NCBI GenBank assembly: GCA_019096065.1
Contig: JAGUCH010000006.1
Location: 5,538,001-5,602,000 of the forward strand
Source: Paracyclopina nana
Lineage: Eukaryota > Arthropoda > Copepoda > Cyclopoida > Cyclopettidae
Reading direction: 5' to 3'
DNA: 64,000 nt
A model generated the notes under the pieces. The model made no database searches, had not been told where the DNA came from, and saw only the letters and a list, made by a program, of their open reading frames with translations. The translations under genes were made by a program, and so were the position numbers. Positions 1 to 64,000 of the stretch are shown in pieces (position 1 is the first letter of the stretch; every line of letters starts with the position of its first letter).

Positions 1-494
1 GCTGATTTTAGTGTGTCACTCCATGTGCAACTCGATCCATCATTACATGGACATACAGCACAAAGGACAAAAAAGCCATTTGATATCAAAATTGGCCAGT
101 GTGCCAAGCCAGGGCCACGTGGGTCATTATGATATTATATGGAAGCACTCTAACAACACCTGCCCAAAAGCCATTGAAGCCAATTTATCATTTTATCAGC
201 CCCAGTTGAGAATTTGATGCCATTCCCTGATTAAAAAGAGAGGTCTATTCATCATCTGCTTTGAAAATGGGTGATGACTCTGCAGTTTGGCTACTGGAAG
301 TGCAACATTGTGTATATGGCTTGAAACATGAGAAAGATCAAGATTATCATCAGCAGGAAATGCATTTTTCGAAAACTAAACATCTGGGTAATATGCATCT
401 TTTTCCATCTCTATTGGAGTGAAGAAGCAAGCTTGAGGAATTGATACTAATCAGATAATTGCTGGAGATCCAAAAGTGGGAGTTTTTAGATAAA
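1..494. other. intergenic, no gene seen
   Basis: AT-rich sequence with only short chance reading frames. I see no splice-flanked open exon, repeat or RNA gene here. Confidence 0.5.
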
Positions 495-893
495 TGCCTT
501 GTTCATGTAAAATGAATGCTTTAAGGTATGGAAAGTATTGTTTTTAGGAAAAGTGAATCTGCTGCTGACTTTCTCAACTAGTTCAGCTTGAGGGTCGAGA
601 AGCGTTTTTATGGGCAAAATTGGTTATTTCATCGCATCGTCATCAACATTGCTATCGCCAAAATGAGCTTTCTTCATATTGCCTAAAAGTAGAAAGTTTA
701 AAATAGTATTTTATTAAGCTGAAAATATTCGTAATGCAGCTGAAGTTTTCATAAACATTGTTTTCTTTCAAATTGGCTTAAGGTGGATTTGTTCATCAGC
801 TATCGCTAAATTGTCATAAGGTCATTTTTCTCCTATACTTTAATTGTTTTTCGCACATTTTCCTAAAGCGTTTGGGGCGTACATGAACAGGGC
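495..893 (+). repeat. foldback element, GCCYTGTTCATGTA family, copy a
   Basis: About 399 bp with imperfect inverted ends: GCCTTGTTCATGTA at the left and its near complement TACATGAACAGGGC at the right. The interior (GTGAATCTGCTGCTGA, GAGGGTCGAGAAGCG) recurs in inverse orientation in the copy at 3544-3959 and more distantly at 11029-11442 and 12672-12915. There is no transposase frame, so this is a non-autonomous MITE-like element. Confidence 0.75.
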
Positions 894-1750
894 ACAAAAT
901 TCACGCCAAGTCTTGGGGCTTATTTTCACAAAGCCACAACTGACTTCGATATTTTTGTAAATACCCTTTAGCATGGATTTTTTCCTACATGGCTCATACT
1001 ACAACTGCGTAAGGAATTTGAAGTGTAGTAGTACATGAACAGGGCATAATTGTGTAGTAAAGTTGACTTCCTGCATTTCTAAGCCAGCGCAACAAAGAAG
1101 AATGGTCCTTATACTTAGTGTAGGGTTAAATGACTGCTTTCCTGTTTTGATCTTGTGTTTCTGCTTGCCAGATGCTCTCTGTTTTATTCAAGTCAATTGT
1201 GTAAAATCATCATTTTCTGGGAGAATTGTTGCAAAAGATCTCATGAAGATGACATTTCGTGCCAGATTGAAATGCTTTCATCAGCTTCTCCTTTAGTGAA
1301 ACTCTAGGCAACAAAGGCAGCAAAAAAGGGTTTTTCAGCAGATTTTGCAACTCTGGCACATGCTCCATCTCGAGATTTCGATCTGAGCTGAATTTGCTGA
1401 AAAACGGGCGAAATTCCAGCTAGCCTTCCTTTTCTGACCGCAGTTTCCACTCTATTGAGCATTTTGGCTATTGTAGGAAAACTAGGGCATATTTCACCAA
1501 TGCCATTATGTCAGAAAATGGGGTCAAACTCTTGAGGTCATCCCACGTGCTTTTACCACATTGTCATGCCACGAAAAAAGAGGCAAAATTTGTCTATAAT
1601 TTGATGCTAGATATTGGATAAATCAAACCATCTGTCAGCAAATACTATATATGAAAAATTGCCTTTTTACCACATGAAAAAAAGCTAAAATCTACGTTTC
1701 GAATCGCAAAACCTAGCTCTGCTGTTGCAGCTTTTTTACAGCTTTCAAAC
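894..1750. other. intergenic, no gene seen
   Basis: AT-rich sequence. The only notable item is another fragment with the GTACATGAACAGGGC end near 1031-1047, probably the edge of a decayed foldback element. No supportable gene. Confidence 0.4.
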
Positions 1751-1753
1751 TAG

Positions 1754-2145
1754 AGGTGGATCCCACAACATTAGGCAGCTAAGCTTAAGCAAAGCAAGGT
1801 AACTTTGATTGCATATTTCTCAGCAACTTCTCAGCTGATTCGAACCAAAATTGGTAGGATTCATCAGAGTTGCCTTATAATTGTTGTTGTCAAATTTAGT
1901 GCAAATCCGAGGCTGCTAAGTGGTACCCAATTTCCCTTTGCTTAACCCAGCTTTGCTTTGCTTAAAACCAATCTTTTGAATGTGACCTCGGATTTGGACT
2001 GAATTAGGCATGAACAATTATAAGGCAACTCTGATGAATCCTACCAATTTTGGTTCGAATCAGTTGAGAGGTTGCTGAGAAATTCGCAATCTAAGTTACT
2101 TTGCTTTTGCTTAAGCTTAGCTGCCTAATGTTGTGGGATCCACCT
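1754..2145 (+). repeat. foldback element, AGGTGGATCC family, copy 1
   Basis: A 392 bp element with long inverted arms starting AGGTGGATCCCACAACATTA and ending with the complement. It is flanked by the 3-bp direct repeat TAG (1751-1753 and 2146-2148). A second copy at 7255-7648 has its own 3-bp repeat (TGT). Three-bp duplications are known for PIF/Harbinger-type elements, but the site sequence is not the usual TWA, so class assignment is open. No coding capacity. Confidence 0.85.
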
Positions 2146-2148
2146 TAG

Positions 2149-3540
2149 GTCATGAAATTGAAAAGTGTACACTTAATAATGGCTGATTTATGCATCACGT
2201 AACATGATCAGCAGTCGTTGTGTAAAAAGATTTTAGCGGTTGGCAACTAAGGAAAAAGTGCATTTTTTAGGGTAGCAACAATTCAGTAAGTTTCTCTGTG
2301 TGTGCTTCGGGGTGAGTTTCTCCCTCTCTTTCAGCTGCTGAGAGAGTTCGTTGAACCCTGTACCACGTGGGTTGCGTACACAATTCGGCGTGTTCCACTT
2401 TTCCCCTTCTCTTTGTTGGACATTCGGTAGAAAGTAGCACAAGTCGCGCGTTTTCCCGCCATTGATGACGCAAAATGACGCCATCCACAGGGATCAACGC
2501 CCTCATTATTATGTACAGCGAGCCAAACCTGGGAAACACACTGGGCGGATTTTTTCTAATATTTATGCTTTGTTTTTTGAATCAAATTGCCATTTGTGTC
2601 AATGTATTATTAGTATGCAGCAATTGTTTGATTTTACAACCTTTCATGCGTTTAATAATGTGTGCTTTTCGCCATATAGACGTCTATATGGGTCGTAAAG
2701 TCCGCGACTGCCATCATTCAGAGATTTTACGAGACTTAACCCGTTTCCTGTTGTTCTGCCATGCCATTCATCTGATTGGAACATGATGTCATTCACTCTG
2801 CTGTTAATTACGCGAAATCGAGCTCCGTGTGTTCAAAATGGGAGGGAGGGAGCGAGCGGTGAAAAATAGGGCAGTGGATTGCATTTTTTAATTGAAAAAA
2901 AGCATAGGTACACACACAGTGCTGACACATGAAATCAACACTGCACTAGGGAATTTAGCATGGTTAATTATCTTCTTCTTCCCCAGTTTTTCTCATGCCT
3001 ATTTAAACTCAGTGAGAAAAAAGAAGAAGATGTCAAGTCCTTGAGGAATTAAATTGAGGGTGAAATCCAAGACCTGTAAATACACACACAAAAAAGAGAC
3101 TTTTTTGCCAGCTGTTGAATTTGGAACTTGCAAAATTCTTTGAGAGGGAACAAGGTGAGTGAACCCAGAATTAACCCTTTTAAAAATAGAAGCAGCAGCT
3201 GCTGTGTCCCGATCTGGAATGCGTTACTTCACCAAGTCAAGCGAATTTTACGATTGTAATAGTACGACAGCAAGTGTATATATGTACTTTTCATGAGAAA
3301 TGTATGGATGATGCACGGTGGGGCGCAAACTCGTAAAAACGGACCCTTTGTTGTGAAAATCAGGCTGGTGTATGTACCCTACGACGTGATAATAAAACCA
3401 GAAGCTCAAATAGAAACCAATTGGGTGACTTTATGAGCTTTTGAGCCACGTAGAAAAAATCCCATGCTAAAGGGATTTATGAAAAATATGGAATTCAATT
3501 GTAGCATTGTGAAAATAAGCCCCAAGCAGTCGTACGAATT
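2149..3540. other. intergenic, no gene seen
   Basis: No gene supported. Overlapping frames of 80-103 codons on both strands near 2233-2786 have no family resemblance and no consistent splice context, and I treat them as chance. Confidence 0.4.
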
Positions 3541-3543
3541 CTA

Positions 3544-3959
3544 AGCCCTGTTCATGTACGCCATAAACTCCTTGGGATAATGCGCGAAAAACACCTTGAG
3601 GAAAGGAGAAAAATGTCATATGACAAGCGCAAAGTCATGTAAAAAAAAATCAGATCAACGCTAACCCAACTTTGATAAAAGTAATCATAATTTTCAAAAT
3701 TAAATATTCTACATCGCGAGTATGTTCAATTTAATTATGAGTTGGTCTTTAACTTTTGGCCAAGCAATATAAAAAAATATAATTTTTGACGTTCGAAATG
3801 TTGACGAAGATACGACAAAATAACCAAATTTGCCCATAAAAACGCGACTCAACCCTCAAGCCCAACAAGTTGAGGAAGTCAGCAAGCAGATTCACTTTTC
3901 CTAAAAACAAATATTATACCTTAAGGCATTCTTAATACATGAACAAGGCTTTTATGCTT
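3544..3959 (-). repeat. foldback element, GCCYTGTTCATGTA family, copy b
   Basis: About 416 bp, starting GCCCTGTTCATGTACGCC and ending CATGAACAAGGC. It is the inverse of the copy at 495-893: the rare segment TGCCCATAAAAACGCGACTC here matches the complement of the interior there. The two copies form a long-range inverted pair with about 2.65 kb between them. Confidence 0.75.
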
Positions 3960-5940
3960 ATAGTCTAAAATGTAGAAACCAAAAAGTGGCTTGTAAAGAG
4001 CTGTAGTTTATGAGAAGTTTAAATCAAGGGGAAGAATGCTGGACTCTTTGCAGCATTTTTAAGGATGTGGGAATTCATTCCTAGATTTGAGCTAGGGTAG
4101 CTAATGGAATTTTATAGCTTGTTTTAAAAGTCCACCACCCAAAAAACTTTTATTGCATATAGAGCAAAATTCTCGTATTTCTTGGGCCACTGCTGCAAAA
4201 ATGACAGCTCGCAGGTCTGTTGCTTTTTTGCAAAGCTGGCATGACAAATGCAAAAAGAAGTGCAAAATATTGTCCATAGTAGAAAAAAGGTGATATTTTT
4301 GGCCTTTAAAAAAAATTGAGATCATCAAGATGATCAATCTGACTGTCATCTCCTAATAATAGTTTCTACAGACTCTTATGTCACAGTAATTGGCCAGTTT
4401 TTGAACAAAGCCATTTAATAACCGTTAACGAAGCATGCAAAAGCCGCCAAGTTCCGGTCAAACGGTCCAATGAAATGTGCACTACTCAAGATGAGCTGTC
4501 ACAATACAAGTTTCTAATTGTAGCTTGGAAATTTAAAAGGAAATGCCTGCAGCCAAAAGTGGATGACATCCCTGGAATTAGAGTTGACATTATTGCTCAG
4601 CACCTTGTCATGCTGGATAATTCCATGAGATTAACCGTTTCATTGCCTCCTATGATTACAGGATGAAAATAGAATGAAACAACCGAATTTCGTCACATGC
4701 AATCCTGCGGATGAAATGCATTGCATGCATAATTTAGGACATTAGAAAAACTCGTTAAAAACAAGGGGCGTGTCAGCTGCAGCTGTCGCGCGCGCGATGA
4801 GAGGCCCGCCGCGCCGGCCAGCCATTTTCTGCGCATTTTACTACATATGAGACTTACATGAACTAGGCTTATGATCATGAGGGCTTTGTCTCTTATCTAA
4901 AAGAGCAATATTTTAGTTGAGCGTCAGTAGATCTAGTGATCGGTTTTCTCCGATTTTCGTTAGGATTTTACTGTCGGCCATAAAAGAGCCGGGTGACACG
5001 TGCTTTCACTGAAATAGTCAAAGATCAGGTTTTTTTACGAGCAGCACCCAGAAATAAATGAGGGTGTGGTTTTGTGGTGCACCCTTTTGCCGTACCACAG
5101 TATGCATCATCCATCTTTTGTCATCAAAAAGAGCTAAAATTGGATCGTAAAATGGCCGGAATACAGGGGAAGAAAACAAACGCTACTTTCCTTCAATATA
5201 TTAAGCTTTGAGTAAATATATCTCTTTATAAATGTGCAGAGGATTTGCAAATTGGAAATCACCGAGCACAAATTTCCTAGCACGAGCGGAGTGAGCGCTG
5301 TAAATTCATGACAACAATTTACTTGCCAAAGCCGAGTTTTCCTGTCTAATAGAGAAAAAATGGCCAAGCTTCAGTTTACCTCAGATGGAATTAGAAAAGA
5401 GATTAAATTCTGATCGACAAATGGCGGACTAAATATTGATTGTTGATCAATATTAACAATTGTTTTCGGCTGCCAGCCATGAAAAGCCAATATTATTCAC
5501 AACTTGAAAATGAAGCCATATGTCAAAAAAAAAATCGCATTTGCTCACTATACTGATCATCATCATCTGATGATTTCTGGCGCACAATGTAGATTAAGGC
5601 GTGACTTGTGCCTCAATTTCACGCCTGATCATCATCAGCAAACTTCGTTGGCACAATAGGCTATCTAATTGATCGCAGTTTATTGTGACAGCACCAAAAT
5701 CACAACTTGTTTACAATTCCAATGGAAAGCTATCGAGAACTTTCAAACGAGCACCAAAGTCAAACAAAACGCTACATTCAAATCCTGTAGTTAATATTTG
5801 AACACTTTTTGGTATGCGCAAATCGTTTAAGAGCCGCGAAGAGATTTGAAGTAGAAGGATCCGAGCGCAACTTTGTAAGTACGAGCAATGTGAGTGCTGT
5901 ATATTCACTCACATTCATTCATGAGCACTTTGTACAAAGG
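3960..5940. other. intergenic, no gene seen
   Basis: No gene supported. A GC-rich island with alternating CG (about 4785-4820) stands out from the AT-rich surroundings, followed by ACATGAACTAGGC near 4857, similar to the end of the TGTTCAT foldback family. Confidence 0.4.
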
Positions 5941-5954
5941 TAAAAAAATATGAA

Positions 5955-6125
5955 TATGAATAAAGCAAAGCTAAAAAAAGCTAAGCACAATTAAAAAACC
6001 TAAGCTAAGCTAATAAAAGCTAAGCAAATCTAAAAAAGCTAATCTAAGCTAAAAAAGCTAATCTAAGCTAAAAAAGCTAAGCAAAGCTAAGAAAAGCTCA
6101 AAAAAGCCAAGTCAACTCTAAAAAA
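5955..6125. repeat. AAGCTAA-type low-complexity tract
   Basis: Degenerate short-period repeat of AGCTAAGC / AGCTAAAAA. The same kind of sequence resumes at about 7660-7830, to the right of the nested transposons, so both pieces were one tract before the insertions. Confidence 0.8.
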
Positions 6126-6150
6126 AGCTTTTAAAAATCCGTTCATTATA

Positions 6151-7253
6151 CAGTCTGTCCCGTAGATTTCTGTACACTTTGAAATCAAAAGTTTGTGTTA
6201 CAAATTCGGGAATTATTAGACACAATGGATATCATTGGAAAGCTTGAATCTTTTGCCATCTTTTTTTGCTTCAATGGATAAAAGAAATTAAAAGTAAAAA
6301 AATGAGAAAACTTAATTTTCCTGAGGTACCCTTAATTTTTCTCCCAAAAAAGCAAATTAGCCAAAATCGGCTATTATCGACCAAATTTTCACTTAAGCTA
6401 ATCCTGGCTATTTTTTTGACATTTTTTCATGAAAAAAAATCTTGCAGCACTGCGCTCATCAGAAAGGTGGATGATTGGAAAGGATATTTTTCAGTAAAAA
6501 AAGACAATAAGGCCACTGCCTACTAAAAAAGTTTCAAAATTAGTGTTTTAAACATCACATCTTTGGGATTTTTTGTTTATGAAGATCAAATGTTTAACCA
6601 ATTTCATGAGAAATTGAATAAATAATTTTTTTGTGAAAGTGACTTTTCATAAAAAAAAAATCAGTGAAAATGGGAGTGAATTTGGAGTAACTATCAATTT
6701 TGTGGTCTAAATCAAAATTTGAATTAATACTTTTTAAAAATCTCAAAACTAAAAAAGATGGCTTAAGTTTCAAGCTTTCCAACAGTATCCATTAGCTTGT
6801 TCTCTTAAAACTCAGTAAGGCAGGCAGTAAGCAAAGCAAGGCACTTTAGAAGCTCATAACTCAGTAAGTACTGAGCCGATTGGAACCAAATTTGGAGGTA
6901 TTCATTAGAGCATATTGAAGAATCCACATGCAAAATTTCATCCGGATCGGAGAACTCTAAGGAGGTGGCTGATTTTTCTCCTTTGCTTAACTGATTTGCC
7001 TTACTTTCAGTAAGGCAGCCTTAGCGTCCTCCGATCTAGATGAAAATTGGCATGAATATTCTTCAATATGTTTTCATAAATTACTCCAATTTTGGTTCCA
7101 ATCGGACGATTAGATACTGAGATATGAGCGCGCAAAGTGCCTTGCTTACCTTATAGAAATGTTTATGAGAACAAGCTATTGTGTCGAGTATTTCCAGAAG
7201 TTTTAACAAAAACTTTTGATTTCAAAGTGTACAGAAATCTACAGGACAGACTG
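6151..7253 (+). mobile_element. Tc1/mariner-like non-autonomous element (nested host)
   Basis: Inverted ends of about 45 bp start CAGTCTGTCCCGTAGATTT; the right arm is the complement with about one mismatch. TA flanks the left end (6149-6150); the right TA is split by a later insertion (T7651-A7652). A CAGT start with a TA target is typical of Tc1/mariner. Further internal arms (6220-6248 versus 6768-6795 and beyond) make it a long foldback. With the nested 382 bp insert and its 2-bp duplication removed it is about 719 bp and has no transposase frame. Confidence 0.8.
6795..7176 (+). repeat. foldback element, GCTTGTTCTCAT family, copy 1 (nested)
   Basis: 382 bp, starting GCTTGTTCTC and ending GAGAACAAGC, flanked by TA on both sides (6793-6794 and 7177-7178). 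It contains the family signature TCAGTAAGGCAGGC and a second internal inverted pair around AGTAAGGC. It sits in the right arm of the mariner-like element. Confidence 0.9.
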
Positions 7254-7254
7254 T

Positions 7255-7648
7255 AGGTGGATCCCACAACATTAGGCAGCTAAGCTTAAGCAAAGGCAAA
7301 GTAACTTTGATTGCGAATTTCTCAGCAACCTCTCTACTGATTCGAACCAAAATTGGTAGGATTCATCAGAGTTGCCTTATAATTGTTCATGCCTAATTCT
7401 GTCCAAATCCGAGGTCACATTCAAAAGATTGGTTTTAAGCAAAGCAAAGCTGGGTTAAGCAAAGGGAAATTGGGTACCACTTAGCAGCCTCGGATTTGCA
7501 CTAAATTTGACAGCAGCAATTATAAGGCAACTCTGATGAATCCTACCAATTTTGGTTCGAATCAGCTGAGAAGTTGCTGAGAAATATGCAATCAAAGTTA
7601 CCTTGCTTTGCTTAAGCTTAGCTGCCTAATATGTTGTGGGATCCACCT
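7255..7648 (+). repeat. foldback element, AGGTGGATCC family, copy 2
   Basis: 394 bp, AGGTGGATCC...GGATCCACCT, with the 3-bp target duplication TGT at 7252-7254 and 7649-7651. It landed exactly across the right boundary of the mariner-like element: the last bases of that element plus the first base of its TA duplication form the TGT target. Confidence 0.9.
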
Positions 7649-7659
7649 TGTATATGAGT

Positions 7660-10600
7660 GGAGCTAAAAAAAGGAAAGCAAAGCAAGAAAGCTAAGCAAA
7701 GCTCATAAAAGCCATGTAAGTGCTCAAGAAAAATCGCTCAATATTTAATATTTTCTGGCTTTTTTTAGCTTTGCCTTGCTTCTGAAGCTTTCCTAAGGCT
7801 TTTGAGCTTTGCTTAGCTTAGCTAGGAGCCACTTATGGTGAACGGCCAGAGGAATAATTTTGCTAGAAATTGGGCTTTGATTTTGTCCATATGTTCTCTT
7901 TCATGAAGGTACGTATAGCAACGGTTTGAGAGAAACGTGAACTGCATTATTTGGGCAAATGTAGTGCGCTGCGCGGTGGAAGGATTTGGAAACGGCGTCC
8001 GAATACGTGATTAAGTGGCAGCCATTGCTGGGTTTTAGAAAACATGCTTGACAGTGAAAAAGTGGACGTCCCCTTTTCCATTGGAAGATTTTCCTACTAC
8101 TGCACAGAAGGGTCACTTCTAACAAAAAAGTCGCATCGTTTTCATTGAAAATTGTGTGAAAAAGGCCATCACTAATTCGGCTCTAGATTGATGCTAATAC
8201 TTCAAAATTGACTTCCTTGATGTTTTTGGGCTACTAAAATGTTATCTTCAGAGATTTTATTTTATCAAACTCAGATTTTGTCAATGAAACTCTATGCCAA
8301 AAGGCTGCAAGAAAATCAGAAAAAAATCATATGTGCCTATAGATCCCTTGGACTTCAGCATTCCTCAAAGATGCTTTCCAAAAAACTTCAGTAGGACACC
8401 TTGGAATAATTTAGTACCCCTGTTGTGTTCATATATCCACATACTTATGAGATTTGGAGGAGTTTTTGCAAACCAAACTTGTGGCTATTTCTATTAAAAT
8501 TGGGGTGTTTTTGATCAATTTAGGCAATTGGATGCCTAAAACCTAATTTATTTACATTTTTCTGGCTTTAGAATAACTTTCCTATGATTTAGAATGGGAT
8601 TTATCGAAGTAATGCCAATTTTTGGCATTCTTGAAGTTACGGTGCATTTTCACATACTTTTCAATGATGCGACTTTTTTATTAGGAGTGACCCTACTGTG
8701 TACTGCTGCAAATCCGCTGCAGCCAGCTGCATGCAGCAACGCATCAAAGTGTTACGAAAATGGGTTTTTCTCCATGCTCTTTTCCTCTAGCACAAAATGG
8801 ATGAGCGGGCCGTTTTTTAGCATCTACTCCGAGCTCGCCTCGATCGTAGATCAAAATTAAGTACTACGCTGCTGCCGCACTGCAATAAAAAATAAGAACG
8901 ATCATTTGTCATAATAATTTAGTGCAGCTGCACTATCACAACCCGTTTATCAAAATACGTGATTACTGATATCCTTTATGGTGTCAAAATGACTCCTTTT
9001 CCCACTTTGTTTACGAATAATTAATTGCTGTTTTGGCAGGAAGTGACACATGAAGGCCAGCAAAAGTTACTTAACAATTACATTTTTAAAAAGCAGTACA
9101 AAGTGTGAGAAAAAAAACACAAATTCTCATTTGGACACTTTTTTCTTGGCTGGATTTTGATTTTATTTTTTTGGCAGTCGATCTTATTTGGCGAGCCCAT
9201 TCGATGGTGAATAGAAAGCTTCCCCTCCTCGATTCCATTTCATTGAACGTGAGTTGAGTCCAATTTGGAGATGAACATTGCATTCAATGCACTTGCACAC
9301 ACATATGTATGTATGTGTGCACCAAATATAGAATATTCGCACAAAGGGGATCACAGATTCGTTCCACGAAAATTGGTCAGAGTGAATTACAAGCACATTT
9401 GCATTACGTCATGCATAGGTGGTTTTTTAAGGATTTCTCCCCAGTGTGGGCTTCGTCAAATGTCCCCCTTTTTCTGATCTATCTGTCCTTTGGCATGATG
9501 ATGACTCATATGTGAGCACGTTATATGATATTTTTGGTAAATGGCGCCATTTTGATGAGATGTAGCCCGATTTCCGTTTATATACTATAACTGTACGTAA
9601 TTATTTGGCTTTCATCGACTCCACCCAAAATTGAGAGGCACAGATTTATTCACATGAAATGGAGATGTCAATGCATAATTGAGGAGAACCTTCTAAAAGT
9701 GGCATTTAATGGCTGCATTATTTCCTTCTCTTTTTCCCCAATGGAAAATTGCTTAGCGCACGTGCCAAGCCCTTTGACACGTAATAAGACTTTTTTTGAT
9801 ACATTCTGATAGTGAAAATGCCTCGAATTTTGAGGTCATTCCACTCTGAGACCAAAAAAATTGAAATCTGCTGAGGCAGCTGCTGAGCTGCCATATTTAT
9901 GGTGGATGATGTCAATTTAAAATATATTATGGCAGTATTTCCACTATTATGGAATATGTCGTGCAACACGCGAGCAGCTTCATTGCTGTTGACGTTAGGT
10001 CAGCGAAATTGCATTTTCCCTCATTATTTATTGTTGTATGGTGGAAAAAATAAATTAACACACATGTGTCATAAAGCCACCCCTTTTCCCACCAGCCTCT
10101 CAGCTGAGCTTGGTGGCAAAAAATGCAACTGCAGCATGTAATGACAAACGCGTCTGGATCCAGTCTGTCTGGAATGTTGCCTTACACACGTAGTATTATA
10201 CATAATACATAGCTTTCTATGTATTATGCAGACGGCGAAGATCTTTTTTCCCCTTCTTGCATTGTTCCACTTTTTCCCCTCCCTTGGGCGAGTCTAGCTA
10301 CTCTAATGTGTCTGTGTTTGTTTTGACACCCTATAAAATGCAGCAAATGCAAACAGCAGCAGCAAAAATAATGTGTAAGCAGCTGAATTGGATGCAAGCA
10401 TATGCACCAAATTCAAAAGCTGCATCTTGCCTCAAAAAACGACTCGTAGCTTGCTCCCGAATTCCATTACGTAATTTATGCAGGTGGATAAAAAACGAGT
10501 GCATTTTATGCCCCCCCAATAAAAAAAACCTTGCACACAACGCAATAATCCAGCCCTGCCATAATAATAAATCCTGAAAAAAACACAAAAAAACCTCCTA

Positions 10601-11025
10601 GCGTCTGATTTCATGTCTAGACTCGGCAATGATAATTATAAACATACATGGTGAAAAATGCACTTTTTTCGGGGAGAAAATAGGGTTGTGCGTTTTTATG
10701 GGTTTTCTAACCTCGATTTTTCGTCAGCTTCAGCTCGTCGTTGTTGGCGGTTTGTCGCGCTGAGCGAAGCTAAAGCTTGTTCGGTCGTTGAACTTTTTAC
10801 CAGAATGCATGCGCGCTACTTTAGCCGCTGCAACGCATGCAGCGGTGCACATGCACCCGACTAAAACGCGCCATGCGCGCGCATTTAGGACAAAAAATCA
10901 GACTTTTGCGCTCCTTGCTCCCATTTCTTGCTATATCAATCATCCGCTTTAAAAAGGGTAATTTTAGAAAGCCCATGCCATCAAATTTGCTTAATTCTCC
11001 CATGGTCTTATAACCTATTTAATTA
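7660..11025. other. intergenic, no gene seen
   Basis: No gene supported. The first 170 bp continue the AAGCTAA tract. The rest is AT-rich with a perfect short inverted repeat at about 10199-10229 (CATAATACATAG and its complement) and a CG-rich patch near 10730-10880. Frames up to 106 codons (10257-10577) lack any recognisable domain. Confidence 0.4.
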
Positions 11026-11028
11026 AAA

Positions 11029-11442
11029 GCCCGGTTCATGTGTACACCATTTAATTAGATATTGGAAAATGCTTTGTAAACACTTTAAGCAAAGGAGATG
11101 CAATGACTTTTGCCAATTACAAGATGAGTGTCCAGCTGATGTAAGAAATCATATCGGCTTAAAGTCAACTTGGATGAAAACACCGAATATTTTTTAAGTT
11201 AGCAAAGTACGCTATTTTTTTCATCATATTAATCAAGCGTATTTTTTGATAACGAGAACTCAAGCTGAAATTAACATGTATGAAAAATTTGATGTCGACA
11301 AGTTGTCAAGCCCATGAAAGCGTTGCTCGGCCTCTAACTAAACTAGTTGAAAGCTACGTCTTGGTGAACCAGCAGCAGATTCTCTTTAACTTCAAACAAT
11401 TTCTTACACACATAAAGCCATTATTTCATGCATGAGCAGGGC
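11029..11442 (+). repeat. foldback element, GCCYTGTTCATGTA family, copy c
   Basis: About 414 bp, beginning GCCCGGTTCATGTG and ending CATGAGCAGGGC, with the family interior (CAGCAGATTCTCTTTAAC, TCGGCCTCTAACTAAACTAG) recognisable but diverged from the copies at 495-893 and 3544-3959. Confidence 0.6.
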
Positions 11443-12670
11443 TGCATAAGAGTGCATGCGTCTGCGTAAAAAAGGGTTGAATTAAGCCCCACCCTCCATC
11501 TTTATACAGCTCTGGCACCAGCGCATTTGACGACCCCCCTTGGGGCCACCACCAAATTAATGAGGACCTCTTTGTCGTCGTTTTCCCACCCTATTTCAAA
11601 ACCTTTTCATGAACTGCAACTGCAGCCTCACAAAAAGTGACAAAAAAAATAGTTGTTATTTTTTAAGCTAAAAAATCCTGATCCTATGATTTTTTTTCTG
11701 ATCAGTTTAGAGGAGCAGAAAAAGGCAGGTGGAAATTAAGTTAAAAAACGCACTGTAAACTGATTTTTCCCCTCAGGTTGTTGATGCACCGACCGAGGTA
11801 CGTGAGCAGTATATAGCTGTGATGCTCATTGTTCACCCGTTTGGCTTCTTTTTCAAGTGCATTGAACTGCATCGAGAGGCCGATGACTCCGACGTCGTCT
11901 GTTTAGGCAAGGCTTTCAATTAGGATTCTTCTCACCATTTTTCCCCCAGACAAATTGGAGGCCAAAAATTCATTAATTTTCCTCTTCGCCCTCTTTTTCC
12001 CCATTTTTAGTGAGTGATTGGCGAGGTGCAAGTTTTGCACTCACTCGTTACAAAAAGTAACGAGTGAGAGATTTCAGCACGTAGTACCTCGTTAATTCAA
12101 AATGAAGGATACTATGCAGCCATTTTCTCCCCAATTTGATCATGTGCAATTTATGGTGGGCAGATGAGGAGGGGCGTTTTTCTGCCTTGTTTTAAAAGTC
12201 TGCTGCTGCTATGACTTCATTCTTTGTTTTCACACTGCAGCTGCATAGAAGATCATGTATCTTTTGTCAAAAACGAGGCTATATAGGCTGCATTCACTAC
12301 TACTACGTAAGTAGGGATTAAAATGCTGAAGTCAGCATCGGCTGGACTTTTAAAGTTCTCCAATATAGGGCCATATTCAGCCAGCTACTTTACTAGTTTA
12401 GCTAATAAAGGCTTTTTCCACTTGAAACAATTTTGAGTGGCTCTTCAAAGGACGTTGGCCTGACTGTAAACGGATCAGCTCGAGAAGAGCCAACTTCTGC
12501 ACTTCTTTCTGTGCCAAAAAGATAAAATATGCCATAAAAATAGCTTGGAGAGTTCCAACATGGCTGTCAATGTCTAGACCATATTGGCACACTAACTTGA
12601 AGATTGTTATAAATAGGCTGTAATTAAGGTATGCTTTCTCTTTTCGAAGAAACAAGGAAGTGCATTTACG
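11443..12670. other. intergenic, no gene seen
   Basis: No gene supported. A short inverted pair around CACTCACTCGTTAC / GTAACGAGTGAG lies at about 12038-12068. Confidence 0.4.
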
Positions 12671-12671
12671 G

Positions 12672-12915
12672 GCCCTGCTCATTTACAGCTTTATGGCTTT
12701 GGGTCTGGAAAAAATTGTTTTTATCCGAAGTGAATCTGCTGCTGATTGGCCAAGATGTAGCTTGCAACTAGTTGAGCTGGAGGTCGAGCAACGCTTTTTT
12801 GGGCAAATTTACCCATTTTCCGACGTTGTTAATCAACGCTTAAAATTAAAAACATTCTTTAAACCTTTTTAGTTTAAAGTTGTGTATTTCTTCAATGAGT
12901 CGGTCTTACATGAAC
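12672..12915 (-). repeat. foldback element, GCCYTGTTCATGTA family, partial copy d
   Basis: Begins GGCCCTGCTCATTTAC and carries the internal signature GTGAATCTGCTGCTGATTGG and GGAGGTCGAGCAACGC shared with the copy at 495-893. The opposite end is reduced to TACATGAAC before the larger transposon at 12945 begins. Confidence 0.55.
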
Positions 12916-12944
12916 TTATTTACAAAAAGTGCGTTTTCTCGTAA

Positions 12945-15233
12945 CCCCACAAAACAAAAAATCAGTAGTAAATCAGTAGTAAACCCCGTTGCAAATTAAA
13001 TACATATAAATTATAAAAATTTTGTGATAAATTACAAATATGGTGTGCGTAGATGTGTACAATGTCAAATATTTACGTCAAATATTTTTATTTCCAAAGT
13101 TTTGAATTTTAAAAATTTGACATTTTGTCCTTTTTTGGTTATGTTTTTTGTTCCAAAATACTTAAATTTTTTTTATAACTTTTTGCCATTTTATGACTAA
13201 TCAAGCATCCCAGTCTTCATTTTATGTGTTCATTATTTGATATTTGTCAAATTATGAATCACATTTTATTTAGTTTTTTATCAGTAGTAAACAGATAAAA
13301 TACTAGCTTGTTCTCATAAAACTCAGTAAGGCAGGCGGTAAGCAAAGCAAGGCACTTTGGAAGCTCATAACTCAGAAAGTACTGAGCCGATTGGAACCAA
13401 ATTTGGAGGCATTCATAAGAGCATATTGAAGAATGTTCATGCAAAATTTCATCCGGATCGGAGAACTCTATGGAGGTGGCTGATTTTTCTCCTTTGCTTA
13501 ACTGATTTGCCTCACTTTCAGTAAGGCGGCCTTAGCGTCCTTCAATCCGGATGAAAATTGGCATGAAGATTCTTCAATACGTCCTTATGAATTCCTCCAA
13601 ATTTGGTTCCAATCGGACGAGTAGATGCTGAGATATAAGCGCGCAAAGTGCCTTGCTTACCTTATAGAAATGTTTATGAGAACAAGCTAGTGATTTCAAC
13701 TTCCTTTTTTTTAATCAGTATGTCAAAATATTTTTATTAATAAAATTGCATCAATAAAATCAGTATTTTTTGTATTTCAAATACTTAAAAAACTGTATAC
13801 TATATCTGTTTAAAAAATTAGTTTGTTTTTGATTAATTGTATACTATATCAGGTTGTTATGTAGATTTCTCTGATTTACTAGGTCAGTATTTCATGTACA
13901 TTCTGGCACATAAGTCCCTTCAAATTCTGGCAGTTGTTAATCAGCTCTAATTACTATTCCTACTCACTACTTATTGTCTTTCATTGACTTTTTCAAATGC
14001 ATCTTTAAGGTATACTATATCAGGTTTTCATCTAGATTCATCTGATTTACTAGGTCAGTATTTAATGTATATTGTTGTCCTGGGGTCATTGCAAAAAATC
14101 AATGTTCTTAATCACTTCTAAATACAGTTACTACTCTGCACTAATTGCCATCAACACATTATTGGCACTACTGTCAATATGTGTATTAAATCAGGTGTAA
14201 ATGTAGATTCTACTGATTTAATTAGTCACTACTAAAATATAACTTAGTAAAATGTTCAGAGATGGCTCTGCTTGCAATTCAATAATTTTGCTAAATTGTT
14301 CTTATCAATAACTTTTAATGGCTTTAAGATTTCAAAAATCATCATTAATAGATGTTGTTTAGAACAACATGAAAACTGAGTTAGAAAGTGTCATGCTTCT
14401 TATTTTCAAAGAAAAACTGAGATCTTGAGTTTTATTCAAATATATATCTTATGGAGCAAGATTGCTGACTTGTAGCAATTCAGTCATTTTATTTTATTAC
14501 TGAAAACATAGTTCTTCTTGTCTCATGAGCTAGAATTAGTGATGGAGTGAGTCAGAAAATTTATGGCTCATTTATTCTCCACCTATATGCAAGACCTGAG
14601 CCTGATGCACTCCAAGGCAAAAGGGATAAAAGTATAATTGAAGTGTATATTAAACACAATAACAACTGAATTAATTGAGATTAATAAATACATAAAAATA
14701 TAAATGGTATGGTATATTAGTAACATTAAATTCAGATAAAATACACATAAAAAGCATTTACAGATTGTATTTGTAATCAGTTTCAACTACATTAACTACT
14801 GATTATATTTGTAAAAAAACAATATTAAATGTATATTTAATCAGTTTAATTGGCAATAAATACGTAATAAATAGACAACTCCGAAAAGAAAAATTTGAAA
14901 AAAAAATTCAAAAACAAATAAGTATTTAATGAGGTTGAAATCGATTTAAACCAGATAAAAACCGGATTTATTCAAAAGTAACTAATAATTATACAGACAA
15001 CGGTAAGTAATATTAAAAATTTTAAAGTGAATTTGATATCAGCACATCGCAATAGCAACGATAGAAATAAAAACTAGTCGATACAACCATTTTTGAAAAA
15101 TCAGGTTTTGCGAAAAATTTTATGAAACGGTTGCGTTACGCTTTTATCAGTATTCTTGTTACAAGACACCTGATTTAATATACGTAGTAAATCAAGATTA
15201 AATCAGGTTCATTTTGAGTTTTGTTTTGTGGGG
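12945..15233 (+). mobile_element. unclassified transposon, CCCCACAAAAC ends, copy 1
   Basis: Begins CCCCACAAAACAAAA and ends TTTTGTTTTGTGGGG, with the 2-bp duplication AA on both sides (12943-12944, 15234-15235). It is 2,289 bp with a 382 bp foldback inserted at 13306-13687; without that and its 2-bp duplication it is 1,905 bp, against 1,904 bp for the inverse copy at 45888-47791. The left end has tandem ATCAGTAGTAA motifs, the right end has GTAGTAAATCA. The interior holds three degenerate tandem units of about 170 bp (near 13848, 14021 and 14183) with CTGATTTACTAGGTCAGTAT. No transposase frame; a conserved frame of about 60 codons occurs in both copies (14583-14786 minus here). Two-bp duplication plus subterminal repeats recalls CMC/EnSpm-type elements, but this is only a suggestion. 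Confidence 0.9.
13306..13687 (+). repeat. foldback element, GCTTGTTCTCAT family, copy 2 (nested)
   Basis: 382 bp inside the unclassified transposon, flanked by TA (13304-13305 and 13688-13689). The other copy of the transposon lacks it, which confirms it is a later insertion. Confidence 0.92.
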
Positions 15234-15235
15234 AA

Positions 15236-17815
15236 GTTGACTTTGAGTCGATCTGATTTTTTTCATCAGCTGACGACTCACTTTGTGATTTGCAAAAGAT
15301 ATTTGTCTCCCTTTTCTGGTGTTTTTCAGGGGCTTACACGAACTGTACTCGATACCCATTATTTATTATAATTCTGATTTATGCTTTGCAAATCGATCAT
15401 CATCAAGCTTTTCTTCTTGCAGCAGAAGAGAAAAACAGCCTGAAAAAGGCCAAGTCGAGGCCAAAAGTGCCGAATCATTCCTGGTCAGCCGCGATAACAT
15501 ATTTTCCTCTCACACCCAAATAAGCTACAATGTCGTACCTGAATGTAACGTTGAATCAATAATGTGTCCTTATCACTCTCTTTTTTAGCTAATATTTGTT
15601 GGCCTTGTCTCACTCATAGCAGAGTCAACGACCTAAAAAACGTATCCTAAACCTAAATCAATAAATCTTCTTTCACAACTAAATACATAGTATGTATTTA
15701 TCAACTTCCCTTGGGACTTAGAAAAAGATGTATTAAGCAGGTATCTTAATTATGAAAACAGCCGAATTTGTGGCACATTTTCGAGGTTATATCCGCATTA
15801 TGCTTGTCTCCCCCTCTTAAATTAGGTGTCAGAAATATGATATGGAGAAAAGTTAGGCCTGTTGTGCAATTTTGGCCTTGCTTTGTTGAGCAAGGCCGAC
15901 GTAGCATAACGTACTGCAAGGGCTAGCTTGAGTTTGCAAAATTGCCAAGCTGGCAATTTTGCACACACTCAGCTTAAGGCGAAATACATTGGCGTTCCAG
16001 ACGTCTGTCTACTTTAATAATATAGTGCATTCTTGCTGCTTTGGCCTGTATAAAGGCCTAAGAGTCCTTGGGGCCTTAAAAAAGGCTTTCACCTTTTTTC
16101 ACATTATTATTGTGCAGAATAAGCTCTGATTCTTGGCATCTTCTCTTGGTGGCAATAATAGCTGTGTCTGGCTGCAATAGAGATCTTCTTTGTCAAGTTT
16201 TAAGTTTTTTTGCAAACGTGGAAAAGTCTATGCTATGGAAAGTGCATTTTCTTCTATATCCACTTTCCAATTCCAGACGAGACGTCTGGCCAAGATTTGG
16301 AGAGTTCTTTGAAACGAAGGCCTTTCCTATATATGTTTACTGCAGAAAAGTGCAAAAGCAGACTCTACTTCTGCATGATTGACCTTTTGGCAAAAACTGC
16401 CAATTCTCCATGGAAGTGGGAGTGTATTTCCACGTTGCAGAATCTTCTTCAGCTATGGCAAAAAAGGTGACAAGAAAGCTCTCGAGTTTCCGACATTTCA
16501 GACAGCCACTTTATGCAATTTTCTCATACTAGTATCTGACTTTGTAGGATTCTAGCTTGCAAAAAAAATGTCGTGAAAGAAGAGAGGCCCAAGTTTGCTG
16601 CTGATCCTCTTACAAAACTATTAGGTACAGAACTTTGCAGCTCGGCCCTCATTTCTTCAGAAGCAAAAAGTTCCACTTCTTCCCATTAACCTTTTCTGAT
16701 GGAAAATGGACTAATGAAGAGCCCTAGCTAACATAAAAGTCATTCCCCACACAAAATCATTACATGAATGCTCATTAAAAATGCTAGAAAGCCACGTGGA
16801 CTCGTTTTGGAAAGGTTCAACTAATTGCCAAAGTATCAGGTTAAAAATGAGAAGAAGAGCTCTCTTTTTGGCTGGTTCTAAGCAGAAATGATCTAAATAG
16901 AGAAAAACTTGGTGTACCTAGGTTTGGTGGTAATTTATGCTTTCCTGAGTAGGCAGTTAGATTGGTCGTAAATTGGCCAAACTAACAAGGCAACTCCTTC
17001 ATAGCGGAGCACTGGTTCATATTAGCACGCGAAATAGAACGTAGTATAGTAGAGTTAACAATGTAGAAAGTTCAGTCTGGCCCTTAGAAAGCAGCCTTGA
17101 GAAGGCCGTTGACCCAGGCTTCGAAGGCCTTCAACGTGGCCTTCTGCGGAGACTGTCAAATATAGACAGTTCACAAATACAAGGCACTAATGCTATACTA
17201 GCATAAGCCTCAGGCCTTTTTTGCCATGATCAATAATTCACGAATAATTTTTGCATAATCAGCAGACCTCAGCTCTAGTATACCATATACCAATGTAATA
17301 CCAGCAGCTGCATGTGGCTTTTCTTAAAAAATGGATGCTTTTGAGAAGGTTTTACAACAAATGAAAGCAAGTGGAAGAAAAAGCCAAGTCTAGTACATTT
17401 GGAGAATAATAGTTCCCTGCCGCCTCAGCAAAAGTTAGACCCCAAGAAACCTCGCACATTTTTCATTTCCTCGCTGCGCTCGGATGAAAAATAGTTGCTC
17501 GGTTCTCAAATTTTTCCCGACCTCTCAGGGATTTTTCGCGGGGTCTAACTTTTGCTGAGGGTGGTAGGGATTCATTTTTCTCTAACAGTAACCGAAAATC
17601 TCAGGTTGGTTGAAATTCCAAGACAAGCTCGACCTACTATTTCGATCCATCATAAAGTGACCCAAGTCAACTCGCGCTCGCTTGGCGGGTCTGTTGTGGC
17701 CACTGGATTCTAATTCTAGCTGAATACTGTGACTCAGTTAGTCAGTTAGAACTTACAAGCACAGCCAATTGACGCCATCGCAATTTGCATTGCATATTTT
17801 TAGCTAGTTATTATT
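15236..17815. other. intergenic, no gene seen
   Basis: No gene supported. Overlapping frames near 15290-15588 and 16110-16470 have no family resemblance. A motif similar to TCACCCGAGCGTAGCGAG (see 39370-39412) occurs in altered form near 17462-17482. Confidence 0.4.
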
Positions 17816-17827
17816 ATGAAACTTAAA

Positions 17828-18400
17828 GACCAAGACTGCAATTTGAGGCAATTCAAGACTTCATATTGAGGCTGCTCAAGACTACAAATTGAGGCCGTTC
17901 AAGACTCCTGCACCCGGCAGCGTCTCCCGCACCCGGTAGCGTCTCACGCACCCGGCAGCGTCTCCCGCACCCGGCAGCGTCTCACGCACCCGGCAGCGTC
18001 TCCCGCACCCGGCAGCGTCTTCTGCACCAGGCATCAACTCCCGCACTGCGGATCGACTCCCATGCACACATTGTGACTACTCAAGACTACGAATTGTGTG
18101 GGAAAAAAATCGCCCGGGTGATCTGCCGGACCCCCCGGCAGCGTCTCCCGCACCTGGCAGCGTCTCCCGCACCCGGCAGGGTTTCCCTCACCCGGCAGCG
18201 TCTCCCGCTCCCGGCAGCGTCTCCCGCACCCGGCAGGGTTTCCCTCACCCGGCAGCGTCTCCCGCACCCAGCAGCATCTCCCGCACCCGGCAGTGTCTCC
18301 CGCACCCAGCAGCATCTCCCGCACCCGGCAGTGTCTCCCGCACCCGGCAGCGTCTCCCGCACATTGTGGCTGCTCAAGACTACAAATTGCGTGGGAAAAA
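17828..18400. repeat. GC-rich 20-bp minisatellite with GCTCAAGACTACAAATTG flanks
   Basis: Two arrays (about 17906-18030 and 18134-18361) of a 20-bp unit, consensus CGCACCCGGCAGCGTCTCC plus one base, with variants such as CAGGGTTTCC and CAGCATCTCC. Each array is bordered by copies of CTCAAGACTACRAATTG (17876, 18080, 18373). The long frames here on both strands (up to 137 codons) are products of the repeat, not genes. Confidence 0.92.
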
Positions 18401-18489
18401 AATTTGCCTGGTTATTTTTTTTCCCGGGAAAAAAATACCCCTGGTCAATTTTTTTCCCATTATTGTTGCTACCGGCAGAGAAATAAACT

Positions 18490-19405
18490 GAGAACTATTT
18501 GGAAATTGAAACCTAACCAGGGATTTTCGGTTACCGGTAGAGAAATAAATTATTCCCAAGGGACTTTTATCCCAGGGAAGTAACTTTTGCGAAAAGCCAC
18601 CTTTCACAAATATTGCTGCTATAGTATGCTATTTTGGTATATATGCATCCACTATGAATTAATTTTTGGCCTTCTTTTTTAGAAAGTTCAATGACTTCAG
18701 CATTCAGCTGTTTATATTTGCAAAAGCTGATAAGAGCCTCATAAACATTGAATAAAAAGGCAGCAGCTTTTGGGGCTGTGTTTTTCACTCTTCTACGTAT
18801 CATAGCAAAAAGAGTTTGCTCAAGCCATTGGCAAACAAGCAGAAATCGATGATAGCAAAAAAAAGCTTGTATAATCACATTTCGTGTAAGCAGTTTAAAA
18901 TATTCGTTTTCTCCAGCGCACCAATTATTGGCTCTTAAAAAGGAGTAAAAAATCCAAGCGACTTCCTCAATTTTACGACGTCAACAACAACCAAATTAGG
19001 GAGGATGTCCAATGATCTATCCAGGCCATAAAAATTGATGGGAAAGCTTCGGGGAAAAAAGGGTTAGAAAATTCTGGCTGCAGAGCATTTTGGTGAAAAA
19101 TTGCTCTAGCAGACGACGACGCGAGGGACAAACTAGTCATTATTGGAAACAACGGTTGCGTTTAAACCCCTTGGAAGTTAACGAACAATTTTCTCTCTTG
19201 CAAGCCACATAGCTTAACTATAAGGTCAGCTCCGCTCATGTACAGGCTGACCCACTAATATTATATCAAGCCCTGTTCACCTGGTCAGTTTTGGCCAATT
19301 ATAATTAAAAAACGGATAATGTACGCATTGTTGTCTAATTGTGCTAATTTTCTCAGAATACTTGTTAAAATATGTTGAACAAGCTTTAAATTGAGAATTT
19401 TAAGA
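18490..19405. other. intergenic, no gene seen
   Basis: No gene supported. The minus frame at 18567-18878 (103 codons) has no recognisable domain. TGTTCA-type element ends occur near 19219 and 19270. Confidence 0.4.
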
Positions 19406-19409
19406 AAAA

Positions 19410-19720
19410 TAATGCAAAATGCATACAATTCAATGTAAAATACTTGAAAGCCGTTGTAGAATACATGCAATTCAGTGTAAAATACATGCATTTCATAGTA
19501 AAATACATACAATTCAGAGTAAAATACATGGAATTCATGGGAAAATTTAAAAAAATTAAGCGTTAAATCAATAAAATTCAATAGATTTTGAAATTAAGAG
19601 TAAAATATGATATTCATTTTAAAATAGTGCATAAAATTCAGTGAAAATACATGCAAGTCTTCAATGTAAAGTACATGCAATTCAGTGCCAACAGTATGGA
19701 ATTTAGTGTGAAATATTGAC
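19410..19720. repeat. AT-rich minisatellite, about 22 bp
   Basis: Degenerate tandem repeat with consensus near ATACATGCAATTCAGTGTAAA, roughly ten units with some interruptions. It produces a spurious periodic minus-strand frame (19285-19581, repeats of EFHVFYSEL type). Confidence 0.8.
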
Positions 19721-19749
19721 AACTGCATAAAACAGCCATGTTAGTTAAA

Positions 19750-21235
19750 TGTTCATTAATTATCAAAAGTGGTGCAATTTTGATGGGTCAGCCTGTATTA
19801 CTCCCACTCCCCACGCATGCATGCTTAGCAGGAGAAAAGTTCCTCCTACGACGCGAGCTGTCACCGTCGTCACATTTGTGGTCTTGTTAAAGCTCCATGA
19901 CTTCTTACTGGTCATTGCAAAGACATTTTATGGCGGTCGTAACTTGAGGAGTCCATTGACACGACTGACCTCAAGGAACGCGGAAATATTCGGCTGGAAG
20001 AGTTGAAAAGTCCAATAAAATGCTCACAGGAGCCAAAACACTCAGACCATTCAGTCTCGATGGAATTTCAAACAAAAACAGCTGAAGCTTCCTTTTCCAG
20101 CCCAAAAATTTGCATCACTTTTAAAAATAAAACCGAGCCTCTATTTTCAGGGCAGCAAACAGGGTTTTCCTATTTAGATAATTTTAGTATAATGCACCAG
20201 AGTGAATATGATCATCACATTAGAAATTGAATAGAGCTTTTGTGATGCATATAATTGCGTAGTTTAGGGTGCATAGAATTGATGTTAAATTAGATTGGGA
20301 CACTTTTGTGCCACCATTACAATTTATGGGTCACGTGTGGCTACATTCACATTTTGCAGCTGCACCTCAATGATCAAACCTTGCGCATAACCAAAGCAGT
20401 GACCTTTGATTCAGTGTTACATTTACCAGAGCTGAATGCATTAACTGCCCATCCTTTTATTGGCCTTCTCCACTTTTTGTTATATGGCTCAACTTTATTT
20501 AGCCTGGAGCAGCAAAAAAAACCCCCAGGAAAAAAGGGCATTTTTCACCCCTCGCTGTAGCGTTTAATAAAGTCATTACCTTTGATGTTTGGTGTAATGA
20601 CATGCAAAGTGTTATGTTTACTGCAAGCCTGAAATTGGCCATAATTTCGCATATAATGTGCCACCATGAAAATAATCAAATGGAGACACATCATGTGTTG
20701 GTCTAAATTGTAATGAGCCACATTGAGGCCATAAAACTCAATTGAGGCCATAAGAAGAAGAATGCTGCTGCATTTCCAGCATTATACTGCATAGCAGAAG
20801 AAAAGACCTTCAGTAGACAATTCGTGGCAATGACCGGGTTATGGCAGCACATTTGTAATGTGGAAGCTAGGAAAAACTTTGTGGTGTTCATTGCCCATAT
20901 AGGAGCTGCTGCTGCTGCTGCTATATGTGAGTGGTGGTCTAAAATACTGGCTGCATTTGCAGCTGCAGTTAGCTGCACAGTGGGAAATCTGGCCCCATAA
21001 AGCTTTCACATTTGGCTCAGTGTCCCAGACAAAACATCTACATTGGCTTGAAACTAAAGGGGTAATCTTTTTAATTTCAACAATATTTTAAATGTAGATG
21101 AAAGTATATAGACTCTTAATTCAAATTCTTGCCTTATAATTATTGCTGCTGCTGCTGCAAAAGTACTTTATAGCCACTGTGCTCAAATTATTTAACTCCT
21201 CCCTCATATAGCATAAATCTCTGAGGGAGGCTCAT
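19750..21235. other. intergenic, no gene seen
   Basis: No gene supported. Short (CTG)n runs occur near 20908-20922 and 21145-21160. Confidence 0.4.
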
Positions 21236-21239
21236 AATA

Positions 21240-21621
21240 GCTTGTTCTCATAAACTTTTCTATAAGGTAAGCAAGGCACTTTGTGCGCTCATATCTCAGC
21301 ATCTACTCGTCCGATTGGAACCAAAATTGGAGTAATTCACAAGAACATATTGAAGAATATTCATGCCAATTTTCATCCAGATCGGAGGACGCTAAGGCCG
21401 CCTTACTGAAAGTAAGGCAAATCAGTTAAGCAAGGGAGAAAAATCAGCCACCTCCTTAGAGTTCTCCGATCCGGATGAAATTTTGCATGGACATTCTTCG
21501 GTATGCTCTTACCAATCTCTCCAAATTTGGTTCCAATCGGCTCAATACTTACTGAGCTATGAGCTTCCAAAGTACCTTGCTTTGCTTACCGCCTGCCTTA
21601 CTGAGTTTTATGAGAACAAGC
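21240..21621 (-). repeat. foldback element, GCTTGTTCTCAT family, copy 3
   Basis: 382 bp with GCTTGTTCTC / GAGAACAAGC ends and TA on both sides (21238-21239 and 21622-21623). The order of internal motifs is reversed relative to the copies at 6795 and 13306, so it sits in the opposite orientation. Confidence 0.9.
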
Positions 21622-21623
21622 TA

Positions 21624-24600
21624 ATGTCTAATGTCACATTTACCACCACCAAGTGCACCCTAGCATATTACAGAGCAGGAAATTGCAACTGCAGTATCTT
21701 CTTCTGGGACTTGCACTCTGGGGGACAATTTGGGGCTTGAAAAAAGTATTTCTCAATTCTTGATGAAAAATTCCACCTCAAAATGGGCAGTAATGAAGTT
21801 TCTCTCAAAGGACTTTTGCTAAGCAGCTTATCCTGCACCCAGTTGACCCATTGTGATTTGACAAGAAAGAAATTCCTGCTAAAATAACTTGTGTGTGAGA
21901 AAACATGGTTTTTAAGGGGCCAAATTCCTATTGTGCACCACTGAGTACTGCAGTAGTATAAGCTCAGAAGTTAGTGAACTGAGAAATGATGCTGTTCCTG
22001 TGTTATATGATGATTATGGGATTTTTCCTCCATGCTGAGATTGTTTATGGTTTTGTTTACATGTGCTGCTGATGCAGCAGCCACGTGGCACTAATAACAA
22101 TAACTCACTTAAGAAAGAACTAATTATAACTACTATGCTGTATGGTTGGGTCAAGCTGAGTAAATTATTTTCATTCTTCTGCAGTGAAAAGATTAATTAT
22201 TGATTGAGATGTCATCATATGGCAGATAAAAAAAATTCCTCAAAATCATGAAAGAAGCCCAGCTGTGCTGAATCCATTTTGTACATATCCTCAACATCCA
22301 TTTTTTATCCCATTGAGACAAAATACCATGAAACATATAAGACTTTTATTATGCATGTATAATGGCTGCAGTTTTATTATGATTTCATTTTTTCCCACAC
22401 ACATGTTTGTCTTCTTCATTTTTTATGGCCTTTTTGATAAACATCACTACATTTTTATGGTTGTTTTCATGCTAGCTGATCCCAGTAACCTATGCTACAT
22501 ATGTTAAGCTTGAGAGCTTTTGGCTAGGTTCAATTTTGTGCCAAGGGTCAAAAGAATGCTTTGCCTCCATTGCATTTTGAATGCACTCAGAAATCAATCA
22601 AAAATTGACCAACTTAAAGAAATCATACTATTTTAAAATTAAGTACCTCATATTTTTGTGATGACTTAAAGATAATTTTCTTGTTCCTGGCCATTGGCCT
22701 TTAAAGGGAAAAAGGCCAGTTTTTTCAGGGCAAGATTTCTCAGTGTGTATGAAAGAGAATCGTTTTGAGGGCTTTGTTATGATTGCATTAGTTCCTCATC
22801 AGTCATCAAAGTTGCATTTGCTGCAGATGAACAAGCTGTTTAAAAAGGATGATTGATCCTTGCAGCATCACAAATATTCCCGCCAAAATGTCATTCTCTA
22901 TTAGCAAACGCCCTTCAATCATCGTTGATTCTGCAGCTGCTTTACATAGTATCATAAAAAAAATCAGCAGATTTTTTCAAAGCTCTCCTTTCTTTGCCTA
23001 AACAGAATGCTTTGAATTGAGGCTTATTTGCTTTTAAGGTGAATTCAGCCTACAAAAAAGCCAGCTTGCGGAAAAAACACTGTAAAATAGCCCAGGAATG
23101 ATTTATGTTATGTCTGTTGCAGGCCTTAAAAACCAAGTGGCAAAATAAATGACATCTGGATTTGTTTACTACGTCCCAAAATGGCCATAAAAGCAGAAAA
23201 ACCTCAAAACAGTTATTAAAACTTGCCAAATCAAATATATCACAATAGATGTGTGGTGCAAAATTAGTAATAGAAAATTCCACATACTGAAAATTCCTTC
23301 ATTATCACAGAGAGCCAAATATGTCACTCTTTCATCCTCTTTTATCATTGCTACTGCAACAAAGTATGTGGGACACAAAACACGCCCATGCTCAATCGCC
23401 AGTTCATTGCACCCAGAAATAGTGTCAAAAGATCCCTCTAAATATAGTATTAGTAAGCTATAGCTATAGTGAAAGCAGTTAAGGGAGGTGAAGGGCAGAA
23501 AACGATTTTTCTTCACTCCCCCTTGCATCATAGCATAAGCACAGTGTGGAGTTGCATTTCTGGGCTTGAAAAAAGGCTTTTCAACAGGTTTTTATCTTTC
23601 AAAGGCTCTTTTGCAACAGTGTGTCAAAATCCCCCAAGGGATATGCTAGTGTGTTGTGCCAAAAGCCTCGAATTTATCCTACAGTGCATTCAGCGAGCTT
23701 TCCTTTGGCCGGCCTCGGTTGGCCTTCATTTGCTGTTCAAGGCTTTCTCTAGTCACAGACTTTCTCTCTCGGTCACTGGGGAACTAGGGCTAGCTTTCAC
23801 TCCAAAAGGAGCAAATAGAAAGCCGCCAACCCCCGGAGAGCAGAACGTGCGTTTTTTTCTCTTCTTGTACACTGCATGCATTTTTTCCTGATCTACTCGA
23901 GTCATACAAGGCCAGGCCATGGCCGGGTTGAAGGCCACACCACCGCCGAAAAAAGGACCTTGAGCTGCGAGGAAAAAAGTGTGGCCTTGCTTGCTTTGCT
24001 TGAAAAAAATCAAGGCCAAGAAGAAACTCAATACTAGTACTACATGCATGAGAAGAGGCCTTTTAATTCTTGTGAAGTAAAAGTAATCTTTATTTTAGGT
24101 CAATTCTTCAATTTATTTGGTAGGAGTGTTTTACAGTTATGGATTTACCGGGAGATGTATTGTATATAGCCTTTGCTTTTTGGAGGAGATATAAAACACA
24201 AATTGTTCTGATGATCTTTGCTTTTTTCACCGGGGTGGGATTTTTTCCGCGTCGTATCTAAATGATTTTTTTTTGTATTTGCGTATGGGGAGGGCGAAGA
24301 AAATGGCGAAAGGCGCGCACAATTGGCAGTCATTTTGAGCGTTGGATTCAGACCTAAAGAAAAACAACTCAAAAAATCAAAAAGAGAGAATAAAATAAAC
24401 AACAATAAGCAAAAAGCGTGGCTTTGTAATTTTGCATAGCAGTAAAAATAATAATGAGGGAGGCGGAGCAGCAGCTGTCGCGCGCACACGCACATTCAGC
24501 TGTTGCGCGTGCGCGTAGCCTACATTTCGCGCGCTCTCTCTAATGTGTCTGACTAGTTGCAGTCTTGCGAGATAATGTAAAAAACAGATTTAAAACTATG

Positions 24601-25140
24601 GTACACTCACCGCGGCGATGATACACATTGTGGTAGACAAAAACTAGAATGACATACCCATCCACAATTAAGTTTTGAGACATCAAGGCAACTAGTATTT
24701 TTAAAAAATAATGTTTACAAGGATTTTTGGATATTGAGACAAATATGTGAGAAATGGTGGCGGGAAGTGGGGCGGAAATGCCTTTACAAAATAGCTTCTT
24801 TATACACTTTATGATCAAGAAATGTATATAGTACTGGTTATACTATATAAAAGGGTGCTTTCAAAGATCGTTTTTCACTGGGCTCTTTCATCATCAATTT
24901 TAGGGGATTTGTTTTGTTTTTAATCGTGTACAAAAACAATCACAATCTTCGTACGCAGTATATATGTATGTATACTAAACAGGGCCAGGTCAATTGTCAC
25001 CAGATGAATGTAATATAATAATGAATGTAGCAGAAAGGCAACTTCAAAATTATGGGGAGGGTTTCACTGCCAAATGCCCCGCAGTGGCCACTTGGTCATA
25101 TCTTTTGCTGCACATAGTATATGTATGTATTATGGAAGTG
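21624..25140. other. intergenic, no supportable gene
   Basis: Mostly AT-rich. A CpG-rich patch at about 24478-24540 is next to a minus-strand stretch with a reasonable acceptor and donor: ATG at about 24683, open to a GTGAGT donor near 24608, about 25 codons, reading MSQNLIVDGY. A second exon-like segment starts near 24355. I cannot assign either to a family. Confidence 0.35.
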
Positions 25141-25142
25141 TT

Positions 25143-27643
25143 TTAAAAGTAGTGTAGGTATTGGGTCAAGCTCGGGGGCAGGCTGAGTGAGGCCACGCCC
25201 TCCGAAACGTTCTTTGGTCCAAGGGCGTGGCGAATCTGCTTCCGACACAAGTGGATCAAGGCCAAAGGCTGGCTCCAGAAGGGCGCCACGAGCGACCTCA
25301 GCTGGACGAACAAAGGCCCCATGACCGAGGCCGAGTGGCCCAAGTGGATCATGGTGGAGAGCACGTGTGACCTCATGACCTCGGGCCCCTCGACCTCCGC
25401 CATGTTTTGGCACAACACTTGAAGGGTGGCCGCGTGGCCTTCCAGCCCCTGCTGGGCCATGATGCTCTTCACCAGCCACGTGAAGGCCGACCGGTCTCTC
25501 AGCACGTCGGTGGCGCGAGCCGGCACAATTCGGGCGCCGTGGTTGAGCAGCATCCTGGTCAGCTCCAAATGGGTGTCGCCCTTGGCCACAGCGTAGGTGA
25601 GGAGGGTCCTTTGTTGGCCGTTGATGTGGTCCACGTCGGCCTTGTGGCGGAGCAAGCCTGAGGCCAGCTGGGTTAAGCTCTCGACGGGCACATTTCGATC
25701 CATCAGCAGCCGCAGCTGGGTCAACGCCGTGTCGTCGTCCCGGCTCTCAGCCAGGCTGAGATCGATGCCGTCAGGGCTGCTGCTCAGCAGGAGCTGAGTG
25801 CATTTCAGAATCAGCGAAACGTTTTCTTTGGAACATCCTTTAAAATAGTTATGTTAATTTTTATCATGTTATCTAGTTAATTTTAGGCCGTTCTCACAAT
25901 GCCAGAAAGAGCTAAGCTAAGGTAAAAATAGCTAAGCATTTAAAGAAAAGCAGCTGATTTTTGTTAATGTTGAGCGAAATTAGCCGACGCAAACCAGTTG
26001 TTTCGCTCAGCATTTCAAAGATGCAGCTGCTTTGCTTTAAATGTTGAGCGTTTGCTTAGCTATTTTTACCTTAGCTTAGCCTTTAAAGTCAGTATTAAAA
26101 TTGCTCGTTCAAGAAAAGCTGCACTTGGCTTCTTCTCACAGCTATTTAAACAGCCCCATTTTATGCTCCCCAGATAGGTAGAAATAGTTATGCTATACCT
26201 TGAATGAGGTGGTGCAAAGCGGTGAATCCTTGCGAATCTTGGACGTTGGTATCACAGCGGGTCTGACGCAGGTGCAGGCTTAATTTGGCGAAAAAATCCT
26301 CCTCCTCAGGCCCTGACAAGTCTGAACACGTCGTCAATGAAGAACAATGAGATAAAAGGCTGGGTAAGGCCTTGTTGGGTACATTTTTGCTGCCCTCGCA
26401 GAATTTGCGAGAAAAGCCGCCGTCGAGACAAAACTCCAGCAAAGGATTGGACGAGGTCAAACCTTCAAAAAATAATCGCATTAGTATGATTCATATCTGA
26501 TGAACGAAATTACTGAGCCATTTGAGAGAAACATGATATTTAAGGCCGTTCTCATGTTGCCGGAAAAAGCTAAGCTAGGGTAAAAATAGCTAAGCAAACG
26601 CTCAACATTTAAAGCAAAGCAGCTGCACCTTTTAAAGCTTGAGCGAAGTAACTGGTTTGCGTAGCCTAATTTCGCTCAACATTCACAAAAAGCAGCTGCT
26701 TTGCTTGAAATGCTGAGCGTTTGCTTAGCTTTTCCCTTAGCCACTTCTGGCAATATGAGAACGACCTTTAATAAAGGAAAAGTAAGAGAGAAAGCTTACT
26801 TCTGTCTCCATAAAACTCGTGAAGGAGCTCAGGTTGAAGCAGGACATCCGTGCAAATGTTGGAGCCTTCATCACAGGAATGGATGCAATTTTCCAGGGTA
26901 CACCAATCCCTATGCTGTTGGCTGTTATGATGAGCGGCTTGATGATGATTGGCAACTGCAGCGCTGTTGCCATGATTATTTGGTCGCCTTAAAGCATGAT
27001 TATTACTGGGCCTGTTGCTCCCAGTTGAACGTAGCCGCGGCCACTTGCCAATGGCCAAAGGCCGGTTGTCTACATCTGTTGCTGTAGGCATCTTATTGCC
27101 ATTATACTTCTGAAAGGAGGCACAAAATTAAAAACTCAAATACTAGCCCAAAATCCAAAGGAGCACAACCTCCATTTCACTATAGCTGTATCCAGGCCTA
27201 GCCCTGGAAAAGCAATGAGCTTTTCAAATCAAATTACAACAGGATCTGTAAGGTCCTGTTGTAATCAGAGACCCCAGTTCAAGGCTAAAAAATTGCACAC
27301 CCGGATCTCTAGCTCTCACCTGTTGGACCACGTCTAGATCAATGTTGCTAAGGTCTTGACAATGACGGTAGATGGCAGTTGGAGCTGGCAGTTTTGTTTC
27401 CCCCCAACAAATTGGTCGAAACGGCCAAAAAGGAAGGATTTTCGTCGTTTGACCGTCCAGTCGCGAGCTGCTGGCGGTACTAAACGCGAGTGCGTGAACT
27501 TGCTCCCAATTTCTCATCGGATTCGAACAGCAGCAACGAGGAGCTCTCCTTGTGCAAGCTACGTACGGGCTTGCGAACTCTCTCGAGAAAATGACGCGTG
27601 AACGGCGAGTCGCGCCGCGAAACGCCGTTACACTCCTTTCCAT
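25143..27643 (-). CDS. ankyrin-repeat SOCS-box (ASB-like) protein
   Basis: Four coding exons on the minus strand: 27643-27320, 27109-26800, 26462-26199 and 25837-25143, total 1,593 nt, 530 residues. Every intron has GT..AG and the phases match. The last 41 residues (490-530) are a SOCS box: leucine-histidine-leucine-cysteine-arginine, then IRHALG, then LPPSLTQYL. Ankyrin-type helices are seen at about 283-300 (GFTALHHLI) and 345-425 (LLTYAVAKGDTHLELTRMLL). In known ASB proteins the SOCS box binds elongin B/C and cullin-5, making the protein a substrate receptor of a ubiquitin ligase; target unknown here. The N-terminal 210 residues (exons 1-2) are low-complexity, rich in Arg, Asn and His, without a recognised domain. 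The last exon is much more GC-rich than its surroundings. Start chosen as the only in-frame ATG of exon 1; a further 5' exon is possible. Confidence 0.85.
25886..26091 (-). repeat. foldback element, GGCCGTTCTCA family, end-truncated, in ASB intron
   Basis: Left end GGCCGTTCTCACAATGCC, followed by GAGCTAAGCTAAGGTAAAAATAG type sequence whose complement appears at 26048-26090; the far terminal segment is missing. It lies in the intron between the third and last coding exons of the ASB-like gene. Confidence 0.75.
26542..26768 (-). repeat. foldback element, GGCCGTTCTCA family, intact, in ASB intron
   Basis: About 227 bp: AAGGCCGTTCTCATGTTGCC at the left and GGCAATATGAGAACGACCTT at the right. The flank TTA on both sides suggests a 3-bp duplication. 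It lies in the intron between coding exons 2 and 3 of the ASB-like gene and matches the truncated copy on the other side of exon 3. Confidence 0.85.
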
Positions 27644-28355
27644 TTAGGACACGCACACTCACTCACGCATTGATGCATCCTCGCGAGCACACGAGCGAGC
27701 GAGCTCAAAATGCATTTGCTGCGCGTGGCAGCAGCAGCGACGACGAGATAGCCTCATAAAACATCGTAAGGGTAACCCCCTCGGATGGCCGCGACATCTA
27801 GCGGTCGAAGCCGGAACTAATTTTGAGCTTTATTGGCTCATTTGCTGAATGGTTCTAATGGTGCTTTGGATGTGCCTTAAACATGCCTGCTTTGGACTGA
27901 TTTACGCACTTGCAGCTGCGTAACTTCATTTTTGAAGAGAAGGACTTCGAGACATCTAGCGGTATTATGAGGCAAATAACCCAATTATTTAAAAGGTTCC
28001 CTATGCATGATTTGGTTGGGGTTTAAGCAGGCATGTTCGTTGATGGATTTCTTCACTTTCAAATTCATAAATGCACATTTCAAGGGTCTTTAAATATTCG
28101 TTGTAAATGAAACTTCCTTGGCGTCTGGGACATCTAGCGGTAGAAAGCGGAACTATTTCTAAATTTAATTTAAAACTAGGTAAAGGCGTCCATAAATGGA
28201 CAGCGGAGGGCGGGCCTACGGAAATATTTGAAAGTAGCCCTTTATTTAAATAAAAAATGGAAAGCATGCTTCATATCACAAAGCTTTTTCCTTCAGCAAC
28301 CTTCACTTTTAAATGGAGCTGAGTCACAATATGTGTAGTTGCTAGTTTAACTATG
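27644..28355. other. upstream region of the ASB-like gene with repeated GACATCTAGCGG
   Basis: The first 100 bp are CG-rich with several CGAGC repeats, suitable for a promoter. GACATCTAGCGGT occurs at 27793, 27951 and 28129, and again at 32900. No gene is supported. Confidence 0.5.
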
Positions 28356-28360
28356 TTATA

Positions 28361-28565
28361 AGAGAGAGCGGCAATCTTCCAACACTGCACTCATTGCTGA
28401 GCAGATTGCAAAGGTTGAAACTGGTCAAAGTCATAGGTGGCGCAATTTTTAGGATTTTTAGGACAATTTTTCTGTCACTCCACCTCGCCAAGTAAATAAG
28501 TTCGACCTTTGCAAATTTTGGAGGGCTCGTGTAGATCTCAGCTAGCCAAGATTGCCGCTCTCTCT
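28361..28565 (+). repeat. foldback element, AGAGAGAGCGG ends
   Basis: About 205 bp with inverted ends AGAGAGAGCGGCAATCTT and AAGATTGCCGCTCTCTCT. No open frame of interest. Confidence 0.8.
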
Positions 28566-28639
28566 GATATTCAGTTGAACTAGTAGTTGCACTCAGGTTC
28601 AAATATGCTAATATTAAGAAGACCTGTGTCCTATGCATG

Positions 28640-31600
28640 GATCAACTGAGACGAACTCAGACCAGGACCAACTGTTTGCTAGAACCAGGACCAACTATCA
28701 GGTTGCCATGCTTGGATCAACTAGGACATACTGTCCTTAGATAGACTGCAACAGATTGTCCTTGGATAGACAGACATAACTCATAGTCCCTGGATCAACT
28801 TTGAAGATAAACAGTCCTTGGATCAATGAAACGGATAGTCCTTGGATAGACTAGTATGACCTAGCAGGACCTGGGACAAGTATAACAAACTGTGACTGGA
28901 TAGCCTGACATAACTGATTGTCCCTGCACCAAAAAATGGATCATACTTGGATTGAAAGCTAGAACGTATTGTATGTACATTGTTAGAATGCAGCAACAAA
29001 CTGTCCCTGGATTGACAAAAACATACTGTCCTTGGAAAGACTTGCAGAGCAGACTATCCTTGGATAGACTGGCAAAAGAGACTACCATGGCTGGAGAAAG
29101 TGCTCAGCTACAAAATTTAGACTCTTACAGCAAAAGTATAGCAAGATTTGAGACAGTATTTTAATGCTTTTTGATGGCATGAGTTTCTGCTTGGCTTGAA
29201 AGCTTGAGCTACAACAGCACAAAGCTTGGGATTGCTTGAACCAAATTTTGAAAAGCTTGAAAGTTGAAAAAGCTTATTTGAATACGGTGACTTAATCACC
29301 ATTTTTTCCTTTATGTAAAATAGTGAAAAGTTTGAAAAAAGCTTGAAAGTGAAATTTTCAGTCGATGCAAGAACAGTATGTTTTCCCAGTCGATCCAAGG
29401 CTGACTAGTCATGTTGATGCACATGCTGTCCATCTTTTGTCTATCCAAAGATGATCTGTTTGTAGATCCAAAAACTATGTTTTCATAGTTGATTCAAGAA
29501 CAATTTGTCCAGCCAATTCAAGTACAGTTGCACAGTGGTTCAAAATGCCGCTTTCATGCTCATCCCAAAAAAGTCGCGAATTTGACATGGCACCTTTTTC
29601 TTATAAGCCATTGGAGGGAAAAACTTTTTCACTAGATGGCGCTTTTTGGGCAAGCATATTTGGAAAGACTGTAGCACGTGAAACTTGTCATGTGATCAGG
29701 AGCAGCAGTTTGATTGGCTCATCAGCAAAGCCAGCATAGAAAAAACAGTTTCAGCAATGAAAAGCTTATCTGTAAAATTAGTTGATCTAAGAATGATTTG
29801 TTTTGTCCATGAGAGGCCAATTTGTCGTAGTCTATCCAGGGACGATCCATTGTGGATCCAAGGGTAGGAGTCCCAACTGTCCACATGGACTGACTAGTGT
29901 CTTTGATCACAATGCTGATCATGACCAACTAAAAGACCAAGACCAACTAATAGATTAGTCAGTTCTTGGACCTGGCTGCCCAAAATCTACCTACGTCCTG
30001 GTAAATCTATGTCAGTCATGGTTAACCAAGTAATCCATTGCTGCTCAAGTCAGCTATGGTTTCCAAAGTCAGAAATGGTGACTCAAGTCACTCCTTAAGG
30101 GGCTGCACAAGGTAAAGCTTAATAAGGCTTGGCTACCCAAGTCAGTCCTAAGTAGTTTGTGTTTTACCAAGTTAGCCCAAGCTAGTTAAGTCACAAGTCA
30201 GTTATATAGCTAGATTTGAGACAGGAGACAGTATTTTAATGTTATTGATGGAATGTGTGTCTGCTTGGCTTGAAAGCTTGAGCTACAACAGCACAAACCT
30301 TGAGATTCCTTGAAGCTAGAAAATTGAACAAGCTTGCTAAATATGGTGACTTTCACCACCTTTTTTTTTTCTTTTACGTAAAATAGTGATAAGTTTGAAA
30401 AAAGCCTGAAATGTGAAATTTTTCAGTCGATGCAAGAACAGTATGTTTTCCCAGTCGATCCAAGGCTGATTAGTTGAGTTGACACAAGTGCTGTCCGCCT
30501 TATGTCTATCCAAAGATGATCCGTTTGTCGATCCAAAAACTTAATGTGATTCAAGGACAATTTGTCCGGTTGATTCAAGTACAGTTGCGTAGTGGTTGAA
30601 AATGCCGCTTTCATGCTCATCCCAAAAAAGTTGCGAATTTGACATGGCACCTTTTTCTTATAGCCCTAAGCTAAAAACAGGCTATCATAGCTCCTCATTC
30701 CACAAATTTCCGGGTCCAATTTCAATTGATTATCCTAAAATGGTGTCTTGGTTATTTTTTTTGTCACAATATCTTGATTGCCTCAAAATGGCCAAGCTGT
30801 TCTACTATTTCTCCAAAAATGGACTTTATCCAGGAAAAATTGATTGTTAAGGCCAATTTCCATCTTAATTTGTCAATAACTTCTAATTTGGACACTTTTG
30901 ATAGCCAAGAACTCATTCAAAAATGAGATGCTGAAAATTGGTCTTGAAATGAGAATTTGGCCAATTCACCCGAATTTCTTGTGAGCGTGAAAAGGCTTTT
31001 TTATGTGGGTTGGTATTTCTTGTCTAACCCGATATATGTCTGTCCTGGTCTATCTATAGCCTGTGTGCTCTGACTGTTAATCCTATGATGATCCATCGTG
31101 TTGATCAATGGATTATCTGTAAAAGTAGTTGATCTAAGAATGATTTGTTTAGTCCATGAGAGGCCAATTTGTCGTAGTCTATCCACGGATGATCCATTGT
31201 GGATCCAAGGGTAGGAGTCCCAACTGTCCACATGGACTGACTAGTGTCTTTGATCACAAATGCTGATCATGACCAACTGAAAGACCAAGACCAACTAATA
31301 GATTAGTCAGTTCTTGGACCTGGCTGCCCAAAATCTAAAAATGTCCTGGCAAATCTAAGTCAGCCATGGTTATCCAAGTAATCTATTGTTGCTCAAGTCA
31401 GCTATGGTTTCCAAAGACAGAGGTGGTGACTCAAGTCACTCCTTAAGTGGCTGCACAAGGTGAAGCTTAATTAGGCTTAGCTACCTAAGTCACTCCTAAG
31501 TAGTTTGTTTTTAACCAAATCAGTCCTAGCTAGTTAAGTCACAAGTCAGTTCTTCTTGCTGGGGTGAATTTAAGTCAGCCATGGTTACACAATTTAGCCC

Positions 31601-31700
31601 CAACTTAGTATGTTATTTGCTAGAATAGTAGTTGGTCCCTAGATCAAAGAGACGGATCCTCCTTGGATTGATTGTTAGAACACACACTCCTTGGATTGAC
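28640..31700. repeat. degenerate satellite with internal tandem duplication
   Basis: Built from variable copies of a roughly 30-40 bp unit with the core GTCCTTGGATAGACT / TCCTTGGATCAACT, and a related block with CAAGTCAGCTATGGTTTCC. A segment of about 0.9-1.3 kb is tandemly duplicated: TTTTAATG..TCTGCTTGGCTTGAAAGC occurs at 29158 and 30235, CATGCTCATCCCAAAAAAGT at 29555 and 30612, and GGAGTCCCAACTGTCCACAT at 29868 and 31215. No gene; all frames are short. Confidence 0.8.
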
Positions 31701-32087
31701 AGGACTTACTGGGCAGGGAGATAGGGGTAGGCCTTTTGCCCACTCCCAATAATATGTATCAATCAGTTTGTTAATAGTATTACAGTTTTAGTTTTGAGGG
31801 CCCGCCCTCCCAAAATAATGAGAGTGGGCGGGCCTTCGGCCCGCTCCCACTAATATTGCACGAATACTGGTGGCGCTTTTTTTTACAGTTTCCTGTTTTT
31901 TGAACAGGGGAGCAACATAAGTCATAGTGAAATTTGGAGGGCAGGCCTTCTTTGGCCCGCTCCCAAAAAAATTGCCTGAATATTGTTGAATGTTGTCAAC
32001 ATAATTTGTTTGGTGTAAGGGCAATCCTAAACATTTGCTCAACTTTATATTTCAATGATAATGCAAAGAATTGGTAAGATGGTGAGA

Positions 32088-32160
32088 TGCTCTGATAGCT
32101 CAGTGACAGAGTTTCAGATTGCAATGCAGTCCGACCCAGGTTCAAATCCTGGAAGAGGCA
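32088..32160 (+). repeat. tRNA-like sequence (SINE head or tRNA pseudogene), unit 1
   Basis: Box A-like TAGCTCAGTGACAGAG and box B GGTTCAAATCC are 30-40 bp apart. The T arm is perfect (CCAGG / CCTGG with a 7-nt loop). The 3' end AAGAGGCA would pair with GCCTCT at the 5' end, but that strand lacks one C. The anticodon arm does not fold canonically, so I do not call a functional tRNA gene. Confidence 0.65.
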
Positions 32161-32568
32161 ATAATTTTTTTGTCTTTTTCTGGATAACAATTTACTTCCT
32201 TGTCGATATCTCGGCCCGCCCTCCAAAAACCAATGCTATGGAAGGGCTTCTGACATAATAAATATAATTCTGTGAAAATAATTTTTTGAATTGAGAAACA
32301 AAAAAATTGAGAGGGGGCAAACCTTTTGCCAACTCTCAATAATATGCTTCAGTCACTTTTTTGAAAGCACTGCAATTTGAGTTTTTGAGGGACAAATTTT
32401 CAAATGCCCTCTATGGAAAAACAAACACTGTTGCATTCAGCCCAGTGACTGGGCTGAATGTGGCCATAGCATATGATTTTAATTTGCTAGGTGTTGGGGC
32501 AATCCCAAAATGTTGTTCAACATTTTCTTTGAATTAAATTGCTCAAAAGTTGTACTTTTTGTGTGATG

Positions 32569-32639
32569 TTAAGATGGCTCAGTGACAGAGTGTCCGATTG
32601 CCATACTGTCTGACCCTGGTTCAAACCCCATAAGAGGCA
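32569..32639 (+). repeat. tRNA-like sequence (SINE head or tRNA pseudogene), unit 2
   Basis: Second copy: GGCTCAGTGACAGAGTGTCC and GGTTCAAACCCC with the same AAGAGGCA tail. The T arm is damaged and the 5' acceptor strand is missing. It is clearly related to the copy at 32088-32160. Confidence 0.65.
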
Positions 32640-32756
32640 AACATTTTTCTGTCTTTTTCTAGACTAGAATTTACTTCCTGGTCGATATCCTTGTGCAGTT
32701 TCCTGGTGCAGTTTCCTGTGTCAAACGGGGGAGCGACATAGGTCACAGCAAAATGT

Positions 32757-32783
32757 GGAGGGCGGGCCTTCGGCCCGCCCTCC
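32757..32783. repeat. GC-rich perfect hairpin
   Basis: A perfect 12-bp stem (GGAGGGCGGGCC and complement, 3-nt TTC loop) closing the second SINE-like unit. Imperfect relatives lie at 31824-31850 and 31936-31965. Confidence 0.85.
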
Positions 32784-32789
32784 AATTAT

Positions 32790-34085
32790 TGATATTCAGA
32801 GTTGAAGTTGTTGATGTGTGTTTTTGACTGATTCATTCACCTTGGGGTATCTGAATTACATTAAAAACACATTATAAGAGTAGCCCACTGTTTGGCCACG
32901 ACATCTAGCGGTCGACTCCAGAACTAACCTATAGCAAATTGAGGCAAATCATAAATACCATTTTTTAACCGATTTCGTTGCTTTTCAATGCATCCATGAT
33001 TTAAAAAACGTTGCATAATTGGGAAATCCATCTCCAAGTCTTAAGAAAAAAGGAGTTTTTGCTCGTCTTTGTTTGCATTATTTTAATCCTGCAGAGCAGG
33101 ACAAAGTGAAGCAACGCAAAGGAAACAGAAAAACACTTGCGAATGTCTCTTCTTTGAAGGTCGGCTGTTACTTTTGTTGTGGAGCTGCAATTTTTTACCA
33201 CAGCATAATAATTCTTCAGGCCTTGCAGTTCATTGACTCGTTTTTGGAGACTTATCAAGTTTCATGCTGTGCTACTCACAGCAGCTTCTACTATATGAAA
33301 AGAATGAAGCTTTTATTTTGTGATTGGCAACTTTGGCCCAAAAAAAGCTCCAAGTGTCCTCGAGGGATTCTCCTTTGTCCTGACGTTCGAATAATCAGAG
33401 TTATTCACCCCAACTTCCCCATTTTTCCACCATACATATCTCGATCTCTTTGTTGATGATGATACCAAAGCGCAACAGCCACTCCCAAATTTGCACACTG
33501 GGCCGAAAGCCATTTCAGTTTTTTGAAAGCCATTTTCCACCATAACTGAAATAATTAAAATCCCAGCTGCCAATGTACTACTGCACTGAGTAGTGCTGAT
33601 TTTTGGCCAAATTTCCCACTGTGCATGATTTTCTTTGTTTGTGAAAATTTCAACTGGTTTCTCTCCCTCTTTTTGCTGGATGTAGTAATTTCCAATTCGC
33701 CCCTGATTCGAGGCTCTTCTTTGGTTCTTTCTTTTTCCCCTTATTATTATCAGGTAATTTGAGATGAGCTCCTCAAAAAGTGGAAAACTGATCTTGACGG
33801 CCGCAAAAAAAAGTCATTCACCCTACGCGAAATTGGCTTTCTCCCACGTTTTCCCCCCTCACTTTTACCTCGGACACCTCTCAACTAACTTACTTATATG
33901 ATTGTCTTTGTTTGCGAAAATGTGGGAAAAGACTTTCAAAGTGCATCAAAACACGGTCAATTGGTTTTCTGACATGGCAGCCAGCGCGGAGCAACAATTT
34001 GATACTCGAAAAAATCCCCCTCGCCATTCCATGTCCAATTTTTTTGTTGAATTTGCTCTACTTTTGTCAGGAACAAAAATCGGTC
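32790..34085. other. intergenic, no supportable gene
   Basis: Contains the fourth GACATCTAGCGGTCGA copy (32900). The plus frame at 33019-33456 (145 codons) and overlapping minus frames have no recognised domain and no ATG or splice support. Confidence 0.4.
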
Positions 34086-34091
34086 ATTTAC

Positions 34092-34209
34092 CTTTATGCT
34101 CAACACATATGAGAAGATCCTTCATGTCAATGAACTCCCTGCATTTTTCGGTTGATCTGCCAAAAGGACTTTTGTTCTCGGCGTTTTGAAGGTCTTTTTT
34201 TCCAACAAC
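34092..34209 (-). CDS. candidate isolated coding exon, unknown product
   Basis: 118 nt between a strong acceptor (TATTTTTCAG) and a good donor (AAAGGTAAAT), open in one frame for 39 codons. The peptide is cysteine-containing (GRSTEKCREF..LLICVEHKG) and resembles the kind of linker seen before the catalytic domain of arthropod serine proteases, but this is a weak impression. I could not find partner exons on either side. It may be part of a gene with long introns or a decayed fragment. Confidence 0.25.
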
Positions 34210-34354
34210 CTGAAAAATAAAAACTCGCGGAATAACAAACATGAAAAGGGCCAATCCTCTTAGCGCAACCAAAATTAGATATAATACTGCAAACTGGCAA
34301 ATTCCACGGAGACTTGAGGCCACCAGGAAAAAAGCAAGGTCTTTTCCGCAAAAT

Positions 34355-35195
34355 TAACCTAACGGGAATATAATGCCGTTTTCACAAGGAATATGCTCGT
34401 TCACTTGAATGGAATTACTGACCCTACGGAATAATGGCCGTGGAAGAAAAAAACCGATTCAATTTTTCATGTCATTTTTTGTGCGCTATTTTCGACACTG
34501 CGCGGGGTGAATTCGCACAAAAGAGAAATATTGGAAGCAGACAAATTGACATACCTCAAGTACATTCAAAGAAAATTGTGAATGGTAAATATTTTAACAA
34601 AAAAAAAGGTCCGGCCCAGTGTGCTATGCAACGTTAGCAACTTCGAAGAATATATTTTTTTTCTCGACTTTTTTTGCAATCCGAACACGCAAACCATTTT
34701 TCACGCGACTTTGAGCAATTCGTTTTCTTCGCAGAAAAAACCAACTTTTGCTGTGCCAGCCAAGCAGTTTCCCAGCATCAGAAATAATTATAGTAGTAGC
34801 ACAAAAGGTCGCATTTTCATTGTATATACAGCTCTACTTTGATCTATCGCTGAGCAAAGAGAAAGCTCAGCTGGTGACGAAAGAGTTTCCTGAGGGATCG
34901 AGGTGAGAGCCGAGCTGGCTGAGGCTGGCAATTTTTTGCAATCGCATCCCATAGATCTTGCGAAAAGGAAGCTTTAGAAAGCTGCAGCAGCCTCTTTTGC
35001 CATGCGAAAAGCGCGCGCGCGCTGCGCGCGCGCGTCCTCTCACCATGCAATGCACAGAGGTCGTTGCACTATCAAAAAGGACCTTTTTGCTGTATACGAA
35101 GAATTTGCGAGCAAATCAGCCCGCTAATTGCTCGCTTTCGAAATTCCCCCTAATTATCAGCTTGCTAACAAGCAATTGCACACTTACTTGGCGCG
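34355..35195. other. intergenic, no gene seen
   Basis: No gene supported. A run of alternating CG (35005-35032), a potential Z-DNA former, is the only distinctive feature. Confidence 0.4.
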
Positions 35196-35201
35196 AAAAA
35201 A

Positions 35202-35570
35202 TAAGCCGTTCTCATATAAAGCTATGAAAAGCAAAGCAAAACGCAACAAAGTTAGGCAAATATTTGAAGCATAGTAAGATATTAGGGCGTTCTCATATCG
35301 CATTTTAGTTAAACCAAAACTGATACTGGTTAGACCAAACTGACTTTTGTCCGGACAAAAGTCAGCATTCTTGTAGCGTTTAGTTCAACCAGAATCAGTG
35401 TGGTTAAACTAAAATCAGTTTTGGTTAGACCAAACTGCGATATGAGAACGCCCTATTGAGCAATATAACTGGTTTGGTTTGCTTGAATACGCTCAACATT
35501 TCATCGCTTTGCTTTTAAAGTTGATCGGTTTACTAGCTTGCTTTTTTTCCGGGAATATGAGAACGGCCTT
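35202..35570 (+). repeat. foldback element, GCCGTTCTCAT family, with nested element
   Basis: Ends AAGCCGTTCTCATAT and ATATGAGAACGGCCTT, related to the elements in the ASB introns. A different foldback (35285-35453) is inserted inside it. Confidence 0.75.
35285..35453 (+). repeat. foldback element, GGGCGTTCTCATATCGCA ends (nested)
   Basis: 169 bp, GGGCGTTCTCATATCGCA to its exact complement, flanked by TA on both sides (35283-35284, 35454-35455). The interior is made of GGTTAGACCAAACT / TTAAACTAAAA motifs and a perfect 24-bp palindrome centred on TCCGGA near 35350. Confidence 0.88.
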
Positions 35571-35574
35571 GTAA

Positions 35575-36080
35575 TAAAAGCAGCAACAATTGTTGACCCG
35601 CGTAAAAAAGTTTCTCCTTTATCCGATTACAATTTGATGCGAGGATGAATTTACGAGGGGAAAGCGTAAATTTGCGGAGCTTTTACTAGGATACACGCGC
35701 AAAAAGAGAGTTTAGCGAATTCTAGACACGGCTAGGAGATTGTGCAAAACTCGATCCTACATCATCATCATCCCCCTTTGCAGTTAGATTAAAGTCTGTT
35801 TCTCAGTCTCCCCTTTCTGCCCTTATTTCGCGTGAATTTGCAATTTTCGCAAAGCCAGGGGGAATTCTCTCTCCCGGCTATCTCATCTTGATTTTGCACA
35901 GACGAGAGACCTGGTTTTCCTCCCTGGAAATGTCAGCAATTCAATGGGTACTTTATTGCGCTGCTATGGCCGCCTTAAAGCCCAATAAATGGGCATTAAA
36001 TGGACTTTTCGCCAAGCCACTCAGCATTATCTGCAATAAGAGGATTTTTGCAAACGCGCACGCGCTCTGAGGAGGTCAAA
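35575..36080. other. intergenic, no gene seen
   Basis: No gene supported; moderately GC-rich, with no repeated structure that I can see. Confidence 0.35.
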
Positions 36081-36082
36081 TT

Positions 36083-36187
36083 CCGTTCAGTGAATATCCG
36101 TTCAGTGAAAATCCGTTCAGTGAAAATCCGTTCAGTGAAAATCCGTTCAGTGAAAATCCGTTCAGTGAAAATCCGTTCAGTGAAAAT
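36083..36187. repeat. 15-bp tandem repeat, seven units
   Basis: Seven near-perfect copies of CCGTTCAGTGAAAAT (the first with one change). Because the period is a multiple of three, frames on both strands stay open through it (5-residue periodicity), which is not evidence of coding. Confidence 0.95.
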
Positions 36188-36251
36188 CCGATTTTCAAAG
36201 CTTGCTGCTCTTTCGTTCAAACAGTAAAATGAGTCAATTAAATTACTATAA

Positions 36252-36402
36252 CTGCTCTTACGTTCATCTACAACTCCCTCAGGAATGCATTATGACGTTA
36301 CCATGTATAATGACAACTCTACGCAGCTAGTTTATGTACTCTTTTGCGCAAAGGAATTTCGCGTTCCGATTCCTTTAGGAGTTTGTAGATGAACAGAGCA
36401 TT
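36252..36402 (+). repeat. small foldback element, GTTCATCTACAACTCC ends
   Basis: About 150 bp with imperfect inverted arms: GCTCTTACGTTCATCTACAA at the left and TTTGTAGATGAACAGAGC at the right. Another member of the group of elements with a GTTCAT-type terminus. Confidence 0.7.
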
Positions 36403-36404
36403 AC

Positions 36405-38275
36405 CCCAAATTGCCTAAGTACTTAAAAAAAACCGAGTAAAGAAGCCATACTTTAGCATGGATTGGTTGTAATATCGTCAATAATTGACCAGGCAAACTG
36501 GGCCAAAAAGAATCTCAATTCGATTTGAATTGCACATGTGCGCGCCAAAAGTCAGCTGTCAAATGTCAGCTCGCCGGTCACGCATGAAATTTCAAGACAA
36601 AAAGCCGGCTGAACCTTTTTCTAAATGAGGAAAAAAGCAATTTTCCAAGATATTGGAGGAAGAAGCTATGCATTTCCTGCTACTGTAAATGCTTGCAAAA
36701 CCACCGCGCTGAAAATTGCCAAGTAAAGTTTGCACATTCTAGCTGTGATACGTGGAACTCGTCGGTTTTCAGACATGCTCGCAGACTTCTAAAGATTTTC
36801 GCTGAACCACGCCTGGCGAGTCAAAAGAGTTTGAGGAATTGTTGTGCGCATGCGCAAAAGTGGAATATTGCAAAGTCTCACACAAACCTCAGCCATATTT
36901 GCACACGCCTTTCACATTTCAATACACGACTGCAGACACCTGTTTTGCGAAAATCCCCAAGGGGAAGCCAAAAAAAGCCCCTTCTCTTCAGATTGCCATT
37001 CTGATTTAAAATGTGGAATTTTTTTTTTGAGAGGGGGATTTTTTTGCGGCAATTTTGCTCCCACAGTGAACAAAGAGCTTTGTACTTGTAGTGTATATAA
37101 AGAAAGTTATCAGGGGTGAGTGCCCTGTAACTATACATAAAAGCAGCTTTTACGTTTCCACAGTGGGTTTATTTGCCGATTTCACGCGCACGGAAAAAAG
37201 TCGCGAAATCAACGTAGCTCCTCTTTCTTATAGTCCGTAAGCTAAAAATGTTGCATCTCAGCACCCGGGAGAGCAAGTAAGAGCAGCCAATTCTGGTGGA
37301 TAATCAATGTATGCCATTAGCTTGACTTCCCTGACTTGGTCACTCAATTGGATTCGTTTGGAATAAAAAGTTATGGAAGATTCAATTTTTGCTCAATTTG
37401 TGCAAAATTGCTGTTCTACTGAATTCGCCAAAATCAACTTTTTCCCAAAAATTATTTTTTCTGCACCAAATTTAAATCTTTAACTGTCATTTACATTAGT
37501 TTGAGCTCTCTTGATAGTCTAGAAATTGTTCAAATTATAAGATGAAAATTGGTACCAAAATCGGAAATCTGCGATTTGACGCAATTTCTCGTGCGCGTAA
37601 AATCGGCTTTTTGATCCACCGTGGTTTCGTATTTTCAACATGAAAATCCTTTGAAAAGCAGATCTTTTTTCCCGCCTGCAATACATACACTGCGGCAAGG
37701 TGGTTTTTGCGAAGAAGGATTGTTTCGCAAAAGGCTGATGCGAATTTCCCAGCCATTTTTCTCCTTTGTAAACCTTGCACACTGGGTAAAAATGCTGGCC
37801 TTAATGGAAAATCCCTGCTGCATATTTCAATCATTTTGCGGCTGAGGCAGAAACTTTTTTCTCGTAGAAGATGGGAAATCTTAGCTTAAGGCCCAAGTTT
37901 TTGAGGGAAAAAAGGGATTTAAGGCCAAAGTTGATTGAAGAATTATGTATGTTCTAGTCAGCCAAGTTTTATGTGTGTATTGAAAAATGGATTTTGAAGA
38001 TAGTTCTATTGAAACAGCAGCTGTTGCGCAAATTTTTGCCACTTGAATTCAATTCAAAACTATTATTTATTACAGTAAAAAAACATCTGCCCAAACTTTA
38101 CAGTTGGTTGCTACTGCAAAATAGGGCAAAAAGGGACAGCTCAACAACAATGGAACGAGTTTTGCACAAGCCAGACAGTTTTGCAATTCACCTCTTAAGC
38201 TCGTTCTCAGACTTGAGAAAAAGCAAGCTAAGCAAGGTAAGCAACGTGCTTTCTAATATTCATAATCTTTAAACA
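36405..38275. other. gene-free stretch with dispersed-repeat fragments
   Basis: From about 37158 (CCACAGTGGG) it carries the dispersed repeat marked by TTTCACGCGCACGGAAAAAA and GTCGCGAAATC, also seen at 29545, 30602 and 55232. No gene supported in the remainder. Confidence 0.45.
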
Positions 38276-38280
38276 TAATA

Positions 38281-38652
38281 GCTTGTTCTCATAAAACTCA
38301 GTAAGGCAGGCGGTAAGCAAAGCAAGGCACTTTGGAAGCTCATAACTCAGTAAGTATTGAGCCGTTTGGAACCAAATTCATAAGAGCGTATTGAAGAATC
38401 TTCTTGCCAATTTTCATCCGGATCGGAGGTCTCTAAGGAGGTGGCTGATTTTTCTCCTTTGCTTAACTGATTTGCCTCACTTTCAGTAAGGCGGCCTTAG
38501 CGTCCTCCAATCCGGATGAAAATTGGCATGAAGATTCTTCAATACTGCCTTATGAATTCCTCCAAATTTGGCTCCAGTCGAACGAGTAGATGCTGAGATA
38601 TAAGCGCGCATAGTGCCTTGCTTACCTTATAGAAATGTTAATGAGAACAAGC
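38281..38652 (+). repeat. foldback element, GCTTGTTCTCAT family, copy 4
   Basis: 372 bp, the same ends and internal AGTAAGGCAGGC motif, TA on both sides (38279-38280, 38653-38654). It has a small internal deletion relative to the 382 bp copies. Confidence 0.9.
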
Positions 38653-38659
38653 TAATAAG

Positions 38660-41610
38660 TTTGATTTTTGCTTATTCTCCTGTAGAGCAAAAAGTAAGTT
38701 TACAGCCTTGCTTAGCTAAGCTTATTTAGGTCGAGTGCACACAAAATGTCGACCACGTGGACCAAGAGAGAAGAAGACAAACATGCGCACAGTGGGATTT
38801 CTCCTAGCTCAAAAGCCACCATTCGCCATATGTGATTCTGTTGTCCCTTGTACTATATTCTAATTTTTGCAATTTTTACGGCGGTTTTGTGCAGTTTCTC
38901 CCCATTTCTGCGACGAGCGGGCTGGGGACCCATATTTTGCGAAAAACCTCCATGGCGAATTGAAGGGTTGTTGCCCTTTCTCTTTACTCAAAAAGAGCAC
39001 CGTCACCCGCAACAGAAATTAAAAAATGCGGCTTTCTAAAATTGCGCGCGAGCAAAATTATAATTAGCTGCTTATTTGCTGCGCTGTAATAAATAGTAGT
39101 TAAGAAAACTATAGTTTGCCAACTTGGCAATTTGCAAGAAAAGCAGCTTCCCATTTCCTATTACAGAAACTTTTTGCAATTAGCAAACAATGCAGATTCT
39201 TCTGTGACTTTCGCAAATTCTACGCATATATATACAGCTCATCCCAACATTTCCGTATCATATGCAATAATAGATCGGATTCCATGTCAATCTGGCCTAG
39301 CTACGTAGGGCTCGAGCCCCGCGAAAAATTCCTGAGCGGCAGGGAAAAATTTCAGAACCGAGCTACTATTTTTCACCCGAGCGTAGCGAGGTTTCACCCG
39401 AGCGTAGCGAGGTACTGAATAATGTGCGAGCGAAAAACTGACCAGCCAAATTGAAAATGTATTTTCTAGGGAAAATGTGGGACGATTTTGTATTTTGGGT
39501 GCGTTATTGGCAGGATTTAGCGAAATCGAGCGGGTGACGTGTGCAATTTTTTGGTGTTGGAAGAAGATGAAGTGGCAGATGTCGATTTTCGCACATGTTC
39601 TGCACTATGCCATCCATATCACCCGGCGTTTTCGCGAAAAATGGGGCACGAGTCCGAAGCATCGTATGTATAAAGCTGGATTATCATGCAGAACATTTTC
39701 ATGCTCATCTCCCCTCCAATTTCATTTTTGGCAGCAGAAATTCATGACAGACCAATTATTTATATGCAAACAATTTGAATACTATATGGAGAGCAGCAGG
39801 AAATTCACGGGTCTCTAGCCTGCATAATTGCTATCGCCAATTTTAAAAGCCATATTTAAAGACGAGAAATTAAAAGATTGCATGACCTGCAAAAAAACCC
39901 CGCTTACCACCTGGAAGATGGGTGGGAGTCTCATCAATCCCTTTACCCTGTCAGGAAAATTAGAGTGACCTCAGTTGACCTAAATTCACACACAAAAAAA
40001 ATAATGGAGCCACCAAAATCTTTGAACTTACGTTGGCCACAAACCAGCTTGAGGCTCTTCTCTCCTTCCATTATAACAACAAAACGAAATTATGCTGATA
40101 TTTGCAAATATCGAGCATATTTGTAAAATCATTCTTCAGATTTTGGCCTCGGAATCGGTCTATTGGCACCAAAATAAAAATTCTCTGTTTCTTAGTATTT
40201 TTCTCTGATATTTTGCCAAAATATCAGCCATAAAACATATACATGTGAACAGGCCCTTCATGTCTCTCCCCCATTTTGTGAGACCCAGTGTGCTGGAAAT
40301 ATGCAAAAAAGTGAAACTGGCAACATCCTGCGTGGAAATTACTACAAGTCCAACGGCTCATTTGTCCATCATGTTAATTCAGTTGCCAATCAAGCCCTCA
40401 TTCAGCATTCCATTGCAGTAATGCAAAAAAACACGTTTTGCACAGTGGTCACAGTAATAAAGGGGGGTGCTTCCACTCCCCTCCCCCTTTTTTCAAAGAT
40501 GACCCAAATAATCTCTGAGCTTTTGGCGTCGTAACTCAGTTTCGCGAAAATGTATTGTCAGCTTTCGCGCAAAATACTTTTGATGGTAAGTGCACACTCA
40601 CTTTTCACTTGGGAATTTTTCCTTCTTAAAAAGTTGACTTACGAGATGATTTACGAGCGCGTAAAAACTGCTTTAAAATACGAGGTTTTTTTGTAGCAGC
40701 TCAAAATGGATGCTACTGTGTCCCACTGTGCGCACTAATACATGTAGTAGCTTTCTCCCTTTTTGAGCTTCGGGGGGTATTTGCAAAATTAATCTGCAAA
40801 GCCAAAACTGATAAAGAATGATTGGAGCAGAAATTACGACCCTTTTTATCCTGAGTTGTGTACAATACGCGAGAATTCTCGCACGCGATCGATATGACTC
40901 AATTTGGCAATGAAAGAATACAGAATCCCCTTTTTATTGCACCTCATAAAAAGTGGTCAAATCTAGTACAAAAATAATGTTGCAAAAAAAGGAGAAAAGT
41001 GGTGGCTTTAACTATTTTTTCGTCGGTTTTTCTCATATTTCCCACATTAATCTCACCACACCTCACACTTGGAAGTGTCAAAGCCCAAGTGGCATGTTTA
41101 TAGCTGCCAGTACGTGTCATGATTGCATTTGACCAGGAATTGACCCTGTCAGCCCTGGAGAGAGAAAAAACTGCCTGGAGCTGAGAGTTTTAGCAGCAGC
41201 TGCTGCAGTGACTCAGTTTGAAGAATTGACATTGAGGCTAAAGACAAAGCTAGCACTTTTAACGAAAAAATACCAAGGGATTTAGTTTCTCTGGTTTCTG
41301 AAGAATTAGGTGGAAATCAGCTCTGGAAAAGAGAAAATGGTGGCTTCTTCACTCTCCTATGTGAAAAATGGGGGCTTTTAAAGCATTATTATTTGGGGCA
41401 AAAGTAGCCTCTTGTTTATGGCCTGAAAATGCTTTTTTCAAGCTCACAACTATAGAGGAATTTGCTGTCATTCTGCACAGGTTAATCAGTGGTCAACTTT
41501 GAGCAGCAAAGATACTGTTGCTGCAAGTAGATTGCTATGGAATTCCAGGGGAAGCTAGAGCCAGGTCAAATCGTGGTGAGTAATGGTACTTTGATGAAAA
41601 TGAAGCGTGC
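38660..41610. other. intergenic, repeat fragments, no supportable gene
   Basis: Includes a direct duplication of TTTCACCCGAGCGTAGCGAG (39370-39412) and a 5'-truncated relative of the 54067-54288 element (about 40093-40258). No gene supported. Confidence 0.4.
40093..40258 (+). repeat. 5'-truncated foldback element, GGCCCTGTTCAC family
   Basis: Matches the interior and right end of the intact element at 54067-54288: TTTGTAAAATCATTCTTCAG, CTCGGAATCGGTCTATTGG and the terminus GTGAACAGGCCC. The left end is missing. Confidence 0.75.
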
Positions 41611-41616
41611 TACCTG

Positions 41617-41807
41617 CTCTTGGTAAAACGCAGCTCTCTTCTTGGCTTTTTGGGACAGGTGATCGTTTTCGGGGCTTTTTTTGTGAGCAGCATAAAGGGA
41701 ACTTCGGTTGCTGCTGCTGCTGCTACCCTGGAGAAATTTTTCGGCATGACCACCACGTAGTACGTGAGTGCAATGTCCTCTAGGTGGCTTGGAGCGTTGG
41801 GCGCCAT
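41617..41807 (-). CDS. candidate first coding exon, unknown product
   Basis: Starts with ATGGCGCCC in a GC-rich context and stays open for 63 codons to a possible donor (AGCAGGTAGCAC) coinciding with the end of the frame. The peptide begins MAPNAPSHLEDIALTYYVVV, then has an alanine run from a CTG microsatellite, then a Lys/Arg-rich part. No family recognised and no downstream exon identified, so this may be a chance frame. Confidence 0.25.
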
Positions 41808-42256
41808 GTAAAGAATAACAGCGCGACGCGATGACCGCGCATGTGGCGCGCTGAGTTCAACGGAGGTCGGTCAACCCAAGCCAAGTTAAAGATGCCTTGA
41901 GTTTCTCCTAACCGAGCTGTGCTCTCATTATGTCACTTTATTTTTAGGCTGCAACTACCACTCCTCCTTCATTTTCTAATTTCGTTTTCTGCCTTTTTTT
42001 AAGTTTGCTTGATGATTAGTACAGTTGCCCACATTTTTTGAGAATTTTTTTGGGGAAAAATAGGTCAACATTGCTTAAAAGTCTGATGGGATTTTTGTTG
42101 CTACGCAGTTAGGCAAACTTTTGCAGAAAATTGCGGAAAAGTTGATGTACTATTTTTGGCGCGAATTTGCATTTCTGTGCGTTATTAGGCCGTAATATAG
42201 CAATTTTGAATTTAAGGCCGATTCATCGATGTAAACAGCTAATTTAAGCCAATTTA

Positions 42257-42440
42257 CTTTATAAACTTTTCATCAGTTTTTGGTGGACAAAATTGGTCCA
42301 ACTGCGTAAGAACAGAAAATAAGTTTATCGCACTTTCAAGCACTAATTTTGATTTGGGCAAAGTTCCGTTAATTTCTTGGGATGAAAAGCAAATGTGCTC
42401 AGTTGCGTGATGAGCTATTTTTGCGAGGTTTGTATTCCTA
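42257..42440 (-). CDS. candidate terminal exon, unknown product
   Basis: After an acceptor-like TTGTTGTAG the minus strand is open for about 61 codons to a TAA at 42254, reading NTNLAKIAHHATEHICFSS then LVLESAINLFSVLTQLDQF. Amino-acid composition looks protein-like, but I do not recognise it and could not connect it in phase to the exon-like stretch at 42838-42903. Low confidence. Confidence 0.2.
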
Positions 42441-42560
42441 CAACAAGCCAAAAAATCCACAATGGATCATCAGGGTTCAATGTCTGAGTGATCTAGCATG
42501 CGAGCCCACTTCTTCTTCGTTCAAGAGACATGTGCTAGCCGACAACACAACCTTTTTTAG

Positions 42561-42689
42561 CTCACACTGGGGGAAACTGCCCCCCAAACCCCTCCACCCA
42601 AATTCACTTAAAATGCAAATCAAAATATCTTTTAGGTTGGGCATTTTTGCTTTTTTGACAGTTTTGGGGGGAATTGCCCCAGTGTGGGC
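42561..42689. repeat. short foldback, CACACTGGGG ends
   Basis: Inverted pair CACACTGGGGGAAACTGCCC and GGGGGGAATTGCCCCAGTGTG (imperfect) enclosing about 80 bp. MITE-like; no target duplication identified. Confidence 0.6.
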
Positions 42690-42944
42690 TCGAAATAGTT
42701 AATGCTACTACCAGACTACATTGCAACGGCCATCTTAGATGGTCATATAGGAAAAGAGTTCATTCGCCTCATTCTTCTCCACCTCCTCTTTCTTGTCATC
42801 AAACTGACAGACTGAACAGGAATTTTACCACGAAGGATTTATGTACTTGTCGAACAAATTCGGTTCTGCATATAAAACAGCCCAGGATGAAATCAGCATA
42901 ATTCTGTAACAAAAAATAAAATTATAAAAAAAATCAACAATTTT

Positions 42945-43027
42945 TACCTTGGATACATTGTGGCTCTTGAAAAAGTCACAAATAAAGTCCTTGGGATATG
43001 CAAAATATCCAGTGGGGTGCAAAGTTG
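42945..43027 (-). pseudogene. inverted partial copy of peptidase E exon 1
   Basis: On the minus strand this encodes TLHPTGYFAYPKDFICDFFK..SHNVSK followed by a GT splice donor. Exon 1 of the peptidase E gene 150 bp away on the plus strand encodes the matching part of its residues 14-38. About 80 bp match at the DNA level, including the first bases of the intron. The segment coding for the start codon is absent. It is therefore a DNA-level inverted duplication of part of the exon, not a retrocopy. Confidence 0.85.
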
Positions 43028-43151
43028 CAATTTTGCAGTCGCACCTCAGAATTGGAAAGGTTGCGTGAATTCCATCTATTTTGTACCGCAGTGTTATCAA
43101 AAACTTCAGAGGTAAACAGACCTTTATCAGGAATTGAGCTCAATTTTAACC

Positions 43152-44333
43152 ATGGCCAAGAGAAGCTTGCTGCTTTTATCCAATTCAACTTTGCACCCCT
43201 CTGGATATCTTGAATATGCCAAGGACTTTATTTGTGACTTCCTCAAGAGCCACAATGTAACCAAGGTAATTTGTTTTTTATTATTATTATTTTATCTTTT
43301 TTTCTGAATGATACCATTTTGCCAGGTGTTGTTTGTGCCTTTTGCCCTGAGGAAGCAAGATGAGTATGCTGACAAGGCCAAAAGGCCTTTCATTGAATGG
43401 GGCTTTGAGTTTGACTCTGTGCATTTGCATGAGGACAAGATTTCAGCTGTGAAATCAGCCCAAGCCATTTTCATTGGAGGTGGCAACACCTTCCAGCTGT
43501 TGAAAGGCCTGTATGACTTCCATTTGGTTGAAGTCATCAGGAAAAGAGTGCTGGAAGATGGCATGCCCTACATTGGATCCAGTGCTGGCACCAATGTGGC
43601 CACCTTCAGCATCAACACCACCAATGACATGCCCATAGTGTACCCACCAAGTTTCTTGGCTTTGCAACTTGTGCCCTTCAACATCAACCCTCACTATTTG
43701 GACCATGTAAGCCCATTTGCAAGCAGTTTAACTGGCAAACCTAGTTGCTTCTTGTGCAACTCTCTTTATGGCCAACTCCCAACACAAAAAGCCACAAATC
43801 TGGAAATGCTTTGTAAAAGCCATATATATGGTTTGTGACTATTCTTTTTAAGACCTTCAATTTTTTTTAAAGCTTCAGGGCTTTTAGAAAAGTTCAAAGT
43901 CTTCAAGATGTAAAAATCTGTGTATGGCCAACTCCTGCTTGAAAAAGCCACATATTATTGACATGTGTATCTTTTGAAAAAAAAACCTGATCTGGAATTT
44001 AATTGTTTTGTATAATATTTGCTGCCCATTCAAGTTTTGACAGTTCAACTTGAAGTGTTTTCGGACAAGTTCAAAGTTCTGAAGATCTACTACAATTTCT
44101 TGCAGGACCCAACATCAACTCACAAAGGAGAAACAAGAGAAGAGAGAATTCTACAATATCACGAAATTCCAGACATTCCTCCCGTGCTGGCCCTACGCGA
44201 AGGCTCGATACTCCACGTAGAAGGCCAGAAGGCCACCCTGAAAGGCCAATTTCAGGCTCGTCTCTTCACGCAGGGGCAAGAGCCCAAGGAGTACGATGCA
44301 AACGCAGATTTCAGCTTCTTGCTGCTGCACTGA
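43152..44333 (+). CDS. peptidase E / alpha-aspartyl dipeptidase (family S51)
   Basis: Three exons: 43152-43265, 43326-43706 and 44106-44333, 240 residues, usual for the family. Intron phases are all 0 with GT..AG. The family removes N-terminal aspartate from Asp-X dipeptides in the cytosol. Visible signatures: GGGNTF (89-94), the nucleophile elbow GSSAG with the catalytic Ser at 124, NPHYLDH with His161, and [10 protein letters not shown] followed by REG with Glu197. These match in order the Ser-His-Glu triad described for the bacterial enzyme. No signal peptide. The ATG has a good context (AACCATGG). The downstream neighbour on the other strand, a G-gamma gene, has its stop 10 bp away, so the two mRNA tails must overlap. 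A partial inverted copy of exon 1 lies upstream. Confidence 0.93.
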
Positions 44334-44338
44334 TTGAT

Positions 44339-44344
44339 TTTATT
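44339..44344 (-). terminator. polyadenylation signal of the G-gamma gene
   Basis: AATAAA on the minus strand, overlapping the last base of the stop-codon triplet on the window strand. Cleavage 10-30 nt further would fall within the coding exon of the convergent peptidase E gene. Confidence 0.6.
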
Positions 44345-44595
44345 CATGTCAACTCGCAAGTACACGTGGACTTTTTCCAATATGGGTTTTGCTTCACTGA
44401 CGCGAATCCTGTGAGCAGGACATCCTCGCACTGCTTCTCCATGATGAATTTCTTGAGGTCTTCAATGGCTTGTGACACATTGATTCTCTTGAGTGAGGCT
44501 TCATGCCTCAATTGGTGCACCTCGTCTCTCTGCTGCTCCAGACGGTATTCTTGCTGCCAATTGGATCCACTATTTTGCCTTTGATTATTATACAT
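44344..44595 (-). CDS. G-protein gamma subunit (Ggamma1-like)
   Basis: 83 residues in one coding exon. N-terminal Gln/Asn-rich stretch, then a GGL-type helix (VHQLRHEASLKRINVSQAIE), then EDVLLTGFASVKQNPYWKK and a C-terminal cysteine region. The order and the motifs LLTGF and QNP match arthropod Ggamma1, which pairs with a G-beta subunit at the plasma membrane. The tail STCTCELT is odd: Ggamma1 normally ends in a geranylgeranylated CaaX such as CTVL. CELT could act as an atypical CaaX box, or the true last residues may be in an alternative exon (a GTGTACTT donor-like site lies 20 nt before the stop). An AATAAA overlaps the stop codon, so the mRNA would end inside the last exon of peptidase E, antisense to it. 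Confidence 0.85.
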   Translation of the reverse strand: MYNNQRQNSGSNWQQEYRLEQQRDEVHQLRHEASLKRINVSQAIEDLKKFIMEKQCEDVLLTGFASVKQNPYWKKSTCTCELT

Positions 44596-44669
44596 CTCTT
44601 CTTCCTCGTCTCGGCAGTTTCACAAGTGTTTTTCCAGTTCTGATGATTCTACAGCACTACTGCATTCAT

Positions 44670-44689
44670 ATGTGTGTGTGTGTGTGTGC
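44670..44689. repeat. (TG)n microsatellite
   Basis: About ten TG units; a shorter CA run lies at 44890-44903. The region 44596-45286 holds no gene that I can support. Confidence 0.9.
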
Positions 44690-45286
44690 AGGATTCAGCA
44701 CACACTGGGTCAAAAATCTATAGTAAAATCACAAGAAAGCAGCTGACAGCCTCGATTTCAAATCCCACTGTGCAACTACTATGCTTACAATACGAAGTTG
44801 TAAGGGACTGCTGCAGCAAGTTAATACGGAAAATACATTGCGGCATTTCCCAGCCTTTTTCTGTGCTGCTGCCTTGGCAAAAAGTAATTACACACACACA
44901 CACCCTTAACTTTAGCCCCAAAAGAATTGAGTGCTTTTTTTATTTATAGATTTTTGACAAGTTACCCATCAAAAGAGAGTGCTTAGACTGCTTTTGTTGA
45001 GTGTTGCTCACATGCAAAATTTAGGGCTCGTATCGATCCATGCTATGACAGCGTGCTTTCACTTTATGATTGTCATGTTACAGCCCAGTTTACCCTAAAT
45101 GGGTGTCTAGCTGCTTATCCGTGCGGCCTGTCAATATATTGTGCAACTAGGTTGTGGCACTGGTCCCTTGGGAACTAATGTACCAAATCAATTGTATGTG
45201 AAAATAGACCTACCTTTGAGTAATTACAAGATAGGACTCATTAACTGATTGCGTTCCTCAAAAAAGGAAAGCCTTCAAGAAACGAA

Positions 45287-45292
45287 TTTATT
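45287..45292 (-). terminator. polyadenylation signal of DEG/ENaC copy A
   Basis: AATAAA on the minus strand about 10 nt beyond the stop codon at 45303-45305. Confidence 0.55.
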
Positions 45293-45302
45293 TAATCAAG
45301 AA

Positions 45303-48300
45303 TTAGTTTAGCTTGTTCCGGATCCAATGGCAAATTGCCTCAAACACTGAGATGAAACTTGCTCCAAGCAAGAGACCAAGGTAACTTCCAAAATCAGCCA
45401 TGACATTGCTCATGCCATAGATGTAGTACGACTCAATTGTGTCCACATGACCTGAAGCCTTGAAAAGCTTGACAATTGTCGGCTCTAAAAGGCAATGCAT
45501 GATATGGGTCAGATGGAAGAATATTGCGGATTACCTTTTTGTTTTGCAAGTTCGACCTTTAATGCATCAATATCTCGAGTCACACTTGATTCAGACATTG
45601 AATCAATCAAGTGCTTTTTGGGCTCATACACATTTAACGTGCAAGGGGCAACGCATCTGGTTTTAGCATAAATTGCAGTCTCTCCACTGTCAGCGATAGA
45701 TGAGACATGCTTAGTGAATGAGTCGTAATCTTCTTCAGTTTGACAAAGACTCAAATTTGAGTCTGGCTGATCCAACCAGGGAAACTTGCAACCAGTTAAT
45801 CCAGAGAGGTACTTTTCAATGCAATCACTCAGCTCTTTAGTTGTTGTATCATCGTTGCAAGGCTTGTGTCGTTTAGGGACATCCTTCCCCCACAAAACAA
45901 AATTCGAAATGAACCTGATTTAAGCCTGATTTACTACGTATATTAAATCGGGTTTCTTGTTACAAGAAACCTGATAAAAGCGTAACGCAACCGTTTCATA
46001 AAATTTTTCGCAAAACCTGATTTTTCAAAAATGGTTGTATCGACTAGTTTTTATTTCTATCGTTGCTATTGCGATGTGCTGATATCAAATTCACCTTAAA
46101 AATTTTTATATTACTTATCGTTGTCTGTATAATTATTATTTACTTTTGAATAAATCTGGTTTTTATCTGGTTTAAATCGATTTCAACCACATTAAATACT
46201 TATTTGTTTTTGAATTTTTTTTTTCAAATTTTTCTTTTCGGAGTTGTCTATTTATTACCTATTTATTGCCAATTATACTGATTAAATATACATTTAATAT
46301 TGTTTTTTACAAATATAATCAGTAGTTAATGTAGTTGAAACTGAATACAAATACAATCTGTAAATGCTTTTTATGTGTATTTTATCTGAATTTAATGTCA
46401 CTAATATACCATACCATTTATATTTTCATGTATTTCTTAATCCCAATTAATTCAGTTGTTATTGTGTTTAATATACACATCAATTATACTTTTGTCCCTC
46501 TTGCCTTGGAGTGCATCAGCCATCAGGCTCAGTTTGGAAATAGGTGGAAAATAAATGAGCCAGAAATTTTCTGACTCACTCCATCACTAATTCTAGCTCA
46601 TCAGACAAGAAGAACTATGTTTTCAGTAATAAAATAAAATGACTGAATTGCTACAAGTCAGCAATCTTGCTCCATAAGATATATATTTGAATAAAACTGA
46701 AGATCTCAGTTTTTCTTTGAAAATAAGAAGCATGACACTTTCTAACTCAGTTTTCATGTTGTTCTAAACAACATCTATTAATGATGATTTTTGAAATCTT
46801 AAAGCCATTAAAAGTTATTGATAAGAACAATTTAGCAAAATTATTGAATTGCAAGCAGAGCCATCTCTGAACATTTTACTAAGTTAGATTTTAGTAGTGA
46901 CTAATTAAATCAGTAGAATCTACATTTACACCTGATTTAATAAACATATTGACAGTAGCGCCAATAATGTGTAGATGGCAATTAGTGCAGAGTAGTAACT
47001 GTATTTAGAAGTGATTAAGAACATTGATTTTTTGCAATGACCCCAGGACAACAATATACATAAAATACTGACCTATTAAATCAGATAAATCTAGATGAAA
47101 ACCTGATATAGTATACCTTAAAGATGCATTTGAAAAAGTCAATGAAAGACAATAAGTAGTGAGTAGGAATAGTAAATAGAGCTGATTTACAACTGCCAGA
47201 AATTGAAGGGACTTATGTGCCAGAATGTACATGAAATACTGACCTAGTAAATCAGAGAAATCTAGATAACAACCTGATATAGTATACAATTAATCAAAAA
47301 CAAACTAATTTTTTAAACAGATATAGTATACAGTTTTTTAAGTATATGAAATACAAAAAATACTGATTTTATTGATGCAATTTTATAAATAAAAATATTT
47401 TGACATACTGATTAAAAAAAAGGACATTGAAATCAGTATTTTATCTGTTTACTACAGATAAAAAACTAAATAAAATGTGATTCATAATTTGACAAATATC
47501 AAATAATGAACACATAAAATGAAGACCGGGATGCTTGATTAGTCATAAAATGGCAAAAAGTTATAAAAAATTAAGTATTTTGGAACAAAAAACATAACCA
47601 AAAAAGTACAAAATGTCAAATTTTAAAAATTCATAACTTTGGAAATAAAAATATTTGACGTAAATTTTTGACATTGTACACATCTACGCACACCATATTT
47701 GTAATTTATCACAAAATTTTTATAATTTATATGTATTTAATTTGCAACGGGGTTTACTACTGATTTACTACTGATTTTTTGTTTTGTGGGGTCAATATCT
47801 TTTGCTCCATAGCAATCCCAATTGTTCTATACTCTGAGCAATTTTGAATTAGCTGTAAAATAATACTTAAATATTTGTGAACTATTTTGAGCTATTTATG
47901 TTATGTACGCATTGAGATCTGCCAATGAACAAATTCCTCCTTCCGTAAGTATTTGTCATGGATTTTACTAGCAATCCGGAATTTGCCGATCCAAGAACCA
48001 TCATTGTAGAATTACTCAAATCTACTAAAATCTGAGCCTATAAGAAATGACAATTATACTATTTCTGAAAGAAATGCCAATTACAATTGTTTTTTTTATA
48101 CAGATGAAAATACGCCTATTGGGTACTTGGTTGTTGGTGTGTAATCAATACATCCATATACAAGTCTACCAAGGTATGCTGTTAAAGAATGAGAAATCTT
48201 TGCATTGCCCAGTAAACTATTGATTTCATCTTGATTTAAACTTTGATTGCTAAAGATGTGATATTTGCTGCAAAAAATTCTTTATTAACATTATCATTAT

Positions 48301-48654
48301 TTCCTTTGTAATTTCTTACTGCTCTGACACATTGGAATGCAAAATGTATTTGACAAAATTATGTTGAACAAATGACTGATACATTTTAGTGATGTTTTTT
48401 TCCTTGTCACTTTTAATATTTGTACACAAAGTGACACTTGGAAAGTCAAAATAGTCCACATCATTTTGCTGCAGTGTAGTTCCAACTTTTGTAAGAAAAA
48501 ATGAAAAAATATTTACTTCGAAAAATGCTAGAAAATTTCTATCTTTACCTTCTTCTAGCTGGGTTTTTGTAATACATACCCAACAAATACTCAAAAAAAC
48601 GCTAACAGTAACCAGTCTAACACAAATTATGAAAACTTTCCATAAGTCAAACAT
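45303..48654 (-). pseudogene. DEG/ENaC (pickpocket-like) channel, copy A, split by a transposon
   Basis: Six coding exons: 48654-48549, 48485-48320, 48267-48102, 48037-47909, 47831-45535 (holding the transposon) and 45484-45303. Without the insert the frame is open for 379 residues. First membrane helix in exon 1 (FIICVRLVTVSVFLSICWVC), the post-TM1 motif FPSVTLC in exon 2, cysteine-rich ectodomain (LTGCKFPW, CVAPCTLNVY), and TM2 with the selectivity-filter motif GLLLGAS in exon 6. The family forms trimeric amiloride-sensitive cation channels; ligand unknown. The 1,904 bp transposon at 45888-47791 interrupts exon 5 after the codons for MEQKIL. It does not start GT or end AG, so it is unlikely to be removed as an intron. 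All else is intact, so the insertion is probably recent. Confidence 0.85.
45888..47791 (-). mobile_element. unclassified transposon, CCCCACAAAAC ends, copy 2, in a channel gene exon
   Basis: 1,904 bp, inverse orientation to the copy at 12945-15233 and lacking its nested insert. Ends CCCCACAAAAC / GTTTTGTGGGG. The 2-bp duplication TC is at 45886-45887 and 47792-47793. The paralogous exon at 49245-49635 shows the empty site: exon 5 without the insert and one TC is exactly 391 nt, equal to that of the paralogue. Internal tandem units with GATATAGTATAC and GACCTAGTAAATCAG are at about 46915-47290. No transposase. Confidence 0.93.
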
Positions 48655-49011
48655 GACTTTCCACTTATTGCACTATTATGGAAATATTTTGAAAAACTGG
48701 AGCAAATGACCCACAAGCCACACCAAAAGCAAATATTTAAAACTTACAAATGGACTTCAATGAAGAACATATTAAGCTTGCACATGGGGTGTTAAAAAGC
48801 TATCGTTACTGTTCAAGGAGCAAACATATTCAACTGAATTTCCATGAAATATAGAGCTTGATCAATTGTATTGACTTTTCAAAACTTAAACTCAGGTAAA
48901 TTTTGCACATGATTCAATGACACCTATAGGATAGAAATAATCCAAGATTTATCATACGATTTGAATACAGGCTATGCTCTAATACATCTAAATGACTTTT
49001 AAAATCTAGAA

Positions 49012-50467
49012 TTACTTCAGCTTGTTCTGGATCATTACACAAGTAGCTTCAAACACTGAAATGAAACTTGCACCAAGTATGAGTCCAAGGTAGCTTCCAA
49101 AGTCTGCAATGAGATTGCTTAAGCCATAAATGTAGTAAGACTGAATTGTATCCACTTGACTTTAAAGCTTGAACACCTTGATAACAGTTGGATCTGAATT
49201 GACGCATGTAGAAATAATGATAAAGGCTTTTTTGCCTAGTTTACCTTCATATTTGGCTATTTCAGCCTTCATTGCATCAACATTGTGAGTCACACTTAGA
49301 AGTGACATTGTGTCAATCAATTGCTTTTTGGGCTCATACACATTTAATGTGCAAGGGGCAACACATTTGGATTTAGCATAAATTGCAGTCTCTCCACTAT
49401 CCATAAACAAAGAGACATGCTTTATGAATGAGTCATAATCTTCTTCAGTTTGACAAAGACTCAAATTGGAGTCTGGCTGATCCAACCAGGGAAACTTGCA
49501 ACCTGTTAATCCAGAGAGGTACTTTCCAATGCAATCACTCACATCTTTTGGTGTGACTTCATCGTTGCAAGGTTTGTGACTTCTAGGGATATCCTTTTTT
49601 ATAGTTTGCTCCATCGATAGCACAACTGTTCTGTACTCTGAATTTGTTTGATGTGGCTGTACAAGGTTGTCATCAAAGTTAGGACATTATTCTTAATTCT
49701 GCACTGGAAAATGATATACATACATAAGGCGATCTGCCCGTGAGCATATTCCTCCTTCCAAAAGTGTTTATCATAGATTGGAGCAATAATCCTGAATTAG
49801 CCAACCCAAGAAAAAATATTGAAGAATCACTTGTGTCCAAAAGAATATTTGCCTTAAAAAATTGCAATTCCGGATGAAGATTATAGGTCATTTATGTAAT
49901 TTTCTTAACACATACCGAGGAAAATAGTCCGACTGGGCTTTTCCTTGTTGGCTTATAGTGAATACATCCATAGAAATAGCGTATAGTTGCAGTCAAAGAG
50001 TAAGAAATTTTTGAAAATTGCAATAAACTTGAGCCTTCTTCTTGACTAAATCTTTCATTGGTGAAAACGTGGAATGTGCTGTATAATCAAAATGATCATA
50101 ATTTGATGGTTTATATAATGTTCCTGATTGCTTAATTCTCAAATCCATAAGAATGCAAAATGTATTTGACAAAATTACGTTTGATAAATGACTCATAGAT
50201 TTGACTGATATTTTTTCCCATTTCTTTTTTTAAATCTGAGCATAAGGTGACACTTGGAAATTCGTAGTAGTCAACATCATTTTGCTCAGTGGTAGTTCCA
50301 ACTTTGAGGAGAAATCAAGAGAATTGCAGGCTGGTTCTTATTCCTGTTACATTTTAATTACCTTCTTCAAGCAGGCTTTTCTCAATGCAAATCAAGCAAA
50401 TGCTCACGAAAATAACAATTGCTAAAAGTCTGACTGAAAATATGAAGAATTTCCAACAACCAAACAT
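49012..50467 (-). pseudogene. DEG/ENaC (pickpocket-like) channel, copy B, two disabling changes
   Basis: Tandem paralogue of copy A with the same six exons: 50467-50362, 50301-50136, 50078-49916, 49852-49724, 49635-49245 and 49193-49012 (lengths 106, 166, 163, 129, 391, 182). TM1 (FIFSVRLLAIVIFVSICLIC), FPSVTLC, LTGCKFPW, CVAPCTLNVY and TM2 GLILGAS are all recognisable. Two lesions: the donor after exon 2 is TTAAG where copy A has GTAAG, giving an in-frame TAA at 50132-50134; and a TAA at 49162-49164 in exon 6 where copy A has TCA (Ser), which removes TM2. A product without TM2 could not form the channel pore. Copy A starts 357 bp downstream on the same strand. Confidence 0.87.
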
Positions 50468-50664
50468 GACTGAGCATATTGCACAACTAACATTCAAATG
50501 GGGTGCTTGCCCTAGCTTAATGTTCCACAAGCTTTAACCAATCGACCATGGAATAATATCCATGAATAATAGAGTTTGATCAGTCCAAAAATTCCGGGTA
50601 ATTTTCACACACAACTCAAATAAACTTTTAGCATGAAAAAATTAGTATGAATACTGTTGTGTAT

Positions 50665-53645
50665 TTAGCAAAAGTTCCAAGATTCATCAAGTCTGCAAGA
50701 TTTGGGACAGGGTTTGATTCCTGTTTTGCCTGGGTCACCCTTGATGGGTCCCCACCCAACGTAAAGCTTGTCAGTCCGTCTGGTCGGGAATGGTTGAGTA
50801 GCATGGTACGTGTTGAACTTTCCAAAGGTGCATGAGTACGAGTCGTGTTGTAGGCTGCTTTTGGCTGCTTCAGGCCAAATCAGCCTTCGTAAAAGAGCTT
50901 GATCAAAGTCCCAATAATGCCTTGGTGAAGCAATGAAAATGAGCCCACCTAAATTTCGCAATTTTTCGCGGTCGGCTGTGGTTTTCGCGCCCCATAACCC
51001 AGCTAGCATGTAGCCTGAAAAATTAAAAATCTATTTAGCTATATTGATCACTCAAGGTCGATTCCAAATTGAAGCCAAGATAAGCAAGGCACCAAAAAAT
51101 TAAGGCTGACATTTGGATGAAACTTGCAATTCCTTAAATAGCAGCCAAAGTACCTTGCTTAGCTTAGCTTTGCTTTACTTGACTTCAGTGTTTGAAATTA
51201 GGCTTAATTAAGGATATTCCAATTTCATTACCATTATGTGAGGGGTGATCTCTCATTATGTGGAAAGTTCTGTTGGTTTTCACCCATTCTTCCACTGCTG
51301 CAACCTGAAATTACTCTTTTAAATGACTTGAATGATGTAGCTTTAATTTAACTCACTTCACGAGGTAAAATGGCAGAATCGAGATCTCTGGATAAAAACA
51401 TATCCACTGAGGTATCCATCATTGCTGCAAATCTCCAAGTTCGGCCTAGAATGAGTTACAAAAAAGTGAAATTGCTTCTTCTTCGGATGCAATTAATAAT
51501 CAGGAAAATAACCACAGAATGAAGGAAGGCTTTATTTTTTAAAGGGCAATTAAAAATCATACACTGTGGCATTTTAAGAAAACTATACATCTAAGCCATT
51601 TTTTGCTATAATAATTTAGCAAGTGATCAGATGGTTAATTTTAGATTTGTTCTGATCCAAGATAAATTTCAAAACAAACATCTGCACTTGTTCAAGTGAA
51701 AAGAGAGATCTTTATTAGACCAGATAGTATAGTAGTGCTATGACAAGCTGAACTTTGCAAGCAATGCATTTTTGCAATGTGATGAACTCCCATAAAAGAA
51801 TGCATTGTTATGAAGTGAAATGACTGTTTTAAAACGCATTCGTGGTTCATTTTTGTCCTTCTTCACTTACGAAATGCTGTTGAAATTCAAGCCAAAAAAG
51901 CATAGCAGACCACCTGCAAAACACACTTTAAAAACTTTTTACATTGGAGCAATTAGCTTAAGGTGCTATAATATGAAGGAATGCTTCTCAACCTTGTTTT
52001 TGCACCATTTCAAAGCTGATGCATGGTTTACCTGGGCAATAAAAATAGAGCTATAAATGTCTGCAAAAGCGTTTTTCGGGCGTGGGCCACGCTTTCTGCA
52101 TTTTCTTACTTCTCTATTATTTTGAGCTCAAATTGAATAGTGATTTAGAAGACTGGATAATTGGAGCAAGGTATGAAAAAACTTTTTAAAGCTCGAGGCT
52201 TGCAGCTAAATTCCAATTATGCACTATGTGACTTTGGTATGCTAAGGAATGAGGCCTAAATTAGGCAACCCAAAAAGGCAAAGAGACTTTAACGCCCTCA
52301 ATTGAGGTTTTGGGCATGAACCAATCAAACTGCATGCAAATCAGTATTGAAAAGCAAAGTTGAGCCATCATGCAAAAAATGTAAGAAATAATGCAATTCA
52401 TCAATGTGAAATTATCAAAAAAGTAATTGCAGAGCTTCCAGAAGTCGAGGGGGGTATTTAAATGTTAAAGGGCTGAAAATGGCAATTTTGGGCCAACTTG
52501 ATGGATACAAAGGCGGGGAGTGAATTGACAAGCTCATTTCTCAGCTTGAAAAAAGGAGATATTTTTCTTATCTTCTTTCCCTTCAAAAGTTACGAGCAGT
52601 GAACCAAAAAATTACTTCCACACGATATTTATGTTATTCTATTAGAAATAACTTTTTACGACCCGATAAAATCTCAGTCAATCTGGAGTCTTTTCAGGCT
52701 TAAAATCAAGCTTCAAACAACTGAAAAATCATAGTGCAAAAGTTCAAGGGAATGAGCAAAAAAGGTCTGTTTTCATGGGTCAATTATCATTGCTAAATGA
52801 GTCATTTAACTACTGAAGCAAGGTTAAAAAAGTAGCTGAATTTTTTTTCATTTTGCCTGCAGCTACAAATCAAAACGTGAGCCAAAATCTAAGAGATAAA
52901 AGTGCTTTAGCCATAAAATTGACCTCCCACTACTAAAAAGTGAAACTGGGCACCCAAAAACATGAATGCTAGCAACTTTTAAAGCACCTCAGTGAAAAGA
53001 AGCTTGACATTTGTAAAAAATGACCACATCTTTTATGCCCAGGCCAGGACCCAGGAAAATGGCCAGTTTTATGTGTCTTTGCTTTGCTGGGCTTTTTTTG
53101 CCCTGCATTTTCCAGCATTTTTCCCTACCTATTGGTTGCAGCCCTCTGAGGTCACCAATGGAGGGAAGATCTTGAACATCACACAAATCCAAGTGAGGAT
53201 GGTTGCACCAATTTTGGCAGAGCTTTTCCTCAGCATAGGAATCACCCTGCTCCAAATGGTAGTAGACCCTCATGACCCAGCCAGGATAAGATGCCTGAAT
53301 TTCTCTGGCCCTCTCAGCAATTTGGTCCAAATAATGAGTGGCCACTCTCTGATCTTGGCCAGAAGATGAAGAAGAGTTGCCGAAAAAGCTGTAAGACACC
53401 ACTTTTTGCCTGGTGCCTCTCATTGAGCTGTAGACATCACAAATGGAGGAGGATTCCAGGCTAGGCTGCATTTTTGGCACTTTTCGCACACATTGGCACT
53501 TGGGCAGGGATGATTTGACGAGGAGTGCTCCAGCTTCATTTGGCACCACTGACAAATTGATGATCAAAATGCCAAGCAGCATGAGTGCCACCAGTAGAAG
53601 GCATTTTTGAGCCACACTGGCAGGAAATCCCTCCTTTTGAGCCAT
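50665..53645 (-). CDS. type II membrane protein with DxD-like motif, putative glycosyltransferase-like
   Basis: Four coding exons: 53645-53156, 51445-51357, 51304-51232 and 51014-50665, 333 residues, phases consistent; intron 1 is 1.7 kb, large for this region. A short cytoplasmic start (MAQKEGFPA) is followed by a membrane anchor (CLLLVALMLLGILIINLSVV), then a lumenal region with VVSYSFFG, YPGWVMRVYYH, LCDVQDLP, WRFAAMMD, MFLSRDLDS, EEW, HIMRDHPSHN, MLAGLWGA, WDFDQALLRRLIWP, QHDSYSC, FPTRR and a C-terminal cysteine. I recognise this motif order from uncharacterised arthropod proteins. The SRDLDS stretch resembles the DxD of GT-A glycosyltransferases, which together with the type II topology suggests a Golgi enzyme; the activity is inference. 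The 5' UTR has an intron (53725-53785) and a 21-codon upstream frame ending just before the start. It lies between the two channel pairs. Confidence 0.82.
51820..52560. other. intron 1 of the DxD-like gene (51446-53155)
   Basis: No nested gene or element recognised inside this 1.7 kb intron. The plus frame at 51820-52056 has no family resemblance. Confidence 0.5.
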
Positions 53646-53921
53646 CTTGGCTAATTTCACATTTTCCCTGAAATTTCACTTCTAGGGCCTGGCATGCCAA
53701 TTTCCCATAATTTTCCACTCATTCCTGCATTGAAATAATGAAAAAAATCAAAATTTCAAATGTACTACTTTTATTAAGGACTTACCTGCAATCCTGAAAA
53801 TGCTGGTATTTTAGTTTATTTTTTGGGGAAAAAGTGCCTTTTGTCTGCCTTTAATTTTGAGTGTTTTTGCGTGGATGAAGTTTGAACGCAGACTGAGACT
53901 GAGACATTGCTGACGTTCTTT

Positions 53922-53950
53922 CAGCTGCTGCTGCTGCAGCAGCAGCGCGG
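53922..53950. repeat. palindromic CTG/CAG run
   Basis: GCTGCTGCTGCAGCAGCAGC forms a perfect hairpin-capable palindrome just upstream of the DxD-like gene's 5' UTR exon. Confidence 0.8.
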
Positions 53951-54066
53951 ATTCATGCTTTACTGAGCGGAGCTTCCACAACTTTTAAGAGACTTGAGAT
54001 AATTTTGCAAGATAAGTGAAAGATCTTGGACTGTGCACAGCACACCACATATGGTTTCATCACTTA

Positions 54067-54288
54067 GGCCCTGTTCACCTGCATTATTATCAGCAAAATA
54101 ACGTGCGATATTATGATTAAATTTGCAAATATCTTGTATTTGTAAAATCATTTTTCAGATTTTGACTTCGGAATCGGTCTATTGGTACCAAAAGCCATCC
54201 TACACCAATATAAAAATTCTCAGCTTCTCAGTATTTCTCTTCAATATTTTGCCAAAATAACGGCAATAATAAGCAGGTGAACAGGCCC
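54067..54288 (+). repeat. foldback element, GGCCCTGTTCAC family, intact
   Basis: 222 bp, GGCCCTGTTCACCTG to CAGGTGAACAGGCCC (one base different), flanked by the 3-bp duplication TTA (54064-54066, 54289-54291), as in PIF/Harbinger-derived MITEs. A truncated relative lies at 40093-40258. Confidence 0.9.
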
Positions 54289-54299
54289 TTAAAAATTAT

Positions 54300-55230
54300 C
54301 AATTGCCATCCCCATTTATACCAAGGTTATACCATTTATGACTCCTAAGGTAAAAAATGCTATAAAGCCATAAAAAGAGGTCAGAAGTGAACTATGGTAT
54401 ACAATAACCTGAAAAAAAGAATAAAATTCTTTTTGATGTCAGCTGTTGTTTAAATCAATGGAGAAAAGGAAAACTATCATTTATCATTGGTGTTTTCCAT
54501 TGTTAATTACTCCGAAAAGTCAATTTATGATGTTTTTACTGATATATCATAACTTTTTCGCGGTAATTTTTTCGTCCAAGTTTTCCTCCTTTGTGAAATG
54601 GAATTCAAGGAAAAATCTTCATCAAAGGACATTGACGTAAAAAAACGCATTGTTATGGCACTCATGTGAAAAATGACTTATGAACACTTCAAACACAGCA
54701 TAATTTGTGAGAACAAAAAAAGGGGGAATTTTCACGTATGGCATGATTAAGCCAAATAAAAATGAACAATATACATAAGTCTGGTTTTTCCCATGCAAAT
54801 GATTTCAACTGCAAATGTGATAATAAAAAAGTGAGCTTCAGTATGCATTTTTGATAATTGCTTCTGCACTCGACTTTGCACTGATTTCCTAGTGCAAAAA
54901 TCATGGGTCAGAAATGAAGCCATTTTTCCGCGAAAAAAAAAAAGATTGGGTCAAAGTACGTCTCATTTTCAGCGAATGCAAACTCGTTGCATGATTCAAA
55001 TTGCAAATGCGTTCAACTTTCCTCTAGACTTTTTTCTACAGAAGCTAGAATGATTCATCATTCTTTGATGAATGCAAAGGGAGTAATTTTGGCGTTTTTA
55101 TTTGCTACTACAGCCTTGCATTCCTTCAAGATTGGGCTGCTAACGTGTTTATTAAAGGGTAATTTGTCACATTTCTTTATAAATAAGCCCAAATAAGCAG
55201 AGGGAACCTAATTACTCAAATTAAAAAAAT
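54300..55230. other. intergenic, no gene seen
   Basis: AT-rich, no supportable gene or repeat. Confidence 0.4.
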
Positions 55231-55231
55231 A

Positions 55232-56045
55232 CCACAGTGGCTCAAAATGCCTTCTTGACGCGCACGGGAAAAAACTCGCGAAATCGTTGGAGTAAATTTT
55301 CATAGGGACGAAATAGGTCGACTGGATAATATAAGAGAGTGGAAGGTTTGCATCGCATGCTACTGAGCCGATTGCAAAGGGCAAAACGCAATTTTATTGT
55401 AGGAATATTCACTCAACCCTGATTAATTGTTTTGTTTTCTTTTGGAAAAATGAAATGGATCAAATTTTTAAGTCAAATGAAGCCTACTTATTTGCTGAAA
55501 AAAAGTTAAAAAACTATGCATTTATTCACTACAGTATCTCAGATGGAGAAAATGAAATTTATAAATCATGGAAAAATAGAACTGAAAAGTAGCTATCAAC
55601 TGAGAATTGTCATAGTCAAGTTGCTTTACAAGCCCTATTAAAGTGTGAGCGCTAGACTTTGCCCTTTGCAACATTTCGAGCGACCGCCAAGCTCTCAGTT
55701 AATGAAACCTTCCACTCTCTAATGTCGAAAGCTAAAAGCAGACATTCAGAGCTCACACGCCCGCAAATTTCCGCAGCCAATTTTGATGAATAATCATTAA
55801 ATGTGGTCTGATTGACCTCCTCTCAGTTACCATAGATAAATTACATTCGATTCCAAACAAAAGTTATGGATGCCCAAAAAATGGGCGAAAATAGCTTTTC
55901 TACCATTTTCCTTGCTGAACACTTTTTCAGGCAAAGTTTGATGTTGTAGTGAAATTTGAATCTGTATCTGTCAATTAAAACCAGTTTTGACTCTTTCAAT
56001 TGCCCAGAAGTCAACCAAATCAGATGAATTTGTGACCCACTGTGG
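55232..56045 (+). repeat. dispersed repeat with CCACAGTGG ends and nested foldback
   Basis: Short inverted ends CCACAGTGG and GACCCACTGTGG, with the subterminal block GACGCGCACGGGAAAAAAC / CTCGCGAAATC shared with 29545, 30602 and 37178. A foldback (55334-55720) with AGAGAGTGGAAGGTTT ends is inserted in it; without that the element is about 427 bp. Confidence 0.65.
55334..55720 (+). repeat. foldback element, AGAGAGTGGAAGG ends (nested)
   Basis: 387 bp, AGAGAGTGGAAGGTTT at the left and AAACCTTCCACTCTCT at the right, with further inverted sequence (TTGCAAAGGGCAAA / TTTGCCCTTTGCAA) inside. Confidence 0.85.
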
Positions 56046-56500
56046 ATAGCTATTTATCTGGAGTGACTTGAAATGGAGTTATCCCTATTTTTTCAAGAGT
56101 TTTGAGCCTTTTTTATAACCAGCCATAACAATAAAAAGAGCAGTGTGATTTTTATGCCTTTGCTGCGGTCAACAATTATTGAATTGCTTGGAAGCTGCCT
56201 GCAGGCATTTTCATTTTACGAGAAGGATCACGAAGCCTTGAATTTCCTCAATGACTTCTAATTGAGCCAAAAAAAGGAGTAAAAGCCAAAATGGTCAATT
56301 TTGCTCCGCATAAAAGCTGCCAAACTGTGTAACATTTAGCATAAATGACATGCATTATACTTGCTTCCCAATAGGAAACCTCTGTATGAAAAGGCATTGC
56401 ATTTTTTTGTAAAGTACTTGCAAAGACACAAAATTATGCAAAGTTATGCATCAACAAGTTTTGCATGAATAAAGATGGAAGTGATGTTCACATCAGATGT
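56046..56500. other. intergenic, no gene seen
   Basis: No gene or repeat supported between the dispersed repeat and the 3' end of channel copy C. Confidence 0.4.
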
Positions 56501-56504
56501 TATC

Positions 56505-56510
56505 TTTATT
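56505..56510 (-). terminator. polyadenylation signal of DEG/ENaC copy C
   Basis: AATAAA on the minus strand about 130 nt beyond the stop codon of copy C; the nearest such hexamer in that 3' region. Confidence 0.45.
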
Positions 56511-56636
56511 GCATTGAGGGAGAAAGTAGCAAATCTTTAGGCTTGATGTAGCAAAAGATCATTATTGCTTTTTGCTCATATTTGGTTTGACAAATGATTT
56601 TATGTCAAAAATCTTCTTGATGGGTGAACCTAGAGG

Positions 56637-58012
56637 TCAGTTTCGAGTGAGCTTTTTGCTCAAGAATTTTATGGTTGAGTCAAACATTGAAAGAATGCTG
56701 GCACCAAGGAGAAGCCCCAAATATCCTCCAAAGTCTGCCAAAAAATCAGAAAACCCATACAAGCTAATTTCTTCCTTCACATCAAACTGCAAGAGAAGTA
56801 ATCAAATATTGACTTGACCATCATCGTCTTAAACACACCTCATCATCCAGCATGACGAAATACACATTTGTTTCATTGATGCTATCGACAAATGTATCTG
56901 ACTGTATTCGATGTTTCCAGCTGAAAGTTTCACAAGCTTTTTTCGTGCAAGCTTTCTTGTGCCTCTTCAGTTTGAATGCTATGGCGGATACATTCAAAGC
57001 ATTAGCCTCTTTTAAGCATCCACTCTCTAAGTAAAAACTAGGTTTATGCTTATGGAGGTATAAATATAAAGATAGGTATGATTTTACGATTTGTTCTCCC
57101 CATCCTAAAATAATTGCAACCTAGATTTGCCTCGAGGAAATCAGCAAAGCACCTTTGATGATTAGTTTCGTTTTTGTCACAAGGGGAGCCTTTCCTATCC
57201 AATTTTAAACTTTGCTCAACTTCTAAAGCAACACTCTTCACATTTCTGGAATTGTTGAGATCCAAATCAAATCCATTTTGCCATTCAATCTGATCATGGT
57301 GGATAACTTCTCGGCTATTTGCATGAAGATAAATATAAATTGGCGAATTGATCATAGGTTCCAAATTGGTAGAGATGTAAAACTAACTTTGTGAAACAGA
57401 GGTTATACTAAAATTCATAATATAATTATTAAAAGTGTTTAACCATTGGAATCCTATTTGCTCCTGACAAGTATTCAAAGTATTCCTTGATATTCCATGT
57501 TGCACATTTATAAATGTTAAGTTCATCTCCGATTAAGAAAGTATCTTTTAGGGTGTCCCTAGCATAAAAACCAAAGTACTCTTTCACTTGAAGTTCATCT
57601 CTCAACGCTAACACAAATGTTTTGCTTCTGGAAAAAAATTAAATTTCTGGGCTATAGTATAAGTGAAATTGTATTTTAGTATAATTACTTACGTCCTTGT
57701 ATCGGGCATAATTTTTGCATCAATGTAGTCATGCATAGATGGCAGTTTGGCCAAAAATTCTTGAAAGTTAGTGAAATTGTCTATTGGCATGGAGGTTTTG
57801 TACAAATTTGGACATATTGTAATGCTTCGCAGAGGTATGCCTAGCTTTCGGTACGAATTGACTCCTACACCAGGATACATCAAATTGTTGACAGAATTTG
57901 ACAGAGCCACCAACAAAAAAATTATCAGTGCTATCTTTAAAAGTAGCCTACAGATTGCAACCTTCTTTGAGCCCAACATAATTATATTTAAGCTCTTACT
58001 CCTTGTTTGCAT
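56637..58012 (-). CDS. DEG/ENaC (pickpocket-like) channel, copy C
   Basis: Five coding exons: 58012-57693, 57627-57444, 57382-57088, 57026-56839 and 56786-56637, 378 residues, all GT..AG and in phase. TM1 is at about residues 24-42 (LLLKIALIIFLLVALSNSV), followed by RSITICPNL. The ectodomain has REYFGFY-type YFGFYARDT, KGSPCDKNE, and KKACTKKACETFSWKHR with paired cysteines. TM2 is YGFSDFLADFGGYLGLLLG continuing ASILSMFD, with the G-A-S selectivity motif. The cytoplasmic tail is short. The protein would be a subunit of a trimeric cation channel at the plasma membrane; gating stimulus unknown. At 378 residues it is well below the usual 450-600 of the family. Its paralogue copy D ends only 192 bp upstream on the same strand. 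Confidence 0.9.
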
Positions 58013-58204
58013 GCTGGGTGGAGCAAATTTAGTAAATCGTTAGCTTTATTTACATTTTGATCAGCTAAACTTAGTATAAGCAGAACATGTACCTAACTTT
58101 TACAATATTTTATAATTTGGTATTATTTTGTCTAAAAAGCCATAATAATACTTTTCATAGGTTGTCACTTTTACTACATTATTTTGATTATGATATTTAT
58201 GTAT

Positions 58205-59522
58205 TCAGGACTTTTTTCGTTTTAGAAGTTCAACAAATGAATCAAATATGGATAGAATGCTTGCTCCAAGGAGCAGACCTAGGTAACCTCCAAAGTCAGC
58301 AAAAAAATTGGAAAACCCATACAACTCAATTTCTTTCTTGACATCAATCTGCAAGAAAATTTGCCAAGTCCTGAAATAACCATTATTGAAATTGTTTCAC
58401 TTCAACGTACCTTATCATCGTTCATGAAAAAGTAGAGCCTTGTATCATTCTGTAAGCTGTATTGCACCTCTGACAAAACACGATGTTTCCACGACAAAGT
58501 TTCGCAAGCCAAAGTAATGCAAGCTTTCTTTTGCCTGCTTTGCTTAATGACTTTTTTAAATTTTACAAAATCGTCCACTTCCAAGCATTTCCTCCCTGTT
58601 AGTGATAAATAATTATTTTCTTCTTTCATTTGCTAATAAAACTGTTTACCATAGGAGTTTCCCTCAAGCCAGTGAAAATTGCAATTTAGGTTTTCCTCCA
58701 AATAATCAGCTAAGCACCTTTGTTGAAAAGTTGCATTGCTGTCACAAGGGGAATCCCTTCTATCCAACATTAAACTCTGCTCAGCTGAAACAGCAACCAC
58801 CTTTTGATTGTTGGAATTGTTGAAATCCACATAAATAGAGTTATCCCAATTAATGCGTTCAATTTGAATGAAGCCTCGATGTTGCTCATGAAAGTAGACA
58901 AAAAGAGGAGAGTTTAATTTGTATCCAGCATTTGTGGTTGAAAAGAAGACCTTGAAAAATAAGGATCAATTGTAAGCTTAAGTAAAAAACTTAAACAATT
59001 TACAATTGGGTCTATCTCGGATCTGGATAAATATTCAGCATATTGTTGGACATTCCAAGTTCCACATCTGTAAACAGTGAATGCAAAATCATCTTCAATT
59101 AGGAATGAGTCTTGAATGGTGTCATTGATGTAAAATCCAAAATACTCTCTCACTCCAGATACATTTTTCAAATTCAAGCTTTTGTTAGGATCACTAAAAA
59201 ATAATAATCAAAACATTTTTCAAGCATCAAATCCGAGGTTTACGTACTCTGGATCTATGATGAACGAGGCATTGAAAATGTCATGCATTGAAGGCAGTTG
59301 AGTGAAGAAGTCTTGAAAATTGGTAACATTGGTTCCATATTTGTAGTTTCCAAACAAATTGGGACATATTGTGATGCTTCGAAAGGGCCTGCCTGGCTTT
59401 TTGTACAAGGAGATTCCTAAATTAGGATGCAACAAATTGTTCAGTGAATTAGACAGAGCTGCAATCAATCCTGCTGTCAACGCAGCTTTAAGAAGCAGCC
59501 TAAAAGCAGCAATTGGCTCCAT
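58205..59522 (-). CDS. DEG/ENaC (pickpocket-like) channel, copy D
   Basis: Five coding exons parallel to copy C: 59522-59248, 59193-59004, 58950-58650, 58595-58411 and 58348-58205, 364 residues, every phase matching copy C. TM1 (LLLKAALTAGLIAALSNSL), RSITICPNL, REYFGFYIND, RRDSPCDSN, KKACITLACETLSWKHR, and TM2 GGYLGLLLGASILSIFD are in order. The N-terminus before TM1 is only about seven residues, so the HG gating motif usually found there is missing; a CAG acceptor-like site 9 nt before the ATG leaves room for an unrecognised upstream exon. The ATG is the first in frame. Intact and probably functional. Confidence 0.9.
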
Positions 59523-59544
59523 GTTGAAGCTGAAAAGTTAAAAG

Positions 59545-61735
59545 CATACTGAAAGGTACATAGAACCCTAATTGTACCTATTTTTTAATTATGAATGAAC
59601 TCTTAAAAGTGTCCCAGTTTTTCATGGCTTAAATTACCTCATTGCTCTAATGTGGTGCTCATACATACAATAAAAATCCAATCTACTTTTATTTTTAATA
59701 AAGAAAACATTATTGAAGACAGAGTAAATGAACACCACATAAAATAACCTGTTTAATTATTTTGGGTCCTTGCTATTAACATTATCCTTTTATGAGGAAA
59801 GCTAGGCCAAATATTAAAATACTAGCTTGCATTGCATTGCACACATTTTATAAATGACCAATTGCACTGAAAAAGCAAATTCCATTGCATGTTTTTGAAA
59901 AGCTAAAATGCAATACTTTGAATATCAGCAGGTCTAAATAAAGGCGAAAAAACCTGTCAAGTCATGCCATTTCAGTTGATGGATTGAAGGCTGAACAATT
60001 TGAAGGCAAAGGATTTATATCTTGAACATGGCAATTACCATGAGAAACTGCAAAAAAATGCTGATAAATTGTAGCACGAAGACGGCAATTCATTGTTGGA
60101 AAATGGTAGCATTTTTATTGAGAAACTTTATATTCTAGGTTATTTGACTTTTATTTTCTAGCATCATATTCATTCTCACCAAATGTCCTGATGCAACAAA
60201 TACAGAAGTCCTGCTGAGGATATTAAAATGCTAAATATTATTGACTCTCTTGATAATTGCCAAAAACAATTGGGCAGTGTGTATTTGATGTGAGATGTCA
60301 TCTGGAGGACAAGCTCAGTTTAGCACACTTGAAGCTCTTTGGGTTGTTTATAGATGGCGCTGCTACTCAGTCTGGCATCTCACTTGAAGAACTTCCAAAA
60401 TATAAACAAACAAACGTATTTATTGGCTGATTTTAGCTCTTAATAGTGAAGGATTTATTTAATGGCTGATTTCGAGCCATTTTCGTCGGAATTCAGCTAT
60501 ATTTATTACTTATGTCAACAAATTGCTCCTTTTATTTTGGCTTTTGCAATCAAAAGATTATATACACGCTAATATCAATTGATAATAACAGCCATGTAAT
60601 TATAGACCACACTTGACACCAATTATGATGTTTCTTTTATGTGCTAAAAAGGATGCAAACTTTGCTTTCCCTATAAGCACTTTTCAATTAGTAATCCGCT
60701 CGATTGACGCAAGTCGGTGTTACTCAGCTCCCTTCGCCTTGGACACCTAACTAGGCTTTATGATACAATTTTATCTAACTCAAGTACATGAAGAAGGGCC
60801 AAAGTTCAAGAAGTGAGTCTAGTTATCATTTTTTAATTTAGCATGCAATGATGATGCATGGTGAGCTGATTAGAACACGCGTTGGGTCTTATGTATGTTC
60901 ATAGAGGGCGCTGCAATGCAAAGCAGGCATGCGTTTATGATTAATCTTAAGATAGTCAAACATTTATTCGTTTTTTCCAGGTTATCCAATGTGGATTCAT
61001 AGCGACTAAATTTTGGGTAAAAAAACTAGGCTTTCAATAGCTCATGAAATTATCCTCTAATTGCTCCAATCAAGTTTCTTTTCATATGAATATATGCCAC
61101 ACAGATTGTAATTTTAGCAGAATATTGATTTTAATTGCTATTCCCCCACAGATATAACGAAATTGTTCATCCTTGATTTTAGTTTGGTGTTAAGCAGAAA
61201 ATACTTTTGATACACCTTTGTTTCATTTTTGCACTACAGCAAAAATATCAATTAATGCTTCAGGTGTAAGTTATAAAAAAAAGATTGCTATGCATTAGAG
61301 AGGTTGCACAAAACGTCAGAAGAGAGTTCCGTTAAATGAATGAAAGCAGAGTTGTCTATATAAGTATTTATTCCAACATTTCATCGGTCAAGCTAAATAC
61401 ATATATAAGTTAATAATAAGTGTATTTTCTTGCACATCACATGGTTGACTGTCTTCATGCATGCTGTAAGTAGTGTTATGTACAATATATGAAATCACTG
61501 TAGCATTGTATCAGCATCGAAATCAAATCATGCTACTTCTATGTAATTATGCTGTTGTTATACACCAAATTGTATTGTTAGCCTCAAAAAATGTTGGACG
61601 GCTCTGGCGCGCGGGCGCGCGCGCGCAAAAGTCATGCATGAAACAATTCCACAGAAAAATCAAAGCTAATCAATGGTGAATAAAGTTTTTTTCCCACTTA
61701 GCTATGAATCTTCCAAATGACCAAGCTTGGCTAAA
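59545..61735. other. intergenic, no gene seen; two TAGRKGGCGCT motifs
   Basis: AT-rich with no supportable gene. TAGATGGCGCT (60351) and TAGAGGGCGCT (60902) fit the core of the CTCF recognition sequence. An alternating CG stretch lies at 61605-61626. Confidence 0.45.
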
Positions 61736-61740
61736 AAGTG

Positions 61741-63872
61741 CTACATTTTGACACTTCTCCTGCGATGCATCATTTCATAGCTGTCCACAAAAACAGGAGC
61801 CTCATTATTGGAAGCATTATTCGTGTTTTTGGTGGATCTTCTTCGGTTTTGCCTATACATGACACTTTGTGACCTTTTTGCAGCTCTTCGAGTGCTGTGC
61901 CGCTCAATGGCCGCGTTGACTTCAGAGAAGCGGCGCTGAGCAAGTTGCGAGTCGGTAGGTGGCGCTAGTAGTAGTGCGTTCTTAGGTGAGCTGCTCGAAA
62001 TCACAACCACTTGGGGGCTGCCAGCCGCAGCAGCTATGATTGTGGGCGAGGGCACGCCCGATTTCCGAAAACTGCCCGGCCGCGGTGACCTCGAGCTGTT
62101 TCGGCGCGTCAGCTGAAGGTCGAGCGCCTGCGGGTCATCCTGATTCGACAGCTGACTCATCCGCCGCTCCAAAATGAGGTGCTCTATTGTTGTGGCGGCC
62201 GGAGTGACCAGAACCTGAAGTAAGCTCATTAATTAGTGGTTAGACAGGCTTCTAGGGCAACTAATTGGGAGAATGCAATTATGTGACCTTTTTTGTTTAC
62301 TTTACCTCAGCTGTTGTTGTGGTCAAGGCAGCTGACGCTCCTTGGTAGGATCCATTGTTACTGCCACCACCCAGTGAGGATCTATGGCTTCTTCTGCTAT
62401 TTCTGCTCAACTTTCTCTCCAATTCATGGCCATTACGTTTGAGGCTGTTTTGATGTGCAATCAATTTGGCCACTTCAACAGCAGCCTCAGCTGGATCCTC
62501 GATCATCTGGGACTTCCTTCTTTCATGTCTGAAATGGAAATCATCAGCTTTCCTTTGTCCAACTTTTGACCAGGATTTGCCTTTGCAGGCATGACAACAA
62601 TATTTTTGCGGGGGAAAATCACAAATTTTGCTGGGGGCCCGATTTCAGGCAGGACATTGGAAAATGCCTAAGCTTGCCATCACTTCAAAGCAAACTTGTT
62701 CAACAAGCAGGAATTTCATGTCAAGAGCTTTCTTCAGGGCAAAAACATTCTTCCATTATTATGGACTTACAGTGTTTCAGCCAGACTTGGGTGCACAGGC
62801 TGAGGCTGGTAGCAGCACAGCGTGGTCACAGTGGGGTGCAAAAGCCAAAAATTGCCCCTGCTGTCACCATCTGGAGACGTTGACACTTGAGATGCAAAAA
62901 GCGAGGCCAAAATGGCCACCAGAAACGTGAGGCAGAAGCCCACTAAACCTGAATAGAACAATTGGTCTTACATATGGTAGCAAGTGACTTAGGCTGCACA
63001 CTTACTGAACAGATGGCCAGAGATTTTGTAAAAGGAGCTCACATCACTTTCCATGTGAAATGTGATATTGGAACTGTCTGAAGTTTTCTCTTCATCAACT
63101 TTCACACCATAAATGGGAGATCCGGATATGAGAGGCGGCTTGTTTCCAGTGTACTGCTGGCCACTGCTCTCTGAGCCTCTGAATTGGAAATAGAACATTC
63201 ATATTTGAATAGACATGCTTCTTAAGAACAGCCAATGCACATTCATAGCTAGCCAAGTCCTGACGAGACAGCTTTGAATGTATTCGATACATTCGCTTAA
63301 CATTTTTTCAAATTGATACAATTTCAATGCTGCCATGGGTTGAGTGATGCCAACCTTTAGCAAAGTTGAGCATGATTTGAGATTGCATGAAAATCATGCC
63401 TGGCCATGTTGAATTGTTGTTTTAGCCGCTAATACTTGAATACAGTGAATACGGTCAGTTACAGCATGACAACAACTTACCCTACAGTAACGGGAGTTCT
63501 TGGGTGACTGACAGAGGTTTGATCTTGACTAGTACCAGATACAACAACAGAGTCTGAATTTGTGCTACAAATGACAACAATTATGATAGTAATAGATGTA
63601 CAGGATCAACAACACATGATGATGTCAGACTTATGATACACAATCACATATTTATTGGTGATGATTTACCTGTAACTGGATTCCAGGGCCAGAGGTCTTC
63701 CTGGATTTGAAGTGGGCTACAAAACAAGGAAAAAATCCAGTTGGAAAGAAGAGAGTGGATACATTTGACTGGTTACAGATTCATTCGATGGGTCTCGTTG
63801 AGTCAACGTAGCTTTGATGTCTCTAGGATCAATCCAATTCGACACAGGGGCTCGAGGTAGCATGCTATTACC
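61741..63872 (-). CDS. membrane protein, 3' part, possibly SLC5-like sodium symporter
   Basis: Seven in-phase exons: 63872-63777, 63716-63670, 63564-63481, 63178-63006, 62948-62771, 62528-62306 and 62214-61741, encoding the last 424 residues; the gene continues beyond the window. First come about 130 residues rich in Ser, Thr and Pro, then FYKISGHLFSLVGFCLTFLV continuing AILASLF, one clear membrane helix, then about 260 residues of Arg/Ser-rich tail (RKLSRNSRRSHRSSL, RRNSSRSPRPGS) with many possible phosphorylation sites. YKIS..(L/Y)FS.(V/I)G placed before a last helix resembles the final segment of insect SLC5 sodium-solute symporters. The long Ser/Thr region before the helix is unusual for SLC5, so the assignment is tentative; the exon chain is solid. 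Confidence 0.7.
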
Positions 63873-64000
63873 CTGCAACGAGAGAAAGTTAACAATTAAA
63901 CATGTTCAAGCATGATCTCCACACAACTTTAAATCATGCGCAACTTCATAAGGGGTTGTCATCACTCAACCCATGTCAGCATAAAAGTTGTCGCAACTTG

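Follow-up and report, generated by a model that had tools for sequence, protein, structure and literature searches.

The 64,000-nucleotide stretch of DNA analysed here (the window) contains a channel gene of the DEG/ENaC type, gene A, whose exon 5 is split by a 1,904-bp DNA transposon. The element is very probably a cut-and-paste, non-autonomous transposon of the CMC(T) clade (CACTA, Mirage, Chapaev and Transib) that inserted into the exon fairly recently; a non-autonomous member is the most likely form because no transposase was found inside the element and the same ends occur on 15- to 17-kb relatives that encode the enzyme. The insertion is an event of an ordinary kind; greater interest attaches to the family. 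At this locus the interruption of a gene by a transposon can be read to the base, and the family, with its near-identical copies, exact empty sites, defined ends and the pairing of these ends with one branch of a large transposase family, is a promising candidate for an active system.

The element occupies positions 45888-47791 of the window, as identified from its ends, its target site duplication (TSD) and its copies elsewhere in the genome; no strand is assigned to it, to its TSD or to its internal repeats. The left terminal inverted repeat, CCCCACAAAACAAAA (45888-45902, plus strand), is complementary at 15 of 15 bases to the right one (47777-47791, minus strand), and the element is flanked by TC at 45886-45887 and again at 47792-47793. 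The initial annotation had proposed a transposon of this length, with base-exact borders and complementary ends, at this place; position and length hold, the complementary ends prove to be longer than 11 bases, and the borders agree with the ends, with the TSDs of the family and with the empty sites of the relative L058 described below. The GC content of the element is 26.9%, compared with 32-46% in the remaining 2-kb windows, and the longest open frame lying wholly within it encodes 94 amino acids. A comparison of one family transposase with the whole window gave no convincing match (best E 0.42), and scanning the window for Rfam families and tRNAs gave no match.

The element contains 12 occurrences of the motif CTGATTT, whereas 1,000 dinucleotide shuffles gave a mean of 0.56 and a maximum of 4. 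Two copies of a 64-nt direct repeat lie 171 bp apart and are 91% identical (47053-47287); a third, 66% identical, lies at 46882-46945, and several more are found inside the 17-kb relatives. An internal module (element positions 810-1004, window 46697-46891) is common to other loci and is inverted in the 1.04-kb relatives L056-L058.

Gene A is on the minus strand and, by our own reading, extends from start to stop codon over 45303-48654 in six coding exons, the borders of exons 2 and 3 being approximate. All six exon pieces are open except for the element. Exons 5-6 match Pickpocket 26 (E 9e-4) and ASIC2 (E 0.0012) by sequence, and the match spans the extracellular C-terminal part and the last membrane segment; a Pfam search with the exon 5 pieces alone gave no match. 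The upstream part of exon 5 measures 59 nt (47794-47852, minus strand) and the downstream part 353 nt (45535-45887, minus strand), and when they are joined over the element with one TC kept, they form an open exon of 412 nt. An in-frame exon 5 of 391 nt had been described in both gene A and its paralogue B; the open frame and the equal length stand, and the length itself is revised to 412 nt in both genes. By our own reading, the figure of 391 nt would correspond to use of another in-frame acceptor located 21 nt further downstream, and the exon lengths of A and B are equal under either acceptor. As assembled, the frame of gene A enters the element, continues through 11 foreign codons (TPQNKKSVVNQ) and meets a stop. 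The insertion has probably broken the gene: its message would run into the element, gain these codons and stop, and the truncated product would lose the remaining part of exon 5 together with the last membrane segment.

Paralogue B adjoins gene A (~49012-50467), and window positions 45294-45886 are 80% identical to it. Its exon 5 (412 nt, 49245-49656, minus strand) contains the empty site at 49596-49597, where the target dinucleotide is TT in B and TC in A. The exact empty site claimed for B is thus exact in length and not in its letters. The initial annotation also tacitly assumed an intact paralogue B, which is doubtful because an in-frame TAA occurs in the last coding exon of B (49162-49164, minus strand; FKL*SQVDTIQ vs FKASGHVDTIE in A). 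This stop precedes the last membrane segment and would remove it. Comparison of A with B over 376 codons, B's stop excluded, gives dN 0.21 and dS 0.72-0.81, and the ratio of 0.26-0.30 suggests that both genes were under constraint during much of their history. With A hit by the element and B carrying a premature stop, the assembly seems to contain no fully intact copy, and the pair offers a test of gene loss by a transposon in one copy and a premature stop in the other. The dS between A and B is ~0.5 in exons 5-6 (45294-45887 vs 49003-49597) compared with 1.1-1.7 in exons 1-4, and exons 5-6 contain near-identical patches; gene conversion between the two genes in these exons is possible.

Searches for the family covered the 92-Mb genome, in 10 contigs, to which the window belongs. 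The 1,904-bp element has at least 50 matches there, at least nine of them full length including the query, at 96-100% identity; these counts are lower bounds, 40 of 127 candidates having been scored. Among the matches listed, the closest copy, L002, differs by 6 mismatches over 1,904 bases and has flanks different from those of the channel-gene copy, and L003 and L004 show no mismatches and one gap. A second copy lies in the window itself (12945-15233, minus strand, TSD AA/AA) and contains a nested inverted-repeat insertion at ~13304-13689. That insertion belongs to a repeat of ~390 bp that has long inverted arms and whose four copies share 88-93% identity (6782-7183, 13304-13689, 21233-21634 and 38271-38662). 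Another full-length copy, L006 (C3:10166357-10168259), is situated in an apparent short intron of a C2H2 zinc-finger gene (own reading).

The 15-base end occurs 95 times genome-wide, and the reversed-pattern control does not occur. Twenty end pairs were compared, namely every facing pair of exact ends spaced by no more than 18 kb (19 pairs) plus L015, which has one imperfect end; a further facing pair, C1:10006237-10028228, is spaced by 22 kb and lies beyond this limit. The termini are CCCC..GGGG in all 20 pairs, and a perfect 2-bp TSD is present in 18 (P ~4e-20 for a random dinucleotide match of 1/16), with TA in six cases, AA in four, TC in three, CA in two, and AG, TG and CT in one each. 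L002 has a 3-bp TSD, GTA, or TA plus an extra G, and the pair C1:9502584-9517043 has none. A 2-bp duplication had been read from the channel-gene site at the outset; because one insertion alone cannot prove it, the duplication rests on the family, which supplies the proof.

Borders and TSD are also supported independently of the channel paralogue by L058, a 1.04-kb relative located within a high-copy palindromic repeat. When L058 and one TA are removed, the joined flanks match at least 17 places at 142 of 142 bases (100%; 40 of 190 candidates scored), and three of these empty sites were read directly through the junction. The empty sites are base-exact; thus, for L058, the four C lie within the element and the TSD is 2 bp. 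The palindromic repeat (for example, C8:5749418-5749559) is present in at least 40 places, 99-100% identical over at least 140 of 142 bases.

The same ends bound relatives of 17.0, 17.35 and 15.2 kb that hold a transposase gene. The ends of the 17.0- and 17.35-kb relatives on contig C9 (TSDs TA and CT) are only 78-80% identical to those of the 1,904-bp copy, too distant for either to be taken as its own source element. The 17.0-kb relative encodes its protein in several pieces (L010:4666-6433), three of which carry, in order, the motifs DG.P, D.P.R, C..C, EPMH, H...H and SAERFE. We infer that the D of DG.P and that of D.P.R would be the catalytic ones. The middle piece has at least 160 matches to related transposases in its own genome (150 of 175 candidates scored, some loci appearing in two rows), and among the matches listed, 99 of 150 values give open frames of at least 600 amino acids. 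Several pairs of matches with identical scores lie on different contigs. From the ~150 rows, 14 single-frame members were fetched and a motif pattern was written after inspection of their alignment: its core, D..C(2)C..H(3-4)H..E, is present in 12 of the 14 (L050 and L051 being without it), the first D plus the core in 10 of the 14, and the core in none of 32,000 shuffled sequences.

Among the matches listed, the 14 transposase loci most similar to the query include seven with an exact, correctly facing 15-base end within 17 kb, and the next 60 include none, the chance of such an end being ~0.018 per locus. The independent support for this pairing of enzyme and end amounts to three cases, because the C9 loci were found via their ends and two further pairs of loci are near-duplicates, with identical scores and almost equal distances to the end. 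The pairing indicates that the ends belong with one branch of the transposase family. Opposite the transposase strand, the 15- to 17-kb relatives and similar loci (L009, L010, L032 and L033) contain additional open frames; in the C9 element these fall, by eye, into two related sets (L009:3462-5997 and L010:292-3412). No Pfam family was found in the opposite-strand frames scanned, and the question arises whether they might encode accessory transposon proteins.

No significant transposase family was found by Pfam in the transposase pieces and 16 family members. One of the 16 members, L052, has a DUF1258 match covering its D.P.R...C..C stretch at E 0.099 (12.6 bits, the cut-off being 33.1), ranking below chance-looking matches such as Tricorn_C1 (E 0.002), and none of the 16 matches Transposase_21 (PF02992). 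Searches of the genome with the PF02992 and PF06869 profiles gave no match; the control genomes were equally empty, so these searches are uninformative either way. NCBIfam returned only chance-level names for the family, and a PDB search by sequence with a 706-aa member found nothing better than E 0.44.

According to the available text of PMC12730594, transposases of the clade are marked by C(2)C and H(3-4)H between the second D and the last E, its TSDs are 2-5 bp long, its termini are 5'-CA..TG-3' 'in most cases', and some CMC-like lineages are difficult to place. In the present family, C(2)C and H(3-4)H are found in 12 of the 14 single-frame relatives and the TSD is 2 bp in 18 of 20 pairs, 3 bp in one and absent in one; the termini do not follow CA..TG, being CCCC..GGGG with CAC/GTG three bases inside. 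Since CA..TG is not an absolute feature of the clade, the clade assignment is kept. By its motifs the family would thus belong to the CMC(T) clade, and its ends and TSD argue against its being CACTA proper or Chapaev.

CACTA elements end in CACTA, contain internal short repeats and have long coding together with short non-coding forms. The present family resembles CACTA/EnSpm in the C(2)C and H(3-4)H between the second D and the last E, in the short motif repeated inside the element, and in its long coding and short non-coding forms, but differs in its ends (CCCCAC..GTGGGG rather than CACTA or CACTG) and in its TSD (2 rather than 3 bp). CACTG ends are given for a fungal EnSpm-like member in the available text of PMC12810828, and a 3-bp TSD for CACTA in that of PMC4158355. 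CNEST and ESTA, EnSpm-like elements with a TA TSD and a CMC- or CMCT-type transposase (available parts of PMC12810828 and PMC12730594), share with the family the 2-bp TSD and the type of transposase; however, their TSD is TA whereas the bases vary here, and the ends of CNEST begin with CACGG as opposed to CCCCAC. Chapaev, which generally has a 3-4-bp TSD and terminal CAC..GTG in the portion of PMC4079192 available, is like the family in belonging to the CMC supergroup and in the CAC and GTG, which here lie three bases inside the ends, and unlike it in the length of its TSD and the terminal position of CAC..GTG. DUF1258 (PF06869) corresponds to Mirage, which groups with CACTA-type families (available text of PMC3985635); the weak DUF1258 match of one relative (E 0.099) is a likeness to Mirage, but this match is below significance and the profile search of the genome was empty, with an uninformative control.

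More tentatively, and with somewhat more doubt than confidence, the family might represent an undescribed CMC-clade lineage with C-capped ends, a variable 2-bp TSD and 15- to 17-kb coding members that are still moving. This small, arthropod-type genome yields well over 100 related-transposase matches, most of them with long open frames. A description of the family was not found among the matches listed in the literature on CACTA/EnSpm in animals, CMC, DUF1258 and copepod genomes, as far as the available text of these sources extends, and the string CCCCACAAAAC retrieved no DNA-transposon paper among the matches listed, within the same kind of partial text.

The main departure from a broken gene A would be removal of the element from RNA as an intron, so that the gene is expressed with a few residues gained or lost. 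We consider this improbable. Six of 112 GT/AG combinations near the ends do keep the frame without a stop, one leaving 60 extra nt (20 codons) and another keeping the length of the exon and not its letters, and the copy L006 sits in an apparent short intron of the zinc-finger gene noted above (own reading). However, the introns read in gene A (own reading) measure some tens of bases, such as the 50 nt that separate exons 5 and 6; by eye the candidate sites seem weak and have no pyrimidine tract; a yield of six in 112 seems unremarkable; and the original exon is recovered by none of these six. Much less credible still is a misassembly that placed a repeat within the exon: the element is repetitive and nearly identical to L002, but the TC duplication is perfect, the joined flanks form an open exon matching B, the window contains no N, and L002 has different flanks.

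As to classification, a lineage of inverted-repeat elements outside the CACTA/Mirage/Chapaev/Transib clade that acquired a similar motif layout has a small probability, comparable to that of splicing. The lack of a Pfam transposase match and ends without CA..TG would suit such an origin, as would the CMC-like lineages that the available text of PMC12730594 calls difficult to place. Against it stand the motif order in 12 of 14 members, the weak DUF1258 match of L052 on D.P.R...C..C, and a 2-bp TSD that falls in the clade's range of 2-5 bp. An element of the Tc1/mariner or pogo type, targeting TA, is the least plausible reading of all, with practically no weight, even though the TSD is 2 bp and TA is its commonest single form (6 of 18). 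Tc1/mariner elements have a TSD of TA at every insertion; here 12 of the 18 two-base TSDs have another sequence, the channel-gene copy having TC, and the linked enzyme shows the C(2)C-H(3-4)H layout. The varied dinucleotides thus speak against Tc1/mariner.

For a non-autonomous CMC(T)-clade transposon, the mechanism would be as follows. The enzyme from the long elements would act in trans on short copies, binding their ends and perhaps also the repeated CTGATTT motifs; it would then excise the element and insert it into target DNA whose two strands are cut at positions staggered by 2 bases. Subterminal repeats of CACTA elements serve as transposase binding sites, and by analogy the CTGATTT repeats may be candidate binding sites.

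TTAGG is the arthropod-type and TTAGGC the nematode-type telomere repeat; the genome gave no matches to TTAGGC and contains 5,073 and 4,205 overlapping 25-mers of TTAGG. A tandem array with the 19-bp unit CTCCCGCACCCGGCAGCGT, present in 23.5 copies, occupies positions 17905-18362 of the window.
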